The notes under the pieces: generated by a model
The model's database searches: none
What the model was told of the DNA's origin: nothing
The model's input: the letters and a program-made list of their open reading frames with translations, nothing else
Shown: positions 1 to 64,000 of the stretch, one piece after another
How the letters are laid out: the number at the start of each line of letters is the position of its first letter
How positions within the stretch are numbered: the first letter of the stretch is position 1
Made by a program: the position numbers and the translations under genes
Assembly (NCBI GenBank): GCA_028286395.1
Contig: JAQBRS010000005.1
Span: forward strand, 124,001 to 188,000
DNA length: 64,000 nt
Direction of reading: 5' to 3'
Source: Candidatus Saccharimonadota bacterium
Lineage (GTDB): Bacteria; Patescibacteriota; Saccharimonadia; Saccharimonadales; Saccharimonadaceae

Positions 1-1124
1 AAAGCTGGCACGGCAATCGGGATCGTCACAATATGCGCAGCGACTGTTTCACCCAAGACCTGCCTGACGATGCCAGGCTCTTTCTCACCAAAGAAATAGT
101 TTTGCAGTAATGGCCCAACGATCATCACTGCAGCAAAAGCGGCAAAACTTAACTGCCACCCTAAATCGCCCCAGGCATAACTCGGTTGCCATAACACCGT
201 TATCGCTGCCGCAAATGGCAATAGTACAAACGGATGAAACTGCCGACCGTAGTACCACGTTAAAAGACTGAGACTCGACACCAACCCCGCCCGCGTCATA
301 CTCGGACTGAGTCCTGTCATCGCAATAAAGCCAGTAATCATAATCCCCGACGAGAACACCGACATGAATTTCGATACTTTGATAAAGAACCGTCTTGATA
401 ACCGCACCAAAATCGTCAAATTATACCCACTCGCCACAACGATATGACTCAGTCCTGCGATCTGAAGCGCCGTCGCAAGATCAGACGGAAGTGCACTCTT
501 TTGCCCCGTTAAATACCCGACACCCAAACTCGCCTCGGGCTCGGGGATCCCCTTTCGTATTGCGTCCGCGAACCAATCCCTCACGATTCTCCCTATATCG
601 CCCGGATGTGGTTCAACGACGGACATAATCTTTGCCGTAAACATCGTCAGCGCAAACGTCCCAAACCCCACAGTTGTCTTTCCTGATACAGTGACGATGT
701 CCCCACGCTTTGCTTTCGGGTGTCCGATCACGCTCACCCATACTGAACCAGGTAGATCGTCGCCTAAATACTTAACGTGATCTAGCTGCACGACAACCAA
801 ACCCTTCGCAGTTGTCGAAAGATCTTCTTTTACTCTGCCTTCTAGCTTCAAGGTCGCTCCAACCAAGGGCTTATAGACCTCTAGTCCCCGACTCACAAAT
901 GATCCGTAACACATGCCTGCGATCATTCCAGCCAGAACAATACATGGCAACACAAATAACTGACGGCGCCACACTCCGAAGCATGCCAGCAACCCTGCCC
1001 CAACGTACCACCAACTGTTCAGCGCAATATATTGGGCCGTCCATACTCCTATAACAAAGAACAAGCACCAGAGGGCGATCACCCACGACACGTGCACTCG
1101 CTGTCGTAATCGCCATAGCTGCAT
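1..1124 (-). CDS. comEC: ComEC/Rec2 DNA-uptake channel protein, N-terminal part (runs off left edge)
   Basis: The frame opens at ATG 1124 and stays open to the window edge, giving about 374 residues. ComEC is the inner-membrane channel that passes single-stranded DNA into the cell during transformation. The N-terminus has hydrophobic membrane segments (about residues 12-70), then a soluble beta-rich stretch (about 85-170, the DUF4131/OB-like position). The Competence domain follows, with the typical GLSHIVVASGYN-type signature near residue 224 and a further run of membrane helices. The C-terminal part, where a metallo-beta-lactamase-like domain may lie, is outside the window. RecA and type IV pilus genes elsewhere in the window fit the same role. 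It is separated from the tRNA-Lys unit by a terminator. Confidence 0.9.
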   Translation of the reverse strand, partial: MQLWRLRQRVHVSWVIALWCLFFVIGVWTAQYIALNSWWYVGAGLLACFGVWRRQLFVLPCIVLAGMIAGMCYGSFVSRGLEVYKPLVGATLKLEGRVKEDLSTTAKGLVVVQLDHVKYLGDDLPGSVWVSVIGHPKAKRGDIVTVSGKTTVGFGTFALTMFTAKIMSVVEPHPGDIGRIVRDWFADAIRKGIPEPEASLGVGYLTGQKSALPSDLATALQIAGLSHIVVASGYNLTILVRLSRRFFIKVSKFMSVFSSGIMITGFIAMTGLSPSMTRAGLVSSLSLLTWYYGRQFHPFVLLPFAAAITVLWQPSYAWGDLGWQLSFAAFAAVMIVGPLLQNYFFGEKEPGIVRQVLGETVAAHIVTIPIAVPA

Positions 1125-1158
1125 ACCAATTACTATAGATAGCGAAAATTAAATCCAA

Positions 1159-1200
1159 ATAAAAAACACCCCTGGTAGCGATCGAGGGATGTTTTTTATT
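1159..1200 (-). terminator. Intrinsic terminator of the tRNA-Lys transcript
   Basis: Hairpin with arms AAAAAACACCCCT and AGGGATGTTTTTT around a GC-containing loop. A T-run follows on either strand. It lies downstream of tRNA-Lys and upstream of comEC, so it probably ends the tRNA unit. Confidence 0.7.
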
Positions 1201-1201
1201 T

Positions 1202-1232
1202 GAGGGTCAAGCTTATGAGGGCTTGAACCCTC
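1202..1232 (-). repeat. Inverted repeat containing an isolated tRNA T-arm-like sequence
   Basis: GAGGGTCAAGC pairs with GCTTGAACCCTC. The right arm plus loop (1217-1232, read on the minus strand) is a perfect T-arm: five-base stem GAGGG/CCCTC around TTCAAG. The 12-mer GGGCTTGAACCC recurs 43 bases away inside tRNA-Lys (1262-1273). This could be a tRNA 3'-end remnant or part of a composite 3' processing or termination structure. Confidence 0.5.
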
Positions 1233-1247
1233 GGATGGGTTCTATTT

Positions 1248-1324
1248 TGGAGGGTCCGATGGGGCTTGAACCCATGACACCCTGCTTAAAAGGCAGGTGC
1301 TCTAACCAGCTGAGCTACGGACCC
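1248..1324 (-). tRNA. tRNA-Lys (UUU), CCA encoded
   Basis: Full cloverleaf: acceptor GGGTCCG/CGGACCC, D-arm AGCTCAGCTGGTTAGAGCA, anticodon arm CCTGC/GCAGG with loop CTTTTAA (anticodon TTT), T-arm with TTCAAGC, and encoded CCA. The discriminator base is T, which is unusual. A well-formed promoter (1359-1387) lies directly upstream. Confidence 0.95.
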
Positions 1325-1358
1325 GTAACTTTTTATGAGAAACATAAAAGCTTATAAC

Positions 1359-1387
1359 ACTATACCGCAACAGGGGTAGTGTGTCAA
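1359..1387 (-). promoter_or_regulatory. Promoter of tRNA-Lys
   Basis: Minus-strand TTGACA (1382-1387), 17-base spacer and TATAGT (1359-1364), predicting transcription from about 1352, just before the tRNA at 1324. It sits right after the stop codon of the preceding membrane-protein gene. Confidence 0.8.
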
Positions 1388-1390
1388 TTC

Positions 1391-1885
1391 TTAACGATGT
1401 TTTCTCTCGGTCTTATGCGCAGGCCTTGCAATCAAAAGATCGGCGACTGCAATCGCCACCCCAACACTGACAATCAACTCGTGATTTGCCACCAGCCAGT
1501 TATAGACGCCAGCAGCAGGACCGGAGAATGACAAAGCAGCCCCAATTGGGCCGATTAAGAAAGCAGCAGCGAGCAACGTAAATAACAATGCGCCGATAAT
1601 TCGCCCAAAGATATATTTATAACTATAGCCACGGTGGAACATAATCAGCACGGGCGGAATCAGAATGAGGGCCGAGAGTGCAATAACGTTCACCAGTGGA
1701 CCTTCCTTAACGAGGCCAGTGCCGGATAGCACAAAGCCGGCCGTATCACCCCAAATTGGGCTAATGATCGCACCAGCGGCAAGCCCCAATCCGAGTAATC
1801 CAAATCGACGCTTCGACAAGAAAGCACCCGCAAATAATGCTGCGATAAGAATCAAAAGTATCACAATGATAGACATATTATTCAT
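1391..1885 (-). CDS. Small multi-pass membrane protein, unknown function
   Basis: 164 residues with about four hydrophobic segments (roughly 5-25, 35-55, 65-85, 98-120 and a weaker one near 138-155) and a basic C-terminus. No catalytic motif is visible and I do not recognise the family. It overlaps the upstream DUF192 gene by 8 bases, so the two are almost certainly co-transcribed and probably translationally coupled. It is the last gene before the tRNA-Lys promoter. Confidence 0.75.
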   Translation of the reverse strand: MNNMSIIVILLILIAALFAGAFLSKRRFGLLGLGLAAGAIISPIWGDTAGFVLSGTGLVKEGPLVNVIALSALILIPPVLIMFHRGYSYKYIFGRIIGALLFTLLAAAFLIGPIGAALSFSGPAAGVYNWLVANHELIVSVGVAIAVADLLIARPAHKTERKHR

Positions 1886-2372
1886 CCCCCTCTAACGTAA
1901 AGCTGGCTGTATCACCAATCTTTATTGCACCACTTTTAGTCGTACCAGCACGAACCTCTAGGACATAACGAGCAGCGTCCTTTGGTTCAAATATCTTGCT
2001 CGTCCCTAGAGACGGCGAAGCATCTGTCACAATATAAATGACCTTTTTATTACTATCAAGCCAGATGATATCAAGTGGGATTTTCATATCTTTCATCCAG
2101 ATCCCCCAACGACCGTCACCACCAAACACCATCAACAGGCCTTCGTTAGGATCTAGTTTTTCGACACCAGACAGCCCCTTTTTCCTTGCAAAGTCAGTTT
2201 CGGCCAGCCGAACAGTAAATGTTGCGGTGCCTAAACGAACTTCTTGTCTCGTTTGGAAATGGTTAGCAGCGAGCGCAACCCCTATCACAATAAGCAGTAC
2301 ACCAGCACTGGCAACAAGAATTCCAATGAGCTTACGTCGCTGTCTGCTCTTTATAGGGCTAACGCTTATCAT
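1878..2372 (-). CDS. DUF192 family protein, membrane-anchored
   Basis: 164 residues from ATG 2372. An N-terminal membrane segment (about residues 11-32) is followed by a DUF192 domain (about 45-160) with typical features: 'FARKKGLSG', a GIWMKDMKIPLDI-like core and a VLEVRAG segment near the end. The biochemical role of DUF192 is not settled; these are small, usually exported beta-barrel-like proteins. ATG 2372 is preferred because a TATAAT box (2379-2384) lies 6 bases upstream; a longer frame up to 2480 would run inside the rimK coding region. Confident on family, not on role. Confidence 0.85.
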   Translation of the reverse strand: MISVSPIKSRQRRKLIGILVASAGVLLIVIGVALAANHFQTRQEVRLGTATFTVRLAETDFARKKGLSGVEKLDPNEGLLMVFGGDGRWGIWMKDMKIPLDIIWLDSNKKVIYIVTDASPSLGTSKIFEPKDAARYVLEVRAGTTKSGAIKIGDTASFTLEGDE

Positions 2373-2406
2373 GAGCATATTATAACACTCGGCGTCTATA
2401 GGAGGA

Positions 2407-3318
2407 TTAAGCGCCGACTTTGTCTTTTTTGCTACCGCGCTTTGCGTTCTGCTCGATATATTCGATAATTGGACCAGCAACGTTCCGACCAGTCAATTTC
2501 TCGATACCAAATCCAGGGCTTGAGTTAACCTCAAGGACTAGTGGACCACGTGCACTTCGCATCAGGTCAACACCGGCAACGTTAAGGCCCATTGCTTTTG
2601 CAGCCTTAATTGCCATCTTGGTTTCTTGTTCAGTAAGCTTCACAACTGTTCCTTCACCACCCTTGTGGAGGTTTGAACGGAAGTCGTCATCAAGGCTCTG
2701 TCGCTTCATACTTGCAACGACGCGACCACCGACAACAAAGGCACGAATGTCAGTACCGGCAGATTCTTCAACGAATTCTTGAAGCAAGATGTTCGTTCCA
2801 TCCTCGTTAGAGAGATAGAGCGCTTGGAGGACAGACTTTGCCGCCTTTTTACTTTCAGCAAGAACGACGCCGTTTCCGTGCGTCCCACGAGCAAGCTTGA
2901 TGATAACAGGTGTTCCACCAACCTTATCAATAAGATCGTCTATGTCCGTAGAGTTACGAGAAACAATCGTCTTTGGGATACCGACGCCAGAGCGGGCAAG
3001 CAGCTGGAGGCTGCGAAGCTTGTCACGAGAACGGTTAATCGCAATCGAGCTAGACACAGTGTACACGCCCTGCATTTCAAGCTGGCGCACAATCGCTGTG
3101 CCGTAACGAGTCATGTTCGCAGCAATGCGAGGAATAATCGCATCAAACTTTGCAAGATCTTCACCACGGTAACTTACCGTTGGCTTATCCTGTTCAATCG
3201 AGGCGTAACAATCACGGTACTTAATCACTTTTACTTCGTGACCACGTTTTTCAGCTTCTTCCTTAAGACGCTTGGTTGAGTAGTTTCCGTTTCCATTTGA
3301 AAGGATTGCAATCTTCAT
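2407..3318 (-). CDS. rimK: RimK-type ATP-grasp ligase (ribosomal protein S6-glutamate ligase family)
   Basis: 303 residues. RimK enzymes use ATP to add glutamates to the C-terminus of ribosomal protein S6. The N-terminal pre-ATP-grasp domain (1-100) and ATP-grasp core are complete: nucleotide-binding lysine in 'VIIKLARGTHGNG' (about 145), 'QEFVEESAGTDIRAFVV' (about 190), and metal-binding 'GVDLMRS...LEVNSSPGFG' (about 255-280). Length fits the family (about 300). It lies 9 bases downstream of a RimB-like/ATP-grasp fusion, and RimK-RimB pairing is known in other bacteria. The true acceptor cannot be told from sequence; other RimK-like enzymes act on different peptides or cofactors. Confidence 0.85.
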   Translation of the reverse strand: MKIAILSNGNGNYSTKRLKEEAEKRGHEVKVIKYRDCYASIEQDKPTVSYRGEDLAKFDAIIPRIAANMTRYGTAIVRQLEMQGVYTVSSSIAINRSRDKLRSLQLLARSGVGIPKTIVSRNSTDIDDLIDKVGGTPVIIKLARGTHGNGVVLAESKKAAKSVLQALYLSNEDGTNILLQEFVEESAGTDIRAFVVGGRVVASMKRQSLDDDFRSNLHKGGEGTVVKLTEQETKMAIKAAKAMGLNVAGVDLMRSARGPLVLEVNSSPGFGIEKLTGRNVAGPIIEYIEQNAKRGSKKDKVGA

Positions 3319-3327
3319 ACTATTTTC

Positions 3328-4644
3328 CTACTTTCTTGCGTAATTCTTTAGGAACTTGCCTAAAATATTTAATTTCTTGTCCAAAAATGTACCAAATGCT
3401 AGCTGCGGACTATTGTTCACTTCAAGCACGTACCATTTACCAGTCTTCTTATCTTGAATAAGGTCTACGCCAGCAACTTGTCGATTTAAGGCTATAGCCG
3501 ACTTTACAGCAAGCGCCTTAAGGTGTGATGGGACGTCTTTCAAATCTTTCAACGTAGCCGAAGCGCCAGTAGATGTATTGTTCAAATGAGTTTTCTTATT
3601 CTTCGCGCGTCGTTCAATAATCATTTCAACATTGCTACCAAAGACGAGGAAGCGAGAGTCACCATCATTTTCTATGAATTGTTGCGCAATGTAATATGCG
3701 TTTTGCGCACGTGCCTGTTTCGCAACTTTTATGAATTCTTTCTGACTCTTGATAAGAAAGTTATTAATTCCTCTATCGGCTGCTCCGTCTTTCAAAATAA
3801 ACGGTAGGCCAAGTTCAGATTCGAACCATTCAAATTGGTCGCGTAGCACAGTATGACTGACGACGATTGATTTTGGAATAGCAACGCTCGCACGAGCCAA
3901 CTTGGCATACTGAGACACCTTGGTAGCCGAATGATACGTGGCGACTTCAGTATCGATAAATGGGATTGCATTTGCTTGTGCATACTCGGCAATTGAAGCT
4001 GCAAGTTCCGCCTTCTTGATGTACGTTTTGAAGTAAATCAGTTCGTACTGTTTCAGCTGAATACCCTCAATAAGGTCAATGACCTCAAGGCCTTTATCGC
4101 TCATCACGAGTGCGAAATCGTCATAGGTGCGAAAATCACAATGGATGTCCGCACGTTTATCATTGATTGCTTCAAACAGTTCGGCGTTCGTTTTTGAAGG
4201 CATGCTATTAAGGATTAACACCTGACGAACTTGCGAGCGTTTGACCGATACGTCAACGACGAATTTTTTCAGAAGTGTCTTCTTACCAATCAGAATTGGG
4301 TAACGGTTACGTGAACGTTCCGCGAGGCGAAATTCAACTTTAATTCGACGATTTCCGATTACCACAGGAAGACGAACTTTGTAGCGTTGTTCGCTTTCGC
4401 CAAAAGAGTTTTTTACGACAGTCACACCGTAATCTTCAATCGTTAAAACTTCGCCGGTATAGTGCTTTGCACCAGGTCCAAATAAAGAAAAAGAGAGTTT
4501 TCCATTACGTTCACGTATGTCGCTCGCCCAAATTGACGAGTAGTCAGCACCAGTATCAACTTTCGCAGCAACGCCAATATATCCCTCACCAAGCATGAGG
4601 TCAATCGTCTCTGTTGAACCAATGTGAATCAAGTTTGTTTTCAT
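3328..4644 (-). CDS. RimB-like retropepsin-fold peptidase fused to an ATP-grasp ligase domain
   Basis: 438 residues. Residues 1-145 match the RimB/DUF785 'ATP-dependent zinc protease' family, a retropepsin-like fold, with the catalytic-type KVDTGADYSS motif at D30. From about 160 there is a RimK-like pre-ATP-grasp and ATP-grasp region: nucleotide-binding FILKDGAADRG, 'AQQFIENDGDSRFLVFG', and metal-binding 'GVDLI' and 'LEVNNSPQLAFG' near the end. The RimK proper follows 9 bases downstream. The fusion suggests that tail synthesis and a peptidase-like regulator act in one polypeptide. The domains are clear; the substrate is unknown. Confidence 0.8.
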   Translation of the reverse strand: MKTNLIHIGSTETIDLMLGEGYIGVAAKVDTGADYSSIWASDIRERNGKLSFSLFGPGAKHYTGEVLTIEDYGVTVVKNSFGESEQRYKVRLPVVIGNRRIKVEFRLAERSRNRYPILIGKKTLLKKFVVDVSVKRSQVRQVLILNSMPSKTNAELFEAINDKRADIHCDFRTYDDFALVMSDKGLEVIDLIEGIQLKQYELIYFKTYIKKAELAASIAEYAQANAIPFIDTEVATYHSATKVSQYAKLARASVAIPKSIVVSHTVLRDQFEWFESELGLPFILKDGAADRGINNFLIKSQKEFIKVAKQARAQNAYYIAQQFIENDGDSRFLVFGSNVEMIIERRAKNKKTHLNNTSTGASATLKDLKDVPSHLKALAVKSAIALNRQVAGVDLIQDKKTGKWYVLEVNNSPQLAFGTFLDKKLNILGKFLKNYARK

Positions 4645-4667
4645 CCCTATATTATAGCATAAAAGTA

Positions 4668-6116
4668 TTAAATTTTCAATAGTGTTTTAGCTTCAGATGC
4701 TCCCATCGTGGTGAATTGCTGCCACTTTGGATGGTGCTGTTCAAGGTGTTCTAGATGGACGGGGTTGGTTGGATCGGCCTTGGTCGATAGCGTCGCTTCA
4801 ACGGTGGCAAGTGCCTGGTCGTTTGGTAGCTCAGCAATCTGATTAAACCAGCCTGACGCAATGTCATTACCGTTATAATACGCAAGATCGCGGGTGTCGG
4901 CGGCATGCCCCCTCGTAATGCGCATACAAGTTTGGTACGCAGATTTTTTTGCACCAGCTACCATATCGTCAGTAATCTCACCCTTTTTGCTGAGGATTGT
5001 TTTACGCCATAGAATCTCATGCACTTGTCGGAACGTTCGAGGCATACCGTCGATAGTTCCCTTAAGTAGCCCAAGCGCAAAGTAATACGGCTCGCCACGC
5101 TTTGTCGCTTTTCCTGTCACAATCTGTTCAACGGCGACACATTTTCCTTCCTCAAAACTGAGTGATTTGGGAAGGCCAATAGAAATAACGTCGTCTTCCT
5201 GCTTTTGACCCTCATAGCTTCCGATTATATGGATAAGCTCATGAATGCCAACTGTCAGGAATGTTTCCCTCGTTAATTTTGCGCGATTTCGCCCAAGACC
5301 AATCGTCATCGTGAAGCCGTCGGCATCAAGTGCGTTACCCATTGTCAGGATAGCCCGTACCCCGTCAAGACCAAGTGCATCGATACACGACTGGAATACT
5401 TCAATCGACCTTTCATGCTCGAACTCTCCATCCGGAAGCGCGTCGACGATTTCGAACATAGGCGCAAGATACTGCCTAATTAACGGCTCTAATTTGGCAA
5501 TCGTTTCGGGTTTTAGTGTTTCTTGAACAACTTTCTCAAGATTTGGGTCCACTCCAGGAAGTAAATCAAGAAGTTCTCGGCTATACTGCGTATCTGTTGA
5601 ACTAGCTGTTTCCGTCAGATCTGCCAGCAGTGTGTTAAATCGAGCGGGCTCGACGTCACCGAACACCTCGACAGCAAGCTGTTCCGCGTAATTGAGATAC
5701 TTGTTTCGCTCTTCATCAGTTGTTGCCTGCACGGCTTCAAGAACATAGCGGTGGCGACTGAGTTCGGCAATCTTGTCACTGACCGACTCAAATAGAAGAG
5801 GGTTCTCTTCGGGACGAAGCTTCAGCTTGGTGATCATTTCGTCGAAGCGTACAATCGCCGATCCAAGATCAACCATATCGAGACGTGGATAGGTTAATTC
5901 GGGCTCCGAGGAGTCGCCCGAAAGAAATGCCGTCCGAGCACCTAGTCGTTGTCGCTCACCGATGGTGTCATCCTCAGGAATACCGTACGGCATATTTGAC
6001 TGAATACGAGCCCAGGGTTCGTTGCGCCATAATTCAGATAATCGTAATGTTTCAGGCGAAAGAGCTTCGGACGTATGTTTAGGGATTATATCTAACTGTT
6101 TATTTTCGTTATTCAC
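4668..6116 (-). CDS. MATCAP/DUF1704-like zinc metallopeptidase
   Basis: 482 residues from GTG 6116. A zinc-peptidase motif HELIH sits at about 292-296. A second acidic motif, FEEG, lies about 30 residues later (322-324), followed by ALGLLKGTIDG (about 350) and a distal RITRG...TRDLAYYNG segment (about 410-430). This order resembles the DUF1704 family, related to the eukaryotic tubulin tyrosine carboxypeptidases MATCAP. The first 200 residues are helical and acidic with no signal peptide, so it is probably cytoplasmic. It has its own promoter and lies 23 bases upstream of the RimB-like fusion gene. Family assignment is by motif only. Confidence 0.65.
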   Translation of the reverse strand: MNNENKQLDIIPKHTSEALSPETLRLSELWRNEPWARIQSNMPYGIPEDDTIGERQRLGARTAFLSGDSSEPELTYPRLDMVDLGSAIVRFDEMITKLKLRPEENPLLFESVSDKIAELSRHRYVLEAVQATTDEERNKYLNYAEQLAVEVFGDVEPARFNTLLADLTETASSTDTQYSRELLDLLPGVDPNLEKVVQETLKPETIAKLEPLIRQYLAPMFEIVDALPDGEFEHERSIEVFQSCIDALGLDGVRAILTMGNALDADGFTMTIGLGRNRAKLTRETFLTVGIHELIHIIGSYEGQKQEDDVISIGLPKSLSFEEGKCVAVEQIVTGKATKRGEPYYFALGLLKGTIDGMPRTFRQVHEILWRKTILSKKGEITDDMVAGAKKSAYQTCMRITRGHAADTRDLAYYNGNDIASGWFNQIAELPNDQALATVEATLSTKADPTNPVHLEHLEQHHPKWQQFTTMGASEAKTLLKI

Positions 6117-6123
6117 TGCGTCT

Positions 6124-6152
6124 ATTTAAGGTCAATCGACACCCAAAGTCAA
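6124..6152 (-). promoter_or_regulatory. Promoter giving a leaderless transcript of the metallopeptidase gene
   Basis: Minus-strand TTGACT (6147-6152), 17-base spacer, TTAAAT (6124-6129). The GTG start at 6116 is 7 bases from the -10 box, so transcription and translation should begin at or very near the same base. Confidence 0.7.
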
Positions 6153-6164
6153 AGTAATTATGCT

Positions 6165-7244
6165 TTAACGACTTTTGTCAAAGTTGCTTAGGATGTCCCT
6201 CTGTTTCCTTGAGAGTTTCGTTGGTGTATCAACGACGATATTCACAATATGTGGACCACGCTTGTCGCTATTCATATGAGGGATGCCGTGACCCGAAAGC
6301 TTGAAGTCCGTGCCCGACTGTGTTCCAGCGGGAACTTTCATACGAACAACGCCATCAACTGTCTCGACGTCAATTTCAGCACCAAGTGTCGCATCAATCA
6401 TGCCAACATGCGCTTCGGAGAGGATGATGTCGCCTTCTCGCGTGAATTTCTTATCTGCTTTCACCCGGATATTAACGTACAAGTCACCCTTTTTACCGTC
6501 AGTAATCGCTTCACCACGACCAGAAAGTCGGATGGTTGAACCGTCATCAATTCCTGCAGGAACTTTCAACTTGATAGATTGTTTCTTGCGTTGCGTTCCC
6601 TTACCGTGACAGACTGTACACTCTTTTTCGGGAATCTTGCCACGTCCGTTACAGGTTGGACAGACGACACTCTGCTGGATTGCACCGAACATAGTGTTCA
6701 TGATGCGAGTTTGCTGACCCGCACCCTTACAGGTTGGACAGGTTTTCATATCATAACCAGGTTCGACAGTGGTTCCGTGACAGTGTGGACACTCGTCGTC
6801 GATATCAAGATCAATTTCTGTTTCAAGACCAAAGACGGCCTCTTCAAAGTTTAATTGCAATGTTACTTCAACATCACGACCACGTTGCGGTGCTTGTTGG
6901 CGTTGACCGCCACCGCCAAAGAATTGGCTAAAGATATCCCCGAGGCCATCACCGAAGTCAAAGCTCTGACTGTTAAAGCCTTCGAATGGGTTACTTCCGC
7001 CGCTGTAGCCCCCGCCGCCACTTGATCCGCCAACACCTGCATGACCAAATTGGTCGTAGCGCTGTCGCTTCTGGGCGTCTTTTAAGACATCGTAGGCTTC
7101 GTTTACTTCCTTAAACTTTTCCTCATCACCACCTTCTTTATCTGGGTGATACTTAACAGCAGCCTTGCGATAGGCCTTCTTTAATTCATCGGCACTCGCA
7201 CCTTTTGCGACGCCTAGTACTTCGTAATAGTCACGTTTACTCAT
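6165..7244 (-). CDS. dnaJ: Chaperone DnaJ (Hsp40)
   Basis: 359 residues, type I DnaJ. Order: J-domain with HPD at 33-35, a Gly/Phe-rich linker (about 70-115), four CxxCxGxG zinc-binding motifs (about 145-205, CPHCHG, CPTCKG, CPTCNG, CTVCHG) and the C-terminal substrate-binding domains. It stimulates DnaK ATP hydrolysis and delivers unfolded clients. It is not next to dnaK, which lies 8 kb away, but carries its own CIRCE operator, so HrcA control probably keeps the two in step. Confidence 0.97.
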   Translation of the reverse strand: MSKRDYYEVLGVAKGASADELKKAYRKAAVKYHPDKEGGDEEKFKEVNEAYDVLKDAQKRQRYDQFGHAGVGGSSGGGGYSGGSNPFEGFNSQSFDFGDGLGDIFSQFFGGGGQRQQAPQRGRDVEVTLQLNFEEAVFGLETEIDLDIDDECPHCHGTTVEPGYDMKTCPTCKGAGQQTRIMNTMFGAIQQSVVCPTCNGRGKIPEKECTVCHGKGTQRKKQSIKLKVPAGIDDGSTIRLSGRGEAITDGKKGDLYVNIRVKADKKFTREGDIILSEAHVGMIDATLGAEIDVETVDGVVRMKVPAGTQSGTDFKLSGHGIPHMNSDKRGPHIVNIVVDTPTKLSRKQRDILSNFDKSR

Positions 7245-7252
7245 CTGTTATA

Positions 7253-7281
7253 AGTATATAAAACTAGCACTCAATTGTCTA
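7253..7281 (-). promoter_or_regulatory. dnaJ promoter, -35 inside the CIRCE spacer
   Basis: Minus-strand TAGACA (7276-7281), 17-base spacer, TATACT (7253-7258). The dnaJ ATG (7244) is 8 bases from the -10 box, so the mRNA is probably leaderless. Confidence 0.75.
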
Positions 7282-7290
7282 GAGTGCTAG
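7264..7290. promoter_or_regulatory. CIRCE operator (HrcA site) of dnaJ
   Basis: CTAGCACTC, nine bases, GAGTGCTAG: a perfect 9-9-9 CIRCE palindrome. It overlaps the -35 box and promoter spacer of dnaJ, so bound HrcA would block RNA polymerase directly. Confidence 0.95.
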
Positions 7291-7389
7291 GTTGTTTTCA
7301 TACCGTATATGCTTATATTATATAGTTGTAATTTAAGCAAAAAAAGTATACTATATACTAAATTAATTTGAGAGCTTCAGCGAGCGTGT

Positions 7390-8982
7390 ATGCAACTATT
7401 TAAATCAAAGCTACTTCCCCTCTTTATCCTTGGTGTTTTTGTCGTTGCCACGATTATTCCTTCACTTTCAGGTTTAAGCCTAAATGCATACGCTGCTACC
7501 GCACCCAACACTGGTGCACGAGTCTCATTTACCTTTGACGACGGACTGAGTAGCGCGCTCCTGGCTGCAAACACCCTCAAAACATACGGCTACACTGGTA
7601 CCGACTACGTTATTACTCACTGTGTTGGACTGATTGCCAACGCATCAAATAACGATTGTGCCGCAGACATGACAAAGAATTACATGACCTGGAATGATAT
7701 TGCGACACTTCATACTACCTATGGATGGGAAATTGGCTCACACACAGTCACTCACCCCCTCACCGCTGCTGTCGATAACAAAACGTTAACTGATGCCGGC
7801 CTTGACCAAGAAATGCACAACAGCCAACTAACGCTTCAGGCACAAGGGTATAACGCCTACGATTTCGCCTCCCCATATGGTGACTACGACAACCGTTCAA
7901 TCGCCGTTGCTGCAAAATATTACTATTCCCACCGTACGTTCCAAGACCTTACCTATAGCACTGATCCTATCTCGAATGCATTCCCTTACTACAATCCACG
8001 TAGTAGCTATCCTTACAATAACTACCTGTTAAGTGTCGTTCCTGTTGAAGGTGACGTTTCGGTTGCGACTGTTAAAGGATACATCGACCAAGCAAAAGCT
8101 AGCAACCAATGGGTTATTTTCGTTTTTCACGAGATCAAAGCGGATGGCGATACATCATATGACGCTTCACTGAATGCATACCAATATCGAACTGGGGACC
8201 TTGCAAGCATCGCTGCTTACGTGAAAGCACAAGCTATCCCTGTTGTGAATGTCGAAGACGGGCTCGCAAGTGGGACGAATATCATGCCAAATAGCGGATT
8301 CAACGACGGCATTGCCACAGGCTGGACCACTGATAGCCCAACAACAATCACGGCTGACAAGCAGAGCAGCACCATTCTTGGACACGGAAGCTTCGATGGA
8401 ACAATTACCGGTGCACTCAACAGTATCCTCTTAAAAGGTAGTGCAACCGATACGCACTTATTTTCTCCTAAAGTAACTGTCGCCCCAGGAACGACCTATA
8501 CAATTAAAAACTTTATTAACCTCACGTCTTCAAGCGGCGAGGTGGACTTTTACATTGATGAGTACGATGCTAACGGCGTCGACCTTGGAACGGGACGATA
8601 CGTCGCAGGTATTACAGCTACGAGTAGTACGAGCGACGTCCAGGTTGGTAACGTAAACTTCCTTTACACTCCAACTTCTCCCTCTATTGCGAGTGCTCGC
8701 CTGCAAGTAATCGTTCACGGCGTCGGGACAGTTGCTTATGTTGATAACCTTCAATGGCTGTCACCAAATGGTGCAACAACACCCCCTGTCGTTATTCCTC
8801 CCGTTACTACACCTAAAGCTGGTGACGTAAATGGCGACAGCGTAATTGACGCATTGGACCTCAGTACCGTCCTCACAAACTGGAACAAGACCAGCCAGAC
8901 ACGAGCTCAAGGTGACTTGAACGCAGATGGCACTGTTGACGCATTAGACTTATCGATCATCTTAACGAACTGGAGTAAATAA
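7390..8982 (+). CDS. Secreted polysaccharide deacetylase (NodB/CE4) with C-terminal dockerin
   Basis: 530 residues. Signal peptide 1-36 (cleavage near 'NAYAA'). The NodB domain (40-275) keeps the CE4 motifs: TFDDG (D50, D51), GSHTVTH metal-binding histidines (H118, H122), SPYGDYD, and a VFHE segment. A beta-rich carbohydrate-binding-like module follows (about 290-455), then a Pro/Thr linker. Two type I dockerin repeats end the protein (about 478-530), each with a DxNxDxxxDxxD calcium loop and LTNW helix. CE4 enzymes remove N- or O-acetyl groups from glycans such as poly-GlcNAc or peptidoglycan. The next gene, one base away, encodes a cohesin-like partner. A TATACT box lies at 7347 or 7354. 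Confidence 0.9.
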   Translation: MQLFKSKLLPLFILGVFVVATIIPSLSGLSLNAYAATAPNTGARVSFTFDDGLSSALLAANTLKTYGYTGTDYVITHCVGLIANASNNDCAADMTKNYMTWNDIATLHTTYGWEIGSHTVTHPLTAAVDNKTLTDAGLDQEMHNSQLTLQAQGYNAYDFASPYGDYDNRSIAVAAKYYYSHRTFQDLTYSTDPISNAFPYYNPRSSYPYNNYLLSVVPVEGDVSVATVKGYIDQAKASNQWVIFVFHEIKADGDTSYDASLNAYQYRTGDLASIAAYVKAQAIPVVNVEDGLASGTNIMPNSGFNDGIATGWTTDSPTTITADKQSSTILGHGSFDGTITGALNSILLKGSATDTHLFSPKVTVAPGTTYTIKNFINLTSSSGEVDFYIDEYDANGVDLGTGRYVAGITATSSTSDVQVGNVNFLYTPTSPSIASARLQVIVHGVGTVAYVDNLQWLSPNGATTPPVVIPPVTTPKAGDVNGDSVIDALDLSTVLTNWNKTSQTRAQGDLNADGTVDALDLSIILTNWSK

Positions 8983-8983
8983 T

Positions 8984-9862
8984 ATGAAACGAATCCTTAT
9001 ATCACTCTTAATCGCCGTACTAGCAATTGTCGCCTTGCCAGTGAGCAGTGCGTTTGCTGCTAATCCTGCTAGCTTTTCACTTATACCAAGCGCTAGTTCA
9101 GTCGTAAAAGGTGGCTCATTTACGGTTTCCGTGTACGAAAATGGCGACAATGTTAATGCCGTTACAACAAAGTTAACTTTCAACAGCAGCCTACTTCAAC
9201 TTAACGGCACAAGTTGTGGCGGATCATTTGCTAGCAGTATTACTGAAACTAACGGACAAACTTGTTTTACAGCTGGTGGTTCAACTGTTAACGGAAATGT
9301 TCTTGCACTCAATGCTACGTTCACCGCGCTTTCTACTGGCTCGGCGTCAGTAAGTATTGCCTCTGGTTCAAAGATTGTTTCAAGCGATACAAATACCAAC
9401 ATCTGGAATGGTGCTGCATCAGCAACGAGCGTGACGGTCACCGCGCCAGCAACGACTCCTCCAACGCAACCTACGACTGGTGGCGGATCAGGTTCAACGA
9501 GTGGCTCAACAGGTTCTAGCCCATCTTCAACTGGATCAACCAGCGAAACTACACCAACGACCAACACTTCGTCCACAGGAAGTACTCCCACTCAGACGAC
9601 TAATGGGTCAACCGACTCATCGGCTACAGCAGGCACCGCTGAAGTAAAGTCAGCTACTGATACGAAAAAGACTGCCGCTAGTATCGTGGCGGCTCAATCA
9701 AATGATGCCAGCAAGAAAGCTATCTGGACAATTATGCTACCTTTCTTGATTGCATTCATTGTCTTCATCGCGCTCACTTACCCAGTTATTTTGTCCAACC
9801 TAAAGAAGGCCAAGATAACAAATTTTGTTCGACAAAAGTTCGCAAAAATGACTGGCAAATAA
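8984..9862 (+). CDS. Membrane-anchored cohesin-like surface protein
   Basis: 292 residues. Signal peptide 1-25 (ending AFAA); beta-sandwich domain (about 27-150) with the cohesin-type opening 'VKGGSFTVSVYEN', an internal 'TKLTFNSSLLQ' strand and a closing 'GNVLALNATF' strand. Then a long Ser/Thr/Gly linker (about 155-235), one membrane helix (245-268) and a basic cytoplasmic tail. Cohesins bind dockerins, and the dockerin-bearing deacetylase is immediately upstream, so this probably tethers that enzyme to the cell. The cohesin call rests on fold-like pattern and context; other CBM2/3-superfamily sandwiches could look similar. Confidence 0.75.
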   Translation: MKRILISLLIAVLAIVALPVSSAFAANPASFSLIPSASSVVKGGSFTVSVYENGDNVNAVTTKLTFNSSLLQLNGTSCGGSFASSITETNGQTCFTAGGSTVNGNVLALNATFTALSTGSASVSIASGSKIVSSDTNTNIWNGAASATSVTVTAPATTPPTQPTTGGGSGSTSGSTGSSPSSTGSTSETTPTTNTSSTGSTPTQTTNGSTDSSATAGTAEVKSATDTKKTAASIVAAQSNDASKKAIWTIMLPFLIAFIVFIALTYPVILSNLKKAKITNFVRQKFAKMTGK

Positions 9863-9902
9863 CCCTTTAGAGTTATTAGCATAAGCTTAATATAAAATAT
9901 AG

Positions 9903-9930
9903 TTTACAATAAGTCACTTATATGTATAAT
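9903..9930 (+). promoter_or_regulatory. Promoter of the LPNTG micro-peptide gene
   Basis: TTTACA (9903-9908), 16-base spacer, perfect TATAAT (9925-9930). Predicted start of transcription is about 9937, giving a leader of about 83 bases. Confidence 0.75.
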
Positions 9931-9936
9931 TATGGA

Positions 9937-10019
9937 CAGAGAACCCTGCTTTGCTGGTGACAACGCAGCGCTCGATAAAATAAGGAAAGTAAGGCGTGAG
10001 GCCTTAAAGGGAAAAAATT
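9937..10019 (+). ncRNA. Candidate structured 5' leader upstream of the LPNTG gene
   Basis: The predicted leader contains a strong hairpin TAAGGC-GTGAG-GCCTTA (9990-10006) and a weaker GC-rich fold around CTGC...GCAG (9947-9967), ending in AAAGGGA before the ATG at 10020. A second stem covering the ribosome site is not obvious. I do not recognise it as a known riboswitch; it could simply stabilise an abundant mRNA. Confidence 0.35.
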
Positions 10020-10205
10020 ATGTCAGAGACAGGTAAAGTACTACCCGCAGCAACAGGTCCAACTGCAGCAGGAGCAATATTGCTTCCTAACACAGGCGAT
10101 AACCACGTATTATTTTTTGTAGCACTCGTAACAGTCGTGATCGGATCAGCAATTATCCTTTCAACGCTCGTTCGTCTCGCTGCTAAGAAATTCTACAAAG
10201 CGTAA
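10020..10205 (+). CDS. LPNTG-motif membrane micro-peptide, probable sortase substrate
   Basis: 61 residues. LPNTG at 22-26, one hydrophobic segment (about 31-53) and a basic tail (KKFYKA): the full three-part cell-wall sorting signal with only about 20 residues in front and no separate signal peptide. A sortase gene begins 55 bases downstream. It has its own strong promoter, a structured leader and a terminator, implying high and mostly separate expression. It may be a minimal sortase substrate, or an anchor piece joined to another protein. Confidence 0.75.
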   Translation: MSETGKVLPAATGPTAAGAILLPNTGDNHVLFFVALVTVVIGSAIILSTLVRLAAKKFYKA

Positions 10206-10222
10206 TAACGCACAAATTAAGA

Positions 10223-10256
10223 GAGGGATAAGCTTTTAGGCTGTCCCTTTTTTTAT
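10223..10256 (+). terminator. Intrinsic terminator after the LPNTG gene
   Basis: AGGGA(TA)AGC loop GCT(G)TCCCT followed by seven Ts, ending 5 bases before the sortase ATG. Partial readthrough would be one way to express the downstream sortase and glycosyltransferase genes. Confidence 0.8.
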
Positions 10257-10260
10257 TGCT

Positions 10261-10842
10261 ATGAAAGTACGATTCAATATCACCATTGGCCTATTATTCA
10301 TCCTCGCAGGAGGCCTTCTTGGATCTAGCTATATCATAAACTACGTTCGTGAGTTGAATATTCATACAAACTCTATGCCACAAATTGTCACAACGCGACA
10401 AGCAGAACAGCCTACCGAAGATCAGGCGACCGCCTACCCCACAAACGTTAGTATTCCTTCGGTTAATCTTTCTGTTGCTGTTGATCCTGGCTACTACGAT
10501 GCCGCGTCACAGACATGGACACTCAGCGATACCGCCGCTTTCTTTGCGACGATTAGTACTCCGCCGAATTCGGTATCCGGCGATACGTATATTTATGGCC
10601 ACAACCGTGGTAATGTTTTTAACCCCCTCAATAATGCCGCAATCGGCACAACCGCAGCCGTTGAAACTGCCGACAACAAAACATATACCTATAAATTGAG
10701 TGCGGTTCATGACGTGAAACCAGACGATTCCAGCTGGCTCCTTGGCTATAAAGGCAAACCAATCCTCACCCTCCAAACTTGTGCTGGTTTCTGGGACCAA
10801 TACCGTCGACTCTTCGTGTTTGATTATGTGAGCGAGGTGTAA
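10261..10842 (+). CDS. Sortase family transpeptidase
   Basis: 193 residues. An N-terminal membrane anchor (about 7-27) is followed by a sortase beta-barrel with the catalytic triad in order: His in IYGHN (about 118), Cys in LQTCAG (about 172), Arg in YRRLF (about 182). Sortases cleave LPxTG-type signals and join the protein to an amine on the surface. The LPNTG peptide upstream is the obvious candidate substrate. The ATG follows the terminator T-run with no Shine-Dalgarno sequence. Closest by layout to class D/E-like sortases of Gram-positives, but the class is uncertain. Confidence 0.88.
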   Translation: MKVRFNITIGLLFILAGGLLGSSYIINYVRELNIHTNSMPQIVTTRQAEQPTEDQATAYPTNVSIPSVNLSVAVDPGYYDAASQTWTLSDTAAFFATISTPPNSVSGDTYIYGHNRGNVFNPLNNAAIGTTAAVETADNKTYTYKLSAVHDVKPDDSSWLLGYKGKPILTLQTCAGFWDQYRRLFVFDYVSEV

Positions 10843-10843
10843 T

Positions 10844-12118
10844 ATGTTCCAATCTTTCTTCTTCTATCTATTTATGATCGTCAGCGTCTTTAATACGATT
10901 CACTTTGGTATGTATGTTGTTGGTGCAAATATATACGATATTATGAAATTCCGAACAAAGGAAAAACTCCAAAAGAAACCGCGGGGTATTCGCCCGCTTG
11001 TGACGATTTTGATTCCCGCACATAACGAAGAGGCATCGATTGTTCGCACGCTTGAATCCTTAAAAAAGAATAGTTACCGTAAAAGTGAAATTATCGTGAT
11101 TGATGACGCATCAACTGACGCAACAAAAAAACTTGTTCGTGAGTATATTGTAGCGAACCCAACTCGTAACATTCGTTTGATGTACAAACAAAAAAATGTC
11201 GGTAAAGCCAGCGCACTCAATCATGCACTCCGTCACGGTGTAAATGGCTCGCTTGTGATGACGCTCGATGCAGACTCAACCCTCGATAAAAAGAGTGTCG
11301 CAAACGCAGTCCGTTATTTTGACGATCCGACTATCGTTGGTGTTGCCGCAAATGTGCGCGTTACTGAGGCCAGTAGCATTCTTGGACTTCTGCAAAAGTT
11401 TGAATTCATGATTGGGTATCGAACAAAGAAATTCTTCACCGTGAGTAATAGTGAATTTATTATCGGTGGTGTTGCATCAACTTATCGCATGTCGACGTTA
11501 AAATCTGTTGGTTTTTACGATCACGACATTATCACTGAAGACATCGCACTGAGTATTAAAATTGTTGCGACCGGAAACAAAAAAAATAAAGTCGTGTATG
11601 GCTACGACGTTGTAGCCAAGACCGAAGGTGTCCAAACATTTAAGGATCTCCTAAAACAGCGATACCGCTGGAAAATGGGGAACTTGCAAAGCATCATTAA
11701 GCACCGTCACCTCTTCGCAAACCGTGATGGCAAGTACAGCAAGATGCTCACAATGTATCGAATCCCAATGGCCTTTATTGGTGAAATCCTGCTCCTATTC
11801 GAGCCCATCGTGATTGGGTACGTTATCTATGTATGCATAGTACTAGGGAGTTTATCATTACTTGTTGGATCGTATATTACGATTACTCTCTACCTCGTAT
11901 GGAACATTATGCCCGACGAACACATGAGCTTCATGGATAAGATTCGTATGTGCGCTTACGCTCCTATCATGTACTTCATTATGTATCTGATGAACGTCGT
12001 ACAAGTTGTCGCAGTCGTTCGTTGTCTTTGGAATTACAAAAAGGTTTTGCGCACCACTGCAACCAGTAGTACTTGGCAATCACCAACCCGCATCACAGCA
12101 ACAACTTCTACTTTATAA
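10844..12118 (+). CDS. Processive GT2 glycosyltransferase, PgaC/IcaA-like
   Basis: 424 residues. N-terminal membrane helix (5-30), GT2 catalytic domain (about 50-290) and C-terminal helices. Hallmarks of processive beta-glycan synthases are present: IPAHNEE, IDDASTD, LDADS (DxD), TEDIAL and QRYRWKMGN (QxxRW). Family members polymerise GlcNAc (PgaC, IcaA, NodC) or related sugars while exporting the chain. It starts one base after the sortase stop. Together with the upstream deacetylase it resembles the synthase/deacetylase core of poly-N-acetylglucosamine systems. The last 25 residues are Ser/Thr-rich and overlap the convergent gene. Confidence 0.88.
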   Translation: MFQSFFFYLFMIVSVFNTIHFGMYVVGANIYDIMKFRTKEKLQKKPRGIRPLVTILIPAHNEEASIVRTLESLKKNSYRKSEIIVIDDASTDATKKLVREYIVANPTRNIRLMYKQKNVGKASALNHALRHGVNGSLVMTLDADSTLDKKSVANAVRYFDDPTIVGVAANVRVTEASSILGLLQKFEFMIGYRTKKFFTVSNSEFIIGGVASTYRMSTLKSVGFYDHDIITEDIALSIKIVATGNKKNKVVYGYDVVAKTEGVQTFKDLLKQRYRWKMGNLQSIIKHRHLFANRDGKYSKMLTMYRIPMAFIGEILLLFEPIVIGYVIYVCIVLGSLSLLVGSYITITLYLVWNIMPDEHMSFMDKIRMCAYAPIMYFIMYLMNVVQVVAVVRCLWNYKKVLRTTATSSTWQSPTRITATTSTL

Positions 12119-12371
12119 ACGTCACGAAACTACTGACGAAAAGCACGGTAGCAATAATTCCAATCAAGATGTACTCAATAATCGTATCGCGCGCTAGTTC
12201 ATTATGGCGAATGTGAATGATGCCGTTACCAGCAATGTAAACAGCAAGAAATAACATTGCAACAGCTAGAGAAATATCCCTCACAAAAGCTAGAACGATC
12301 AGAAAAAGACCCGTAATCACGATGGTGAATATCGTATGCAGCTTTAGTTTGCCAACATGTTGTTTTCTCAT
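12108..12371 (-). CDS. Small membrane protein, three helices
   Basis: 87 residues with hydrophobic segments at about 10-28, 32-50 and 64-84. No motif recognised. Its start overlaps the stop of the CAP-protein gene by 4 bases (ATGA type), so it is probably translationally coupled to it. Its 3' end overlaps the convergent glycosyltransferase gene by 11 bases. Confidence 0.65.
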   Translation of the reverse strand: MRKQHVGKLKLHTIFTIVITGLFLIVLAFVRDISLAVAMLFLAVYIAGNGIIHIRHNELARDTIIEYILIGIIATVLFVSSFVTFIK

Positions 12372-13393
12372 AATACCGTTCCGACACCGCTAGAGATCGT
12401 GACAACCAAAACTGCCGCCAATACGATTGCTTGCCCCAGCGGGTGGGCACGTAGCCAAATATTCTTATAACCACGTTTTTGATGTCGCCAGACCAATGTG
12501 TGTTTCATGATAAATAACAATAAAAGCGTGCTCAGAAGAACAATCGAAGCCTTCTGTCCCCAGTTGAGGGATTGGTACACCTTGATCGGCAGTGGCGCTT
12601 CAACGCCTTTGACCGAGCCTTTTGTGTCAGCGACGACTCCTGTAGATGTTTTCTGTGTTGTCGTTGCCGTTATATTTTTCGTCACTTTTTGCGGAGTTGC
12701 TTCAGGTTGCGTTGTCGCAGGCGCAGGCGTTTCAGTAACGGCTGGTGTCGTTGCGGCCGGCTGCGTTGCGGCCGGCGCTGAAGGTGCAACAGGTTGAGCG
12801 GCCGGCGCTGGAGCAGGTACAGCTTGTTGACTTCCATACTCCGCGACAACGAGTGTTGTTTCTTCACCCTGAAGTGTTCCATTCACAACCGCATAACCGA
12901 CATCTTGATAATTCGTATTCAGAATGTTTGCCCTATGCCCCGGACTCGTCATCCAACCCGATACTACACCGTTTGAGGTACTGAAATCCATCGCAAGGTT
13001 TTCACCCGCATATACGTAGTTGTAGCCAGCTTCCTGAATAAATTGCCACGGGGTTTTACCATCAGGTGCATTGTGCGCCCAGTAATCTTTTGCAAACATA
13101 TCATTCGCTTTCGCGAGCGCCGCACTATTTAACTGCGAATTAAGATTTAAAGCAGGTAAGCCTGCGTTAGTTCGTTGTTGATTAGAAATAGTATTGATAT
13201 CTGATACGTTAATATCGATCGCATACCCGAGTACCTGCATTTGATGTGCAGAAAAAACGTTATATGAAAGCTGTGCTACAACGATTAACGACAAAAATAT
13301 CGCCAACCCAGCCGGTCGAAGTGCGATAGGGTGAAAGTTATTCTTTTTGTTTGGCAGAAACAAGTGACGTAGACGCATCGGATAAACCATCAT
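12368..13393 (-). CDS. CAP/SCP-domain extracellular protein with C-terminal membrane helices
   Basis: 341 residues. N-terminal membrane or signal segment (about 25-45), then a CAP domain (about 60-190) with 'NQQRTNAGLPAL', 'AHNAPDGKTPWQF', 'AGENLAMDF' and 'GWMTSPGHRANILN', the usual YkwD/SCP-like pattern. A Pro/Ala/Thr/Gln-rich spacer (about 195-255) leads to two membrane helices near 275-293 and 315-340. The cleft residues (His in AHNAP, Glu in AGEN, His in GHR) are kept. Bacterial CAP proteins are often found at the cell surface; substrates are generally unknown. TATAGT (13401-13406) lies 7 bases before the ATG. Confidence 0.88.
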   Translation of the reverse strand: MMVYPMRLRHLFLPNKKNNFHPIALRPAGLAIFLSLIVVAQLSYNVFSAHQMQVLGYAIDINVSDINTISNQQRTNAGLPALNLNSQLNSAALAKANDMFAKDYWAHNAPDGKTPWQFIQEAGYNYVYAGENLAMDFSTSNGVVSGWMTSPGHRANILNTNYQDVGYAVVNGTLQGEETTLVVAEYGSQQAVPAPAPAAQPVAPSAPAATQPAATTPAVTETPAPATTQPEATPQKVTKNITATTTQKTSTGVVADTKGSVKGVEAPLPIKVYQSLNWGQKASIVLLSTLLLLFIMKHTLVWRHQKRGYKNIWLRAHPLGQAIVLAAVLVVTISSGVGTVL

Positions 13394-13433
13394 TAGTTTG
13401 ACTATATTACCAATATATCACGTCACATAAAAT

Positions 13434-13461
13434 AAAGCGTCCACACCAGGGTAGACGCTTT
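13434..13461 (-). terminator. Terminator downstream of the GlsB/YeaQ-like gene
   Basis: AAAGCGTC and GACGCTTT pair around a 12-base loop. On the minus strand it is followed by TTTATTTTAT. Confidence 0.7.
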
Positions 13462-13479
13462 TGATGTTCGTAGAGAAAA

Positions 13480-13755
13480 CTATGCAGTAGTTCTACGGCC
13501 ACCAGTAATGGCGCGCCAGATGAACAAAACTATCACCGCACCAACAAGCGCGACAAGGAAGCTCCACAGGTTAAATCCTGTAACTCCCGCCCCACCGAAG
13601 AGACCAAAGACAAAGCCTCCGAGAATACCACCGATAATACCGGCAATAATATTCCCTAGTAGTCCTTGCCTGGCATTCGTGCCAGCAATCATTGAGGCGA
13701 CCCAACCGGCCAATCCTCCAAGTATTATCCATCCAATAAATCCAAGTCCGCCCAT
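13480..13755 (-). CDS. GlsB/YeaQ/YmgE family stress-associated membrane protein
   Basis: 91 residues, three glycine-rich hydrophobic segments (about 5-20, 30-52, 60-82) with the family patterns GLAGWVASMI, GLLGNIIAGIIGGILGG and a basic end. Such proteins are small inner-membrane proteins often induced by stress; their mechanism is unknown. A purine-rich sequence (AAGGAGGGTAAGCC) precedes the ATG, one of the few clear Shine-Dalgarno sites in the window. It is a monocistronic unit ended by the terminator at 13434. Confidence 0.85.
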   Translation of the reverse strand: MGGLGFIGWIILGGLAGWVASMIAGTNARQGLLGNIIAGIIGGILGGFVFGLFGGAGVTGFNLWSFLVALVGAVIVLFIWRAITGGRRTTA

Positions 13756-13811
13756 GGCTTACCCTCCTTTAGTTATGGTTTTTGCACCTCTTATTATACA
13801 CCCATTTCTGC

Positions 13812-14315
13812 CTAAAGTCTGTCTAAGCGCTGAGGATTTCGTGCGATAGCTTCTGCCTGCTTCACTTGTCGTCGCGTCAAATTATAGATAGAAGGCATCA
13901 TTACTTTTGCACTTTCAACTCGCATGCGAGCCTTAAGAAGCGTGGCTTCTTTCTGCGCAGTCTCTTGTTTTGTCGGACTGATCCGTGGTACTGCAGGAGA
14001 TTGCTTAGTCTGATCCATACCTTCACTTCCTACCATATGGGCACGCCCCATGCTTTCGAGTGTCCCCGTAGCAATCCTTCCGATTGCAGAGAGTAGAGTC
14101 CTCAGCTTCGGTTGGCCATCATGACCCTCCTGAATCCAGGCGAGAAGAACAGCTGCTTGCGCTTCTCTTTCTGCGTCAAAAAACGTCAGAAAGTCGAATG
14201 CTGTTCTTACTATCCGTTCATCTTCTGGCCTATTCAAGACATCATCAAAAATAGCATCAACTTGTGGCTGAACCTGGCTTTCTTCAAATGCTTCGAATGA
14301 CTCAAAACTACTCAT
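13812..14315 (-). CDS. Hypothetical soluble protein, Glu/Gln-rich
   Basis: 167 residues from ATG 14315; a longer frame from 14363 is less likely because TATAAT (14325-14330) lies inside it, 9 bases before ATG 14315. The N-terminal half is acidic and helical; the C-terminal part (about 100-160) is Gln/Lys/Ala-rich and may be extended or coiled. No signal peptide or membrane segment, and I do not recognise the family. Confidence 0.55.
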   Translation of the reverse strand: MSSFESFEAFEESQVQPQVDAIFDDVLNRPEDERIVRTAFDFLTFFDAEREAQAAVLLAWIQEGHDGQPKLRTLLSAIGRIATGTLESMGRAHMVGSEGMDQTKQSPAVPRISPTKQETAQKEATLLKARMRVESAKVMMPSIYNLTRRQVKQAEAIARNPQRLDRL

Positions 14316-14421
14316 AATTGTGTGATTATAGATCACCTTTTGCCAAAATGCCACCTTAAGCACGACGGTTTATCTCCGTTAATATATACACGAGCACTAT
14401 CAGGATATATACTGACAAATA

Positions 14422-15528
14422 ATGAAACCTCTTATTCGAAGTGCGGGCACCGTCTTTGGACTACTCCACGCTGAAGCTCGTCAGCTATATAACCGTTATT
14501 TCGGGAAGATTGAGCGATTCGAAGGTACTGCCAAGGAGATCTGTGAGCAGATTATCGATCGACTCTGGGAAGGTAACTTTTACCGCACCAGTCTTGGGCA
14601 CTTTAACTTCTTTTGGATGCGAGATTTTGGAACGGTTGCTGAATCATTAGTACATCTTGGCCATCAGGAAAAGGTGCATCACACGCTACACTGGGTGCTC
14701 AGTCATTATCGTCGTGCGAATACAATCACCCTTTGTATTGATCACGCCGGAAACACGTTTAATGCACCCGCAAAGCGCAGTATTGATGCTTTACCGTGGT
14801 TGCTTCACTCACTAGTCGTCAGTGGATATCGCCTCAATAAAGGCGAGCATCTGTTCCTTCAAAAACAACTTATCAAGTATATTAAAATGTACCTTGATCC
14901 GCTGACAGGTGAACTGCAAAATGTTGCCTATGCCGAAATGCGCGACGCCGTTCACTATGATCGAAGCGCCTACAGTATCGCGCTCATCGCTCGCATGGCA
15001 CGTTGCACTGAGAAGCTAAAATTAACCGCATTCCCCTTTCACCCCCAGCAATACCAAGCGGAGTTAGTTCACAATTATTGGAACGGCCACTATTTTAAGG
15101 CCGACCGTTCGAATGGTGCCTACAGCTCCGACTCTGCATTGATGCCGTTCTTCCTCGATGTCATCAATGATTCAGACATGGTACAAAGAACCTGTGATTA
15201 CATTAACAAAGCGAAGTTCAATGCAACCTATCCGCTGCAATACGGCGTACAAGATCAGACCTTCAAGCACCGTCTCGGCATGGGACCAATCTTGATGCCG
15301 AACTATACAGGAACGACAATCTGGACGTGGCACGGAACGTTCTACTTGCATATCCTCAAAAGATACAAGCGACCAGAATATAAAGAACAGCATGCAAAAC
15401 TCGCTTCATTAATTGAGCGACACGGGACGTATCCCGAACTGGTCAATCCCGATGGATCTTGGTACAATGTCCCGATCTATCGAGCTGATCCGGGGATGGT
15501 GTGGGCAGCACTGTTCGAGGAGCTATAA
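14422..15528 (+). CDS. Six-hairpin (alpha/alpha) glycosidase-like protein
   Basis: 368 residues, no signal peptide. Repeated helical hairpins with aromatic patches ('FFWMRDFGT', 'RSIDALPWLL', 'AYSSDSALMPFFL', 'GTTIWTWHGTFYLHIL', 'DPGMVWAALFEEL') resemble amylo-alpha-1,6-glucosidase, GH15 and trehalase-type barrels, in which acidic residues such as the Asp of WMRDFG act in catalysis. Probably acts on storage or host-derived alpha-glucans. Exact activity cannot be assigned. TATACT (14408-14413) lies 8 bases before the ATG, so the mRNA may be leaderless. A terminator follows the stop. Confidence 0.7.
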   Translation: MKPLIRSAGTVFGLLHAEARQLYNRYFGKIERFEGTAKEICEQIIDRLWEGNFYRTSLGHFNFFWMRDFGTVAESLVHLGHQEKVHHTLHWVLSHYRRANTITLCIDHAGNTFNAPAKRSIDALPWLLHSLVVSGYRLNKGEHLFLQKQLIKYIKMYLDPLTGELQNVAYAEMRDAVHYDRSAYSIALIARMARCTEKLKLTAFPFHPQQYQAELVHNYWNGHYFKADRSNGAYSSDSALMPFFLDVINDSDMVQRTCDYINKAKFNATYPLQYGVQDQTFKHRLGMGPILMPNYTGTTIWTWHGTFYLHILKRYKRPEYKEQHAKLASLIERHGTYPELVNPDGSWYNVPIYRADPGMVWAALFEEL

Positions 15529-15555
15529 AAAAGACCGCATCGCTGCGGTCTTTTT
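15527..15555. terminator. Bidirectional terminator between the glycosidase gene and dnaK
   Basis: AAAAAAGACCGCA and TGCGGTCTTTTT pair around a four-base loop, with A/T runs on both sides. It can end both convergent transcripts. Confidence 0.85.
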
Positions 15556-15569
15556 AGTTGAGGGGAGAA

Positions 15570-17465
<1,896 letters not shown>

Positions 17466-17515
17466 ATATTATTCTCCTATTACTTCAATGATTATCATAT
17501 ATATCTGCTCTCATT

Positions 17516-17542
17516 CTAGCACTCTAGAGCCTAGATTGCCAA
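17516..17542. promoter_or_regulatory. Second, degenerate CIRCE operator of dnaK
   Basis: CTAGCACTC, a nine-base spacer (17525-17533), GATTGCCAA. The right arm has one mismatch to GAGTGCCAA. It is centred just downstream of the predicted dnaK transcription start (about 17544), 47 bases from the first operator. Confidence 0.65.
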
Positions 17543-17550
17543 GTACTCTC

Positions 17551-17580
17551 AGTATACATAAATTGGCACTCTCATGTCAA
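17551..17580 (-). promoter_or_regulatory. dnaK promoter
   Basis: Minus-strand TTGACA (17575-17580) inside the CIRCE spacer, 18-base spacer, TATACT (17551-17556). The leader is about 80 bases and contains the second operator. Confidence 0.8.
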
Positions 17581-17589
17581 GAGTGCCAA
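17563..17589. promoter_or_regulatory. Primary CIRCE operator of dnaK
   Basis: TTGGCACTC, nine bases, GAGTGCCAA: a perfect palindrome of CIRCE form. It covers the -35 box of the dnaK promoter. Confidence 0.95.
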
Positions 17590-17617
17590 TTGCCTCTGTT
17601 TTTGGGAACAAAAACTA

Positions 17618-17646
17618 TTGATTTTCTCGAGAGCGAGGACTATTAT
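17618..17646 (+). promoter_or_regulatory. Promoter upstream of the attenuated gene
   Basis: TTGATT (17618-17623), 17-base spacer, TATTAT (17641-17646); predicted start about 17653. It fires away from dnaK and would give a 115-base leader. Confidence 0.55.
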
Positions 17647-17708
17647 TACTGAGTCTTAGAGGAAACGTTCGAGTAATACAAACACACGAATTGACCGCCA
17701 AGAAGTGA

Positions 17709-17750
17709 ATCCGCTTTAGTCGATACTGAGCCGGATTTTTTATTTTTTCG
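17709..17750 (+). terminator. Attenuator-like terminator in the leader of the 123-residue gene
   Basis: AATCCG pairs with CGGATT. After one C/C mismatch the stem continues to AGT/ACT around a CGAT loop, and TTTTTTATTTTTT follows. It ends only about 3 bases before the Shine-Dalgarno AGAAAGGA of the next gene, so the gene can be read only if this stop is bypassed. Confidence 0.7.
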
Positions 17751-17767
17751 AGCAGAAAGGAATTACC

Positions 17768-18139
17768 GTGACACTCACGAGTCCGACGTCCACCGATGCG
17801 ACGAAGAAGGAGCATCGCCTGGAATCACTGAGGATCGACCTCGCACAAGCCTTCAAGGAGTGCGGGCCACGTTTTATGACTCCTCACCCCACCTTCGGTG
17901 ACCGCGTTTTCGTGATCGCCGATAACAGCACTGCGCTCGAGAGAGACATGTGCACGAAGCGTGGGCAGGTTCGTCGATCAGTACTGAGAGAAACGCTGAG
18001 CGAGAAAGCCCTGGACGAACTCATCCGTGAGCTTCGTGAAGAGGGCTATCACCTCAAGAAGTGCGACAAGGGCGGGAATGACATCGACGGTCGCTGGATC
18101 AGCTTCCGCGCGACCTACTTCCCCGGCCACACCAAGTAG
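17768..18139 (+). CDS. Hypothetical 123-residue protein, GC-rich, behind an attenuator
   Basis: 123 residues from GTG 17768, with AGAAAGGA ideally placed 7 bases upstream. Charged, no signal peptide, three cysteines, and a basic/acidic helical stretch 'ALDELIRELREEGYHL' near residue 87; possibly a small nucleic-acid- or protein-binding protein, but I do not recognise the family. The coding sequence is visibly GC-richer than its neighbours (many C- or G-ending codons such as CTC, GAG, ATC, GTG), which suggests recent transfer, perhaps from a high-GC host. It lies between dnaK and the hrcA operon with its own promoter and leader terminator. Confidence 0.7.
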   Translation: MTLTSPTSTDATKKEHRLESLRIDLAQAFKECGPRFMTPHPTFGDRVFVIADNSTALERDMCTKRGQVRRSVLRETLSEKALDELIRELREEGYHLKKCDKGGNDIDGRWISFRATYFPGHTK

Positions 18140-18160
18140 CGTGGTCGCTCCATCCCGTAA

Positions 18161-18206
18161 GGGAAAGTTGAGCGGCCTAGACTATTCCTTTCTGCTCAAC
18201 TTTCCC
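18161..18206 (+). repeat. Perfect 13-bp inverted repeat after the 123-residue gene
   Basis: GGGAAAGTTGAGC (18161-18173) and GCTCAACTTTCCC (18194-18206) around a 20-base loop. No T-run follows on the plus strand, so it is not a standard terminator; it may shield the mRNA 3' end or be an end of a transferred segment. Confidence 0.7.
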
Positions 18207-18213
18207 TGAATAT

Positions 18214-18241
18214 AAAAAGCACCCTCGATGGGTGCTTTCTT
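18214..18241. terminator. Terminator of the hrcA-grpE operon
   Basis: AAAGCACCC and GGGTGCTTT around TCGAT. The minus strand ends in five Ts, suiting grpE; the plus strand has a weaker TTTCTT tail and may also end the convergent 123-residue gene. Confidence 0.75.
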
Positions 18242-18253
18242 GGTAGTGCGTGG

Positions 18254-18748
18254 TTATTGTTTCGTGACTTTGACCATTGCGTGACGAATCACATGACCGT
18301 TCAATGTATAGCCAGCCTGAAGTTCATCAGCGATGACCTCATGCTCACCAACTGCATCTTCATCAAATTGAATCGCTTCATGCAATTCTGGGTCAAATGC
18401 AGTGCCTTTTTTTGCGTCAATTCGCACAAGATTCAAACTATCAAGCGACTTCTCGAGATGTTTTACCAATCCAGCAACACTTTGTACCCACGGATTTTCC
18501 TTTAATTCGTCAGGTACGTAGGCAATTGCACGTTCAATATTATCAATCACTGGAAGAAGTTTCAAAATCGCACTCGCCTGACCTGATTCACGCGCGGCAA
18601 TCTTTTCGCCATCAACTCGTTTGCGGTAATTCTCAAAATCAGCACGGGTTCGTTGAAGGTCTAACGTTAATTCAATAATTTCTTGATCACGAGTATCTTC
18701 ACGAGGCTCTGCTGGTATTTCTTTTCGTGGTTTCTTTGCATCAGGCAT
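18254..18748 (-). CDS. grpE: Nucleotide exchange factor GrpE
   Basis: 164 residues. Lys/Glu-rich start, a long coiled coil (about 20-55, 'LQRTRADFENYRKRV'), then the conserved GrpE region: 'LLPVIDNIERAI', 'LNLVRIDAKKGTAFDPELHEAI' and 'EVIADELQAGYTLNGHVIRHAMVKV'. GrpE releases ADP from DnaK. Length is slightly short but complete. It starts 3 bases after the hrcA stop and shares its CIRCE promoter. Confidence 0.95.
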   Translation of the reverse strand: MPDAKKPRKEIPAEPREDTRDQEIIELTLDLQRTRADFENYRKRVDGEKIAARESGQASAILKLLPVIDNIERAIAYVPDELKENPWVQSVAGLVKHLEKSLDSLNLVRIDAKKGTAFDPELHEAIQFDEDAVGEHEVIADELQAGYTLNGHVIRHAMVKVTKQ

Positions 18749-18751
18749 GGT

Positions 18752-19465
18752 CTATAAAATCTCCTCTAACATTGCGCCGGTGTGTCGAACAAGGCGCATT
18801 ACTTTTTCATAACTTTGGCGAGTTGGGCCGATGACACCAATATAACTGTTATCACTATACGGTGAACGGAAACGGCTGATGATCAAGGTTGCACCGCTGG
18901 CTTTACCAATTGGATTCTCTGACCCGATATAGACATTAAGCGGCTCGTTTGGTTTCGCTTCACGAAGCCATGGCTCCAGGTTATCAAGCAGCCGAGCAAC
19001 GCCTTGTGCGTGATTACCTTGTAAAAATTCTGGTTGTGAAAACAGGTTTCCGATACCAGTCATATATAATTCATCGCCAATCGTTGCAATGCCCATGTTC
19101 TGAGTGAGCTCAACAAGGCTGTCAACGGCACTGCGAATTGCACGATCGGCACGATCCGAGTGGGTGTGCACGCGGGCTTCAATCGCTCTCGCACTGCGAT
19201 CGGGTAACGTCGGCTGAAGTTCATTTGCGTGAGCTTCGGTAAGCGCATTCACATAAAAACGGTAGCCTGCATCAGTTGGAATACGCCCAGCACTCGTATG
19301 TGGCTGTTCAATCATTCCCATCTCTTCAAGATGTACCATTTCACTACGAATGGTTGCGCTTGAGACACCAAAAAGCTTAGCAAGCATCACACTTCCCACT
19401 GGTGCTGCAATCTCGGCATGTTGCTCAATAATTGCGGCTAGAATCTGCCTCTGGCGATCTGTCAT
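18752..19465 (-). CDS. hrcA: Heat-inducible repressor HrcA (compact form)
   Basis: 237 residues against about 340 in classical HrcA. The winged-helix DNA-binding domain is complete (residues 1-75: 'RQRQILAAIIEQH', 'VSSATIRSEMVHLEEMG', 'HTSAGRIPTDAGYRFYV'). The GAF-like domain follows ('PYSDNSYIGVIGPTRQSYEKVM' near the end). The shortening lies in the middle, where the inserted dimerising domain is usually found. It represses genes through CIRCE; four such sites lie in this window, one controlling hrcA itself. ATG 19465 is 6 bases from the -10 box. Confidence 0.93.
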   Translation of the reverse strand: MTDRQRQILAAIIEQHAEIAAPVGSVMLAKLFGVSSATIRSEMVHLEEMGMIEQPHTSAGRIPTDAGYRFYVNALTEAHANELQPTLPDRSARAIEARVHTHSDRADRAIRSAVDSLVELTQNMGIATIGDELYMTGIGNLFSQPEFLQGNHAQGVARLLDNLEPWLREAKPNEPLNVYIGSENPIGKASGATLIISRFRSPYSDNSYIGVIGPTRQSYEKVMRLVRHTGAMLEEIL

Positions 19466-19471
19466 AGGTAT

Positions 19472-19501
19472 ATTTTAACTTGTTTTGGCACTCGATGTCA
19501 A
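19472..19501 (-). promoter_or_regulatory. hrcA-grpE promoter
   Basis: Minus-strand TTGACA (19496-19501), 18-base spacer, TAAAAT (19472-19477). The hrcA ATG is 6 bases downstream of the -10 box, so the message is probably leaderless. The -35 box is inside the CIRCE spacer. Confidence 0.75.
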
Positions 19502-19511
19502 TGAGTGCTAG
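19485..19511. promoter_or_regulatory. CIRCE operator of hrcA-grpE
   Basis: TTGGCACTC, nine bases, GAGTGCTAG. It overlaps the last 4 bases, including the stop codon, of the upstream kinase gene (stop at 19508). Confidence 0.93.
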
Positions 19512-20110
19512 GATTCAATCCAGCGACGAAAAGCATCGATCACAAGTTGGGCAGCATGATCGGCGTCGTTCTGCGCAGTATCAACAATAAGATCGTAGTG
19601 GTTTGCTTCGGGACTAATGTCATATGGGTTAACTCCGTACAGCGCGTCGTATCGCTTTTTTTCACTTGCTGTTCGTTCGTCAAGGTCTTTTGCATATTCC
19701 TCGGGATCAGTTGCCACTTTTTCTTGCGATGCGCGCTTTGCGTCTTCTTTAGCGAGAATACGACGAGCTGCAACTGCAGTATCAAGATCAAGATACACCT
19801 TGAAAGACTGCGGTATCCAGTGCCATGCCATGCGTGAGTCAATAACTATTCGATCGCCAATCTCGCCAATATCTCGTAGTTCGCCGTCAATGATAAAGTC
19901 GACCGTTGAGTCATTCTCTGCCACCTTGTTAGCGCTCAAAAGGTCAAGTTGGTGCTCTGCACCAATGGCTCGGAATCGATCACCTGAAGAATAATGATCA
20001 AAGCCAAGTTCAGCCGCAACAGCTTTTGAGGTTGTCGACTTGCCGCTCCCTGGACGGCCACCAATAGTAATGATGTGTTTTTTCTCTGGTGATGGGGCTT
20101 GTTCAGACAT
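19508..20110 (-). CDS. Cytidylate-kinase-like nucleoside monophosphate kinase
   Basis: 200 residues, P-loop kinase: Walker A GGRPGSGKSTTSKAVA (about 17-32), 'HYSSGDRFRAIG' NMP-binding segment, 'VIDSRMAWHW', an Arg-containing lid ('RRILAKEDAKRAS') and 'YDLIVDTAQND' near the end. This pattern matches the short AAA_18/cytidylate-kinase-like family, which phosphorylates (d)CMP or related nucleotides. It is shorter than E. coli Cmk and closer in layout to archaeal-type CMP kinases; exact substrate unproven. The lepA stop lies 18 bases upstream of its start. Confidence 0.75.
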   Translation of the reverse strand: MSEQAPSPEKKHIITIGGRPGSGKSTTSKAVAAELGFDHYSSGDRFRAIGAEHQLDLLSANKVAENDSTVDFIIDGELRDIGEIGDRIVIDSRMAWHWIPQSFKVYLDLDTAVAARRILAKEDAKRASQEKVATDPEEYAKDLDERTASEKKRYDALYGVNPYDISPEANHYDLIVDTAQNDADHAAQLVIDAFRRWIES

Positions 20111-20128
20111 TTGAACTACTTTACCACA

Positions 20129-21907
20129 CTAATCACGTTTTAACATGACCATAAAAGCTTCCGAAGGAATATCAACTTTTCCAAAACGTTTCATACGTTT
20201 TTTACCTTTTGCCTGTTTTGCGAGCACTTTCTTTTTACGAGAAACATCTCCACCATACAAACCAGTCGTAACATCTTTTCGGTACGCACTTAAATCTTCA
20301 CGAGCGATGAACTTTCCACCGATACCTGCTTGCAAGGCAACTTGGAAGTTCTGTCTGGGAATGACTTCTTTTAGTTTCTTGGTGACTTCACGAGCCAGAC
20401 TCTGTGCTTCTGTTCGGTGTGCCATAATACTCAGCGCGTCAACCATCGCACCTGCAACATAAAAGTCGATACGAACAAGGTCTTCCACGCGATAGTTATC
20501 GAGTTCATAATTGAACGAACCATAGCCACTCGTCACTGATTTCAGTTGATCGTAAAAGTCGGTCAAAAGATTTGCGAGTGGTGCTTCAAAAGCGATCAAA
20601 GCTCGCTCATCAATATAGCTAAGGTTCGACTGAATTCCCCTCTTTTGAATAATCAGTTGAATGACTGCGCCAATAAATTGGGCAGGGACAATAATCTCAC
20701 CCTTGATCCATGGCTCACGGATTTCTTTAATTCGCGTGACGTCAGGCAGGTTGCTGGCGCTTTTAATATCAAGGTCTTCACCAGAATTTAACTTTACATG
20801 ATAGTCAGTCGACGGGTTGGTGATGACAAGGTCAAGATTATATTCCCGCTCTAGTCGTTCACGAATAATATCGAGATGAAGGAGTCCTAAGAACCCGATA
20901 CGGACACCGAATCCAAGCACGGGAGAATTCTCTGGCTCAAACTGTAGCGCCGAGTCACTAAGACTTAGTTTTTCAACCGCATCTTTTAAAGCTTGGTATT
21001 CATCGTTACTGACGGGGAAGAATCCTGCATATACAAACGGCTTCACGAGCTTATAGCCAGGAAGCATGTCGGTTGCAGGGCGGCGGCGAATCGTCACAGT
21101 ATCACCCACACGCGCATCACGAGTGGTGCGAAGGTTGGTCACAATATAGCCAATCTCGCCACTACCAAGTACGGGGCTTGCGCTCATGGCCGGGTTAAGA
21201 GATCCCACTTCAAGTGCAATCCCATTCGCACCTGTTGCCATCATATCAATAATGTCAGCCTTCTTAATTTCACCGTCAACAACACGGACATACAGAATCA
21301 CCCCACGATAGTCATCAAAGTAGCTGTCAAAAATAAGTGCACGAGTTGGCTCTTCGCTACTACCACGTGGAGGTGAGATCTTTTCAACAATCTCATCAAG
21401 CACATCAGTCACACCCTCACCCGTCTTGGCGCTAATCTTGAGAATGTCATCCTCAGTACAGCCGAGCAGGTTAATAATTTCGGCACTCACTCGCGGAACA
21501 TCAGCCGCAGGTAAATCAATTTTGTTAAGCACAGGAATAATCTTAAGGTCAGCAGCAAGCGCGAGATACACGTTGGCCAATGTTTGCGCTTGAATTCCCT
21601 GGCTGGCATCAACAACAAGAATCGCACCTTCGCAGGCCTGCAGGCTTCGCGATACTTCATAGCTAAAGTCGACATGACCAGGCGTATCGATTAAGTTCAG
21701 TTCATGATCTTTATAACTCATGCGGACAGGTGCGAGTTTAATCGTGATGCCCTTTTCACGTTCCAAATCCATACTATCAAGAAGTTGTGACTTCATATCG
21801 CGCTTTTGTACCGTCCCAGTTAGTTCGAGCATGCGATCGGCAAGCGTTGATTTTCCATGATCAATATGGGCAATAATACAGAAATTACGAATGTTTGATT
21901 GATTCAT
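20129..21907 (-). CDS. lepA: Elongation factor 4 (LepA), ribosome-associated GTPase
   Basis: 592 residues, full length. GTPase motifs are complete: AHIDHGKST (G1), the GITIK switch I region, DTPGHVDFSYEV (G3), NKIDLP (G4) and SAKTGEG (G5). Domains II-III and the LepA-specific C-terminal domain ('RQNFQVALQAGIGGKFIAREDL', 'YGGDVSRKKK') follow. EF4 acts on stalled or misassembled ribosomes. It starts 5 bases after the murJ stop. Confidence 0.97.
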   Translation of the reverse strand: MNQSNIRNFCIIAHIDHGKSTLADRMLELTGTVQKRDMKSQLLDSMDLEREKGITIKLAPVRMSYKDHELNLIDTPGHVDFSYEVSRSLQACEGAILVVDASQGIQAQTLANVYLALAADLKIIPVLNKIDLPAADVPRVSAEIINLLGCTEDDILKISAKTGEGVTDVLDEIVEKISPPRGSSEEPTRALIFDSYFDDYRGVILYVRVVDGEIKKADIIDMMATGANGIALEVGSLNPAMSASPVLGSGEIGYIVTNLRTTRDARVGDTVTIRRRPATDMLPGYKLVKPFVYAGFFPVSNDEYQALKDAVEKLSLSDSALQFEPENSPVLGFGVRIGFLGLLHLDIIRERLEREYNLDLVITNPSTDYHVKLNSGEDLDIKSASNLPDVTRIKEIREPWIKGEIIVPAQFIGAVIQLIIQKRGIQSNLSYIDERALIAFEAPLANLLTDFYDQLKSVTSGYGSFNYELDNYRVEDLVRIDFYVAGAMVDALSIMAHRTEAQSLAREVTKKLKEVIPRQNFQVALQAGIGGKFIAREDLSAYRKDVTTGLYGGDVSRKKKVLAKQAKGKKRMKRFGKVDIPSEAFMVMLKRD

Positions 21908-21912
21908 GTCTT

Positions 21913-23550
21913 TTACTTATCTGTAACTTTCGGCGCTTTAAAGAATATTTTCACAATGCGAGTGATGATTGGGTTTACTTCAGGCAGTTTAAACAATCGA
22001 CTAAAGGCAATGTAGCAGACTACGGCAACCACCGCAACGAAGGCAAACTTCGGGAAGGTCGCCCAGAAGCTCTGGTCATTCGCACTTAGTGGCAGGAAAG
22101 CCAATACGATATAGGTAATGATTGCCGTGAACCCAGCCGCACTCGCCATACGTGCAACAGCATGAACGAAAACCGTATCAAACAGTCCTGGGATGCGTCG
22201 TGACATCACAGCGAATAGAACTGACATCTCAACAGCAGAAACAATTACTGCCGCCCAGGCGAGTCCCTGTACGCCCATGCCCAGACCCTGCGTAAACCAC
22301 ACCGCTAACGTAATGTTAAGCGCAATCGTGAACAATGAAATATAAAGTGGAGTCTTCGTGTCTTGATGCGCATAAAAGCTACGCGCGGAGATAAAGTAGA
22401 CCGATCGAAAGAGAATCGAGAGCGCCAAAATCGCGAAAATACTTGCCATGTACGGATCTCCACCGTTCACGATAAAGTTCACCAAGTAACCTCGTCCGAA
22501 AATAGCAATCACCGTGACAGGTAGCGCCAGCCAAATAATGACACGAAGCACCGTCTGCAATTCCGATTTAAACAAGTCAGGTCGACCTTGCGCCAATCGC
22601 TCCGTCATCTTTGGAAAGGCTGCCGTACTAATGGCGACACCGATCAAGTTAATTGGAACGTACGTTAGTGATGTCACCTGCTGATAAGCACGGACGCTTC
22701 CGGCAACCATTCGTGATGCAAGGTTTGTCTCAACAATGCTATTTACGTAATCAATACCTTGGTCAAGCGAGCGTGGCGGAAGGAGTCCAAGCACTTGTCG
22801 AAAGCCTTTGTTTTTCCAATAAATCTTAAATCGATAATCAAAGCCCATCCCAAACAATCCGAAGGTGCTCACAATCAACTGCAACATCGCACCCAGGACT
22901 ACCCCCAATGCAACGCCCATGATACCACCGTCAAATACTTGCCATCCAAACAGGTTAATACCATGCGTAAAGAACAGGAGTCCGATAATGATACCGATGT
23001 TATACAGTGCTGGTGCCAGCGCGAAGAAGGCAAATCGTCCAACTGCCTGTTGCATGCTTGTAATCACTGTCGCAACCGCAAACAGGAATGGGCTGACCGC
23101 AATCACGCGCATCATGCTGACGGCGAGTGAACGACTTGATTCATCAAGTCCTGGACCAACCACGTAACGGACCAGTGGTTCTGCAAAGATAATAATGAGA
23201 ATACTTGCGACTAATGTCACCAATGCCATCAAGTTAATGATGCTGGTTGAAAGTTCCCACGCAGATTTCTTGTTACCTGCCCCCAATCGTTGGTTGAAGA
23301 CAGGGATGAAACTCACACTAAGCGCACCGGAGACAAGAATAATAAACATGAAGTCTGGCACGGAAAAGGCAACCGTGTATGCGTCAGCCCCAGTTGGGTA
23401 CGTAATGTAGTACGCACTGTTGAAAAGACGGTCGCGGAAGATTCCCAGCAAACTCGCCAGTAATGACGATCCGGCCAACAAGGCTGCCGCTAGTTGCAGT
23501 GGCAGCCTTCGATTGAGTTTGGAGAGTGTTGTGCGAATATTAACCATCAA
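21913..23550 (-). CDS. murJ: Lipid II flippase MurJ (MviN)
   Basis: 545 residues with about 14 membrane helices of the MOP superfamily. Signature stretches include 'DRLFNSAYYITYPTGADAYTVAFSVPDFMF', 'VPVFNQRLGAG' near residue 85 and 'SVYFISARSFYAHQDTKTPLYISL' near 380 (shown here as short paraphrases of the conserved core). MurJ moves the peptidoglycan precursor lipid II across the membrane, so this cell makes a murein wall. It lies between ftsH and lepA on the same strand. Confidence 0.93.
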   Translation of the reverse strand: MMVNIRTTLSKLNRRLPLQLAAALLAGSSLLASLLGIFRDRLFNSAYYITYPTGADAYTVAFSVPDFMFIILVSGALSVSFIPVFNQRLGAGNKKSAWELSTSIINLMALVTLVASILIIIFAEPLVRYVVGPGLDESSRSLAVSMMRVIAVSPFLFAVATVITSMQQAVGRFAFFALAPALYNIGIIIGLLFFTHGINLFGWQVFDGGIMGVALGVVLGAMLQLIVSTFGLFGMGFDYRFKIYWKNKGFRQVLGLLPPRSLDQGIDYVNSIVETNLASRMVAGSVRAYQQVTSLTYVPINLIGVAISTAAFPKMTERLAQGRPDLFKSELQTVLRVIIWLALPVTVIAIFGRGYLVNFIVNGGDPYMASIFAILALSILFRSVYFISARSFYAHQDTKTPLYISLFTIALNITLAVWFTQGLGMGVQGLAWAAVIVSAVEMSVLFAVMSRRIPGLFDTVFVHAVARMASAAGFTAIITYIVLAFLPLSANDQSFWATFPKFAFVAVVAVVCYIAFSRLFKLPEVNPIITRIVKIFFKAPKVTDK

Positions 23551-23577
23551 TAGGTCAGGCCCAAGCCTACTATATTA

Positions 23578-25437
23578 CTAGTAAAGCATAGCCTCCTTTG
23601 GCAATGTTGCATCTTTCAGGAGTTTGAGCACGCCATCTTCTTCGAGTGTTTCTTCGACGAGGAGCGCATCAGCAAGTTTCTTCAAACTCTTCATATTTGC
23701 TTTAAGAACGACCTCGGCACGAGTTGCTGCTTCTTTAATAAGCTGTGCAACTTCTAGATCGATTTCTTTCGCCGTGTCATCACTGTAAGGGCGTTCATGC
23801 GTCATGCGTTCGAACATCATGCTTCCGCTGTCTTCATGGAAGACTTGGTCGCGGAGTTTTGTACCCATTCCTTGTTCGATGATCATGTCGCGAGCAATTT
23901 CAGTTGCCTTACGAAGGTCTGAGCCAGCACCGGTCGTAATACCGTCAGGACCACTAATCAGCTTTTCGGCAATACGGCCGCCGAGTGCACGAGCAAGGAC
24001 ATCCTTGAACTCGTAAATATTCGTGTACGCAGTATCTTCAGGAGGAAGGAACCACGTGACACCGCCAGTACCGCCACGAGGGATGATCGTGACCTTGTGT
24101 ACGGGGTCGCTATCAGGAAGCACGTGTCCAACAAGTGCATGTCCTGCTTCGTGATACGCAGTGATACTCTTGTCTTTCTCGCTCATCACCTTACTCTTGC
24201 GCTCTGGACCAATCGCAACTTTTTCGAATGCTTCAGTCAGATCGGCGTTACTAATCTTCTTTGAGTTACGACGCGCTGCAATAATCGCAGATTCGTTCGC
24301 AATGTTCGCAAGATCAGCACCTGACGAACCGGCAGTTTTTGCGGCAAGCTTATCAAGGTTGACTGTTGTATCGGCAGGTTTATTCTTGAAGTGAACTTTC
24401 AAAATTGCCTCTCGGTCTTTTCGTTCTGGAAGCATAATGTTTGTTCGGCGGTCAAAACGGCCTGGTCGAAGAAGGGCTGCATCAAGAACGTCAGCACGGT
24501 TTGTTGCCGCAAGAACGATCACGTTCGTGCCTGTTTCAAATCCGTCCATCTCAACAAGAATCTGGTTGAGGGTTTGTTCACGTTCGTCGTGTCCACCACC
24601 CATACCTGAACCACGTTTGCGCCCAACGGCATCAATTTCATCGATAAAGATAATCGCAGGTGCATTCTTTTTTGCTTTCGCAAACAGGTCACGAACACGT
24701 GAGGCACCAACACCAACAAACATTTCAACAAATTCAGAACCACTGATGCTAAAGAATGGAACATTCGCTTCACCAGCGACAGCGCGAGCAAGCATTGTCT
24801 TACCCGTACCTGGACTGCCGACAAGCAGGACTCCCTTTGGAATCTTTGCACCAAGTGCTTCGTACTTCTTTGGATGCTTCAAGAAATCAACGACTTCTTC
24901 GAGGTCTTGTTTTGCTGAGTCATTACCAGCAATATCGCCGAATACTACTTTTGTCTTATCTTCGCCGTATAGTTTTGCTTTCGATTTACCAAAGCCAAGT
25001 GCTTGGTTGTTCTGTCCTTGTGCTTGACGCATCATAAACATAAAGAAGGCAGCAATCAGGATGACAGGCACGATAATGATCGCAAGGTTCCATAGAACGC
25101 TTCCAGTATCGCTTGGCGTCTTGTTTGTGACAAGTGTCCCACTATCAGGCTTAAGACCTTGTTCGACGAGGCTACTTGCGGCATCCTTCACAGACTTTTG
25201 AGTTGCAACGTCACTCCCTTTCGGAGTAATCGTCAGATTGTTTCCTTCGACAACGATGCTTTTAATGTCACCTTTGTTTGCATTTTCAATAACTGTCGAG
25301 ATCGGCACGTCCTGGAGCGTATCGTGTGGTGTTGCGATAGCGATTCCCGCTAATACGACAATCACTAAAATCGCCCAGAAGAGCGTGAGTCGGAGTATAT
25401 TATTTGGTTTCTTTGGAATAGGGGACTTTATGGCCAT
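23578..25437 (-). CDS. ftsH: ATP-dependent zinc metalloprotease FtsH
   Basis: 619 residues. Two membrane helices (about 18-38 and 112-135) flank an extracytoplasmic domain. The AAA+ module has Walker A GSPGTGKT, Walker [12 protein letters not shown], the second region of homology ending LLRPGRFDR, and the zinc site HEAGH (about residue 430) with a distal Asp. FtsH degrades membrane and damaged proteins. No CIRCE element precedes it. Confidence 0.97.
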
Positions 25438-25482
25438 GTTAAATCATCCTTTCGGCATATAAGTAGCAGTGTTCACTTCCCT

Positions 25483-26316
25483 TTATTTTAACAGTGACAG
25501 AGAAAAATTACGAGTGGTGAAATCAAATGTGAGGCCTGATCCCGCTTGATATGACGTCTTTGGCTGAGCTGTTTTAATCGCAAGGAGCACCCTTTCGAGC
25601 TGCGGCCTGGTTAATTGCGCTTTTGTAATGTAGCGCAGACACTCAATTGCGACGCTGACAGGAATATGAGAAAAGAAATAACGGCTATAGGCTGGGCCGT
25701 CACCAACAAGCTTCACTACTTCTTTTTCAATTAATCGTTTTCCTTCAAGCTGTTGGCTTCGAAGTGCCAGTAATTCCCTTTTGGTTTCATCATCGAGCGC
25801 ACCCGTTTGTTGACGCACTCTGTTTCGCAGATACGCATCGCTCGCATTAGTACTATCTTCTCGCCAGGTAAGTCCGTGCTCCCTCGCGTACTCAATCAAG
25901 TCTTTCTTCGATAACTGCAGTAACGGACGAAGGACGTCAGAGTCAAGTACCGCAAGACCCCGCCAGCCGGTTCCTCGCTTGAAGTTAATTGCAATCGTTT
26001 CAATCGCATCGTCGGCATGATGCGCTGTGACGATGCGGGCATCATGTTTCTTTGCAACAGAGCGAAGAAAATCATACCGCGCTCGTCGTGCCTTTTCTTC
26101 ACTTGCGTCAGGTCCAAGCACAACTCGTTTGGTTTCAAATCGTAATCCGTATTGATCCGATAGTGATTCAACAAACACAGCATCCTCAGAAGAATCTTCA
26201 CGGATCCCATGGTCAAAATGCGCAACGACAATGTCATGATCTTTCACTTCAGAAAGCATATGAAGCAGTGTGACCGAGTCAACACCACCACTGACCGCCA
26301 CAACAAAGGTTGCCAC
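25483..26316 (-). CDS. tilS: tRNA(Ile)-lysidine synthase TilS (short form)
   Basis: 277 residues. The PP-loop SGGVDS is at residues 9-14, followed by HFDHGIREDS, 'ARYDFL' and 'AHHADDAIETIAINFKRGTGWRGL', all TilS signatures. TilS converts C34 of tRNA-Ile2 (CAU) to lysidine so that it reads AUA. The protein stops soon after the PP-ATPase and a small linker region; the C-terminal tRNA-recognition domains of long TilS forms are absent. Its probable substrate gene lies at 62781. The bcp stop overlaps its start by 1 base. Confidence 0.93.
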   Translation of the reverse strand: MATFVVAVSGGVDSVTLLHMLSEVKDHDIVVAHFDHGIREDSSEDAVFVESLSDQYGLRFETKRVVLGPDASEEKARRARYDFLRSVAKKHDARIVTAHHADDAIETIAINFKRGTGWRGLAVLDSDVLRPLLQLSKKDLIEYAREHGLTWREDSTNASDAYLRNRVRQQTGALDDETKRELLALRSQQLEGKRLIEKEVVKLVGDGPAYSRYFFSHIPVSVAIECLRYITKAQLTRPQLERVLLAIKTAQPKTSYQAGSGLTFDFTTRNFSLSLLK

Positions 26317-26774
26317 TACTTTTCTTGGAGCCTTTTAAGTTCATCGATTACTTGTTCGCCATGACCCATAGGCGTCACGCGACCATAGACCTTCACGACT
26401 TGGCCTGATGGATCGATGATAAAGGTTTTCCGGAGGATACCCTCACGGCCGTACATCTTTTTTCCCCAGGCACCATATTTCTCAATGACTGCGCCTTCAG
26501 TATCTGTCAGTAATGTAAAGTTCAATGAGTATTTCGCTTTAAACTTCTCGTGGCTATTGGCGTCGTCTTTACTGATGCCAATAATCTCAGCACCCATTTC
26601 AGCTAGCGTATCGCGCGCATCTCGTAAACTACACGCTTCAGTCGTGCATCCCGGCGTGTCATCTTTGGGATAAAAATAAAGGATGATCCATGTTCCTGCG
26701 TATTCTTTGAGTGTGTGTGTCACTCCATTGATGTCGGGAAGTGTAAAATCAGGTGCAGCGTAAGGTGGTTTCAT
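26316..26774 (-). CDS. bcp: Thiol peroxidase Bcp (peroxiredoxin Q)
   Basis: 152 residues. Thioredoxin fold with the peroxidatic-cysteine motif DTPGCTTEACSLRD (C42, resolving C47), 'FYPKDD' before it and 'GISKDDANSHEKF' after it: the atypical 2-Cys PrxQ pattern. It reduces hydrogen peroxide and organic peroxides using thioredoxin-like donors. It is translationally linked to tilS (1-base overlap). Confidence 0.95.
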   Translation of the reverse strand: MKPPYAAPDFTLPDINGVTHTLKEYAGTWIILYFYPKDDTPGCTTEACSLRDARDTLAEMGAEIIGISKDDANSHEKFKAKYSLNFTLLTDTEGAVIEKYGAWGKKMYGREGILRKTFIIDPSGQVVKVYGRVTPMGHGEQVIDELKRLQEK

Positions 26775-26829
26775 ACATTCATTATAAACCCTCAGGTCAC
26801 TGTCAGAAAAACTTGTATAATGAGTGACA

Positions 26830-27906
26830 GTGTCAAAATCGGAAGCTTCAACTCAGAACCGACTTGAAACCCTCGACCACCTTCGAGGATTTTTCATTGT
26901 GACCATCGTTATTGATCACCTGTCTCGATTTCCAACCTTTTTTGCGTTTCTTTCGGGTAACGCGCTTCTATGGGTCACGGCCGCTGAAGGATTTGTCAGT
27001 ATTTCTGGTCTTTTGGTCGGGTATGTCAGAGGTTATAAGAACCGTCACCTTCCCTTTAAGGACGTCAGCGTCAAGCTACTTCGCCGCGCCTTGCTTCTGT
27101 ACATATGGTCGCTTATTGGTTCGATCGTATATGTTGCCATTGTCTGGTATATACCGTTGAAAGGTGGTGCCCAGAGTACGCCAATGCCGATTGGCGATTG
27201 GAAAGAGTTCTTAGCAGAACTAATTACCTTGCGCTATACCTACGTATGGGTTCATTTCCTCACCCTCTATGCGCTCTTTTTGGCTGCATCGCCGATTGCT
27301 GTGTGGCTGTTTCGTCGTGGGCTAGCATGGGTCGTTGCAGTAATAAGTCTCGCCCTCCTTTCACTTGGGTGGCTTACCAAATCAGAACCATTACAGTGGC
27401 AATTCCTTTTCTTCATTCCGAGCATCGTTGGTTTTTACCTGCACTCAATTCTGAATTGGTGGCATGCCTTAAAACGAAAAACCCAAGTGGCGATTGCAGT
27501 GACAACAGTTGCGGTGACAATCATCACAATCGCTACTTCCGTGTTGTTCACATTCTACGAACCAATCGAAATTGCATTTAGTGATCACTTCGATAAGGTC
27601 TTCTTCTCTAAGGATTCGATCAGCCTATTCAGAGCACTAACAGCGTTCTTATGGTTCACCGGCTACTTATTCGTCTTCTACAAGCTTCGTCGCCCTATTA
27701 AAAGATTCTTAAACTGGCTTCTTATCCCAGTTGGAACCCATTCATTAACTGCGTATATCCTCCATGGAGCTGCACTGTGTCTCATCAGTTTCTTCACAAT
27801 TGGTGGCGATAATTTCTGGATCAATAGCCTATTAGGTATCGTTGCCGTGATGCTCACCTGGGGATTGCTCAAGATTCCTTTTGTCCGCCGAGTTGTTCCT
27901 GCCTAA
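26830..27906 (+). CDS. OpgC-like multi-pass membrane acyltransferase-family protein
   Basis: About 358 residues, ten or so membrane helices. The N-terminal 'LDHLRGFFIVTIVIDHLSRFP' with Arg and His near the membrane, and 'GFVSISGLLVGYVRG', match the OpgC/acyltransferase-3-like group, which transfers succinyl or acyl groups to surface glycans. The longer start GTG 26824 lies only 2 bases after a TATAAT box (26816-26821); GTG 26830 lies 8 bases away and fits the leaderless pattern better. It may decorate the envelope polysaccharide. Family fairly sure, substrate unknown. Confidence 0.75.
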   Translation: MSKSEASTQNRLETLDHLRGFFIVTIVIDHLSRFPTFFAFLSGNALLWVTAAEGFVSISGLLVGYVRGYKNRHLPFKDVSVKLLRRALLLYIWSLIGSIVYVAIVWYIPLKGGAQSTPMPIGDWKEFLAELITLRYTYVWVHFLTLYALFLAASPIAVWLFRRGLAWVVAVISLALLSLGWLTKSEPLQWQFLFFIPSIVGFYLHSILNWWHALKRKTQVAIAVTTVAVTIITIATSVLFTFYEPIEIAFSDHFDKVFFSKDSISLFRALTAFLWFTGYLFVFYKLRRPIKRFLNWLLIPVGTHSLTAYILHGAALCLISFFTIGGDNFWINSLLGIVAVMLTWGLLKIPFVRRVVPA

Positions 27907-27909
27907 GAA

Positions 27910-29481
27910 TTAGCTCGCAGGAACTGCAAATTCAGCACCCTTATAGACCGTCTTGCCATCGATGCGACTCGTGACGGACGTCGTGTCGATTTGTTTCCAG
28001 TTACCGTTTGGTGCCAAGATAGGACCATCCGAATAGCCGATATACCAGACGACTGGGTGTTCGTTAGTGAAGACCGACAAGTCTTTAATCTTATGGGCAT
28101 CGCTGTATTTCAACATGTCGAGTGAACCAAAGTCATAACTTGTATTAGCATCTACGAAGTAAATTGGGTTTCGGTTGCTATTATAAAAGATCGCTTCGTA
28201 GAATACCCATGGACTGCTGACGATAATCGGTTCACCTGGATCTGCCTTATCAATCACCTGTTTAACCAACTGCTTTGTCTGAATATCGGTGCGCGAGTTC
28301 TTATTGTAGTTGCCGTAGTAATACATGTTAGTGAGACCATAGCCAAGCATGACAATGATAACGCCGTAGACAATCACCTGCTTCCAAACACGTATACCCG
28401 AAAGTCCATATACCAATGTTACGCCCGTAAAGAATGCCGAGGCAACAGCTGCAGGCAAAACGTAGCGCTCAACAAATGATGACGTCAGTGGAGGCAACGA
28501 AGCAACAAATAGCAGAATCGGCGGAACAGCCGCAAGACAGACAAGTAAGAGATACTTTTGGCGCCACGCACGACTTGCTTTTCGATACGTCTTGACCGTT
28601 AAGGCAGTTGTCAAAACGCCCATCGCAATCAAAGCGAGTGCCCACCAGCCAGTGACATGATCGTGTTCAAGGAAGTAGACGAGTGTTCCAAAGTACGTTC
28701 CAGCCGTATCAACCCCAACAGGTCCAATCCAAAAGCCACCTGACTGAACGACAACCAATTGAATCGCCATCGCAGGCAGCCATGGAAGGAATAGTGCGAC
28801 AGCAACAATATATGCCGTCAGCCACTCCTTATCGAAGAATTTCTTGCGGAGTTCTTTTCCACGAGCGCCGGTGCGTCGGACGACAATAAAACGCCATACC
28901 CAATGCGCAATCCATGCAAGCGCCGTAAAGTAATGCGTCCACATACCCAGCGATACAAGAACGCCATATATGACCCATAGTTTTCGGCCCTTCGATTCAA
29001 GTGCACGAGTTAGGACATAGGTTGCCGACAAAACAATCGCTGCGGCAAGCGTGTACATGCGTGCCTCTTGGCTGTAGCGGATGAAAAGCGGTGATAAAGC
29101 CAGAATAAATAGCCCGAAAATTGCTGCCTTGCGTCCAAACTGACGCTTCGTAAATAGGTAGCCAAAGATTGCGGCAATCGCTCCAAAGAAGACGCTCATG
29201 GAACGAAGTCCTAACTCAGTGTGACCGAATATAGCTGCCCAAATCTTCAGAAGCCAGTAGAAAAGTGGCGGGTGTACATCGGTTGCCGTGTAGCGAGCAA
29301 TGTCGAGGAAATTGTAGTGAATCATGTAAGCACCGAAGGCTTCGTCAAACCAAATTGATGGACCAGCAATGTTCCATAATGCGAGCCCCGCAAAGAGCGC
29401 TAAAGCGATCACGACAAAGATATAGTCCGTACGAGGACGGGCTTTTAAAAAATCATACATTGTCGCAAATGTTTTTTTCAT
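27910..29481 (-). CDS. GT39-like (PMT/ArnT superfamily) membrane glycosyltransferase
   Basis: 523 residues with about 11 membrane helices. The first extracytoplasmic loop carries the acidic motif 'SIWFDEAFGAY' and the later 'DVHPPLFYWLLKIW', both typical of GT-C enzymes that use lipid-linked sugars. 'YSQEARMYTLAAA' also fits the family. A soluble C-terminal part (about 380-520) faces outward. It probably glycosylates proteins or surface lipids. Convergent with the OpgC-like gene, with 3 bases between the stops. Confidence 0.85.
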   Translation of the reverse strand: MKKTFATMYDFLKARPRTDYIFVVIALALFAGLALWNIAGPSIWFDEAFGAYMIHYNFLDIARYTATDVHPPLFYWLLKIWAAIFGHTELGLRSMSVFFGAIAAIFGYLFTKRQFGRKAAIFGLFILALSPLFIRYSQEARMYTLAAAIVLSATYVLTRALESKGRKLWVIYGVLVSLGMWTHYFTALAWIAHWVWRFIVVRRTGARGKELRKKFFDKEWLTAYIVAVALFLPWLPAMAIQLVVVQSGGFWIGPVGVDTAGTYFGTLVYFLEHDHVTGWWALALIAMGVLTTALTVKTYRKASRAWRQKYLLLVCLAAVPPILLFVASLPPLTSSFVERYVLPAAVASAFFTGVTLVYGLSGIRVWKQVIVYGVIIVMLGYGLTNMYYYGNYNKNSRTDIQTKQLVKQVIDKADPGEPIIVSSPWVFYEAIFYNSNRNPIYFVDANTSYDFGSLDMLKYSDAHKIKDLSVFTNEHPVVWYIGYSDGPILAPNGNWKQIDTTSVTSRIDGKTVYKGAEFAVPAS

Positions 29482-29608
29482 ACATTTCTTTTTTCTAAAG
29501 TAACAGTACTATCATACCCGACGCCTGAGGTCGAAGCAACAACACTCTCTCGGGCAAAGACTAGAAATGGGAGCCAAAATAAGGTATAATCACCCGAGTA
29601 AACACCAT

Positions 29609-29684
29609 CGGGGTGTGGCGCAGTTGATAGCGCGCTCGGTTTGGGACCGAGAGGTCGAAGGTTTGAGCCCTTTCACCCCGACCA
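29609..29684 (+). tRNA. tRNA-Pro (UGG), CCA encoded
   Basis: Acceptor CGGGGTG/CACCCCG, anticodon arm CTCGG/CCGAG with loop TTTGGGA (anticodon TGG), T-arm with TTTGAGC, discriminator A and encoded CCA. TATAAT lies at 29584-29589. A tail-fibre-like gene pair follows. Confidence 0.95.
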
Positions 29685-29697
29685 ATTGAATTTAATT

Positions 29698-29733
29698 ATG
29701 TTGCAGTATATTTTTACTGCAACATTTTTTTAT
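29698..29733 (+). terminator. Terminator after tRNA-Pro
   Basis: ATGTTGCAGTA and TACTGCAACAT pair around TATTTT, with seven Ts after. It may also end the convergent gene at 29739. Confidence 0.85.
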
Positions 29734-29738
29734 ATGTA

Positions 29739-30407
29739 CTAAGTCCTCAGTCCGAACCATAACTGATTAGCTGCTTGGATAAGTGTCCCGATACTACTCG
29801 GTGGCGCTGTGGCGCTGCCAGGACCAGTCGCGCCTCTCGATGCTGTCGCTGCCAGGTTTGCGTTATATGCTGTACCACTTATAGCCGATGATGTCCTCGC
29901 AATTGCGGGTGGCGTCGTACCATTAGACAACATCGAGACGAATAGATACCCGCCCGTATCGGCGAGGTTAATCGGTGTACCAAATGTTGCCGTCTGCTTA
30001 CCTGTGCCGACAAAATTACTGTCCTGTCCAACCTGGCCTAACTTAACTCCTGCTGACGAATAGACGGATATATAGTTTTGGCTTGCGGTCAGACCGGATC
30101 CAGGAGTTACCACAAAGTAATCAATGTTAGAGAACGTCGCCGCCGAATAAAGAGGTACTGCTATCCTCGAAATCTGTGGCACTCCTGACGATGCGGCCGA
30201 TGAACCCAGCATGTCTTTTGGAGCATATGCCCACGCAAGATACCCTTGGCTTGATGGAGACCATCCCCCTCTCTCAAGCACGTCTATTCGGGCATGTAGG
30301 TCAGCAACGAGTCCTTGAATGCCCCCAAGTGTTGCTCCATCACCCTTCGTACTGCCAAGATAGAGCGGTTCACGAGTGTCACTTCCAAATGTGTATGGTC
30401 CAGCCAT
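29739..30407 (-). CDS. Tail-fibre/adhesin-like protein, partner of the SGNH-hydrolase gene
   Basis: About 222 residues from ATG 30407, which overlaps the upstream stop codon by one base (TAATG). The N-terminal 'GSTKGDGATLGGIQGLVADLHARIDVLERGG' region has a short coiled coil (about 30-47). The rest is beta-rich, Ser/Thr/Gly/Ala-rich and without cysteines ('SNIDYFVVTPGSGLTASQNYISVYSS' type), like phage tail tips. No signal peptide. Unknown role, possibly host binding. Confidence 0.6.
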   Translation of the reverse strand: MAGPYTFGSDTREPLYLGSTKGDGATLGGIQGLVADLHARIDVLERGGWSPSSQGYLAWAYAPKDMLGSSAASSGVPQISRIAVPLYSAATFSNIDYFVVTPGSGLTASQNYISVYSSAGVKLGQVGQDSNFVGTGKQTATFGTPINLADTGGYLFVSMLSNGTTPPAIARTSSAISGTAYNANLAATASRGATGPGSATAPPSSIGTLIQAANQLWFGLRT

Positions 30408-32290
30408 TATTGATTCCAACTCCCACTGCTTTTATAGTTTGATACATAGGTCGCTAGTGCCGGTGCCAGGATAGTTTGATGCGTTGACGCATTCGGATGT
30501 ATACCGTCAGCCGTATAGCCGGCTTTCCATATTCCTGAATCCTGTGAAGTACTCACGAGTGTCGCAATATCGTAACAAGCGTAAATTCCCGCAGGTAAGC
30601 CACGTAGCCACGTATTGATACTCGATAAGTTGGCTGCGGAAATAATTGCTGCCTGATTCACGGTCGTCGCCCACGAGTCGGTCGAACTGGTCTCTGGCGT
30701 AATCGTTAAAGCATGGACCCGAATACCAAGGTTTGTTGCCCAGTTGAAGATTATTGTCAGGTCGGCCTTTAGCTGCGCTATCGTCCGTCCTGTTGCAAGG
30801 TCGTTCACTCCTAAATCAATAAAAAGATCGGTTACACCATTAAGCTCAGCGGTTCGCCTCGCCCGCAACTGTGCCTTCGCAAAGTCAAAGGCCCTTTCTC
30901 CGGATACTGCAACGTTCAAGACTGGAATCCCCGAAGATATGGAAGCTCGGTTCATGTAGCCGATATAGTCGGGCGTATCACCGTGACCTTGCAAAAGAGA
31001 GTCACCAATCGCACCGAACATTCGTACATCTTTGGCTGTACCCAACAGGGCAACTGGTCCGAACGTCCACCCATTTGCATTATTTCCACTAACTGCCGAA
31101 CCAGATCCTGGCAATGTGTAATCCGCACCACCAGTTGAGGATAGTCCATCAATCTCGCTATTACTTAGCCCTAGGCCAACATTGAGTGGAATCGCTTGTC
31201 CAGAGGCAACAACCACATAGACATACAGCCACACACCCGAAACTGTTCCTGACCCCGCTCCAGTTGCGTAGTTTGTTGTCGTTTGTGGCACGGTAATTGC
31301 TCGGTCAGGTACAATCACGCCCCCGGGCTGAAGTACTACTGTATGGTTTCCTCCGAAGGTATAGGCCGTACGGTTAGTGCCATTACTATCTGTGGCCTCA
31401 ATCGAACAAGCAATTGTGAGAGCATTTGCCCCTATTGACTCCTCACCGAAGAGATTCGCAAATACAGGGAGAAATGTATCTTGAGTCGAGTTAGGAACAG
31501 GCACAAAGATCCTTTGCGTTCCACCGATCATATTAGTGACCTGTGTATTGCGATACCATGATAATCGCGCACCTGCCGGCGCGAACGAGCCAGGCATAGT
31601 CGCAAGTGTCGCAGGCCGTTTATAAGCAGTGTCTAGTGTGGACTTTGTTTTATGTCCAGCAATTGGCCAGTAAGACCCAGAGCCGTCTACAATAAATTCG
31701 AGTGTTTCGTGTTGCCAATAAAGAACGATGCTGGATGAACCGACTCCCCTAATATTTCCAGACACCGTCACAGTATTAACGGTGTTGTCTGTTTTTTCGA
31801 TAGATAATTTTGCGCCCACTGTTTGTCCCGTAGGAAGGGTCATTGTCAACGATCCGGATGTCGTATCTACTGGATTATGCCTGCCGACAACTAATGCGCC
31901 CGAGCTTGTCACTGAGGCGGCAACGGCAGTAATACTGAGTGCGCTAGAAGTATTGAAACGAGTATCATCACCGGCTGCCACCGTACCAGTACCTGTGCCT
32001 ACGTTAAGAGTAGCGGCTCCCCCCAGCCCAAGATTGCCTCGTGCATTACTGGCACTGGAGGTCAGCTCGCTTAGGTTATTTGCTGATTGGAGTGAACCGT
32101 CCGCTTTACCCAATGAAGTCCGGACTGCCGTTGCAAGTTGTGTTTCCGTGATAGCATTATCAGCTAATTGAGATGCGCCGACACTTCCCTGCTTCAGCGT
32201 TCCGTTAGCCTCATGAGACGCCAGTAAAAAGTCGTTGAGAATACCTCCCCACGTGCCTTTGTCCGAGCCTGGAACAGGAAGACGAGACAT
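30407..32290 (-). CDS. Tail-fibre-like protein with C-terminal SGNH esterase/lipase domain
   Basis: 627 residues. Residues 1-30 carry the 'RLPVPGSDKGTWGGILNDFL' module, also found at 54821. Phage-fibre-like repeats follow ('LADNAITETQLATAV', 'NARGNLGLGGAATLN', 'GTVAAGDDTRF'), then a beta-rich middle. Residues about 420-620 form an SGNH hydrolase: GDS (block I), GVND (block III) and DGIHP (block V, the Asp-His pair). Such esterases remove acyl groups from glycans or lipids. No signal peptide, so it may be exported by another route or be part of a particle. Confidence 0.75.
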   Translation of the reverse strand: MSRLPVPGSDKGTWGGILNDFLLASHEANGTLKQGSVGASQLADNAITETQLATAVRTSLGKADGSLQSANNLSELTSSASNARGNLGLGGAATLNVGTGTGTVAAGDDTRFNTSSALSITAVAASVTSSGALVVGRHNPVDTTSGSLTMTLPTGQTVGAKLSIEKTDNTVNTVTVSGNIRGVGSSSIVLYWQHETLEFIVDGSGSYWPIAGHKTKSTLDTAYKRPATLATMPGSFAPAGARLSWYRNTQVTNMIGGTQRIFVPVPNSTQDTFLPVFANLFGEESIGANALTIACSIEATDSNGTNRTAYTFGGNHTVVLQPGGVIVPDRAITVPQTTTNYATGAGSGTVSGVWLYVYVVVASGQAIPLNVGLGLSNSEIDGLSSTGGADYTLPGSGSAVSGNNANGWTFGPVALLGTAKDVRMFGAIGDSLLQGHGDTPDYIGYMNRASISSGIPVLNVAVSGERAFDFAKAQLRARRTAELNGVTDLFIDLGVNDLATGRTIAQLKADLTIIFNWATNLGIRVHALTITPETSSTDSWATTVNQAAIISAANLSSINTWLRGLPAGIYACYDIATLVSTSQDSGIWKAGYTADGIHPNASTHQTILAPALATYVSNYKSSGSWNQ

Positions 32291-32514
32291 TATTTTTTGT
32301 CCCCTCTGATACCAGTGAGAGCTAGGATACCCCCACTACTAAAGGTGAGGAACCTCCTAAGATCCATTTCTTTGCTAAGTAACGTCTGTGTATCTTGTCT
32401 GATCACGCTCCCATGGACCCCTTGCTACTCCCATTAGACCAAGAAACTCGGACAAACACAAGCGTAACGTTTCACTTCGCATTAATAGCGAACGTTCTGT
32501 GATAACTTAGAAGT

Positions 32515-32931
32515 ATGCATAGGAAGTTATTTGTTGCAAGTTTGAGACTATCCATACTTATAGGAACGTTGTTTATCCTGCAACCTGCCGTCTCGGTCTC
32601 CGCAGAATATGCCTGCGGAACATATGGTTCGAGTGATTACAGTACGGATTGCAACGATGCCGATACCGGGACTGCTCCTTCCACAGAAACCGTAAGTAAT
32701 AAGGGGGGAACAGCTTCGAATGCTACCCCTAGTAGCGTTGCCACGCCAACGGCAATAACACTGAGCCCACCACCAGCTACGACTAATATAACGACACCTG
32801 CCGTCGTCAACCATACCCCGTCACAAGCTTACGCTTGGTGGCCTTGGGCCGTATGTGGAGCCCTCGTTATAGCTGGGCTTATACTCGTCGCGAGGATGCT
32901 AAACCGAAATCAATCACGAAAACAAAAATAG
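32515..32931 (+). CDS. Small secreted/membrane-anchored protein
   Basis: 138 residues. Signal peptide (1-30, ending VSA), two cysteines in a short Tyr/Asp/Ser-rich segment (CGTYGSSDYSTDC), a Thr/Pro/Ala-rich spacer (45-105) and a C-terminal helix (about 108-130) with a basic tail. Such layouts, an exposed spacer on a membrane stem, are frequent among small surface proteins of this lineage. No family recognised. Confidence 0.65.
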   Translation: MHRKLFVASLRLSILIGTLFILQPAVSVSAEYACGTYGSSDYSTDCNDADTGTAPSTETVSNKGGTASNATPSSVATPTAITLSPPPATTNITTPAVVNHTPSQAYAWWPWAVCGALVIAGLILVARMLNRNQSRKQK

Positions 32932-32939
32932 TATTACTT

Positions 32940-33701
32940 ATGTCTGAAACAGCAACCCTCAAGAAAGTACCCGATCTCTCCCCCTATTTCTGGATCATAA
33001 AAATCTTATCGACCGCAATGGGTGAAGCACTGTCTGACTTTCTCGTTCACACTATCGATCCAATCATCGCAGTAGCACTCGGGGCTATCGGTCTCATCAT
33101 TGCGTTGATTATTCAATTCTCGTCGAAGGCATACAAACCGTGGAAATACTGGCTCACCGTTTCGATGGTCGCTATCTTTGGTACGATGGCTGCCGATGTG
33201 TTACATATCGGGCTCGGTGTTCCTTATGCCGTCTCTACGCTCTTCTTCGCAGTAGCACTAACGGCACTATTTATCGTCTGGTACAAAAAAGAAAAGACGC
33301 TGTCAATCCACAGCATCTATACGGTTCGCCGAGAAATATTTTACTGGCTTACCGTCATGGCAACATTCGCTTTGGGTACGGCGGCAGGTGATATGACGGC
33401 CTATACGCTAGGGCTCGGGTACTTGGCATCGGGTCTCCCGTTTGCGATCCTCATCTTGATCCCCGCAATGGCCTACTTTAGATTCAAAGCAAATGAAGTT
33501 TTAACGTTTTGGATTGCCTACATTCTCACTCGCCCACTTGGCGCGTCGTTTGCAGACTGGCTTGGTGTCCCACATAATTTGGGAGGACTTGATTTAGGCC
33601 GAGGTTGGGTGAGCCTTGTGCTCATCATCCTTATTGTTTGTTTTGTCTTTTACGTTACAAGGATGGATCGAAAACTAAAGGCAACTTCTAAACTAATTTA
33701 G
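32940..33701 (+). CDS. COG4705-like multi-pass membrane protein
   Basis: 253 residues from ATG 32940. About seven hydrophobic helices with highly characteristic repeats: 'TAMGEALSDFLV', 'IFGTMAADVLHIGLGVPY', 'TLSIHSIYTVRREIFYW', 'ALGTAAGDMTAYTLGLGY', 'ILTRPLGASFADWLG'. These match the COG4705 family, whose substrate is unknown. A frame opening at 32835 would run through the upstream gene and is not preferred. It overlaps the convergent EEP gene by 9 bases at its end. Confidence 0.8.
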   Translation: MSETATLKKVPDLSPYFWIIKILSTAMGEALSDFLVHTIDPIIAVALGAIGLIIALIIQFSSKAYKPWKYWLTVSMVAIFGTMAADVLHIGLGVPYAVSTLFFAVALTALFIVWYKKEKTLSIHSIYTVRREIFYWLTVMATFALGTAAGDMTAYTLGLGYLASGLPFAILILIPAMAYFRFKANEVLTFWIAYILTRPLGASFADWLGVPHNLGGLDLGRGWVSLVLIILIVCFVFYVTRMDRKLKATSKLI

Positions 33702-34376
33702 GTGAATTTCTGCCGTTAGCGCACGATGATCGGATAGCCCATCCGGCGAAACGCTCACGTCAACAATAGTATCCGCCTTTGGAATCAACACGAAGTCAAT
33801 TCGGTCATTATTCGCAGGGTAGCTAATGTAAAATTCATCCGTTGACGCAACATATTCTTTTTGCCACAGATGCGTGTGTTTCAAGTCAGGCATATTAAAG
33901 TCACCGACAATCACCCTTCGTTCTTGGCGACTCTCTAAAATCTCAAGGAGTTCTTCAAGGTTCTCGTATGCCATTTCGGGATTCTCTGCGAAATGGACGT
34001 TGGCGTACTTTGCAATCTGACCATTTTGATTCACATTGAATAGCTGCACGATGCGCTGTAAGTGATCGTGTTCATTTTGTTTTAATACTAATGTCTCAGA
34101 ATAAATAATAGGATATCTACTGAGGACAGAAAGGCCTTCACGATAACTCTCGTATTGATCACTCGTTTGGAGACGACTGACAACTGATTGCTCGTATTCA
34201 TATCCTAGCTTTTTATTCAGTTCGGCAGGTTGCGTTAATGACGACTCTTCAGGAAGATAGACTACTTCCTGAAAAAAGACGATGTCCGGATTGATAGCCT
34301 GAATGTAATCAGTAATTAATGGTGCGCGTTCTCGCCAGTTCTGACGTCCCATTAAATTAAGAGAGGTAAGTTTCAT
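33693..34376 (-). CDS. Endonuclease/exonuclease/phosphatase (EEP) family hydrolase
   Basis: About 227 residues from ATG 34376 (MKLTSLN, the usual family start); an ATG at 34388 is also possible. Motifs occur in the EEP order: SLNLMG, FFQEV (metal-binding Glu), GDFNMPD, DRIDFVL, and SDHRAL near the end (catalytic Asp-His). The family includes DNA repair nucleases and phosphodiesterases; the substrate here is not clear. It follows rny by 24 bases. Confidence 0.85.
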   Translation of the reverse strand: MKLTSLNLMGRQNWRERAPLITDYIQAINPDIVFFQEVVYLPEESSLTQPAELNKKLGYEYEQSVVSRLQTSDQYESYREGLSVLSRYPIIYSETLVLKQNEHDHLQRIVQLFNVNQNGQIAKYANVHFAENPEMAYENLEELLEILESRQERRVIVGDFNMPDLKHTHLWQKEYVASTDEFYISYPANNDRIDFVLIPKADTIVDVSVSPDGLSDHRALTAEIHLN

Positions 34377-34399
34377 CCGACTAAGCATAGCAGGTTATT

Positions 34400-35911
34400 C
34401 TATTTAGCGTACTCAATTGCGCGAGTTTCACGAATCACATTGATCTTGATCGTTCCTGGATACTGCATCGTACTTTCAATCTTGTTCGCAATATCACGCG
34501 CAAGTTTGATCGCGCTCAGATCATCAATTGATTCAGGCGTCACAATCACCCGGACTTCACGTCCAGCACTGATTGCGTACGACTTCTGAATCCCCTTAAA
34601 GCTATTTGCAATATTCTCAAGATCACGCATACGTTCAGCGAAATTTTCGGCGCTGATGTTACGCGCGCCAGGACGAGCAGCAGACAATGCGTCACAGACA
34701 CGAACAACCAACGCTTCAGGCGTGGTAGCTTCGATGTCATCGTGGTGCGCCTCGATGGCGTGAACGATTTCGTCACTCATGCCGTACTTGCGTGCAAGAT
34801 CTGCGCCAACATGATGATGTTTGCCTTCGATCTTATGACTGACCGCCTTGCCTACATCGTGAAGGAGTGTCGCAATCTTTGTCGTGCGCACATCAGCACC
34901 AATTTCTTCAGCGATAAGTCCTGCCATATGTGCCATTTCGGTACTATGCATCAATACGTTCTGCCCATAACTGGTACGGAACTTTAATTCACCAAGCAGT
35001 TGAATCATTTCTTTTGGAATACCGACAACACCAACTTCACGAGCGGCATCTTCACCGGCACGAATCGCTTCTTTTTCGATTTCTTTTTCAGCCTTCGCAA
35101 CGACTTCTTCAATGCGTCCCGGGTGAATACGTCCGTCTTTCATCAGTAGTTCAAGTGACATGCGTGCCACTTGGCGACGAACTGGGTCAAAGCTTGAAAG
35201 AATGATCATACCAGGAGTGTCGTCAACAAGGATATCGACGCCAGTTGCGCGTTGTAGCGCCTGGATGTTACGACCCTCTTTACCGATAATACGGCCCTTC
35301 ATTTCATCATCCGTCAGCTTAATTGCAGTAACAGTTCGCTCAGCAGTCACCTCGCTACTCATACGTTCCATTGCAGTGACGAGAATCAATTGCGCCTGCT
35401 CTTCTGCAGTATCACGTGCATCATTTTGGAGTTTAGCAACAAGGCCAACAAGATCCTGTTTGATGTCTCGTTCGGTCATTTCCATCAGCTTATCAGCAGC
35501 TTCTTTTTTCTTAAGCCCTGCGATTTTCTCAAGCTTATCTTGCTGTCTTTTGCGAATATCACGAATTTCATTTTTCAGCGCTTCGACATCGTCTTCTTGC
35601 GCACGAAGCCCTTCGCTACGCTTATCAAGATCGTCAATTTTACGGTCAAGACTTGTTTCACGTTCAGCTAGGCGACTCTCGGTCTTTTCCCAACCACGGC
35701 GACGTTCGCCTTCTTCTTTTTTCGCATCTTCAACAAACTTAATTGCTTCGTCTTTTGCTTTCAAGACGACATTACTGGCTTTTGTTTTCGCATCAGCGAT
35801 TAATTGGTCAGCTTTGTGCTTTCCACCAGCGGTACGTGTGCGGCTATAGGCAGTTGTTCCGCCCACGCCAGCAAGAATCCCGATTATTGCGGCGACTATT
35901 CCTTCTACCAT
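34400..35911 (-). CDS. rny: Ribonuclease Y
   Basis: 503 residues. N-terminal membrane helix (about 4-24), long charged coiled coil (40-165), KH domain ('LTDDEMKGRIIGKEGRNIQALQ', about 205), then the HD domain with 'LLHDVGKAVSHKIEGKHHHVGADLARKYG' (HD at about 351-352). RNase Y starts decay of most mRNAs in many Gram-positives. Complete. Preceded by its own promoter and a 5'-terminal hairpin; a Shine-Dalgarno AGGAAGGA is near the ATG. Confidence 0.97.
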   Translation of the reverse strand: MVEGIVAAIIGILAGVGGTTAYSRTRTAGGKHKADQLIADAKTKASNVVLKAKDEAIKFVEDAKKEEGERRRGWEKTESRLAERETSLDRKIDDLDKRSEGLRAQEDDVEALKNEIRDIRKRQQDKLEKIAGLKKKEAADKLMEMTERDIKQDLVGLVAKLQNDARDTAEEQAQLILVTAMERMSSEVTAERTVTAIKLTDDEMKGRIIGKEGRNIQALQRATGVDILVDDTPGMIILSSFDPVRRQVARMSLELLMKDGRIHPGRIEEVVAKAEKEIEKEAIRAGEDAAREVGVVGIPKEMIQLLGELKFRTSYGQNVLMHSTEMAHMAGLIAEEIGADVRTTKIATLLHDVGKAVSHKIEGKHHHVGADLARKYGMSDEIVHAIEAHHDDIEATTPEALVVRVCDALSAARPGARNISAENFAERMRDLENIANSFKGIQKSYAISAGREVRVIVTPESIDDLSAIKLARDIANKIESTMQYPGTIKINVIRETRAIEYAK

Positions 35912-35937
35912 GTTGTTTCCTTCCTCAGCTCAACCCC

Positions 35938-35995
35938 GCCAAGTGTTCGTCTTGGCAAAAAAATCTTTATCAAAGGTCGCACTGAAAATTTTCAA
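35938..35995 (-). promoter_or_regulatory. rny promoter and 5' leader hairpin
   Basis: Minus-strand TTGAAA (35990-35995), 17-base spacer and TGATAA (35967-35972). The transcript would start near 35960, immediately before GCCAAG...CTTGGC (hairpin 35938-35957). The leader is about 50 bases and ends in AGGAAGGA before the ATG. Confidence 0.65.
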
Positions 35996-36073
35996 AAAGT
36001 TATTCGATGTCCACTTACAGAATATGTTCGGACTACTTTCTATTGTAGACCCGCCAAAGTACTGAAAGCAAGC

Positions 36074-36460
36074 TTATTTACGTGGCGTCGTAATGTGCGC
36101 TTCGGCGCCATATTCAGGCATCACGAGCTGGTCGTTCTCGCCGGCTTCAAGCCGTGCAAGACCAGCGGATTGCCAATGCTCCCCCGTCGTTCCCACAATA
36201 GGAACTGCCTCGCTATCTGCAAAGGTATTTAGCACGGTTAACCCAATTCGAAGTCCCGTAAAACTCCCCGGGCCCTTGTAGGCAACGATACCGGAAACAT
36301 CTCTCCATGTCTTTCCGTTCTTTGCGAAAGTATCCTGCAGATACCCAAGCAGCCCTTTCGCAAGTGTTCGCCCTGACTCCCATTCGTCATCAAAACGCCA
36401 ATCGCCATCAACAAAGCTTAGTTTACAGACGGGGGTTGAAGTATCAAGTAATAAGATCAT
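36074..36460 (-). CDS. tsaB: TsaB-like t6A biosynthesis protein (short)
   Basis: 128 residues, roughly half the usual TsaB length (about 230). It matches the N-terminal ASKHA half: 'LLLDTSTPVCKLSF' (residues 3-16) and 'VAYKGPGSFTGLRIGLT' (about 58-74), which is the TsaB dimer and TsaD-contact region. With TsaD, TsaE and TsaC it helps place threonylcarbamoyl on A37 of tRNA. It overlaps tsaE by 4 bases. No in-frame continuation follows the stop. Confidence 0.85.
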   Translation of the reverse strand: MILLLDTSTPVCKLSFVDGDWRFDDEWESGRTLAKGLLGYLQDTFAKNGKTWRDVSGIVAYKGPGSFTGLRIGLTVLNTFADSEAVPIVGTTGEHWQSAGLARLEAGENDQLVMPEYGAEAHITTPRK

Positions 36461-36909
36461 AGTTTCTCCAGTAGTGTTTCATCACCGTTGATCGTCAGTG
36501 TTCGGGTTGTTTCAGTCGGTGCGGCAAAAGTGATACGAATACGATGTTCGGGAAGCACGCCTTCAACAATATCGGCCCACTCAATGACAGTAATTGTTTG
36601 CGGATCCTGCGTCGTCTCAGTCAACTCATTTGCCATAATGCCAGCGTCATTCAATCGGTAAAAGTCATAGTGAGCCAGCTCTAAATCGTCGCGCGCTTCA
36701 TACACACGACTAATCGTAAAACTCGGACTTTGGACGTCTTCATCAACTGCAAGCCCAAGAGCCAGCCCTTTGACGAACGTCGTTTTTCCTGCACCGACAT
36801 CGCCTACGAGCTCAATCACTTCACCACCTCTTAAAAGAAGCCCTAGTGTTTCACCAAGACTGCGCGTTGCCTGTTCGTTTTCGAGTTTAATTACTTTCAC
36901 AGTAGTCAT
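36457..36909 (-). CDS. tsaE: TsaE ATPase of the t6A pathway
   Basis: 150 residues from ATG 36909; a frame open to 37137 continues antisense through pilB and is rejected. Walker A GDVGAGKTTFVKGLA (about 33-47), Walker-B-like 'LAHYDFYRLND', and 'ITVIEWADIVEG', the standard TsaE pattern. TsaE regenerates the TsaB-TsaD complex. Divergent from pilB with 70 bases between the starts. Confidence 0.95.
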   Translation of the reverse strand: MTTVKVIKLENEQATRSLGETLGLLLRGGEVIELVGDVGAGKTTFVKGLALGLAVDEDVQSPSFTISRVYEARDDLELAHYDFYRLNDAGIMANELTETTQDPQTITVIEWADIVEGVLPEHRIRITFAAPTETTRTLTINGDETLLEKL

Positions 36910-36979
36910 CAGATGTATTATACCACCAGTCAGCTCTGGTGCTTTTGGGTCGTCTCCATTACAATTGAGCGTAAGCATT

Positions 36980-38758
36980 ATGCGCATTTCCGACACCATC
37001 CTGGAAACGTTGCTTGGGCGGGCAAGTCTTGCAACACCTGAGCAAGTCACGTCCCTGAAAGAAGAGGCGACTCGTTCGAAGCGTACCCTACAAGATACTG
37101 TTATCGACCAGCGCGTCACTGATGAGAAAACGCTCATCCAATTATTCGCCGATTATGCGAGCATTCCTTACGTCGAACTTGACGCACTCAACATCCCTAA
37201 AGACGTCCTTGCACTTATCCCTGAACGAATCGCTCGCCAGTATAACGCGATCATCTTTAAGGTCGACGAAGACGGCGTTCGCCACCTTGCCATGGAAGAC
37301 CCAGATGACGTCCAGGCAGTCAACTTCCTCCAAAAAGAAATCGGGCTTAACTCTCGTATCTATATCGCAACTCGCGAAAATATTCTTGGTGCCCTCGAAG
37401 CTTACCGCGGCGACGTCAACCAAGAGCTGAACGAAGTCATCGACATCCAGCGTGAAGATAAATCTGATTCGACAGTTTCTGAACAAGATATCGCTGAAGA
37501 TTCGCCGATCGCCCAAACCGTTAACCTTCTTTTGGAATACGCAATCCGTTCACACGCCTCAGATGTACACATCGAACCTCGCGAAGAATTCGTCCAGATT
37601 CGCTATCGTGTCGACGGCATTTTGAAAGAGGTGAACCGCCTCCCCCGCAATGTCCTCGGCGCCTTGATTAGTCGTATTAAAATTCTTGCTAACCTCAAGA
37701 TCGACGAACGACGCGTTCCACAAGACGGTCGTTTCAAGATTAAAGTTGGTGGAAAGCAGTACGCCCTGCGTGTCAGCTCACTTCCAATTGCTGATGGTGA
37801 AAAGATCGTCATGCGTATCCTCGATGAATCAAATGAAGCCGTCAGCCTTGAATCACTTGGGTACTGGGGTCTGGCTCTCAAGAACCTACAACGCGCAATG
37901 ATTGAACCGAACGGTATCGTCCTCATGACAGGCCCGACCGGTTCAGGTAAATCAACCAGCCTCTTTAGTATCTTGACGATTTTGAATCACCCAGACGTGA
38001 ACATTTCAACGATTGAAGACCCTGTTGAGTACAAGATTCTTGGCGTCAACCAAACGCAGACAAATGCCAAAGCCGGCATGACCTTTACCGCCGGGTTGCG
38101 CGCCCTTCTTCGTCAAGATCCGAACATCATCATGGTCGGTGAGGTCCGTGACGGCGAAACGGCTAACCTTGCCGTTCAAGCCGCCCTCACAGGACACATG
38201 GTCTTTAGTACGTTGCACACAAATAACGCCGCAACCACGCTCCCTCGTCTATTAGACATGCAGATTGAGCCGTTCCTTATTGCCAGCACGATTCGTGCTG
38301 TTGTGGGACAACGTCTTGTTCGACGACTCCACAAAGGATCTCGTGAAAGTTTCGTACCAACCCCTGAAGAACAAAAAGAAATCATTAAACTATTCGGGCT
38401 TCAACCTGGTCAAGACTTTAAAATCATCCACGAGCTTGAAAAAAAAGCTGCTGCCGAAGGCCTCGGTGGTGACACGCCACTTGGCACTGACGAAACAGGG
38501 ATCAAGACTCTATGGCGTGCGAATAAAGCATTCGACGACGACGAAGCACAAGAAGGCTATAAAGGCCGTATTGGTATTTACGAAGTGCTCTCAAATAGTG
38601 ACGCTATCAAAAACCTGATTATGGCTCGTGCATCGAGCGACCAAATCCAACAACAAGCCATCTCCGAAGGTATGATGACGATGCAAATTGACGGCCTCAT
38701 CAAAGCACTTCGCGGCGAAACGACCATCGAAGAAGTCCTAAGGGTCAGTAGAGACTAA
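36980..38758 (+). CDS. pilB: Type IV pilus extension ATPase PilB (GspE family)
   Basis: 592 residues from ATG 36980; an earlier ATG in the same frame overlaps tsaE. MshEN-type N-terminal domain (1-150), then the ATPase: 'DVHIEPREE', Walker A GPTGSGKST (about 320), Asp box, Walker B-like 'IIMVGEVRDGETA' and His box 'STLHTNNA'. The C-terminal zinc-binding tetracysteine of most PilB proteins is missing: the region 'RRLHKGSRESF...GYKGRIGIYEV' has no cysteine. It powers pilus assembly; pilC starts 1 base after its stop. Confidence 0.96.
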   Translation: MRISDTILETLLGRASLATPEQVTSLKEEATRSKRTLQDTVIDQRVTDEKTLIQLFADYASIPYVELDALNIPKDVLALIPERIARQYNAIIFKVDEDGVRHLAMEDPDDVQAVNFLQKEIGLNSRIYIATRENILGALEAYRGDVNQELNEVIDIQREDKSDSTVSEQDIAEDSPIAQTVNLLLEYAIRSHASDVHIEPREEFVQIRYRVDGILKEVNRLPRNVLGALISRIKILANLKIDERRVPQDGRFKIKVGGKQYALRVSSLPIADGEKIVMRILDESNEAVSLESLGYWGLALKNLQRAMIEPNGIVLMTGPTGSGKSTSLFSILTILNHPDVNISTIEDPVEYKILGVNQTQTNAKAGMTFTAGLRALLRQDPNIIMVGEVRDGETANLAVQAALTGHMVFSTLHTNNAATTLPRLLDMQIEPFLIASTIRAVVGQRLVRRLHKGSRESFVPTPEEQKEIIKLFGLQPGQDFKIIHELEKKAAAEGLGGDTPLGTDETGIKTLWRANKAFDDDEAQEGYKGRIGIYEVLSNSDAIKNLIMARASSDQIQQQAISEGMMTMQIDGLIKALRGETTIEEVLRVSRD

Positions 38759-38759
38759 T

Positions 38760-39995
38760 ATGGCTAGGTTCGCTTACGTCGCTGTCGACCTGCAACAAAA
38801 ACCCGTTAATGGCGAGACTGAACTTCCTGACCGCGCGAGTGTCATCGCGGCACTCACCAAACAAAATCTTCGACCAGTAAGTATTAAAGAACTCGCTGCT
38901 AAAAAGAAGGGGCTTGGTGGCATCGACTTTAATAATCTCTTCCAATCAACCAAGGTTAAGCCAGATCAGTTGGTGATCTTTACAAGGCAACTAAGCGCCA
39001 TGATCGGGGCAGGCGTCCCTCTTCTTCGTTCACTCACATCTCTCGAGAAACACGCCGAAGATCCCGTCCTGAAAAAAACCCTCGCTCTCGTTATTAAGGA
39101 CGTTGAGGGCGGTAATTCACTTGCAAGTGCACTCGCAAAATTCCCAACAAGCTTTAATGACATCTACGTCAACATGGTACGGGCTGGTGAAACCGCAGGT
39201 ATCCTCGATGACATCTTGAAGCGTCTTGCGTACCAACAAGAAAAAAGCTCGGCAATTCGTAAAAAAGTAAAAAGCGCCATGGCCTACCCGACTGTCTTGA
39301 TTGTTATTACGGTCCTCGCCTTCTTTGGACTGATGCTTTTCGTGATTCCACAAATCGGTAAGATTCTGACAAACCTTGGTGGTCCAGACGCAAAGCTTCC
39401 AGGAATCACCTTATTCATGCTCGGCATTAGCCACATTATTACCTCGTATTGGTACATCATCTTCCCCGTCCTTGGTGGGACTATTTATGGGGTCATCAGA
39501 TACATTGGCACTCCGAAAGGGAAACGAAACTTCGATATTCTGGTCTTAAAGATCCCTGGAGTGAAAAATATTATTAGAAAGATGGCCATCGCGCGTTTTG
39601 CGCGTACCTTCTCGGCACTCATGGGTGCCGGCGTAGCCGTCCTAGAGTGCCTGGAAGTCACTTCACGCGCCGTTGGTAATACGCTCTTCCAAGAAGCACT
39701 GCAACACGCTGCCGTGGAAGTCAAAAATGGGCGCCCACTTTCAGCTGTGATCGAAGAAAATCCTCTGTTCCCTGGAATCGTCAGTCAAATGCTTTCAGTT
39801 GGTGAAGAAACAGGCCAAACGGACGTCGTTCTTGTGAAGGTAGCCGATTTTTACGAAGAGGAAGTCGACCTTGCAATCGAAAGTATTAGTTCGATTATCG
39901 AGCCCACAATGATCGTCATCATGGGTAGCATGGTTGGTTTGATCGCTGCGAGTGTCATGACCCCTATTGCTCAGCTTTCACAAAACGTTAAATAG
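38760..39995 (+). CDS. pilC: Type IV pilus inner-membrane platform protein PilC
   Basis: 411 residues. Two GspF/T2SSF domains: first about 75-195 ('FTRQLSAMIGAGVPLLRSL', 'MVRAGETAGILDDIL'), second about 275-400 ('FARTFSALMGAGVAVLECL', 'MLSVGEETGQTDVVL'), with three main membrane helices at about 178, 230 and 380. PilC is the rotor-like platform that PilB turns. Complete length. Confidence 0.96.
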   Translation: MARFAYVAVDLQQKPVNGETELPDRASVIAALTKQNLRPVSIKELAAKKKGLGGIDFNNLFQSTKVKPDQLVIFTRQLSAMIGAGVPLLRSLTSLEKHAEDPVLKKTLALVIKDVEGGNSLASALAKFPTSFNDIYVNMVRAGETAGILDDILKRLAYQQEKSSAIRKKVKSAMAYPTVLIVITVLAFFGLMLFVIPQIGKILTNLGGPDAKLPGITLFMLGISHIITSYWYIIFPVLGGTIYGVIRYIGTPKGKRNFDILVLKIPGVKNIIRKMAIARFARTFSALMGAGVAVLECLEVTSRAVGNTLFQEALQHAAVEVKNGRPLSAVIEENPLFPGIVSQMLSVGEETGQTDVVLVKVADFYEEEVDLAIESISSIIEPTMIVIMGSMVGLIAASVMTPIAQLSQNVK

Positions 39996-40054
39996 GCGTT
40001 CTCGTAGGCATCACGCTCATGGTATAATACACCGTAGTTATCTACGTGGGCATC

Positions 40055-41113
40055 ATGTCAAAATTATTCTATCAAGACAAACCGATTATAGGACTCGACA
40101 TCAGTAACACTGGGTTGAAAATAATGTCCGTCGATCCTAAAAAATGGCTTGTGCACGGATATGGTTCAATCGACCTTGAACCCCTTAAGGTCAAAGATGC
40201 TATGGAGAATATGAATAGCACCTATCTGACCGACAGCATCAAGACGCTCCTCGCCGAAAAAGTGATTGGTGATGCTTCAAGCAAACGAGTTGCAATCTCC
40301 GTTCCAACTGCAAGAAGTTATTCTCGAACGTTCACCCTGCCAGCCTCGACCGAAAAGGCACTGCACGATGCCGTCATCCTTGAGGCTGATCAGTATATCC
40401 CTATTCCTTCTGCCAACCTCTACATCGACTATCAGATCATCGAGCGAAACAAAAAAGAAATTACTGTCCTCATGAGTGCGGTCGCTAAAGTGATCATTGA
40501 TAACATCGTCAAAAGCGTGACTGCCGCAGGCCTCGAGCCTGTCTTAATCGAGCCAAGCATCTGTTCTGTCGGCCGTGTCCTGACCGCTGCCGAACGTGGT
40601 GATCTGCCAACGGTCATTGTTGATATCGGCCCAGCCAGCACTGATATTGCGATTCTCGATCGTGGAACGATTCGTGTCACTGGTGGACTTGCTATCGGGG
40701 GTAACACCTTTACGCTTGATATCGCAAAGAAGTTAAATGTCGAACTTGAAAATGCTCACCAACTAAAGGTACTTAACGGATTGAATGCGGGTCCACGTCA
40801 GCAAAAATTAGTTGCGGCATTAGAGCCAAGCCTCGAACGCATCCTTGGTGAAGTGAAGAAGGTCATGCGCTACTACGACGAGCGTATCAACAACGATCGC
40901 AAGCTCGAACAACTCCTCGTTGTGGGTAGCGGAAGCAACCTCCCCGGTATTGGTGAATACTTCACAAACGCGCTTGTCATGCCGGCCCGTGTCGCCAGTC
41001 CATGGCAAAAATTAGACTTCGCAAAGATGCAAGAACCACCGAAACAGTTCCGCCCACGATTCATTACGGTTGCTGGACTTGCAAGCATTGATCCCGGAGA
41101 CATGTGGAAATGA
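40055..41113 (+). CDS. pilM: Type IV pilus assembly protein PilM
   Basis: 352 residues from ATG 40055. Actin-like ASKHA fold: 'IIGLDISNTGLKIM' phosphate loop, 'VAISVPTARSYSRTF', 'VIVDIGPASTDIAIL' (phosphate 2) and 'LVVGSGSNLPG' (adenosine). PilM binds PilN's N-terminus inside the cell. TATAAT at 40023-40028 gives the M-N-O group its own promoter after pilC. The 4-base ATGA overlap joins it to pilN. Confidence 0.93.
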   Translation: MSKLFYQDKPIIGLDISNTGLKIMSVDPKKWLVHGYGSIDLEPLKVKDAMENMNSTYLTDSIKTLLAEKVIGDASSKRVAISVPTARSYSRTFTLPASTEKALHDAVILEADQYIPIPSANLYIDYQIIERNKKEITVLMSAVAKVIIDNIVKSVTAAGLEPVLIEPSICSVGRVLTAAERGDLPTVIVDIGPASTDIAILDRGTIRVTGGLAIGGNTFTLDIAKKLNVELENAHQLKVLNGLNAGPRQQKLVAALEPSLERILGEVKKVMRYYDERINNDRKLEQLLVVGSGSNLPGIGEYFTNALVMPARVASPWQKLDFAKMQEPPKQFRPRFITVAGLASIDPGDMWK

Positions 41114-41670
41114 TCAACTTACTACCCGACGAAACAAAGAAAGAGATCCGCGCTGCTCGTGTCAGCGTCATTCTCGTTCGATACGTCGCCGTTGTAATCC
41201 TGGCATTCGTTTTCTTAGTGCTCCTTCTAGCTGGCTCGTACTTTGTGTTAACTCAGACGAAAAATAGCGCCACGCAACTGATTGACGCCAATAGTACAAA
41301 GGCAGAAGTCTATAGCTCAACAAAGGCCCAAGTTGACGCTCTCAGTAGTAGCCTGGCCGAAACGAAATCAATTCTTGACCAAGAAGTGCTGTACTCAAAT
41401 GTCCTTATGAATATTGGCCAACAAATGCCACCGGGAACAGTTATCGATAAGATCGCTCTTGATGCTTCGTCATTTACTGGGACGCCTCTCACACTAAAAG
41501 CCTACGCAAAGACAACCAATGCGGCCGTAGCGCTTCGTGAGAAATTCCAATCATCGCCAATCTTCACTAACGTCAGCTTCCAGTCTATTTCTGATACCTC
41601 TGGTGGTATATCAGGCTACCCCGTCAGTGTATCGATGACGCTGACGATTTCAAAGGCGGCCACAAAATGA
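41110..41670 (+). CDS. pilN: Type IV pilus assembly protein PilN
   Basis: 186 residues from ATG 41110 in the ATGA overlap with pilM. The cytoplasmic peptide 'MINLLPDETK' is the PilM-binding INLLP motif. Then a membrane helix (about 22-45), a coiled coil (55-85) and a ferredoxin-like domain (to 186). The 4-base overlap with pilO makes a coupled M-N-O unit. Confidence 0.92.
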   Translation: MINLLPDETKKEIRAARVSVILVRYVAVVILAFVFLVLLLAGSYFVLTQTKNSATQLIDANSTKAEVYSSTKAQVDALSSSLAETKSILDQEVLYSNVLMNIGQQMPPGTVIDKIALDASSFTGTPLTLKAYAKTTNAAVALREKFQSSPIFTNVSFQSISDTSGGISGYPVSVSMTLTISKAATK

Positions 41671-42248
41671 AAAAAGGAAATTCAAAGATGAATGCCGTCA
41701 CCGTGCGTAACTTTCTCGCCTTCGCGATGGTTATCATCGTTCTTGGTGCGACTGTCGGCTTTTACTTCGGCCTCCAACTCATCAAGACCTACGCACTCGA
41801 TGTCAGTCACACCGTTTCAGATGCGAGTGCAAGTGGGAGAAACGTCAAACAGCTGAGTGTCCTCAAAACACAACTTGCCGAACGAGAAACATTGGTCACA
41901 AAAGCAAACCAATTATTTGCAACGCAAGATACCTATCAGCTACAGTCGTTGAAAGACCTTCAGAAATACGCCGGTGAGGTCGGTATCTCGATTACGAATA
42001 CAGAATTTGACACAGGCACGACGCCACCACCCGCAGCTGGTGCCACCCCTACGGCAACTGCTGGCCACTCTATCGTCGTAACGCTTCAAAGTCCCGTATC
42101 GTATGCAAAGTTCATTCAGTTCCTCGATGCAATCGAAGGTAACCTACCGAAAATGCAAATTACCGGTGTGAGCATTAGTCGTCCCGATAATGCATCTGGT
42201 GATCAAATCATAACCGATAAAATAACCATAACGGTGGCAACAAGGTAA
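41667..42248 (+). CDS. pilO: Type IV pilus assembly protein PilO
   Basis: 193 residues: membrane helix (about 14-37), coiled coil (50-85) and a ferredoxin-like domain with 'YAKFIQFLDAIEGNLPKMQITGVSIS' near the end. This is the PilO/GspM-like layout. PilN and PilO pair to form the alignment complex between platform and outer parts. Confidence 0.9.
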   Translation: MKKGNSKMNAVTVRNFLAFAMVIIVLGATVGFYFGLQLIKTYALDVSHTVSDASASGRNVKQLSVLKTQLAERETLVTKANQLFATQDTYQLQSLKDLQKYAGEVGISITNTEFDTGTTPPPAAGATPTATAGHSIVVTLQSPVSYAKFIQFLDAIEGNLPKMQITGVSISRPDNASGDQIITDKITITVATR

Positions 42249-42250
42249 TC

Positions 42251-42538
42251 ATGAAAAATGCAAACGTATCATCACTCCTGAAACTTGTCGGCACCGCCTT
42301 TCGACGATTCCACCTAACGATGTTCATCGTCTTTATCGTTGGCTGTCTTGGCTATGCCGTTATATCGTTCAGCACGCTACTCAGTGAATCGTCAACTGAT
42401 ACATCGTATACCTCACCGATTGATGCCGGTTCTATCGATCAAGCAACGCTCGAGAGGATTAACGCCCTCCACACCAGCGATGACCCAACACCAGCTGCTT
42501 CTACGCCTGCAGGACGCATAAATCCCTTCTCTGAGTAA
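42251..42538 (+). CDS. Small pilus-locus membrane protein with GRINPF end
   Basis: 95 residues: a membrane helix (about 20-43) and a short Ser/Thr/Pro-rich exterior that ends in 'GRINPFSE'. Its place after pilO corresponds to pilP in proteobacterial clusters, and an 'R-NPF' motif is common near the start of PilP. The PilP beta domain is absent. Probably a lineage-specific accessory. Confidence 0.7.
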   Translation: MKNANVSSLLKLVGTAFRRFHLTMFIVFIVGCLGYAVISFSTLLSESSTDTSYTSPIDAGSIDQATLERINALHTSDDPTPAASTPAGRINPFSE

Positions 42539-42564
42539 CCGCCCAGGTAAGGTATACTAATATT

Positions 42565-43155
42565 ATGCTAGTGCTTGGTTCACGATTGAATGAAACCCCC
42601 GTTATGAGCCTCCAGACAGGTACCCGCTTAGCGCATACCGGCACTCCACTTGTTGATCCTACCAATTTGAAGATCGTTGCTTTCGAACTTGAAGGTCCAC
42701 TGCTTCACGAAAAGCCTTCATTTCTGCGTGTTGCAGACATTCGTGAAATGAGCGGTGTTGGAATGATTATTGATAGTAGTGACGAACTAATCGGTCTTGA
42801 TGACGTCATCAAAATAAAAAGCCTCTACGATCTCGGCTTTAAGCTCATTGGCATGAACGTCATTGATGAGCACAAACACAAGCTCGGTAAAGTCGATAAC
42901 TATACCGTCGAGACAGGAAGTTTCGTCATTCAGCAACTGAATGTAAAGCGTGGTATATTACGCGGCCTCACGGATACAGGTATCCTCGTTCACCGCACAC
43001 AAATTATTGAAATTAACGATACTGTCATTATCGTGAAAACGACCGCCAAGAAGTTGTCCGTTCCTGAACCCGTTATGGAAACAGCACGACGCGAGTACGT
43101 TAATCCTTTCCGAAACCAATCACCACAGCCTGAACAAACAGACGCTAAGAATTAA
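42565..43155 (+). CDS. PRC-barrel domain protein
   Basis: 196 residues. One or two PRC-barrel modules: 'GTPLVDPTNLKIVAFEL' (about 28-60), then 'GFKLIGMNVIDEHKHKLGKVDNYTVE' (about 92-120). The C-terminal tail is polar. PRC-barrels mediate protein or RNA contacts (RimM, photosystem proteins). TATACT (42553-42558) lies 6 bases before the ATG, so this gene is probably separate from the pilus operon. Its end overlaps recX by 4 bases. Confidence 0.8.
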   Translation: MLVLGSRLNETPVMSLQTGTRLAHTGTPLVDPTNLKIVAFELEGPLLHEKPSFLRVADIREMSGVGMIIDSSDELIGLDDVIKIKSLYDLGFKLIGMNVIDEHKHKLGKVDNYTVETGSFVIQQLNVKRGILRGLTDTGILVHRTQIIEINDTVIIVKTTAKKLSVPEPVMETARREYVNPFRNQSPQPEQTDAKN

Positions 43156-43844
43156 ATACTTTCTTCGTGGTCATTACGTTGTAGGGCGGTCTTAATGTCG
43201 TCATAAGAAAATCCCTGACGGGCAAGGTACGACATAAGCTTTTGTTCGTCGTCGTAACGTGGTCGCTTTTTCTCAATAATCTTTTGTAGTTCCGTTGCAT
43301 CATCCCTTTCAGTTTCGTTCAAGAACCGTTCAATGATCGCCCTATCAACACCTTTTGCGCCGAGTTCTGCGGATAGTTTTCGTTTACTCGAACCTTTTCG
43401 TAGATTACGATTCTCGATCCAATAGGCGGCGAATTTTTCATCGTCAATGTAGCCTTTACTCTGTACCCTATCAAAAACGCGCTCGGTCAAAGCAACCGAA
43501 ACGCCTTTTTTGATGGTGCCCTCTTTTGTGCGTGTGTCGCGTGTCTTGCGGTACAAGTAGTCTTTCAGTTCACGCTGACTATGCGGACGCATGAGACAGT
43601 ACTCTAATGCCCGCATATACAGCTTGCCGAACTGACTCTCTTCCTCAAGAGCGACCAGCTCTTCCTCGGTGTATTCCTTGCCTATCTTTATTCCTAAGTC
43701 GACAAGTTGAAATACATCGAGGCTCAAACGATACTTACCGTTTACGGACACATTGACGCGATCTTTATCTCGCTTTTGGACTGAGATAGAGGTGATCTTT
43801 AAGGACAAGGCCTCTGATTGATCGACTCCACTAAGTATTTTCAC
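43152..43844 (-). CDS. recX: RecX family regulator
   Basis: About 230 residues from GTG 43844; no ATG is suitably placed, and the frame reaches back into recA, so the start is uncertain. RecX helical repeats: 'LYMRALEYCLMRPHSQRELKDYL', 'VQSKGYIDDEKFAAYWIENR', 'AELGAKGVDRAIIERFL', and a final 'YDDEQKLMSYLARQGFSYDDI'. RecX binds and dampens RecA filaments. It directly follows recA on the same strand. Confidence 0.85.
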   Translation of the reverse strand: MKILSGVDQSEALSLKITSISVQKRDKDRVNVSVNGKYRLSLDVFQLVDLGIKIGKEYTEEELVALEEESQFGKLYMRALEYCLMRPHSQRELKDYLYRKTRDTRTKEGTIKKGVSVALTERVFDRVQSKGYIDDEKFAAYWIENRNLRKGSSKRKLSAELGAKGVDRAIIERFLNETERDDATELQKIIEKKRPRYDDEQKLMSYLARQGFSYDDIKTALQRNDHEESI

Positions 43845-43857
43845 TTGGCTATCCGCG

Positions 43858-44898
43858 CTAAGCAGCTTCTTCAGCAACCTTAGCGCGAACCTTCGCTTCA
43901 ATTTCAGCGAGTACTTCTGGGTTTGCAGCGAGGTATGCCTTACTTGCTTCACGGCCTTGGCCGATCTTTGCATCTGCGTAGTCAAACCATGCGCCACTTT
44001 TGCCAACGATGTTGTGAAGGACGGCAAGATCAAGCACGTCGCCCGTCTTTGAAATACCCTCGTTGTACATGATGTCAAATTCAGCAACACGGAAAGGAGG
44101 AGCGATCTTATTCTTTACTACCTTCACCTTTGTACGGTTTCCGATAATCTCTTCACCATTTTTGATTTGACCCGTACGACGGATATCAAGACGAACTGAA
44201 GCGTAAAACTTCAGCGCATTACCACCGGTAGTCGTTTCGGGGTTACCAAACATAACACCAATCTTCATACGAATCTGGTTAATGAAGATAACGGTCGTGT
44301 GGCTTTTGCTGATAATACCAGTTAGTTTACGAAGCGCTTGGCTCATCAAACGTGCTTGGAGTCCCATGTGACTATCGCCCATTTCGCCTTCGATTTCGGC
44401 TTGAGGAACAAGCGCAGCGACTGAGTCAACAACAACAAGGTCAACTGCGTTCGATCGAACCAGTGTTTCTGCAATTTCTAGCGCCTGCTCACCATTGTCT
44501 GGTTGTGACACGAGAAGATTATCGGTATCAACACCAAGCTTACGTGCATACGCTGGGTCGAGTGCGTGTTCTGCGTCAATAAACGCAGCCGTACCGCCAA
44601 GTTTCTGGACTTCTGCAATCGCGTGAAGCGTCAGTGTTGTCTTACCAGAACTTTCCGGACCATAGATCTCAAGGATACGACCCTTTGGATAGCCGCCGCC
44701 GAGTGCAAGGTCGAGTGATAATGCGCCACTGCTGACAAGCTCGACGTCAACGGTCTTTGTGTCACCAAGTCGACGAATGGCGCCATCACCAAATTGTTTA
44801 TTGATTTGTTCCTGCGCAAGACCGAGGGCTTTTAACTTTCCTTCGTTTGCAGTAGGTTTTTCGGGTAGCTCAGTATTCTTTTCTGATTTTTTCGGCAT
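43858..44898 (-). CDS. recA: Recombinase RecA
   Basis: 346 residues. Walker [13 protein letters not shown] (about 70-80), '[13 protein letters not shown]', Walker B '[12 protein letters not shown]', and L2-loop '[22 protein letters not shown]'. It drives strand exchange in repair and in integration of DNA taken up by ComEC and pili. Complete. Confidence 0.98.
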
Positions 44899-44979
44899 AT
44901 AGATTCCCTCTCTTTATTCACCCTTTATTATACTCGGCGAAATCTTAATTTGCTATAAACTACGTTATAATCATAAGTA

Positions 44980-45381
44980 ATGAAAACGACACGCACATCT
45001 CACGGCTTTACTATTATCGAACTTATTTTTATTATCGCTCTGCTCGCCACAGCAAGCATTTTATTCTTCATCCAAAAAAATAACCTAGAAGTTACAGGGC
45101 GAGACGAGACACGAAAAACAGCAATTAATGCAATGTACTACAGTATTGAAGAAGTCTACTTCAAAACAAACGGCTATTACCCACGAACCATAGACTCAAC
45201 CGTCCTTCCGTCAGTCGATCCTGCACTCTTTAAAGACCCAAGTGGCGTGAAGATTGGTGAGGCAAACAGCAACTACCGTTACGAACCATACAACTGTAAC
45301 AATGACCAATGTAAGAACTACACGCTTCGCACGACACTCGAGAACGAAGCCGACTACGTTAAAACAAACCGCAGCAACTAG
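44980..45381 (+). CDS. Type IV prepilin-like protein
   Basis: 133 residues. Short basic leader 'MKTTRTSHG' then 'FTIIELIFIIALLATASILFF': class III signal with Gly(-1), Phe(+1) and Glu(+5). The globular part has two cysteines ('YNCNNDQCKN', about 106-112). Minor or major pilin is undetermined. TATAAT (44966-44971) lies 8 bases before the ATG, implying a leaderless mRNA. Confidence 0.88.
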   Translation: MKTTRTSHGFTIIELIFIIALLATASILFFIQKNNLEVTGRDETRKTAINAMYYSIEEVYFKTNGYYPRTIDSTVLPSVDPALFKDPSGVKIGEANSNYRYEPYNCNNDQCKNYTLRTTLENEADYVKTNRSN

Positions 45382-46148
45382 TCTTCGACAGGACGACCGT
45401 TCTTGAATGCTTCAACAGCGTTGTTCAATGTTGCAATGTGTTGTCTTGGGTTTGAAACGTACGTAAAGCGATAGGTATTCTCGTCACCCTGGGTACTTAA
45501 CCTAATCGAACCGTAATTAATCATTTGCTGAAGCACGCCTTCTTGGAAGTAGCTCGCATCCTCAATGTTACCAAGGCTGATGGTCTGCTCATGTTGAGAA
45601 AATAAGCTCAGTTGGATTTCTTGGATTACGCTTTCGTTTGTCAGATAGAATTTATTATTCACGTAGACGTAGTAAATAACGAACATGCCGAGTGCAACAA
45701 GTGCGCTAAAAACGAGTAACGGAATAGCTATCGCAGAAGTTTCAGCAAGATTGCCTTGAATCTTCAGTGCATCAACAATTACCGGATAGTTGGAGAGGAT
45801 TGTCAGCGCAACAGTGATAAGAAGCACTCCGACGATAAGGGGAACAATCAACCCAATTGGGTGGCGGCGAACAGCGCTAATCACATACTCATTCTCACTT
45901 AAATTAAGTGCAGGGTACAAGCGACTCGATCGATCGTGTCGCTCCTTGATTTCTTCACTTACCTCTTGTTTGATAGGATCGATTGATCGCACGACATGCA
46001 CCACTTGCTCTACGGCTGGTTGGCTGAGCGTTGTTGGTGCAGGCGCCACGGGTGGGTGTGCATAAAGCGGACGACCCTGCGCATCATAGGCAACGGGCTG
46101 ATCATAATTCTCTGAAGTTGGGTCTGTTGTCGATTCGTCGGAGTTCAT
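45378..46148 (-). CDS. Membrane protein with bacterial PH (bPH2/YdbS-like) domain
   Basis: 256 residues. A Pro/Gln-rich cytoplasmic start (1-75), two membrane helices (about 97-117 and 138-162), then a PH-like domain (165-250): 'YVYVNNKFYLTNESVIQEIQLSLFSQHEQTISLGNIEDASYFQEG'-type core and 'IRLSTQGDENTYRFTYVSNP'. These are typical of YdbS/YdbT-like proteins of unknown function. It overlaps the prepilin gene end by 4 bases. Confidence 0.8.
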   Translation of the reverse strand: MNSDESTTDPTSENYDQPVAYDAQGRPLYAHPPVAPAPTTLSQPAVEQVVHVVRSIDPIKQEVSEEIKERHDRSSRLYPALNLSENEYVISAVRRHPIGLIVPLIVGVLLITVALTILSNYPVIVDALKIQGNLAETSAIAIPLLVFSALVALGMFVIYYVYVNNKFYLTNESVIQEIQLSLFSQHEQTISLGNIEDASYFQEGVLQQMINYGSIRLSTQGDENTYRFTYVSNPRQHIATLNNAVEAFKNGRPVED

Positions 46149-46164
46149 ACTGTTATTATAGCAA

Positions 46165-47184
46165 TTAAGCCGCAGGTTCTTCGGGTATTTTACCGATGTG
46201 CTTGTATGCCTTCATTGTTGCGCGTCGCCCACGCGGTGTTCGCTCAATGAATCCGATTTGTAACAGATACGGTTCGTAGAAATCTTCAATCGTCGTTGCC
46301 TCGTCACCCGTGAGTGCCGCAAGCGTATTTAACCCGACAGGTTCACTGCCATAGTTATCGATCATGTGGGTCAAAAGGTTTCGATCACCTGGATCGAGTC
46401 CTAGTTCGTCGATTTCGAGGAGTTCTAGTGCTTTTTTCGTAATGACCGTGTCGATAATTCCATCACCATTCACATCAGCATAATCACGAACACGTTTCAA
46501 CAGACGATTTGCGATACGTGGCGTCAAACGAGCCCTGGTCGAAAGTGAGGCAGCCGATGCTTCGTCGATCTTGCTTCCAAGAATATTTGCTGCACGCATA
46601 ATAATTCGGCTGATTTCATCCGTTTCATAAAATTCGAGGCGATAAATGTGACCAAAGCGATCACGAAGCGGCGCGGCCAATGCGCCAGCACGAGTCGTCG
46701 CGCCAATCACGGTGAATTTTGGTAAGTCGAGGCGAACACTTCGCGCAGCCGGACCTTTGCCAATCATAATGTCGAGTTTATAATCTTCCATCGCTGAATA
46801 CAGGACCTCTTCAACCGTTCGTCCCAAGCGGTGAATCTCATCAATGAATAAAATGTCGCCGTCTTGGAGGTTCGTCAGGATACTAGCAAGGTCACCAGCT
46901 TTTTCAATAGCAGGACCGGAGGTGACGCGAATGCTCTTTCCCATTTCATTAGCAATCACTGTCGCCATTGTTGTCTTACCAAGTCCGGGGGGACCATTTA
47001 GCAAAATGTGGTCGAGTGGTTCACTGCGCATCTTGGCCGCTTCAATTGCCAGCTTGAGGTTCTTTTTCAGTCGATCTTGTCCGATATATTCATCGAAGGT
47101 TGCTGGACGAAGGCTAATCTCAATAATCTGCTCAATCTCGTCGTCTTCGTGATCACTGGTGTCAACAATGCGTTCAATCGCCAT
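46165..47184 (-). CDS. ruvB: Holliday junction helicase RuvB
   Basis: 339 residues, AAA+ motor: '[12 protein letters not shown]', Walker [10 protein letters not shown] (about 64-72), Walker B '[10 protein letters not shown]', sensor 1 'IGATTRAG' and the C-terminal winged helix with 'RTPRGR'. It moves Holliday junctions with RuvA. Its start overlaps the ruvA stop by 1 base. Confidence 0.97.
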
Positions 47185-47759
47185 TAGCTTTGGCCCTTCA
47201 AGGCAAGTGTCACCCGTTGCGCAGTCGGAAGATCAGCGGAAACTGATTCAAGCGCCGACATCGCATCACCCAAGCTGTAGCCCAATGCCATTAAGGCTTC
47301 AAGTGCTTCGTCACCAATCGGCGCAACTGACGTACCGCTGGCGTGTGCAACGTTCACCGCCAGGCCGACCTTATCGGAGAGATCGACAACCACACGTTCG
47401 GCTGTCTTTTTACCCACACCGCTCGCCTTCGTGATGAATCCGCTGTCACTATTCGCAATTGCGTTACGGACAATCTCACTTTCGCCAAGACTAAGAATCG
47501 CAAGGGCCGCTTTTGGACCAACGCCTTGAACGGTAATCAGCATTTCAAATAATTTCTTTGCCGTTAAAGATGAGAAACCGAAAAGTTCCTGCGACTGTTC
47601 ACGGATGTGATGATACGTATAAAACTTTACGGGCTCACCCAATAGAGCTCGGTCAAAATCACCAGTTGGCACTTGCACTTCATACCCAATATCGTGAACG
47701 TCAACGATCACCGAGTTCGCAAATTTTTCAGCCACTACTCCAGAAACATGCGCAATCAT
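47184..47759 (-). CDS. ruvA: Holliday junction-binding protein RuvA
   Basis: 191 residues from ATG 47759 (MIAHVSG, the family start). OB fold (1-62), helix-hairpin-helix region with '[16 protein letters not shown]' and '[16 protein letters not shown]', and a C-terminal UBA-like domain (about 148-190, '[17 protein letters not shown]') that binds RuvB. Complete. Confidence 0.95.
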
Positions 47760-47848
47760 ACGTCTATTATGACACAACCCGCCTCAGTCTGTACGCCCTC
47801 CGAAAAAAGTTAATCATGGCGCAAGATCTGCGGCCTATAGTTTGAAGC

Positions 47849-48454
47849 ATGCAGAGCTTTCTCCACGGCGCGTTACATCATGACAGCGGCTATTTCCACG
47901 TCTGGATCAGTAGTACCCGGAACGGTCTCTTCTTCGCGAGTGACGAGGATAAAGCATTCTTTATCAGTCTCATACAAGATGCTCTTTCACCCCGAAAGAA
48001 ATTAGACGAAATAAATATAAAACCGAGTGGCTATTCTTCGGAGATTGACCTGCTTGCATTCTCGTTGACCGAGACTGGCGTTCACCTTCTTGTACATACG
48101 GCACGAAAAGTAGCAATTGAAGAGTTTGGACAGATCCTGCTTTTGTCCTACGAAGAATACCTTTACGCACAGCACACTGTTAGCATTCTCCCTTTCGATA
48201 GCATCTTTGTTTTCGATAAGCTTTTAGGCCGCCATGAAGCGTTGAATGTTTCCAGGGAAATTCATTTGCTTCACGAAGACTGGCGTGGCGATCGATACTC
48301 AAGTATCGGGTTCTACCTGGATGATCGGCGTGGCGATTGGATGCGCCCGTACCGCCTCACGTCTTTATTCGACAATAAACCTCGCAACTATCTGCGATTC
48401 ATACGAAGTCAAGCCACAGAAAGCGATCGCGTGTTTGAATATATCGAGACTTAG
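47849..48454 (+). CDS. Degenerate REP-associated (Y1) transposase-like protein
   Basis: 201 residues. The order 'YFHVWISSTRNGLFFASDEDKAFFISLIQDAL' then 'IDLLAFSLTETGVHLLVH' follows the REP-associated tyrosine-transposase fold. The hallmark HUH motif (usually NHVHLL) reads TGVHLL: the first metal-binding histidine is gone. It is therefore probably not an active DNA-nicking enzyme, and may be domesticated. It sits in reverse orientation between ruvA and ruvC, overlapping ruvC by 4 bases at its end. TATAGT (47836-47841) is 7 bases from the ATG. Confidence 0.65.
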   Translation: MQSFLHGALHHDSGYFHVWISSTRNGLFFASDEDKAFFISLIQDALSPRKKLDEINIKPSGYSSEIDLLAFSLTETGVHLLVHTARKVAIEEFGQILLLSYEEYLYAQHTVSILPFDSIFVFDKLLGRHEALNVSREIHLLHEDWRGDRYSSIGFYLDDRRGDWMRPYRLTSLFDNKPRNYLRFIRSQATESDRVFEYIET

Positions 48455-48930
48455 TCTTTTAGTCGACTCATGAGCGAGTGGGTAATTGCCGCAGCGAGCG
48501 CGTCCGCACAGTCGTCCGGTTTCGGCACTTCTTTAAGGCCAAGTTGAATACGGACCATTTCCTGGACCTGTTTTTTGTCTGCCTTTCCGTAACCAGTCAA
48601 TGACTGCTTAATTTGCGGAGGCGTGTACTCGGAAATAGGAAGGTGGGCCTTACGTGCGACCAACATAGCAACGCCGCGAGCTTCGGCCACCGTCATCGCG
48701 GTTGTGACGTTATTCGTAAAGAAGAGTTTCTCTATCGAAAATTCATCGGGCTTTGTTTCGATAATAATTTCTGTCAGCCCATCAAATATTTCTTCAAGTC
48801 GTTCATCATGCGGCGTATGTGGCGCGGTTCGAATCACTCCAGCTGTCACCATTTTGAACTTATTATTCACTACATCAATAACACCAAATCCTAAAATACC
48901 CGTTCCTGGATCGATGCCGATGATTCTCAT
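48451..48930 (-). CDS. ruvC: Holliday junction resolvase RuvC
   Basis: 159 residues. RNase H-like fold: 'IGIDPGTGILGFG' (Asp7), 'FSIEKLFFTNNVTTAM' (Glu), 'EYTPPQIKQSLTGYGKADKKQV', and the final 'PKPDDCADALAAAITH' with the last catalytic acids. It cuts junctions moved by RuvAB. Normal length. Confidence 0.95.
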   Translation of the reverse strand: MRIIGIDPGTGILGFGVIDVVNNKFKMVTAGVIRTAPHTPHDERLEEIFDGLTEIIIETKPDEFSIEKLFFTNNVTTAMTVAEARGVAMLVARKAHLPISEYTPPQIKQSLTGYGKADKKQVQEMVRIQLGLKEVPKPDDCADALAAAITHSLMSRLKD

Positions 48931-48944
48931 GTCACTAGTATATG

Positions 48945-50534
48945 TTACTTGCGAACGCGAACAAACCGAGTAACGTTTCTGTGCGTCTTTTTGAAGAACT
49001 TTCCTATCTCATCGTGCCATTCCCAAACCCCATAGCCAAGCGCAAGAACCAGCACTCCACCTACCGCAGCTAGCGCGTACCAGTTTCCCCCGCTTTTCGT
49101 CTCAGCACCAAGTACGCCATAATCCGCACTCGGCATTTTCGTAATTGTTCGACAGCGATTCGTATCGGGATTACGTTCTTGGCCTTCTTTGCATGACGCC
49201 GGTGTTGTCGTGACAATCTTCCGACAACGATTCGTTTCCGGGTTTCGTTCTTCATCCGCATCACAAGGAACGATCGTTTTTACTTCGGACGCGATGTTAC
49301 GACAGCGATTCGTTTCCTCGCTGCGGTATTGCCCGTCTTTACAGGGCGTCACCGCTCCAACAAGCGAGGTCAAGAGTCGACAGCGGTTAGTCTCAAGGCT
49401 ACGATACTGATTGTCAGCGCATGGTTGTAATGCCGTCGTGACTGAGCCTTCAATCACAGGCTTGTCACTTGAAACGATATTCACAAGATTAGGCGTCGGA
49501 TTATTGGTATATACCCACTCGTCATTAATGTCAGCCCAGCTTTGGCCATCTTTTGGATCCGTATACGCAGGCGCTTCATACACGACTGTTCCGTCCTGTA
49601 GCGCAATGGTGATACGACTCGAAGAATTAAGGAGTGTAAATGGCATATCGCTATTTGAGAAACTCAGATGTTCACCAGCCGCAATCACGCTTCCTGTTGG
49701 AAAGTTATATTCGCCCTCGTCGTTAAATCCAACATACAGTTTGTAATCCGTAAGATCAACCGAAACGTCATTTGGATTAAAAAGTTCAATAAACTCATTA
49801 CCTTCATCACTCCCGACGGCATTTGGTAACACCTCGCTAATCGTGAGTTGCATGAAACTACGAGCGACACACTCACCCGCTGGGCCCAGCTCTTTACCCG
49901 AAGGCATAACTGGTTGGATACCATCTATATTCGGACAGACATCCACGATTGTTGTATCCAAGGTAGTTTGATCGTGAGGAATTGCCCCCGCAATCGTTAT
50001 CGCCCAATCGGTGGCGAGATCACTATCTTGATATATGACTGGGGACCCAGTACCATGACGTTCAAATTGCATCCCGCCAGCAAGTGACGTCGTCCATGAC
50101 TGACGGTCAACCACCGCACCCGCATGATCAAGCAAAGAAACCGTATCGCTTCCGCCTGTAATACTCCCGCTACTTTGACTGATCGGAACATACGTCATCG
50201 TCACCGTTCCAATAGGTTGCGAAATTGCAAGCGCGCTCGACGCCGCATTAGCATAAGAATGAGCAGGAAGGTATATTGCCTGCCCTCCCACAGGCGCGAC
50301 GAAACACACAATAACCAGATTGCTTTTATTAGTGAGACACCACCCAGTAATATCAACTTCTTCGGACGAATTATTATAGATAGCGATAAATTCTTGAGTT
50401 GCCACGCCAACCCCACCCGCCTGAATGTGAGAAATCACGAGACCAGCTGAAGTGGCGTACGTTGGGGAACCAACATACGCACTCGATAGGAGAACTACCA
50501 CACTCACCAGAAACCCGAGAAACACTTTCAGCAT
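48945..50534 (-). CDS. Surface protein with two lamin-tail domains and four ETNRCR repeats
   Basis: 529 residues. Signal peptide (1-28), a first lamin-tail-like domain (about 31-165, 'QEFIAIYNNSSEEVDITGW') and a second (about 230-345, 'NEFIELFNPNDVSVDLTDYKL'). Four tandem repeats of about 23 residues follow (375-465), each of the form C-x5-R-x2-E/D-TNRCR. One membrane helix (about 485-505) and a basic tail end it. LTD modules occur in secreted proteins; function unknown. It probably stands on the surface with a cysteine-rich stalk. It lies between yebC and ruvC. Confidence 0.8.
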   Translation of the reverse strand: MLKVFLGFLVSVVVLLSSAYVGSPTYATSAGLVISHIQAGGVGVATQEFIAIYNNSSEEVDITGWCLTNKSNLVIVCFVAPVGGQAIYLPAHSYANAASSALAISQPIGTVTMTYVPISQSSGSITGGSDTVSLLDHAGAVVDRQSWTTSLAGGMQFERHGTGSPVIYQDSDLATDWAITIAGAIPHDQTTLDTTIVDVCPNIDGIQPVMPSGKELGPAGECVARSFMQLTISEVLPNAVGSDEGNEFIELFNPNDVSVDLTDYKLYVGFNDEGEYNFPTGSVIAAGEHLSFSNSDMPFTLLNSSSRITIALQDGTVVYEAPAYTDPKDGQSWADINDEWVYTNNPTPNLVNIVSSDKPVIEGSVTTALQPCADNQYRSLETNRCRLLTSLVGAVTPCKDGQYRSEETNRCRNIASEVKTIVPCDADEERNPETNRCRKIVTTTPASCKEGQERNPDTNRCRTITKMPSADYGVLGAETKSGGNWYALAAVGGVLVLALGYGVWEWHDEIGKFFKKTHRNVTRFVRVRK

Positions 50535-50585
50535 GTTTCTTAGTATAGAAAGTGAATATTAACTAGTTATGAGCTACTGAATGAA

Positions 50586-51305
50586 TTACACGTCGGCAGT
50601 AATATCGGCGTTGGTGTGCACGCTTGTCACATCATCAAGATCATCGAGTGCATCCATAAGTCTCAAGACTTTTGCAGCTTGCTCTGGGTCGCTCACTTCA
50701 ACTGTATTGTTCGGAACGTATTGCAGTTCTGCACCGGTGACGGGAAGCCCTGCTTCAAGGATCGCTGTTCGAACTTTGGCAAGTTCTTTTAGCTCTGTGT
50801 ACACAATCATTGCACCATCTTCTTCGATAGCATCTTCAGCACCAGCATCGAGTACTGTCAAAAGGGCATCTTCGCCACTCACGGCAACATCAATCACGCC
50901 TTTACGCGTAAACTGGAACATCACGCTTCCTGCGTCAGCAATTCGCCCACCGTTTTTAGTCAGCGCGTTTTTTACTTCCGGGAACGTTCGATTTTTGTTG
51001 TCGGTCGCAGTCTCGATAATAATACCAACGCCACCTGGACCCATGGCTTCGTATGAGGTTTCTTCAAGGACAGCTGCATTCTTATCAGCAGCACGGTCAA
51101 TTGCCCGCTGAATGTTCGCTGCCGGCATATTTGCCTGCTTCGCTTTTTCAATTGCCATCTGCAGCGCAGAGTTCATTGAGATATCGGTGCCACTTCGTGC
51201 GGCAATCGCGATTTGATTACCAATCTTTGTGAATACAGCGCCGCGCTTGGCGTCTTTTGCACCTTTTTCTCGTTTAATTGTTGACCATTTGCTGTGTCCA
51301 GACAT
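50586..51305 (-). CDS. yebC: YebC/PmpR family regulator
   Basis: 239 residues: 'MSGHSKWSTIKREKGAKDAKRG' start, 'GPGGVGIIIE', 'FQFTRKGVIDV' and 'YVPNNTVEV', the standard three-domain YebC layout. Members act as transcription regulators and, as shown for some, in relieving ribosome stalling. Its neighbourhood with ruvC/A/B is the usual one in bacteria. Confidence 0.95.
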   Translation of the reverse strand: MSGHSKWSTIKREKGAKDAKRGAVFTKIGNQIAIAARSGTDISMNSALQMAIEKAKQANMPAANIQRAIDRAADKNAAVLEETSYEAMGPGGVGIIIETATDNKNRTFPEVKNALTKNGGRIADAGSVMFQFTRKGVIDVAVSGEDALLTVLDAGAEDAIEEDGAMIVYTELKELAKVRTAILEAGLPVTGAELQYVPNNTVEVSDPEQAAKVLRLMDALDDLDDVTSVHTNADITADV

Positions 51306-51384
51306 AAAGAGTCTCCGTTAGTTCTCGGTAAATATGTTATTAGTATACCAGATGAAGAGGGCTATTTAAAGAGGTGAGCGGGGG

Positions 51385-51591
51385 TTATTTGCCGTAGGCA
51401 GAGTTGCCGTAGCCGTTGCCTTCTTTTGAGCCGTTACTCGAAACAGTTGTTGTTCCGCGACTCCCGAGGACCATACGAAGCAAGCCAGTGACACCGATAA
51501 CACCAAGCACAACAGTACCCGCATACTTCAAAAAATCTTTGCGATCCATCTTTTCCTGTAGTAATGCGTCAATTTGATTCTTGATTGCCAC
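51385..51591 (-). CDS. Small membrane protein with Gly/Tyr-rich end
   Basis: 68 residues: a charged N-terminal helix, 'MDRKDFLKYAGTVVLGVIGVTGLLRMVLG' membrane segment (about 18-42), and a Ser/Gly/Asn-rich end 'GNGYGNSAYGK'. The N-terminus resembles a signal of the 'RKDFLK' type but lacks the twin arginine. No family recognised. Confidence 0.6.
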   Translation of the reverse strand: MAIKNQIDALLQEKMDRKDFLKYAGTVVLGVIGVTGLLRMVLGSRGTTTVSSNGSKEGNGYGNSAYGK

Positions 51592-51648
51592 GAGCTCATC
51601 CTCTATTTATGCTTATAGTTAACCAGAAACACCCTACTAGCACAAGCC

Positions 51649-52884
51649 TTATAGATAGCGTGTACTCCCAAAAGGAATTTTTTGCTTTACATAGATTCCC
51701 GTCCCAAGCGTATCCGCTGAGTGAACCGTTCGATCACCGTACTTTTTATTGATACCGTCGATCACGTCTGTCACCTGCCGTTCCTGCACAATTTGATCAT
51801 TAAAGAAGCTGATTTGCTGATCGTCAATCGGCTCTAGTTCGTAGCAATGGATCCCAATCTCTTTGACGTCGTCAGGCGCCGTATCAAATAGTCGCTTCGC
51901 TAACATAAAAATTGTTTGATCAGAAGAAAAGGGGAGTTGCGATAGGGTAGAGGAGTGCCAATAGCCCCGCTCCCTTGTTTTTGCATACACGTAAATCCCC
52001 CGCGCTGATTTGTTTTGGACCCGCAGTCGAGACCCAACCGATTCACACAAATGATGCAACCGCTGAGTTATTTCTGCGTGACTAAGGTTGAAACTTTCTA
52101 ATACGTATTGTCGCCCTACCCGTCTGACATCCGTTTCGACGTCATCAACTTCATAGCCTCGCAGACGGTCGTACCACCACCTGCCCACCACGCTTTTAAA
52201 GACAATCCGCTGCAACACCACGGGGTCGGAATCGAGAAATTCAAGTGGCGTAAAAATACCGACACTATGTAAACGATGCTCGTTACGATGCGCGATCCCT
52301 GTCAGGTCAGTCAGCCCCAACGTCGCCAATGTCTCTCGAATGTTAGCTGGCGTAATGACATCCAGCCCGTCCGGTTTATGAAGTCCGGCAGCCGTTTTGG
52401 CGAGAAACCGATTTGTCGCAATCCCAATATTACAGCGCATCCAAATCCCGATTTCGTCCTTCAATCGCTGCTTAATCTCCATACCGATGTCCGCCAAATC
52501 ACGGCCTTGCATCGCAGCAGTCGTATCGTAAAAATCAATGATGCCTTCATCAATACTTTTCATCGTCACATGTGCCGAGTACTCTTTCATAATATCGAGA
52601 AGCCGGTGATAGACGTACCGATATTTCGACGGGTCAGTTTCAACAACTACAAGATCAGGACAAAGCAGCTTCGCATCGCGCACTTTCATTCCCACTTTGA
52701 CACCCATTGCTTTTGCTTCGTAACTTGCCGTGACAAGCGCCGTTTTATCAGTTCGCCGATTAGCAATACCGACCGGCTTTCCGCGAAGCATTGGCCGTGC
52801 CTGTTGCTCAACAGTTGCGAAACAACTATTTAAATCGATATGCATAATCAATGGTCGCTCGTCATTAAACTCAGGCCTATTCAT
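51649..52884 (-). CDS. dinB: Y-family DNA polymerase (DinB/Pol IV-like)
   Basis: 411 residues: palm 'MHIDLNSCFATVEQQARP' (metal-binding Asp), 'VTASYEAKAMGVKVGM', 'KSIDEGIIDF' (the SxDE catalytic acids), 'GIATNRFLAKTAAGLHKPDGL' and HhH thumb; the little-finger domain is present. Copies past lesions at low fidelity. It overlaps by 8 bases a small upstream gene with which it forms a pair. Confidence 0.93.
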   Translation of the reverse strand: MNRPEFNDERPLIMHIDLNSCFATVEQQARPMLRGKPVGIANRRTDKTALVTASYEAKAMGVKVGMKVRDAKLLCPDLVVVETDPSKYRYVYHRLLDIMKEYSAHVTMKSIDEGIIDFYDTTAAMQGRDLADIGMEIKQRLKDEIGIWMRCNIGIATNRFLAKTAAGLHKPDGLDVITPANIRETLATLGLTDLTGIAHRNEHRLHSVGIFTPLEFLDSDPVVLQRIVFKSVVGRWWYDRLRGYEVDDVETDVRRVGRQYVLESFNLSHAEITQRLHHLCESVGSRLRVQNKSARGIYVYAKTRERGYWHSSTLSQLPFSSDQTIFMLAKRLFDTAPDDVKEIGIHCYELEPIDDQQISFFNDQIVQERQVTDVIDGINKKYGDRTVHSADTLGTGIYVKQKIPFGSTRYL

Positions 52885-53143
52885 AGTGATCCGCCTCCAT
52901 CGTCAGGTGCCAGGTGAGTCGTTCACTATCGAACTCTAGTCGATAGTCAGCCCCCCCGTCCGTCACGTCAAACATATGGATTGTCTTTCGCCCCTCATTC
53001 ACAGGATGCCTTAGCCCTAATTCTTGGACTTCGACTTCCCGTCCGCTAGCTCGTCTAAATTTCAGTGGACGACACGGTTGATGGCCACTAGAAAACACAG
53101 CAATTACTTCGACCTGCTCGTTCAAAAAAGTTTCGTCATTCAT
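52877..53143 (-). CDS. Small hypothetical protein paired with the Y-family polymerase
   Basis: 88 residues, beta-rich and soluble ('VEVIAVFSSGHQPCRPLKFRRASGREVEVQ', 'FDVTDGGADYRLEFDSERLTWHL'). AGAGGA precedes the ATG. Overlap with the polymerase gene suggests a shared operon. No family recognised; it could be a polymerase accessory. Confidence 0.7.
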   Translation of the reverse strand: MNDETFLNEQVEVIAVFSSGHQPCRPLKFRRASGREVEVQELGLRHPVNEGRKTIHMFDVTDGGADYRLEFDSERLTWHLTMEADHYE

Positions 53144-53339
53144 TTTAAAATCCTCTAATACTCTCAGTAGTTATGTAGAGAAACGATTTCAAATTGTATT
53201 GCCCGTCCATTCACCCGTTTCATTAGTGAAGGTCCGAAGACAATTGAATGACCGTTCGTGAGGGACGCTTAACTCTATCATGTATTGAGGGAGTCAGTGA
53301 GTATCACGTGGTATGTTTTTATTATAGCACTAACAGTAG

Positions 53340-53368
53340 TTTACATGTGTCAAGATTAGGTAGATAAT
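53340..53368 (+). promoter_or_regulatory. Promoter of the small membrane-protein/coiled-coil pair
   Basis: TTTACA (53340-53345), 17-base spacer, GATAAT (53363-53368), 30 bases before ATG 53399. The rest of the 255-base gap from 53144 shows no gene. Confidence 0.65.
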
Positions 53369-53398
53369 AGCCTTGTTAGCATAAGGAACATTGGTGTT

Positions 53399-53788
53399 AT
53401 GAATCCTCAGCAAATAAACGAGCCCCTGGCTCCAAAGCCACTTCCACAAGCTCCGGTTCCCGAACCGCAACCAGAGCCAGTCGTTCCCTCCGTCAAGAAA
53501 TCTCATCGAAGACTGAACATACTTATCGCAATCATCAGCATACTCGTTATCGGTGGCATTATTGGCGCACTTTTGTATTATGCAAAAACCAAAGACACAA
53601 CATTGACGGCACCGCAGACAACCCAAGCCGTGAAGACCAATCCTGATGTCCAAGCGGTGACCCAAAGCCTCACCAGTAGCTCAAGTAGTGAATCAACTTT
53701 GACGAATACCGACGATAGTGCAGACGGCACCGATGCTAGCACCAGCGCCGGAAATGTAGGAGACAGCGTTGATGAAAACAGTTTCTAG
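53399..53788 (+). CDS. Membrane-anchored Ser/Thr-rich protein
   Basis: 129 residues: a Pro-rich cytoplasmic start (1-35), one membrane helix (about 41-63) and an exposed Ser/Thr/Asp-rich segment. It overlaps the next gene by 17 bases in another frame. No family recognised. Confidence 0.65.
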   Translation: MNPQQINEPLAPKPLPQAPVPEPQPEPVVPSVKKSHRRLNILIAIISILVIGGIIGALLYYAKTKDTTLTAPQTTQAVKTNPDVQAVTQSLTSSSSSESTLTNTDDSADGTDASTSAGNVGDSVDENSF

Positions 53789-54533
53789 AATTCTTAAATT
53801 CGTCGGATCAACTGGACTCGTCGTAAGCCTAGTGGTTGTTTCAAGTGTTCCAACTCATGCTGTTACTAACACGAATTTACTCGCTACCTGTAATCGCATT
53901 TCGTCGCTGTCCGACACAAGTGATGTTGCGATTAAAACTAAGGTTACTAGCATGAATGCCGACTTTACAACTCGGCTCACAAATATTGCCGACCGCACAA
54001 CAACCATTGATCCGAAAGTGGATGAAGCCCGCGCAAAAGCGACTGCAGCTTTTGACGCAAAGGTGACTGCGCTTCAAGAAAAGACTGGCCTTACTGCCAT
54101 ACAAAAAGCAGCAATCAAGACCTATGCGGTTAACATGAACGCAGCTGAGAAAACTCGCGAAACAGCAGTTGATGCGGCTCGGACAACCTACCGTACGGCC
54201 CTGACGAGTGTCGTCACGACACACCAAACCAGCCTGACGAATGCAACGACTACCTACCAAACGTCTGTCACCAATGCATTTGCGACGGCAACAGCTCACT
54301 GTGCCGACAGTACGGCAATCTCAAACCTGAAAACATCCGTCAAAGCAGCTCGGGATATATTCAAATCAACGCGAACTGACGCAAAAGTGACGACCGATAT
54401 CAAAGCCTTAATGGCCACACGAGACGCAGCGATTAAAGCAGCTGACGCCAACTTTACGAAAGCCACAGCAACCTATACTGCAACACTTTCTGCCGTACTT
54501 GATACGACCAGTTCAACGACAAACGCCAAGTAA
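53772..54533 (+). CDS. Secreted coiled-coil protein, Ala/Thr-rich
   Basis: 253 residues from ATG 53772. Signal peptide (1-30, ending THA), then a long helical, Ala/Thr/Lys-rich region with heptad-like spacing and two cysteines (about 37 and 177). The composition suggests an extended helical rod. I do not recognise the family. Overlap with the preceding gene suggests co-translation. Confidence 0.7.
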   Translation: MKTVSRILKFVGSTGLVVSLVVVSSVPTHAVTNTNLLATCNRISSLSDTSDVAIKTKVTSMNADFTTRLTNIADRTTTIDPKVDEARAKATAAFDAKVTALQEKTGLTAIQKAAIKTYAVNMNAAEKTRETAVDAARTTYRTALTSVVTTHQTSLTNATTTYQTSVTNAFATATAHCADSTAISNLKTSVKAARDIFKSTRTDAKVTTDIKALMATRDAAIKAADANFTKATATYTATLSAVLDTTSSTTNAK

Positions 54534-54602
54534 CCCCCATACCTCTGGAAATAAGTGTCAGTTTTTGGTAGAATCATCTCTGTACTCTACGTACGAATTC
54601 AC

Positions 54603-54679
54603 GGCACCGTAGCTCAGTTGGTTAGAGCGCGAGACTCATAAGCTCGAGGTCACAAGTTCAATTCTTGTCGGTGCTACCA
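54603..54679 (+). tRNA. Elongator tRNA-Met (CAU), CCA encoded
   Basis: Acceptor GGCACCG/CGGTGCT (G-U first pair), D-arm AGCTCAGTTGGTTAGAGC, anticodon loop CTCATAA, T-arm TTCAATT, encoded CCA. D-arm and AGGTCACAAG variable region resemble elongator Met, not Ile2. A terminator and a tail-fibre-like gene pair follow. Confidence 0.93.
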
Positions 54680-54688
54680 AGACATTAT

Positions 54689-54721
54689 AAAAAAGAGACA
54701 TCTACGCGATGCCTCTTTTTG
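54689..54721 (+). terminator. Terminator after tRNA-Met
   Basis: AAAAAGAG-a-CATC and GATG-c-CTCTTTTT pair around TACGC. Confidence 0.8.
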
Positions 54722-54820
54722 TATCAAAAAAAGTGTCTATAGAAGGGTATTCAACAAGGCTACTATGCTAATATGGAGTAAGCAAAAGCGTTAATTTGGT
54801 AGAGCAGGTATAGATATAGA

Positions 54821-55435
54821 ATGACAGCGCGTCTTCCGATTCCTGGATCGGACAATGGAACATGGGGTGTAATACTCAATGACTTTCTTGGGGTTTCTTT
54901 GGATACCAACGGAACTTTGCTCTCGAGCGCGCTCACTCAAGCTGGTGCCGTACAGCTAGGTGGCGATATAGGCGGAACGGCAACCTCTCCTCAAGTCACC
55001 GCAACACATCTTTCTGCACCACTGCCTATTAGCCAGGGTGGAACAGGTTCCGCAACGCAAAATTTCGTTGATCTTACGAGCAGTCAGACGCTCACGAATA
55101 AAGTCATCACTCAACGTGTCGCTACCTTAACCGTATCGAGTAATACATATACACCGAATAGTTCAACCGCTGATCTTGTACGCATCACCAGTCCAACGGC
55201 GAACTTTACCATTGCGAATGATGCAGGATCCCCGGTTGATGGTCAAAAATTGCTTATGCGTATTCTTTCTGGCGCTTCACTGTTTACTCCAACATGGTCA
55301 AGTGGGTATAAATCAAGCGGAGTCGCTACGCTTCCGACAACCCTTGTTGCTTCAAAAACTGTCACCTGCGGTTTTGTGTATGATTCAACAAGCGTCGCCT
55401 GGATATTAATGGCCGTGGACGCCACCGGATACTAA
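54821..55435 (+). CDS. Tail-fibre-like protein with shared LPxPGSDxGTWG module
   Basis: 204 residues. Residues 1-30 ('ARLPIPGSDNGTWGVILNDF' and 'DTNGTL') match the start of the SGNH protein at 32290. Then 'GGDIGGTATSPQV' and 'PLPISQGGTGSATQNFVDLTSSQTLTNKVIT', classic phage tail-fibre repeat types. The rest is a beta-rich domain. No signal peptide. TATAGA (54809-54814) lies 6 bases before the ATG. Follows tRNA-Met by 141 bases. Confidence 0.7.
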   Translation: MTARLPIPGSDNGTWGVILNDFLGVSLDTNGTLLSSALTQAGAVQLGGDIGGTATSPQVTATHLSAPLPISQGGTGSATQNFVDLTSSQTLTNKVITQRVATLTVSSNTYTPNSSTADLVRITSPTANFTIANDAGSPVDGQKLLMRILSGASLFTPTWSSGYKSSGVATLPTTLVASKTVTCGFVYDSTSVAWILMAVDATGY

Positions 55436-55437
55436 GC

Positions 55438-56067
55438 ATGGCGATCTCGCGTATTTCTTCTGGTTCAACAGGCAGTTTCAGCGGTAGTTACGTGACAGGC
55501 GACCTTATTGTCATTCACGCCGTCGATACGGGCTCCTCAGCTATCCCGCTCACGCCGTCAGGATACACCCAGATAAGTTCTGTTGCGCAATCAGCGAATA
55601 ACTTTGCAATGGCTGCGTTTTATAAATTTGCGACATCGGCCTCCGAAACGTATCCAACCATTACCAGTGCAGTCGCTTCTTCGTGGGTGATATATCGTGG
55701 GGTGGCAGCAACCCCTTTTGTTTCAATTGGTGGGCAATCCGGTACGAGTAACTCAATCGCATATTCCGGTATAGTTACGTATCAAAATCCCGGTCAAGAC
55801 TGGGTCGTTACATTTGGGGCATCGAGCAATAACCTAGGTGGAGTTGGTACTCATCCGCCCACAAATACGACACTTATTGTTGAAGCTTCTGCAAGTAATT
55901 ACGAAGCAGCTATCTTTGATAGTGGCGCGCCCTTATCTACATATGGCTTCAACTCAAAAACCCTCACAGCTTCTACTAACTGGCTCACAAAAACAGCCGA
56001 GCTGGTTGCAGGAACGGGAACGCCACCTCCGACCACGCCCACAGACTTATTCTTCGTGATGTTTTGA
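55438..56067 (+). CDS. Tail-tip/adhesin-like beta-rich protein
   Basis: 209 residues, Ser/Thr/Gly-rich, no cysteine, beta-strand pattern throughout ('GSFSGSYVTGDLIVIHAV', 'DWVVTFGASSNNLGG'), ending in a Pro/Thr spacer and 'DLFFVMF'. Starts 2 bases after the previous stop. Similar in composition and place to the partner gene at 29739. Function unknown. Confidence 0.6.
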   Translation: MAISRISSGSTGSFSGSYVTGDLIVIHAVDTGSSAIPLTPSGYTQISSVAQSANNFAMAAFYKFATSASETYPTITSAVASSWVIYRGVAATPFVSIGGQSGTSNSIAYSGIVTYQNPGQDWVVTFGASSNNLGGVGTHPPTNTTLIVEASASNYEAAIFDSGAPLSTYGFNSKTLTASTNWLTKTAELVAGTGTPPPTTPTDLFFVMF

Positions 56068-56082
56068 GTGTATGATAAGCAC

Positions 56083-56736
56083 ATGAGTACCATAAAGAAG
56101 ATCAACAGCTCCTCAACCATCCGTTTAATCACTGCGCTCGTCATTGGAATTATCGTAGCCATCGTTGGCTTACTGAATCATTTAGGTAATATCTCAATTT
56201 TGATCGGCTGGGAAGTTGCCGTCATCATCTTTGTCGTCTGGATCTGGTTCATTATCTGGCCCATGAGTCACGAACGAACATCTGCATTTGCCCAGCGCGA
56301 AGATCCGGGCAGGGTAGGGGTGGACATTCTTTTAATACTGGCCAGTATTGCCAGTCTCGGCGCGGTTGGGTATGCCCTATTTCAAGCCCACACAACTGGT
56401 GACAGCGGACGTCACTTATTACTGACCCTCATCAGCCTTTTTAGCGTCGTTGTTTCGTGGGTTTTGATTCACACGATTTATGCACTCCGTTACGCCCGCT
56501 TCTATTACTCAAAAGAAATTGATGGAACGATCGATTTCAAAAAAGATCACAAACCCGCCTACTCTGATTTTATCTACGTCGCATTTACAATCGGCATGAC
56601 ATTCCAGGTATCGGACACTGATATGATCGGCACTGACTTCAGAAAAACCGTCCTTCGCCACGCATTGTTATCATACGTATTCGGAACGGTTATTGTTGCG
56701 ACGACCATTAGCTTGATCGCTGGCCTCGGGAAATAA
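56083..56736 (+). CDS. DUF1345 family membrane protein
   Basis: 217 residues from ATG 56083; TATGAT (56071-56076) lies 6 bases upstream, so ATG 56083 is preferred to GTG 56068. Four to five helices; the later part 'SWVLIHTIYALRYARFYY', 'YSDFIYVAFTIGMTFQVSDTDM' and 'LRHALLSYVFGTVIVATTISLIAGL' is the DUF1345 signature. Role unknown. Confidence 0.85.
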   Translation: MSTIKKINSSSTIRLITALVIGIIVAIVGLLNHLGNISILIGWEVAVIIFVVWIWFIIWPMSHERTSAFAQREDPGRVGVDILLILASIASLGAVGYALFQAHTTGDSGRHLLLTLISLFSVVVSWVLIHTIYALRYARFYYSKEIDGTIDFKKDHKPAYSDFIYVAFTIGMTFQVSDTDMIGTDFRKTVLRHALLSYVFGTVIVATTISLIAGLGK

Positions 56737-56758
56737 ATAGGGGATAGGGGATACAAAA

Positions 56759-56782
56759 AATAGGGTAGTGTTATACCCTATT
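56759..56782 (-). terminator. Terminator of the 45-residue gene
   Basis: AATAGGGTA and TACCCTATT pair around six bases; the minus strand then has six Ts. Lies 22 bases after the small gene's stop. Confidence 0.75.
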
Positions 56783-56804
56783 CATACTTCCCTATCGGCA
56801 CTGA

Positions 56805-56942
56805 TTATTTTCCGAAAACGATCGCTTCCCTAGTAGAAATAAAGTTACGAAGTTCATCATTAGATCGTGGACGATCCCAACTAGCAAGTTCTAATACTTC
56901 GCTTATTGTAACTGGTTCGATCTGGCTGTTTGTTGTGTCCAT
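56805..56942 (-). CDS. 45-residue protein with its own promoter and terminator
   Basis: ATG 56942 to TAA 56805. The translation, in short pieces, runs 'MDTTNSQIEPVT', 'ISEVLELASWDRPRSN', 'DELRNFISTREAIVFGK': polar, no signal peptide, predicted helical. A TTGACT-17-TTAAAT promoter lies 37 bases upstream and an intrinsic terminator follows. The other strand and frames show no competing gene in this 357-base gap. No family recognised. Confidence 0.6.
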   Translation of the reverse strand: MDTTNSQIEPVTISEVLELASWDRPRSNDELRNFISTREAIVFGK

Positions 56943-56985
56943 GTTGGTTATTGCTCTTTTTTTTGTTTTATTGTTTGATGTATCT

Positions 56986-57014
56986 ATTTAAGCACAAACG
57001 TCATGATAAGTCAA
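56986..57014 (-). promoter_or_regulatory. Promoter of the 45-residue gene
   Basis: Minus-strand TTGACT (57009-57014), 17-base spacer, TTAAAT (56986-56991). The same hexamers as in the metallopeptidase promoter at 6124. Start predicted near 56979. Confidence 0.7.
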
Positions 57015-57033
57015 TACCGTTATGCTAATATCT

Positions 57034-57063
57034 TTGACTGAGGTGACACGCTTATGGTATAAA
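57034..57063 (+). promoter_or_regulatory. Promoter of the operon starting at 57094
   Basis: TTGACT (57034-57039), 18-base spacer, TATAAA (57058-57063). Divergent to the promoter of the 45-residue gene, about 20 bases apart. Confidence 0.65.
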
Positions 57064-57093
57064 TACAGTCAGAGGAAATAAAAAAATAAACAT

Positions 57094-57807
57094 ATGGACA
57101 TCGCCTCGTCTCTCGCAATCGTCACCCTAGCGGCGCTCATTCACGCCAGTTTTCAGCTGAGCGTGAGCGTCTTGACGTTACTTTCTGGTCATGCGATTGG
57201 TGCAAAACATTCTCAAGGGAAGGTCATGCGTTTAACGTTCGGCTATGTTAGTGGGGTAGGGGTAATGACCCTACTCGCCCTTTCATTTATTTCACTGATC
57301 TTTTTGCACATTTTCGGAACCGATGCGCCCCAATTCGTTTGGGCCGTTGCCTGCGGACTACTCATCGGTGTCGGCCTTGCCGTCTGGTTTTTTTACTACC
57401 GTCCAGGAAAAGGAACATCCCTATGGATTCCCCGCTCATTCGCTCGTCATTTGAGCGATCGTAGCAAGGCCACTAAATCTAGTGCCGAGGCGTTCAGCCT
57501 CGGACTCGCCACTGTTGTTAGCGAATTACTATTCATCGGTGCGCCAATGATTATTGCCGCCCTCGTCCTTGTCGGATTACCCGCACACTGGCAACTCGTT
57601 GGTATCGCAATTTATGCCGTCATTTCCCTACTGACCCTCTTTAGCATCTGGGTGCTCATCGGCAGTGGCCACAAACTCAGCACGATTCAGAAGTGGCGCG
57701 AAGATAACAAGCATTTCTTACAATTTACAGCTGGTGGCGCACTCGCCGTCCTTGGATTCTTTGTCTACGTCTGTAAAATCGTTAGTGATGTCTCGGGGAG
57801 TTTCTAG
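57094..57807 (+). CDS. Multi-pass membrane protein, unknown
   Basis: 237 residues, about six helices (near 8-30, 45-68, 80-100, 135-160, 168-190, 212-230) with a basic middle loop. The arrangement resembles LysE-type exporters but no family motif is clear. It joins the ATP-cone gene by a TAGTG overlap. Confidence 0.65.
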   Translation: MDIASSLAIVTLAALIHASFQLSVSVLTLLSGHAIGAKHSQGKVMRLTFGYVSGVGVMTLLALSFISLIFLHIFGTDAPQFVWAVACGLLIGVGLAVWFFYYRPGKGTSLWIPRSFARHLSDRSKATKSSAEAFSLGLATVVSELLFIGAPMIIAALVLVGLPAHWQLVGIAIYAVISLLTLFSIWVLIGSGHKLSTIQKWREDNKHFLQFTAGGALAVLGFFVYVCKIVSDVSGSF

Positions 57808-58094
57808 TGGCTGACGGCGATACCTACATCATCAAGCGTAAAGGCCAGCGACCAACCGAGGTCTTTGACAGGACCAAGCTTCACCAAAGCATTACCGCAG
57901 CGAGTCTTAGTGCCCGCGCGCCAGAAGGCCAGGCAGACAACATTGCTCACGCCGTCACTAACTACGTCTTGGAATGGCTCGAGCAACGACCAGAAGTAAC
58001 CAGTCACGATATTCGCCTTGTTGCTACTCGGCACTTGCGCGCGCATCATCCCGACGCCGCCTACTTATACGAACAACACCGAACAACACTATAG
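57807..58094 (+). CDS. Stand-alone ATP-cone domain protein
   Basis: 95 residues from GTG 57807. The whole protein is an ATP-cone: 'IIKRKGQRPTEVFDRTKLHQSI' (about 8-29), 'VTNYVLEWLEQRPEVTSHDIRLVATRHLRAHHPDAAYLYEQH' (split over 50-92). ATP-cones sense ATP/dATP in ribonucleotide reductase and NrdR, but here no NrdR zinc ribbon or reductase is attached. It may be an allosteric partner of an unlinked enzyme. Followed 32 bases later by a flavoprotein gene. Confidence 0.85.
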   Translation: MADGDTYIIKRKGQRPTEVFDRTKLHQSITAASLSARAPEGQADNIAHAVTNYVLEWLEQRPEVTSHDIRLVATRHLRAHHPDAAYLYEQHRTTL

Positions 58095-58126
58095 AACCTG
58101 AAGAAAGAAATTAAAGGAGAACACCG

Positions 58127-59503
58127 ATGGCCAATCCCCAACACACATTTGACTACGACCTTATCGTTATTGGCAGCGGCGCTGGTGGTAGTGCCGCAGC
58201 TGCAATTGCAGCAAGAGCAGGGAAGCGAGTCGCCATAGTCGAATCCGACACCTTTGGCGGTGATTCACCTAACTGGAGCGACGTCCCTACCAAAGCGCTC
58301 CTTCACGTTGCTCGTTTATACGATGAGGCTCGTCATGGTGATCGTTTCGGCCTTCGTGTTTCAACTCTTGGCTACAACTACCCTTCTATTCGGGCATGGA
58401 AAGAACTCGCCGTTCAGCGTACCGGTGCCGCTGGCAATCGCAAATTCTACGAAGCAAACGGTATCGATGCTTTTAATGCTACCGCGCATTTCTTAAGTCC
58501 GAATGAAATCAGCGTGAATCGTCGTCACCTTTCTGCAAAACACTTCCTGATTGCAACCGGATCATCATGGGCGACGCCTAACATTCAGGGTCTTGCCGAC
58601 TTACCCTTCTTTACCCCACGAACTATCCTTGAGGCGTTACGACCACCAAAAAGCTTATTTATCATCGGTGGTGGCAGTCACGGTGTCGAAATCGCCCAGC
58701 TCATGGCCACCTTTGGCACCAAAGTATACATTGCCGAACAAGCTGCCCGCATTCTCCCAAAACAAGATAGTGAAGTAGGGGAGTTATTGGAAAGAGTTCT
58801 GACCGAGCAAAAAGGCGTTACGGTCCTCACCCACTCCCGTGTTTTGTCCGTCGTCAAAGACGGTCTCAGCAAAAAGATCCTTATCTCTCGCGGGGGGGTT
58901 GAAAAATATGTCAAAGCTGACGAAATCCTTGTCGCCGCTGGTCGCACCCCTAACCTCGACCTTGGCCTTGAAAATGCCTCTGTGAAATACACGCCAAAAG
59001 GCATCGATGTAAATGATACCCTCCAGACGAGCACCAAGCATATTTATGCTGCCGGTGACGTGCTTGGTCGCGACAGCCATACGCATACTGCAATCCTTGA
59101 AAGCCGTGTCGCCGCACATAATATCTTCGAAAAGAACAAGGTTGTCCCCGATTACACCGCAACTCCTGGCCTTATCTTTACAACTCCAGAAATTGCCCAT
59201 GTCGGACTATCCGAAGATGACTGTCGCAAACGTGACTTGCCTATTAAAAAAGCAATTGCGCCACTAAACATCATCGCGCGTTCGAATACATCCGATTTCC
59301 GCGACGGCTTCGTCAAACTGATCACTGACAAGAAAGGCGTCGTACTTGGTGGCACCATTGTCGCCCCTAGTGCCTCAGAAATGATCCACGAGATCGGCCT
59401 GGCTGTGAAACATAATCTTACCGCGACCCAAGTTGCGGACACCCCCCACGCCTTCCTAAGCTGGTCAGAGGCAATTCGCATTGCTGCCAGTAAACTGATC
59501 TAA
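58127..59503 (+). CDS. Flavoprotein of the disulfide-reductase fold lacking the redox cysteines
   Basis: 458 residues. FAD-binding 'DLIVIGSGAGGSAAAA' (about 9-24), NAD(P)-binding 'LFIIGGGSHGVEIAQLM' (about 177-193), 'IYAAGDVLG' and a C-terminal dimer interface. The usual active site GGTCxNxGCxP reads GGDSPNWSDVPTK (about 44-56): both cysteines are replaced. The C-terminal HPT-x-SE reads HAFLSWSE. It cannot run disulfide chemistry and may act as an oxidase, transhydrogenase or quinone reductase. Shine-Dalgarno AAAGGAGA lies 7 bases upstream. Confidence 0.85.
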   Translation: MANPQHTFDYDLIVIGSGAGGSAAAAIAARAGKRVAIVESDTFGGDSPNWSDVPTKALLHVARLYDEARHGDRFGLRVSTLGYNYPSIRAWKELAVQRTGAAGNRKFYEANGIDAFNATAHFLSPNEISVNRRHLSAKHFLIATGSSWATPNIQGLADLPFFTPRTILEALRPPKSLFIIGGGSHGVEIAQLMATFGTKVYIAEQAARILPKQDSEVGELLERVLTEQKGVTVLTHSRVLSVVKDGLSKKILISRGGVEKYVKADEILVAAGRTPNLDLGLENASVKYTPKGIDVNDTLQTSTKHIYAAGDVLGRDSHTHTAILESRVAAHNIFEKNKVVPDYTATPGLIFTTPEIAHVGLSEDDCRKRDLPIKKAIAPLNIIARSNTSDFRDGFVKLITDKKGVVLGGTIVAPSASEMIHEIGLAVKHNLTATQVADTPHAFLSWSEAIRIAASKLI

Positions 59504-59525
59504 CCAAACCAGCTCTATAGGCGCC

Positions 59526-59554
59526 TTGTAAAAACGGTTCTGATCTGTTAATAT
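59526..59554 (+). promoter_or_regulatory. Promoter of initiator tRNA
   Basis: TTGTAA (59526-59531), 17-base spacer, TAATAT (59549-59554), ending 11 bases before the tRNA. Confidence 0.6.
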
Positions 59555-59565
59555 TAGTTTTGTAT

Positions 59566-59643
59566 CGCGGGGTGGAGCAGCCCGGTCAGCTCGTGTGGCT
59601 CATAACCACAAGGTCGTAGGTTCAAATCCTACCCCCGCAACCA
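59566..59643 (+). tRNA. Initiator tRNA-fMet (CAU), CCA encoded
   Basis: CGCGGGG...CCCCGCA with the C1-A72 mismatch of initiator tRNAs, D-arm GAGCAGCCCGGTCAGCTC, anticodon loop CTCATAA with a GC-rich neighbouring stem (TGTGG/CCACA), T-arm TTCAAAT and encoded CCA. Confidence 0.95.
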
Positions 59644-59660
59644 AGGATTTATAACAAATA

Positions 59661-59694
59661 GAAGTCGGCAATTGTGTCGACTTCATATTTTTTT
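59661..59694 (+). terminator. Terminator after initiator tRNA
   Basis: GAAGTCG and CGACTTC pair around ten bases, with seven Ts after. Confidence 0.7.
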
Positions 59695-59749
59695 AGAACT
59701 ACTGTTATTTAGTTTCCAATCTTATGCGGTGTAAACTAGATGTAACAAT

Positions 59750-60274
59750 ATGCCACGAAAATCGTTACCATATAGAGATGAGGGAAATTCCCATGAGGAG
59801 TTTGGAAAGATCTACGAAGTAAATCAACCACTCATTTTTAGGTTTATGTTTTGGAGGACAAAGGACGAAATGCTCGCCGAAGACCTTACAAGCCACGTGT
59901 TTGAAAAAGCATGGCGAACCCGTGCTTCTTTCGTCGGTGGCTCGGCAAAAGCATGGATTTTCCGCATAGCCCGTACAACGCTCATAGACTACTGGCGGAA
60001 ACAAAAGGATGTTGATGTCGAAGACACCTTTTTCGATGAAAGAGGTCAGGAACAGCCAACGCTTGATGAGCTTGCAGAGCAATCACTGACCAAAGATCGA
60101 TTACGGGTCGCTATCGCTACGCTTCCCTATGATATGCGTCGGGTCGTAGAATTACGATTTATTCAAGGGAAGAACGTACGTCATATCGCCAAAGAACTAG
60201 ACCTGACAGAAGCCAATGTTCGGGTTTTACAATATAGAGCACTGCAGAAATTAAGAAAAGGATTAGAGCTATGA
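59750..60274 (+). CDS. ECF-type sigma factor
   Basis: 174 residues. Sigma-2 ('YEVNQPLIFRFMFWRTKDEMLAEDLTSHVFEKAW' area, about 23-60, and 'AWIFRIARTTLIDYWRKQK', about 66-84) and sigma-4 ('ATLPYDMRRVVELRFIQGKNVRHIAKELDLTEANVRVLQYRALQKLRKGL' area, about 122-172). It guides RNA polymerase to a small regulon. The downstream membrane protein, whose start overlaps its stop, is probably its anti-sigma. Confidence 0.9.
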   Translation: MPRKSLPYRDEGNSHEEFGKIYEVNQPLIFRFMFWRTKDEMLAEDLTSHVFEKAWRTRASFVGGSAKAWIFRIARTTLIDYWRKQKDVDVEDTFFDERGQEQPTLDELAEQSLTKDRLRVAIATLPYDMRRVVELRFIQGKNVRHIAKELDLTEANVRVLQYRALQKLRKGLEL

Positions 60275-60777
60275 ACAAACTCCGTAAAGAGCTGAGGCTT
60301 GCAGGAGCAAAGGATAAAGAGATTCTTTCGCTCATTCCCATAGCCGCGTCATTGGCTAGGTTAAAGCCAAAGACAGCACCTCGTTGGATTAAGCCAGTCA
60401 GCTTCTTGCTGTCTGGTCTTGCTCTTGGTGCATTCGTCATTATTCTTTCACAAGCCTCCCCTGCCAGCGGCTTATTGTTTCCTATTCAAAAAGCAACGGA
60501 TAACCTGGCGATAATTCTCACGCCTAGCTATCGCGCTGATGTCATGATGAAGCGAGCCGATCAAGTTAACCAGCTTGTTGCTTCCCATTCGAGTGATGAC
60601 GAGGTCATGACAGCACTCAACGATTACACAAAAGTAGCCCAAGCCTACCAATCAACGGCCAATAGCTATACTGCCTTTAGCTACTGCAAAACAAGACTCC
60701 TTCAGGCAGCCGTAAAAGCAAGTCCACGGATTCAAGCTGCCATCAATACCAGTTTGCAGTCAATTGAAACCACATAA
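60271..60777 (+). CDS. Membrane protein, probable anti-sigma or DUF5667-like
   Basis: 168 residues: a cytoplasmic basic part (1-45), one membrane helix (about 46-66) and an outer helical part ('SPASGLLFPIQKATDNLAIILTPSYRADVMMKRADQVNQL', split over 67-105) of DUF5667-like pattern. Overlap of 4 bases with the sigma gene supports a regulatory partner role. The sigma-binding zinc motif of ZAS anti-sigmas is absent. Confidence 0.7.
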   Translation: MNKLRKELRLAGAKDKEILSLIPIAASLARLKPKTAPRWIKPVSFLLSGLALGAFVIILSQASPASGLLFPIQKATDNLAIILTPSYRADVMMKRADQVNQLVASHSSDDEVMTALNDYTKVAQAYQSTANSYTAFSYCKTRLLQAAVKASPRIQAAINTSLQSIETT

Positions 60778-60831
60778 CGTGTAACAAAATCCAGGCTTGT
60801 TCGTTATCTCTTATATAACTAAAGGAGATTC

Positions 60832-61290
60832 ATGAAAAAAGCTATCATTATTGTCATCATCGCTATCGTTGTCATTGGCGGAGGTACCGTCGCAGCGTTA
60901 ATGCTGAGTAAGCCTGCCAGTAAAACGACCGATACACCGACCACAACAACTAGCAGTTCAAATCAGTCGACAAATACAAACTCTACACCAACAACAAGCG
61001 GAACGACTCAAAGCATCACCGTAGTAGCAAACGACGGAAGTGCCTCACCTGACACGATTAACGTGACGAAGGGTGACACTGTTAATCTTACCTTTACCGT
61101 TTCCTCAGCCGGCACTTATCATGGCGGTCTCGACTTTAAGAGTAGTGATCCTGCAATTGATAGCGGTGGCATTGCCCAGGGTGATTCAAAAACGATTAGC
61201 TTTACAGCAACAAAGTCATTCAAATTTACTCCATTCTGGTACCAGAGTAATATTCAAAAAGACTACTTTGTAACTGTTAATGTCCAGTAA
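60832..61290 (+). CDS. Membrane-anchored cupredoxin-fold-like protein
   Basis: 152 residues: membrane anchor (about 4-25), Thr/Ser-rich spacer (30-65) and a small beta domain (about 66-152, 'ITVVANDGSASPDTINVTKGDTVNLTF' split over 66-92). This opening is typical of cupredoxins, but cysteine and methionine copper ligands are missing and only one histidine (GTYHGG) remains. Shine-Dalgarno AAAGGAGA precedes it. It is the likely first target or partner gene of the sigma operon. Confidence 0.75.
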   Translation: MKKAIIIVIIAIVVIGGGTVAALMLSKPASKTTDTPTTTTSSSNQSTNTNSTPTTSGTTQSITVVANDGSASPDTINVTKGDTVNLTFTVSSAGTYHGGLDFKSSDPAIDSGGIAQGDSKTISFTATKSFKFTPFWYQSNIQKDYFVTVNVQ

Positions 61291-61296
61291 GCTTTT

Positions 61297-61677
61297 ATGA
61301 AATTAACCTCTCCCCAACTAACCTCATGGCTTCTACGCATTGGTCTGGCGATAGTGTTTGTGTATGCAGCAGTCAGTTCACTTATGCATCCGAATGAGTG
61401 GATTGGCTTCTTGCCTTCATTTATCGCAACCAGTCCGCTTGCTTCAACCTTCTTGGTATTGTTCTCTGTCGGAGAACTTGTACTATCGATATGGTTACTA
61501 AGTGGAAAGTACGTGCAGTATCCTGCCATCCTCGCAACTTTGGCGTTCGTTGGGATACTTATTGCCCAACCCGATGCATTCTCAACTACCTTTAGAGACG
61601 TTGGGTTAGCGTTTATGGCTCTCGCACTTGTGGCACTTGAAAGTCCACAGCTGGCAAGGCTCTTTCCGTCAAAATGA
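61297..61677 (+). CDS. DoxX-like four-helix membrane protein
   Basis: 126 residues with four helices (about 10-28, 45-67, 72-90, 97-118). 'SWLLRIGLAIVFVYAAVSSLMHPNEWIGF' (split over 8-36) and 'FLVLFSVGELVLSIWLLSGKYVQY' match the DoxX/DoxD-like group, often linked to redox or oxidative stress. Follows the cupredoxin-like gene by 6 bases. Confidence 0.8.
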   Translation: MKLTSPQLTSWLLRIGLAIVFVYAAVSSLMHPNEWIGFLPSFIATSPLASTFLVLFSVGELVLSIWLLSGKYVQYPAILATLAFVGILIAQPDAFSTTFRDVGLAFMALALVALESPQLARLFPSK

Positions 61678-61697
61678 TTAAGCTCTAATCCTACTAC

Positions 61698-61729
61698 TAA
61701 AATACCGCCCAGGGTAAGGCGGTATTTTA
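61698..61729 (+). terminator. Terminator of the sigma-factor operon
   Basis: TAAAATACCGCC and GGCGGTATTTTA form a perfect 12-bp stem around eight bases. Confidence 0.85.
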
Positions 61730-61856
61730 ACGTATGTGTGATCTGTCTTTTTTAAGGTACAAGTGTGAGGACTTTTTAAATGATCAGGTAGCAAGAGTGT
61801 TACCATTCATTACTATAGAACCTCGGCATGAAGATGCGCTGTATGAATACTTAAAT

Positions 61857-62276
61857 TTAGGTATGATTTAAAAATAAACCAAGAATCACAAGGCCAACCC
61901 CTGTCACTCCCATAGAAATATAACCAATCTTCTTTGCAATTTGCTTTGATTTAATCGTGACAATAAAGGCGATAACAATCGACGTAATTGAAAGAACTGG
62001 CACAACAAAGAACTGTAGCAAGTACAGAAACACAGCGTTCATCGTCCCCTGTCCTAGCCCCAGATTATGTTCCCTGATCACACTCAAGGTGATCCATAAT
62101 ATCGTCGTAAGAATCGGAAATGGCAACGCCAAAATAAGTCCGATAATGGATAGCGTCGTTTGCTCTTTTTGAGGCAGTCCCGTCACTGTACCGTCGTCAG
62201 CAAATTGATGGTTATCACCAGAATCAGTCGACTCGGGAACGAATTCTATCTTTAGGTGTTCATCAGGATCATTCAT
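61857..62276 (-). CDS. Membrane protein with DUF4190-like layout
   Basis: 139 residues: an acidic cytoplasmic start (1-38), then three helices (about 42-63, 77-104, 115-136). 'SIIGLILALPFPILTTILW' and 'SKQIAKKIGYISMGVTGVGLVI' give a DUF4190-like look. Function unknown. It starts 2 bases after the ftsB-like stop. Confidence 0.65.
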   Translation of the reverse strand: MNDPDEHLKIEFVPESTDSGDNHQFADDGTVTGLPQKEQTTLSIIGLILALPFPILTTILWITLSVIREHNLGLGQGTMNAVFLYLLQFFVVPVLSITSIVIAFIVTIKSKQIAKKIGYISMGVTGVGLVILGLFLNHT

Positions 62277-62278
62277 AC

Positions 62279-62725
62279 TTATTGCCCTGAAATACTTTTA
62301 CTATAGCCACCAAAGAGGAAATTCACCCATTGCTCGAGGTTAGATGTGTTCACTAATACAGTCGGAGTTGTCGTCTTCGTCGTATCTTGCGCAATCGCTA
62401 CGGCACTATTCGGTGGCAAGATCAATGCTTTCTCGCCAGGCAACACTAGCCCTAGCGCATCACGGACCGCCAGTTGCTGATACTCCGGCGTCTTATAGTA
62501 GCTCTGTTGCAGTGAAAGGTTATCGCGTTGTAGTTGCGTCAGCTGCAATTGTTGCTTTTTGTAATCGATTTCTTTTTGCAGATTGTAATTACGTTGCATG
62601 ACTCCAAGAGATCCCCATATCCACCCAGCGGCAATTAAAAAAGCCGCCAAAATAACCAGGTTATTCAGCGTCACATATTTGTGCCGAACGTGATAGATGA
62701 TTTTTTGTATGTTTATATTACGCAT
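62279..62725 (-). CDS. FtsB/DivIC-like septum-formation initiator protein
   Basis: 148 residues: a membrane helix (about 20-40), a coiled coil (48-80, 'LQKEIDYKKQQLQLTQLQRDNL') and the family motif 'PEYQQLAVRDALGLVLPGE' (about 86-104). FtsB/DivIC links divisome proteins at the septum. TATAAT lies 12 bases before the ATG, back to back with the tRNA-Ile2 promoter. Confidence 0.85.
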   Translation of the reverse strand: MRNINIQKIIYHVRHKYVTLNNLVILAAFLIAAGWIWGSLGVMQRNYNLQKEIDYKKQQLQLTQLQRDNLSLQQSYYKTPEYQQLAVRDALGLVLPGEKALILPPNSAVAIAQDTTKTTTPTVLVNTSNLEQWVNFLFGGYSKSISGQ

Positions 62726-62780
62726 GACGTTTTCACTATTATAGCTCAGCCCTCTAAAGTAAGCTATAATATCCTCTATT

Positions 62781-62856
62781 GGGGCTGTAGCTCATCGGTC
62801 AGAGCAGGCGGCTCATAACCACTTGGTAGATAGTTCAACTCTATCCAGCCCCACCA
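62781..62856 (+). tRNA. tRNA-Ile2 (CAU, lysidine-modified), CCA encoded
   Basis: Acceptor GGGGCTG/CAGCCCC, discriminator A, CCA encoded, anticodon loop CTCATAA. The segment AGAGCAGGCG-GCTCATAACCACTTGGT is close to the diagnostic tRNA-Ile2 sequence and unlike elongator Met. TATAAT is at 62765-62770. The lysidine synthase gene is at 25483. Confidence 0.88.
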
Positions 62857-62925
62857 AAAAGCCTAGAAACATAAAGGTACAAACGTTATTATTGGGATAA
62901 TACATAAGCGATAGGCAAATATGAC

Positions 62926-62958
62926 AAAAAATAACGCTTCAAAAGAAGCGTTATTTTT
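62926..62958. terminator. Bidirectional terminator between tRNA-Ile2 and the acidic-protein gene
   Basis: AAAAATAACGCTTC and GAAGCGTTATTTTT around AAAA, with A and T tracts on both sides. Confidence 0.85.
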
Positions 62959-62980
62959 AGTTCAAAGTGGAAACGAGCGA

Positions 62981-63280
62981 TTACTCGTCGTCGTCATCTT
63001 CGATAGGATCGTTCGCCGCAGCCCTTGCCCAGTCGCCGCCATAGTTTGGACGACGGGAAGGTTTAGGCGCAACAGGTTTTTGTTCAACCGTTGCGGCAGA
63101 ACCTAGTCCTTTTGTGATGTGCCCAGAAGCTGTCGTGTCTTCTTCGTCAGGACCAGGGGCTTCAATAGAGTCAAAGTCGAATGGCTCGGGAACAAATGGT
63201 TCCGGAAGTGGAAGGACATTGCCGTCTTCATCTTCGAAGCTTCGGTTGTCAGTAGGAAGTAATCTGCCGTTTTCAATCAT
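62981..63280 (-). CDS. Acidic hypothetical protein
   Basis: 99 residues from ATG 63280 (an ATG two codons earlier at 63286 is less likely). Low-complexity: Asp/Glu/Pro-rich front ('PLPEPFVPEPFDFDSIEAPGP' core, split), a basic 'KPSRRPNYGGDWARAA' segment and a final acidic DDDDE. No signal or membrane helix; probably disordered. Function unknown. Confidence 0.65.
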   Translation of the reverse strand: MIENGRLLPTDNRSFEDEDGNVLPLPEPFVPEPFDFDSIEAPGPDEEDTTASGHITKGLGSAATVEQKPVAPKPSRRPNYGGDWARAAANDPIEDDDDE

Positions 63281-63286
63281 GGTCAT

Positions 63287-63315
63287 ATGATAGCATAAAC
63301 GGTATGAAAAGTCAA
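63287..63315 (-). promoter_or_regulatory. Promoter giving a leaderless transcript of the acidic-protein gene
   Basis: Minus-strand TTGACT (63310-63315), 17-base spacer, TATCAT (63287-63292); ATG 63280 follows after 6 bases. Confidence 0.65.
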
Positions 63316-63316
63316 T

Positions 63317-64000
63317 CTACTCCCAGCGGAAGACTCGGAAAGCGATGATGTAAATAACGACCAACCATGCGCCGATTAAGCCAATTTGCGGAAGGATATC
63401 GATGAAGTTCTTGCCTTCCGTTGCAATCAAGCGAATACCGTCAATAATCGGGGTGAGCGGAAGGAATGCCGACACGTGCTGTAGCCAATCTGGCATGAGG
63501 TACCGAGGAAAGAAGGTTCCAGACAGGAACATCATTGGGAAGACGATAATGTTCGATAGTGGCGCAGCCTGCCGTTCGTTCTTTGCCCAGCCACCAAGTG
63601 CAAGACCAATACCGAGAATCGTGACCATGCCCAGCAGTAGGAATATGATTAACTCGAACCAGTTCCCCACTATATCCAGATGGAAGACGAAGATGGCGAC
63701 AACGAACAATGCAGTAAAGCTAACGATGCCGATTGCTGCCTGAGCAATCACAGTTGAAAGGAAGTACTGCCACACGCGAAGTGGCGTGGTGCTGAGGCGA
63801 CGAAGAATCCCCATCTTCTTTAGTTCTGGGAAAACGTTCACTGGACCAAAGATACCCATACCAATAAGCGAGAAGCCAAGCAATCCTGCAAAGGTGTAAT
63901 CAAAGGCACTGAGGCTGTTTTCGTTGAGCTGTGTGCCCTTAACGGTAAATGGCGTCACATTGTGAACAAGCGTGCCATTCACGGCGCTAAATTGAGCGTT
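63317..64000 (-). CDS. ABC-2 type transporter permease, C-terminal part (runs off right edge)
   Basis: The frame is open to base 64000, so the start is outside the window. About 228 residues are seen, with five or six helices. 'FGPVNVFPELKKMGILRRLSTTPLRVWQYFLS' and 'MMFLSGTFFPRYLMPDWLQHVSAFLPLTPIIDGIRL' (each split here) are the conserved ABC2_membrane core. Such permeases export polymers, drugs or lipids with a partner ATPase. Confidence 0.88.
   Translation of the reverse strand, partial: NAQFSAVNGTLVHNVTPFTVKGTQLNENSLSAFDYTFAGLLGFSLIGMGIFGPVNVFPELKKMGILRRLSTTPLRVWQYFLSTVIAQAAIGIVSFTALFVVAIFVFHLDIVGNWFELIIFLLLGMVTILGIGLALGGWAKNERQAAPLSNIIVFPMMFLSGTFFPRYLMPDWLQHVSAFLPLTPIIDGIRLIATEGKNFIDILPQIGLIGAWLVVIYIIAFRVFRWE

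Follow-up and report, generated by a model that had tools for sequence, protein, structure and literature searches.

Gene content of the locus

The window, the whole 64,000-nucleotide stretch of DNA that was analyzed, lies within contig C5 of an 852 kb, 99% complete genome that resembles Saccharibacteria in size and gene content. Five open reading frames (ORFs) stand in a row on its + strand, at 7390–8982, 8984–9862, 10020–10205, 10261–10842 and 10844–12118. The first encodes a NodB deacetylase that carries a type I dockerin, and the second a cohesin anchored in the membrane. Next come an LPNTG microprotein of 61 amino acids, then a sortase and, last, a PgaC-like GT2. A sequence-only reading of the window had placed these genes at 7390–12118, and ORF calls, Pfam, NCBIfam, a cohesin family profile and an AF2 model confirm them. 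The features are:

7390–8982, + strand: secreted NodB deacetylase with a signal-like segment (residues 8–26), NodB domain, CBM4/16/22-like jelly roll and type I dockerin
8818–8961, + strand: type I dockerin with two F-hand calcium repeats (44.6 bits, E = 1.5e-11, over the cut-off)
8984–9862, + strand: membrane-anchored cohesin with a signal-like segment, cohesin domain, Ser/Thr/Gly-rich linker, C-terminal transmembrane segment (TM; residues 246–264) and basic tail
9059–9454, + strand: cohesin domain, for which the AF2 model predicts a beta sandwich with about 10 strands (family profile E = 4.3e-32)
9903–9930, + strand: promoter-like site of the microprotein-sortase-GT2 unit, with TTTACA (9903–9908), a 16-bp spacer and TATAAT (9925–9930)
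10020–10205, + strand: 61-amino acid LPXTG microprotein without a signal peptide, with a short N-terminal tail, LPNTG, one TM and a basic tail; predicted sortase substrate
10261–10842, + strand: sortase with an N-terminal TM (Pfam 1.7e-17)
10844–12118, + strand: membrane GT2 of the processive kind with D, DxD, TED and QRxRW motifs

The cohesin gene starts one base 3′ of the deacetylase stop codon, and one base likewise separates the sortase and GT2 ORFs. The gap between the cohesin and microprotein genes is 157 bases, with the promoter-like site inside it. The sequence prompted the idea of a structured leader RNA 5′ of the microprotein; nothing in Rfam matched positions 7200–12500 at E 1.

A dockerin-bearing deacetylase and its cohesin neighbor

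The deacetylase passes the Pfam cut-offs for Polysacc_deac_1 (1.2e-11) and Dockerin_1 (1.4e-9). Its NodB domain spans residues 41–179 by Pfam, with conservation extending to about residue 290, and its catalytic motifs are invariant. Between this domain and the dockerin (residues 477–524) we found a CBM4/16/22-like jelly roll (residues about 297–460), an addition to the earlier list of domains. The full-length model was poor (pLDDT 65) and was used solely for this CBM-like domain, and a phmmer search of the deacetylase against PDB gave no match at 1e-3. The dockerin has both features that define type I: it matches the profile, and it contains two F-hand repeats of the calcium-binding kind; as read from the translation, the calcium ligands D-x-N-x-D...D..D are intact in both repeats, DVNGDSVIDALD and DLNADGTVDALD. 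A profile search of the genome for further dockerin proteins, a check suggested in the earlier reading, returned one match, the deacetylase's own.

The neighboring protein is the single cohesin match of the genome by our family profile. The Pfam cohesin model matched neither this protein nor any other in its genome. The protein is homologous to Pfam-positive cohesins of relatives (phmmer 7.5e-26, 2.1e-22 and others), and relatives in 14 genomes pass the Pfam cut-off. The family profile, comprising 20 members, matched solved scaffoldin cohesins (5m2o, 9.5e-8; 5aoz, 1.5e-7), and an AF2 model of the domain, built with the family alignment (pLDDT 89.4), had cohesins as its best PDB matches in Foldseek, led by 2vo8 (TM 0.81). 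The earlier proposal of a membrane-anchored cohesin-like domain had been staked on that domain being able to fold, and the predicted model has a cohesin fold. Family profile, homology to Pfam-positive relatives and predicted fold confirm, at the level of a model, that the window protein is a cohesin.

Cohesin-dockerin pairing across the order

We surveyed 375 genomes of the order and found a dockerin in 98, a cohesin in 84 and both in 59 (Fisher p = 4e-23, a value that overstates independence, as the surveyed genomes are kin). Gene order is stronger evidence for pairing than this p-value. Among the matches listed, cohesin and dockerin lie within 3 kb of each other in 53 of the 59 two-component genomes, and in 36 of the 39 pairs separated by 500 bp or less the cohesin is directly 3′ of the dockerin gene on the same strand. 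Outside family f1, to which the window belongs, 53/59 dockerin genomes have a cohesin; within f1 the figure is 6/39. Because the other 33 of these 39 lack a profile-detected cohesin, a dockerin alone does not imply cohesin pairing. The idea that the dockerin-deacetylase and the cohesin of the next gene form a cellulosome-style pair accords with fold, profile, co-occurrence and the gene order kept in relatives; the absence of the pair from relatives, named beforehand as evidence against it, was not what we observed, with both components present, mostly adjacent, in 59/375 genomes.

A simple hydropathy scan of the fetched loci assigned a C-terminal TM to most of the cohesin proteins and to none of the dockerin proteins, save for one borderline segment in L083_4. 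Dockerin cargo differs by genome. Besides the deacetylase, it can be an amidase (with peptidoglycan-binding repeats, L033), a protease (subtilases in L045 and L034, papain family in L182) or an adhesin, and Ig-like domains are carried in L036 and L023. Some ORFs of 74–93 amino acids with EF-hands (L040, L041, L046) also matched as dockerins and were set aside, as they have no evident signal peptide.

Genus g130 supplies a further case: in three of its genomes, two membrane-anchored cohesin proteins adjoin a protein that ends in a dockerin and has three to five cohesin matches. In two of these dockerin-ending proteins (L199, L200) Pfam recognized a dockerin and three stretches of cohesin, and the third (L201) was identified by our cohesin profile, the dockerin repeat pattern and a dockerin match. 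This cluster resembles a cellulosome scaffoldin plus its anchors.

Domain exchange in the deacetylases

Using the xDEYD motif count as a stand-in for CBM-like copies, we compared 18 deacetylases. All five dockerin-bearing deacetylases of the main group (window, L035, L029_6, L083 and L099) have one copy, ten of 11 dockerin-free deacetylases have two (L090_13 has one), and the motif is absent from the divergent L028 pair. By this measure the dockerin occupies the place of the relatives' second CBM-like domain. On a tree of 16 NodB domains, from which L087_2 and L090_13 were left out as missed by the cropping motif, the dockerin label changes four times by parsimony, with at least two changes forced by well-supported branches, and clusters no more than shuffled labels do. 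The tree is unrooted and compatible with either direction of change.

A microprotein-sortase-GT2 unit

The 61-amino acid ORF matches LPXTG_anchor with 18.2 bits (cut-off 15.9); its own promoter-like site and its lack of a signal peptide are both additions to the earlier account. Its relatives are 52–65 amino acids long, many beginning with MY and most with basic tails, and all have LPxT and one TM. The TTTACAnnnnGTCA form of the promoter-like site occurs in 9 of 31 microprotein upstream regions, against 0.03 expected, and GCATAAGC (9879–9886 in the window) also recurs upstream of orthologous microproteins. The sortase has the Pfam domain, an N-terminal TM and candidate His-Cys-Arg residues in YGHN, LTLQTC and YRRLF, as read from the translation. 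It reaches none of the NCBIfam cut-offs for class C, D, E or F sortases, the best being class C at 33 bits (cut-off 160) and class D at 28 (165).

The GT2 motifs D, DxD, TED and QRxRW are invariant in ten orthologues. PgaC_IcaA is the best NCBIfam match of this protein, yet it scores 161.3 bits against an equivalog cut-off of 422.3; the second match is TIGR03111, the XrtG-associated GT. Similarly, the deacetylase falls short of the IcaB cut-off (19.3 versus 248.35 bits), and PgaD (PF13994) had no match in the genome even at E 1. Like the window, PgaABCD and IcaADBC combine a processive GT2 and a NodB-family deacetylase in one locus; the window differs in adding a dockerin, a cohesin, a sortase and a microprotein, as well as in these scores and in PgaD. 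The name PgaC-like should accordingly be read as denoting sequence similarity only. From the interpretation offered by the sequence-only reading, the cohesin-dockerin pairing and the co-location of sortase, likely micro-substrate and processive GT2 are supported, and the description "poly-GlcNAc-type", in that form, is not.

Two separable modules

The locus is made of two separable modules, a dockerin/cohesin display pair and a microprotein-sortase-GT2 unit that often includes a deacetylase. All five genes occur together in four loci, collinear in the window, L035 and L099 and with the deacetylase-cohesin pair divergent from the rest in L083. In G074 about 146 kb of a single contig separates the pair from the sortase-GT2 unit, and in G087 and G082 the two are on different contigs.

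In 20 loci picked by GT2 similarity alone, the microprotein is present in 16, and two of the four loci without it (L084, L089) end at a contig edge. Across 31 microprotein loci, counted with the longer L065 protein left out, 28 have a same-strand sortase no more than 300 bp away, 27 have a GT2 within 2.5 kb and 19 have a deacetylase relative within 5 kb, fractions that lean high since some loci were picked by sortase or microprotein matches. A contig scan for GT2 returned mostly distant GT2s; among its loci only L099 and L102 carry the unit, and in L101 a weak sortase match adjoins the GT2. As orthologous deacetylases without a dockerin (L047, L049, L070) have no evident anchor, tethering is not essential to the unit. 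The sortase and microprotein may in turn be independent of the cohesin pair, presumably so where the modules lie apart.

Comparison with known systems

The window shares with known cohesin-dockerin pairs, cellulosomal and other (2vn6, 1ohz; 2vo8 and 2jh2 from C. perfringens) the cohesin fold, the two-repeat calcium dockerin and the combination of a secreted enzyme with a cohesin-bearing partner. It differs from them in having one cohesin and one dockerin, a cohesin held by a TM and a NodB deacetylase as the enzyme. A cellulosome has a multi-cohesin scaffoldin and multiple dockerin enzymes, and the window's genome has one of each domain. Scaffoldins of the OlpA/OlpC type are cellulosomal cell-surface receptors that anchor dockerin proteins through a cohesin, and cohesin complexes of this type are among the PDB matches of the AF2 cohesin model. 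In that type the anchor is an S-layer domain, whereas the window cohesin has a C-terminal TM and its partner is encoded next door.

For the sortase-GT2 unit, the nearest analogue to our knowledge is found in exosortase G (XrtG) systems, which likewise have a substrate with a C-terminal sorting signal, a sorting transpeptidase and a GT2 in a row. Such systems, with associated glycosyltransferases, have been described in L. plantarum (PMC12854382). XrtG systems use an exosortase and a CTERM substrate; the window instead has the Pfam Sortase domain of a cysteine sortase and an LPXTG_anchor signal, and a NodB deacetylase is often attached to its unit.

Proposed mechanism and alternatives

The explanation that we consider best, and hold to be probable, is a polysaccharide unit of the cell surface whose modifying enzyme is tethered non-covalently. 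The membrane GT2 would polymerize and export a hexosamine-type chain. The deacetylase, predicted to be secreted and without an anchor of its own, would bind through its dockerin, probably with calcium, to the cohesin encoded next to it; the C-terminal TM of this cohesin would sit in the membrane and so keep the enzyme where the chain emerges. There the CBM-like domain may grip the emerging chain while the NodB domain takes off acetyl groups. In parallel, the LPNTG microprotein would be inserted N-out by its single TM and then cleaved by the dedicated sortase, which would move the microprotein's N-terminal peptide, roughly 25 residues long, onto an acceptor. A more specific version, which we rate as distinctly improbable, is that the sortase joins this short signal-less peptide to the polymer or an anchor, for example at an amine exposed by deacetylation. 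The microprotein, sortase, GT2 and deacetylase would then constitute a new kind of surface-polysaccharide system, with the deacetylase here also held by the cohesin.

The pair might instead display the deacetylase against a glycan or peptidoglycan of another cell, host or neighbor, with the sortase-GT2 unit separate and merely adjacent. We consider this somewhat unlikely, although like pairs elsewhere carry the amidase, subtilases, papain-family protease or Ig-like domains listed above, and the two modules lie apart in G074, G087 and G082. A dockerin protein of the epibiont S. epibionticum, SEML1_0315, is moreover reported to be essential, with host glycans proposed as the target by the authors (PMC10633639). 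Against an other-cell target, the five genes are kept together in four loci and the deacetylase is kin to dockerin-free ones; because these relatives adjoin the sortase-GT2 unit, the deacetylase is tied to that unit.

It is very doubtful, in our judgment, that the cohesin-like protein is a membrane adhesin of cohesin fold that does not bind dockerin, next to a dockerin that is a vestigial calcium module. Such a reading draws on the window cohesin falling under the Pfam cut-off and on the many f1 dockerin genes that are followed by an anchored protein with an Ig-like or unassigned domain instead of a cohesin. It is at odds with the conserved one-to-one adjacency and orientation of the pair, the cohesin fold, the intact calcium ligands of both repeats and the single cohesin and dockerin in the genome.

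Implications

The best-known bearers of cohesin-dockerin pairing are plant-fiber degraders. A literature search that covered few subscription journals found no report of such pairs in Saccharibacteria, and a camel-rumen paper that discusses Patescibacteria reported cohesins in Firmicutes_A only (PMC9177762). The occurrence of the pairing in 59 of 375 genomes, usually as neighbors and with varied cargo, suggests a general means of non-covalent display of secreted proteins in the tiny, genome-reduced bacteria of this order. The sortase-microprotein-GT2 unit is in its own right a compact, conserved set. The pairing found here also suggests where to seek the partner of the essential dockerin protein of S. 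epibionticum.

Cohesins and dockerins in related genomes

Three loci of genus g130 encode a scaffoldin-like protein of 1000-1194 aa. Its cohesin matches number three to five, a dockerin stands at its C-terminal end, and in each locus two membrane-anchored cohesin proteins adjoin the scaffoldin-like gene.

Scaffoldin-like protein and neighbours:
L199:2319-8936 (genome G151)
L200:2170-8895 (genome G192)
L201:1-6400 (genome G216)

Pfam detected both cohesin and dockerin in the L199 and L200 proteins, and the L201 protein was assigned by our cohesin profile, built from family members of the window cohesin, together with the dockerin repeat pattern only. Genome G074 holds seven dockerin matches and five cohesin matches.

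One protein with cohesin and dockerin together, another with two cohesins:
L022:1960-2937 and L031:7254-9332

The dockerin model also matched small EF-hand-like ORFs or frames at three loci.

L040:2328-2552
L041:9194-9439
L046, near 8924-9061

None has an evident signal peptide, and we rejected them as probably not dockerins.

Within the window's own family, f1, a small protein gene lies directly after the dockerin gene in eight loci (L179, L181, L182, L183, L187, L189, L192 and L196), at gaps of -7 to +20. Each product comprises a signal-like segment followed by an Ig-like or unassigned domain and a C-terminal TM. The cohesin profile, searched against the genomes of these eight loci, left the small proteins unmatched except for a marginal match in G229 (L187). 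These proteins are possibly divergent dockerin receptors, or receptors of a different kind.

The LPXTG protein-sortase-GT2 arrangement

The region upstream of the window microprotein contains a short motif that recurs upstream of its orthologues, together with promoter-like elements.

9864-10019: GCATAAGC (9879-9886) and TTTACA/TATAAT

GCATAAGC was present in 6 of the 31 orthologous upstream regions against 0.16 expected, with one locus counted twice. Beyond the GT2 gene, two further ORFs were noted.

12108-12371: small ORF between the GT2 and CAP/YkwD-family genes
12368-13393, minus strand, opposite to the GT2 gene: CAP/YkwD-family protein

The window's own genome has a second LPXTG protein-sortase-GT2 row outside the window, in the gene order of the window unit and with a 313-aa frame as its LPXTG protein.

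G000:C5:237200-239086, minus strand: second row

Related sortases also occur at several loci among L058 to L069. For several of these sortases, the gene ahead encodes a larger LPxT[SG] protein (at least about 180 aa), and for some a GT2-like gene comes next; this arrangement is a cousin of the window's microprotein-sortase-GT2 unit.
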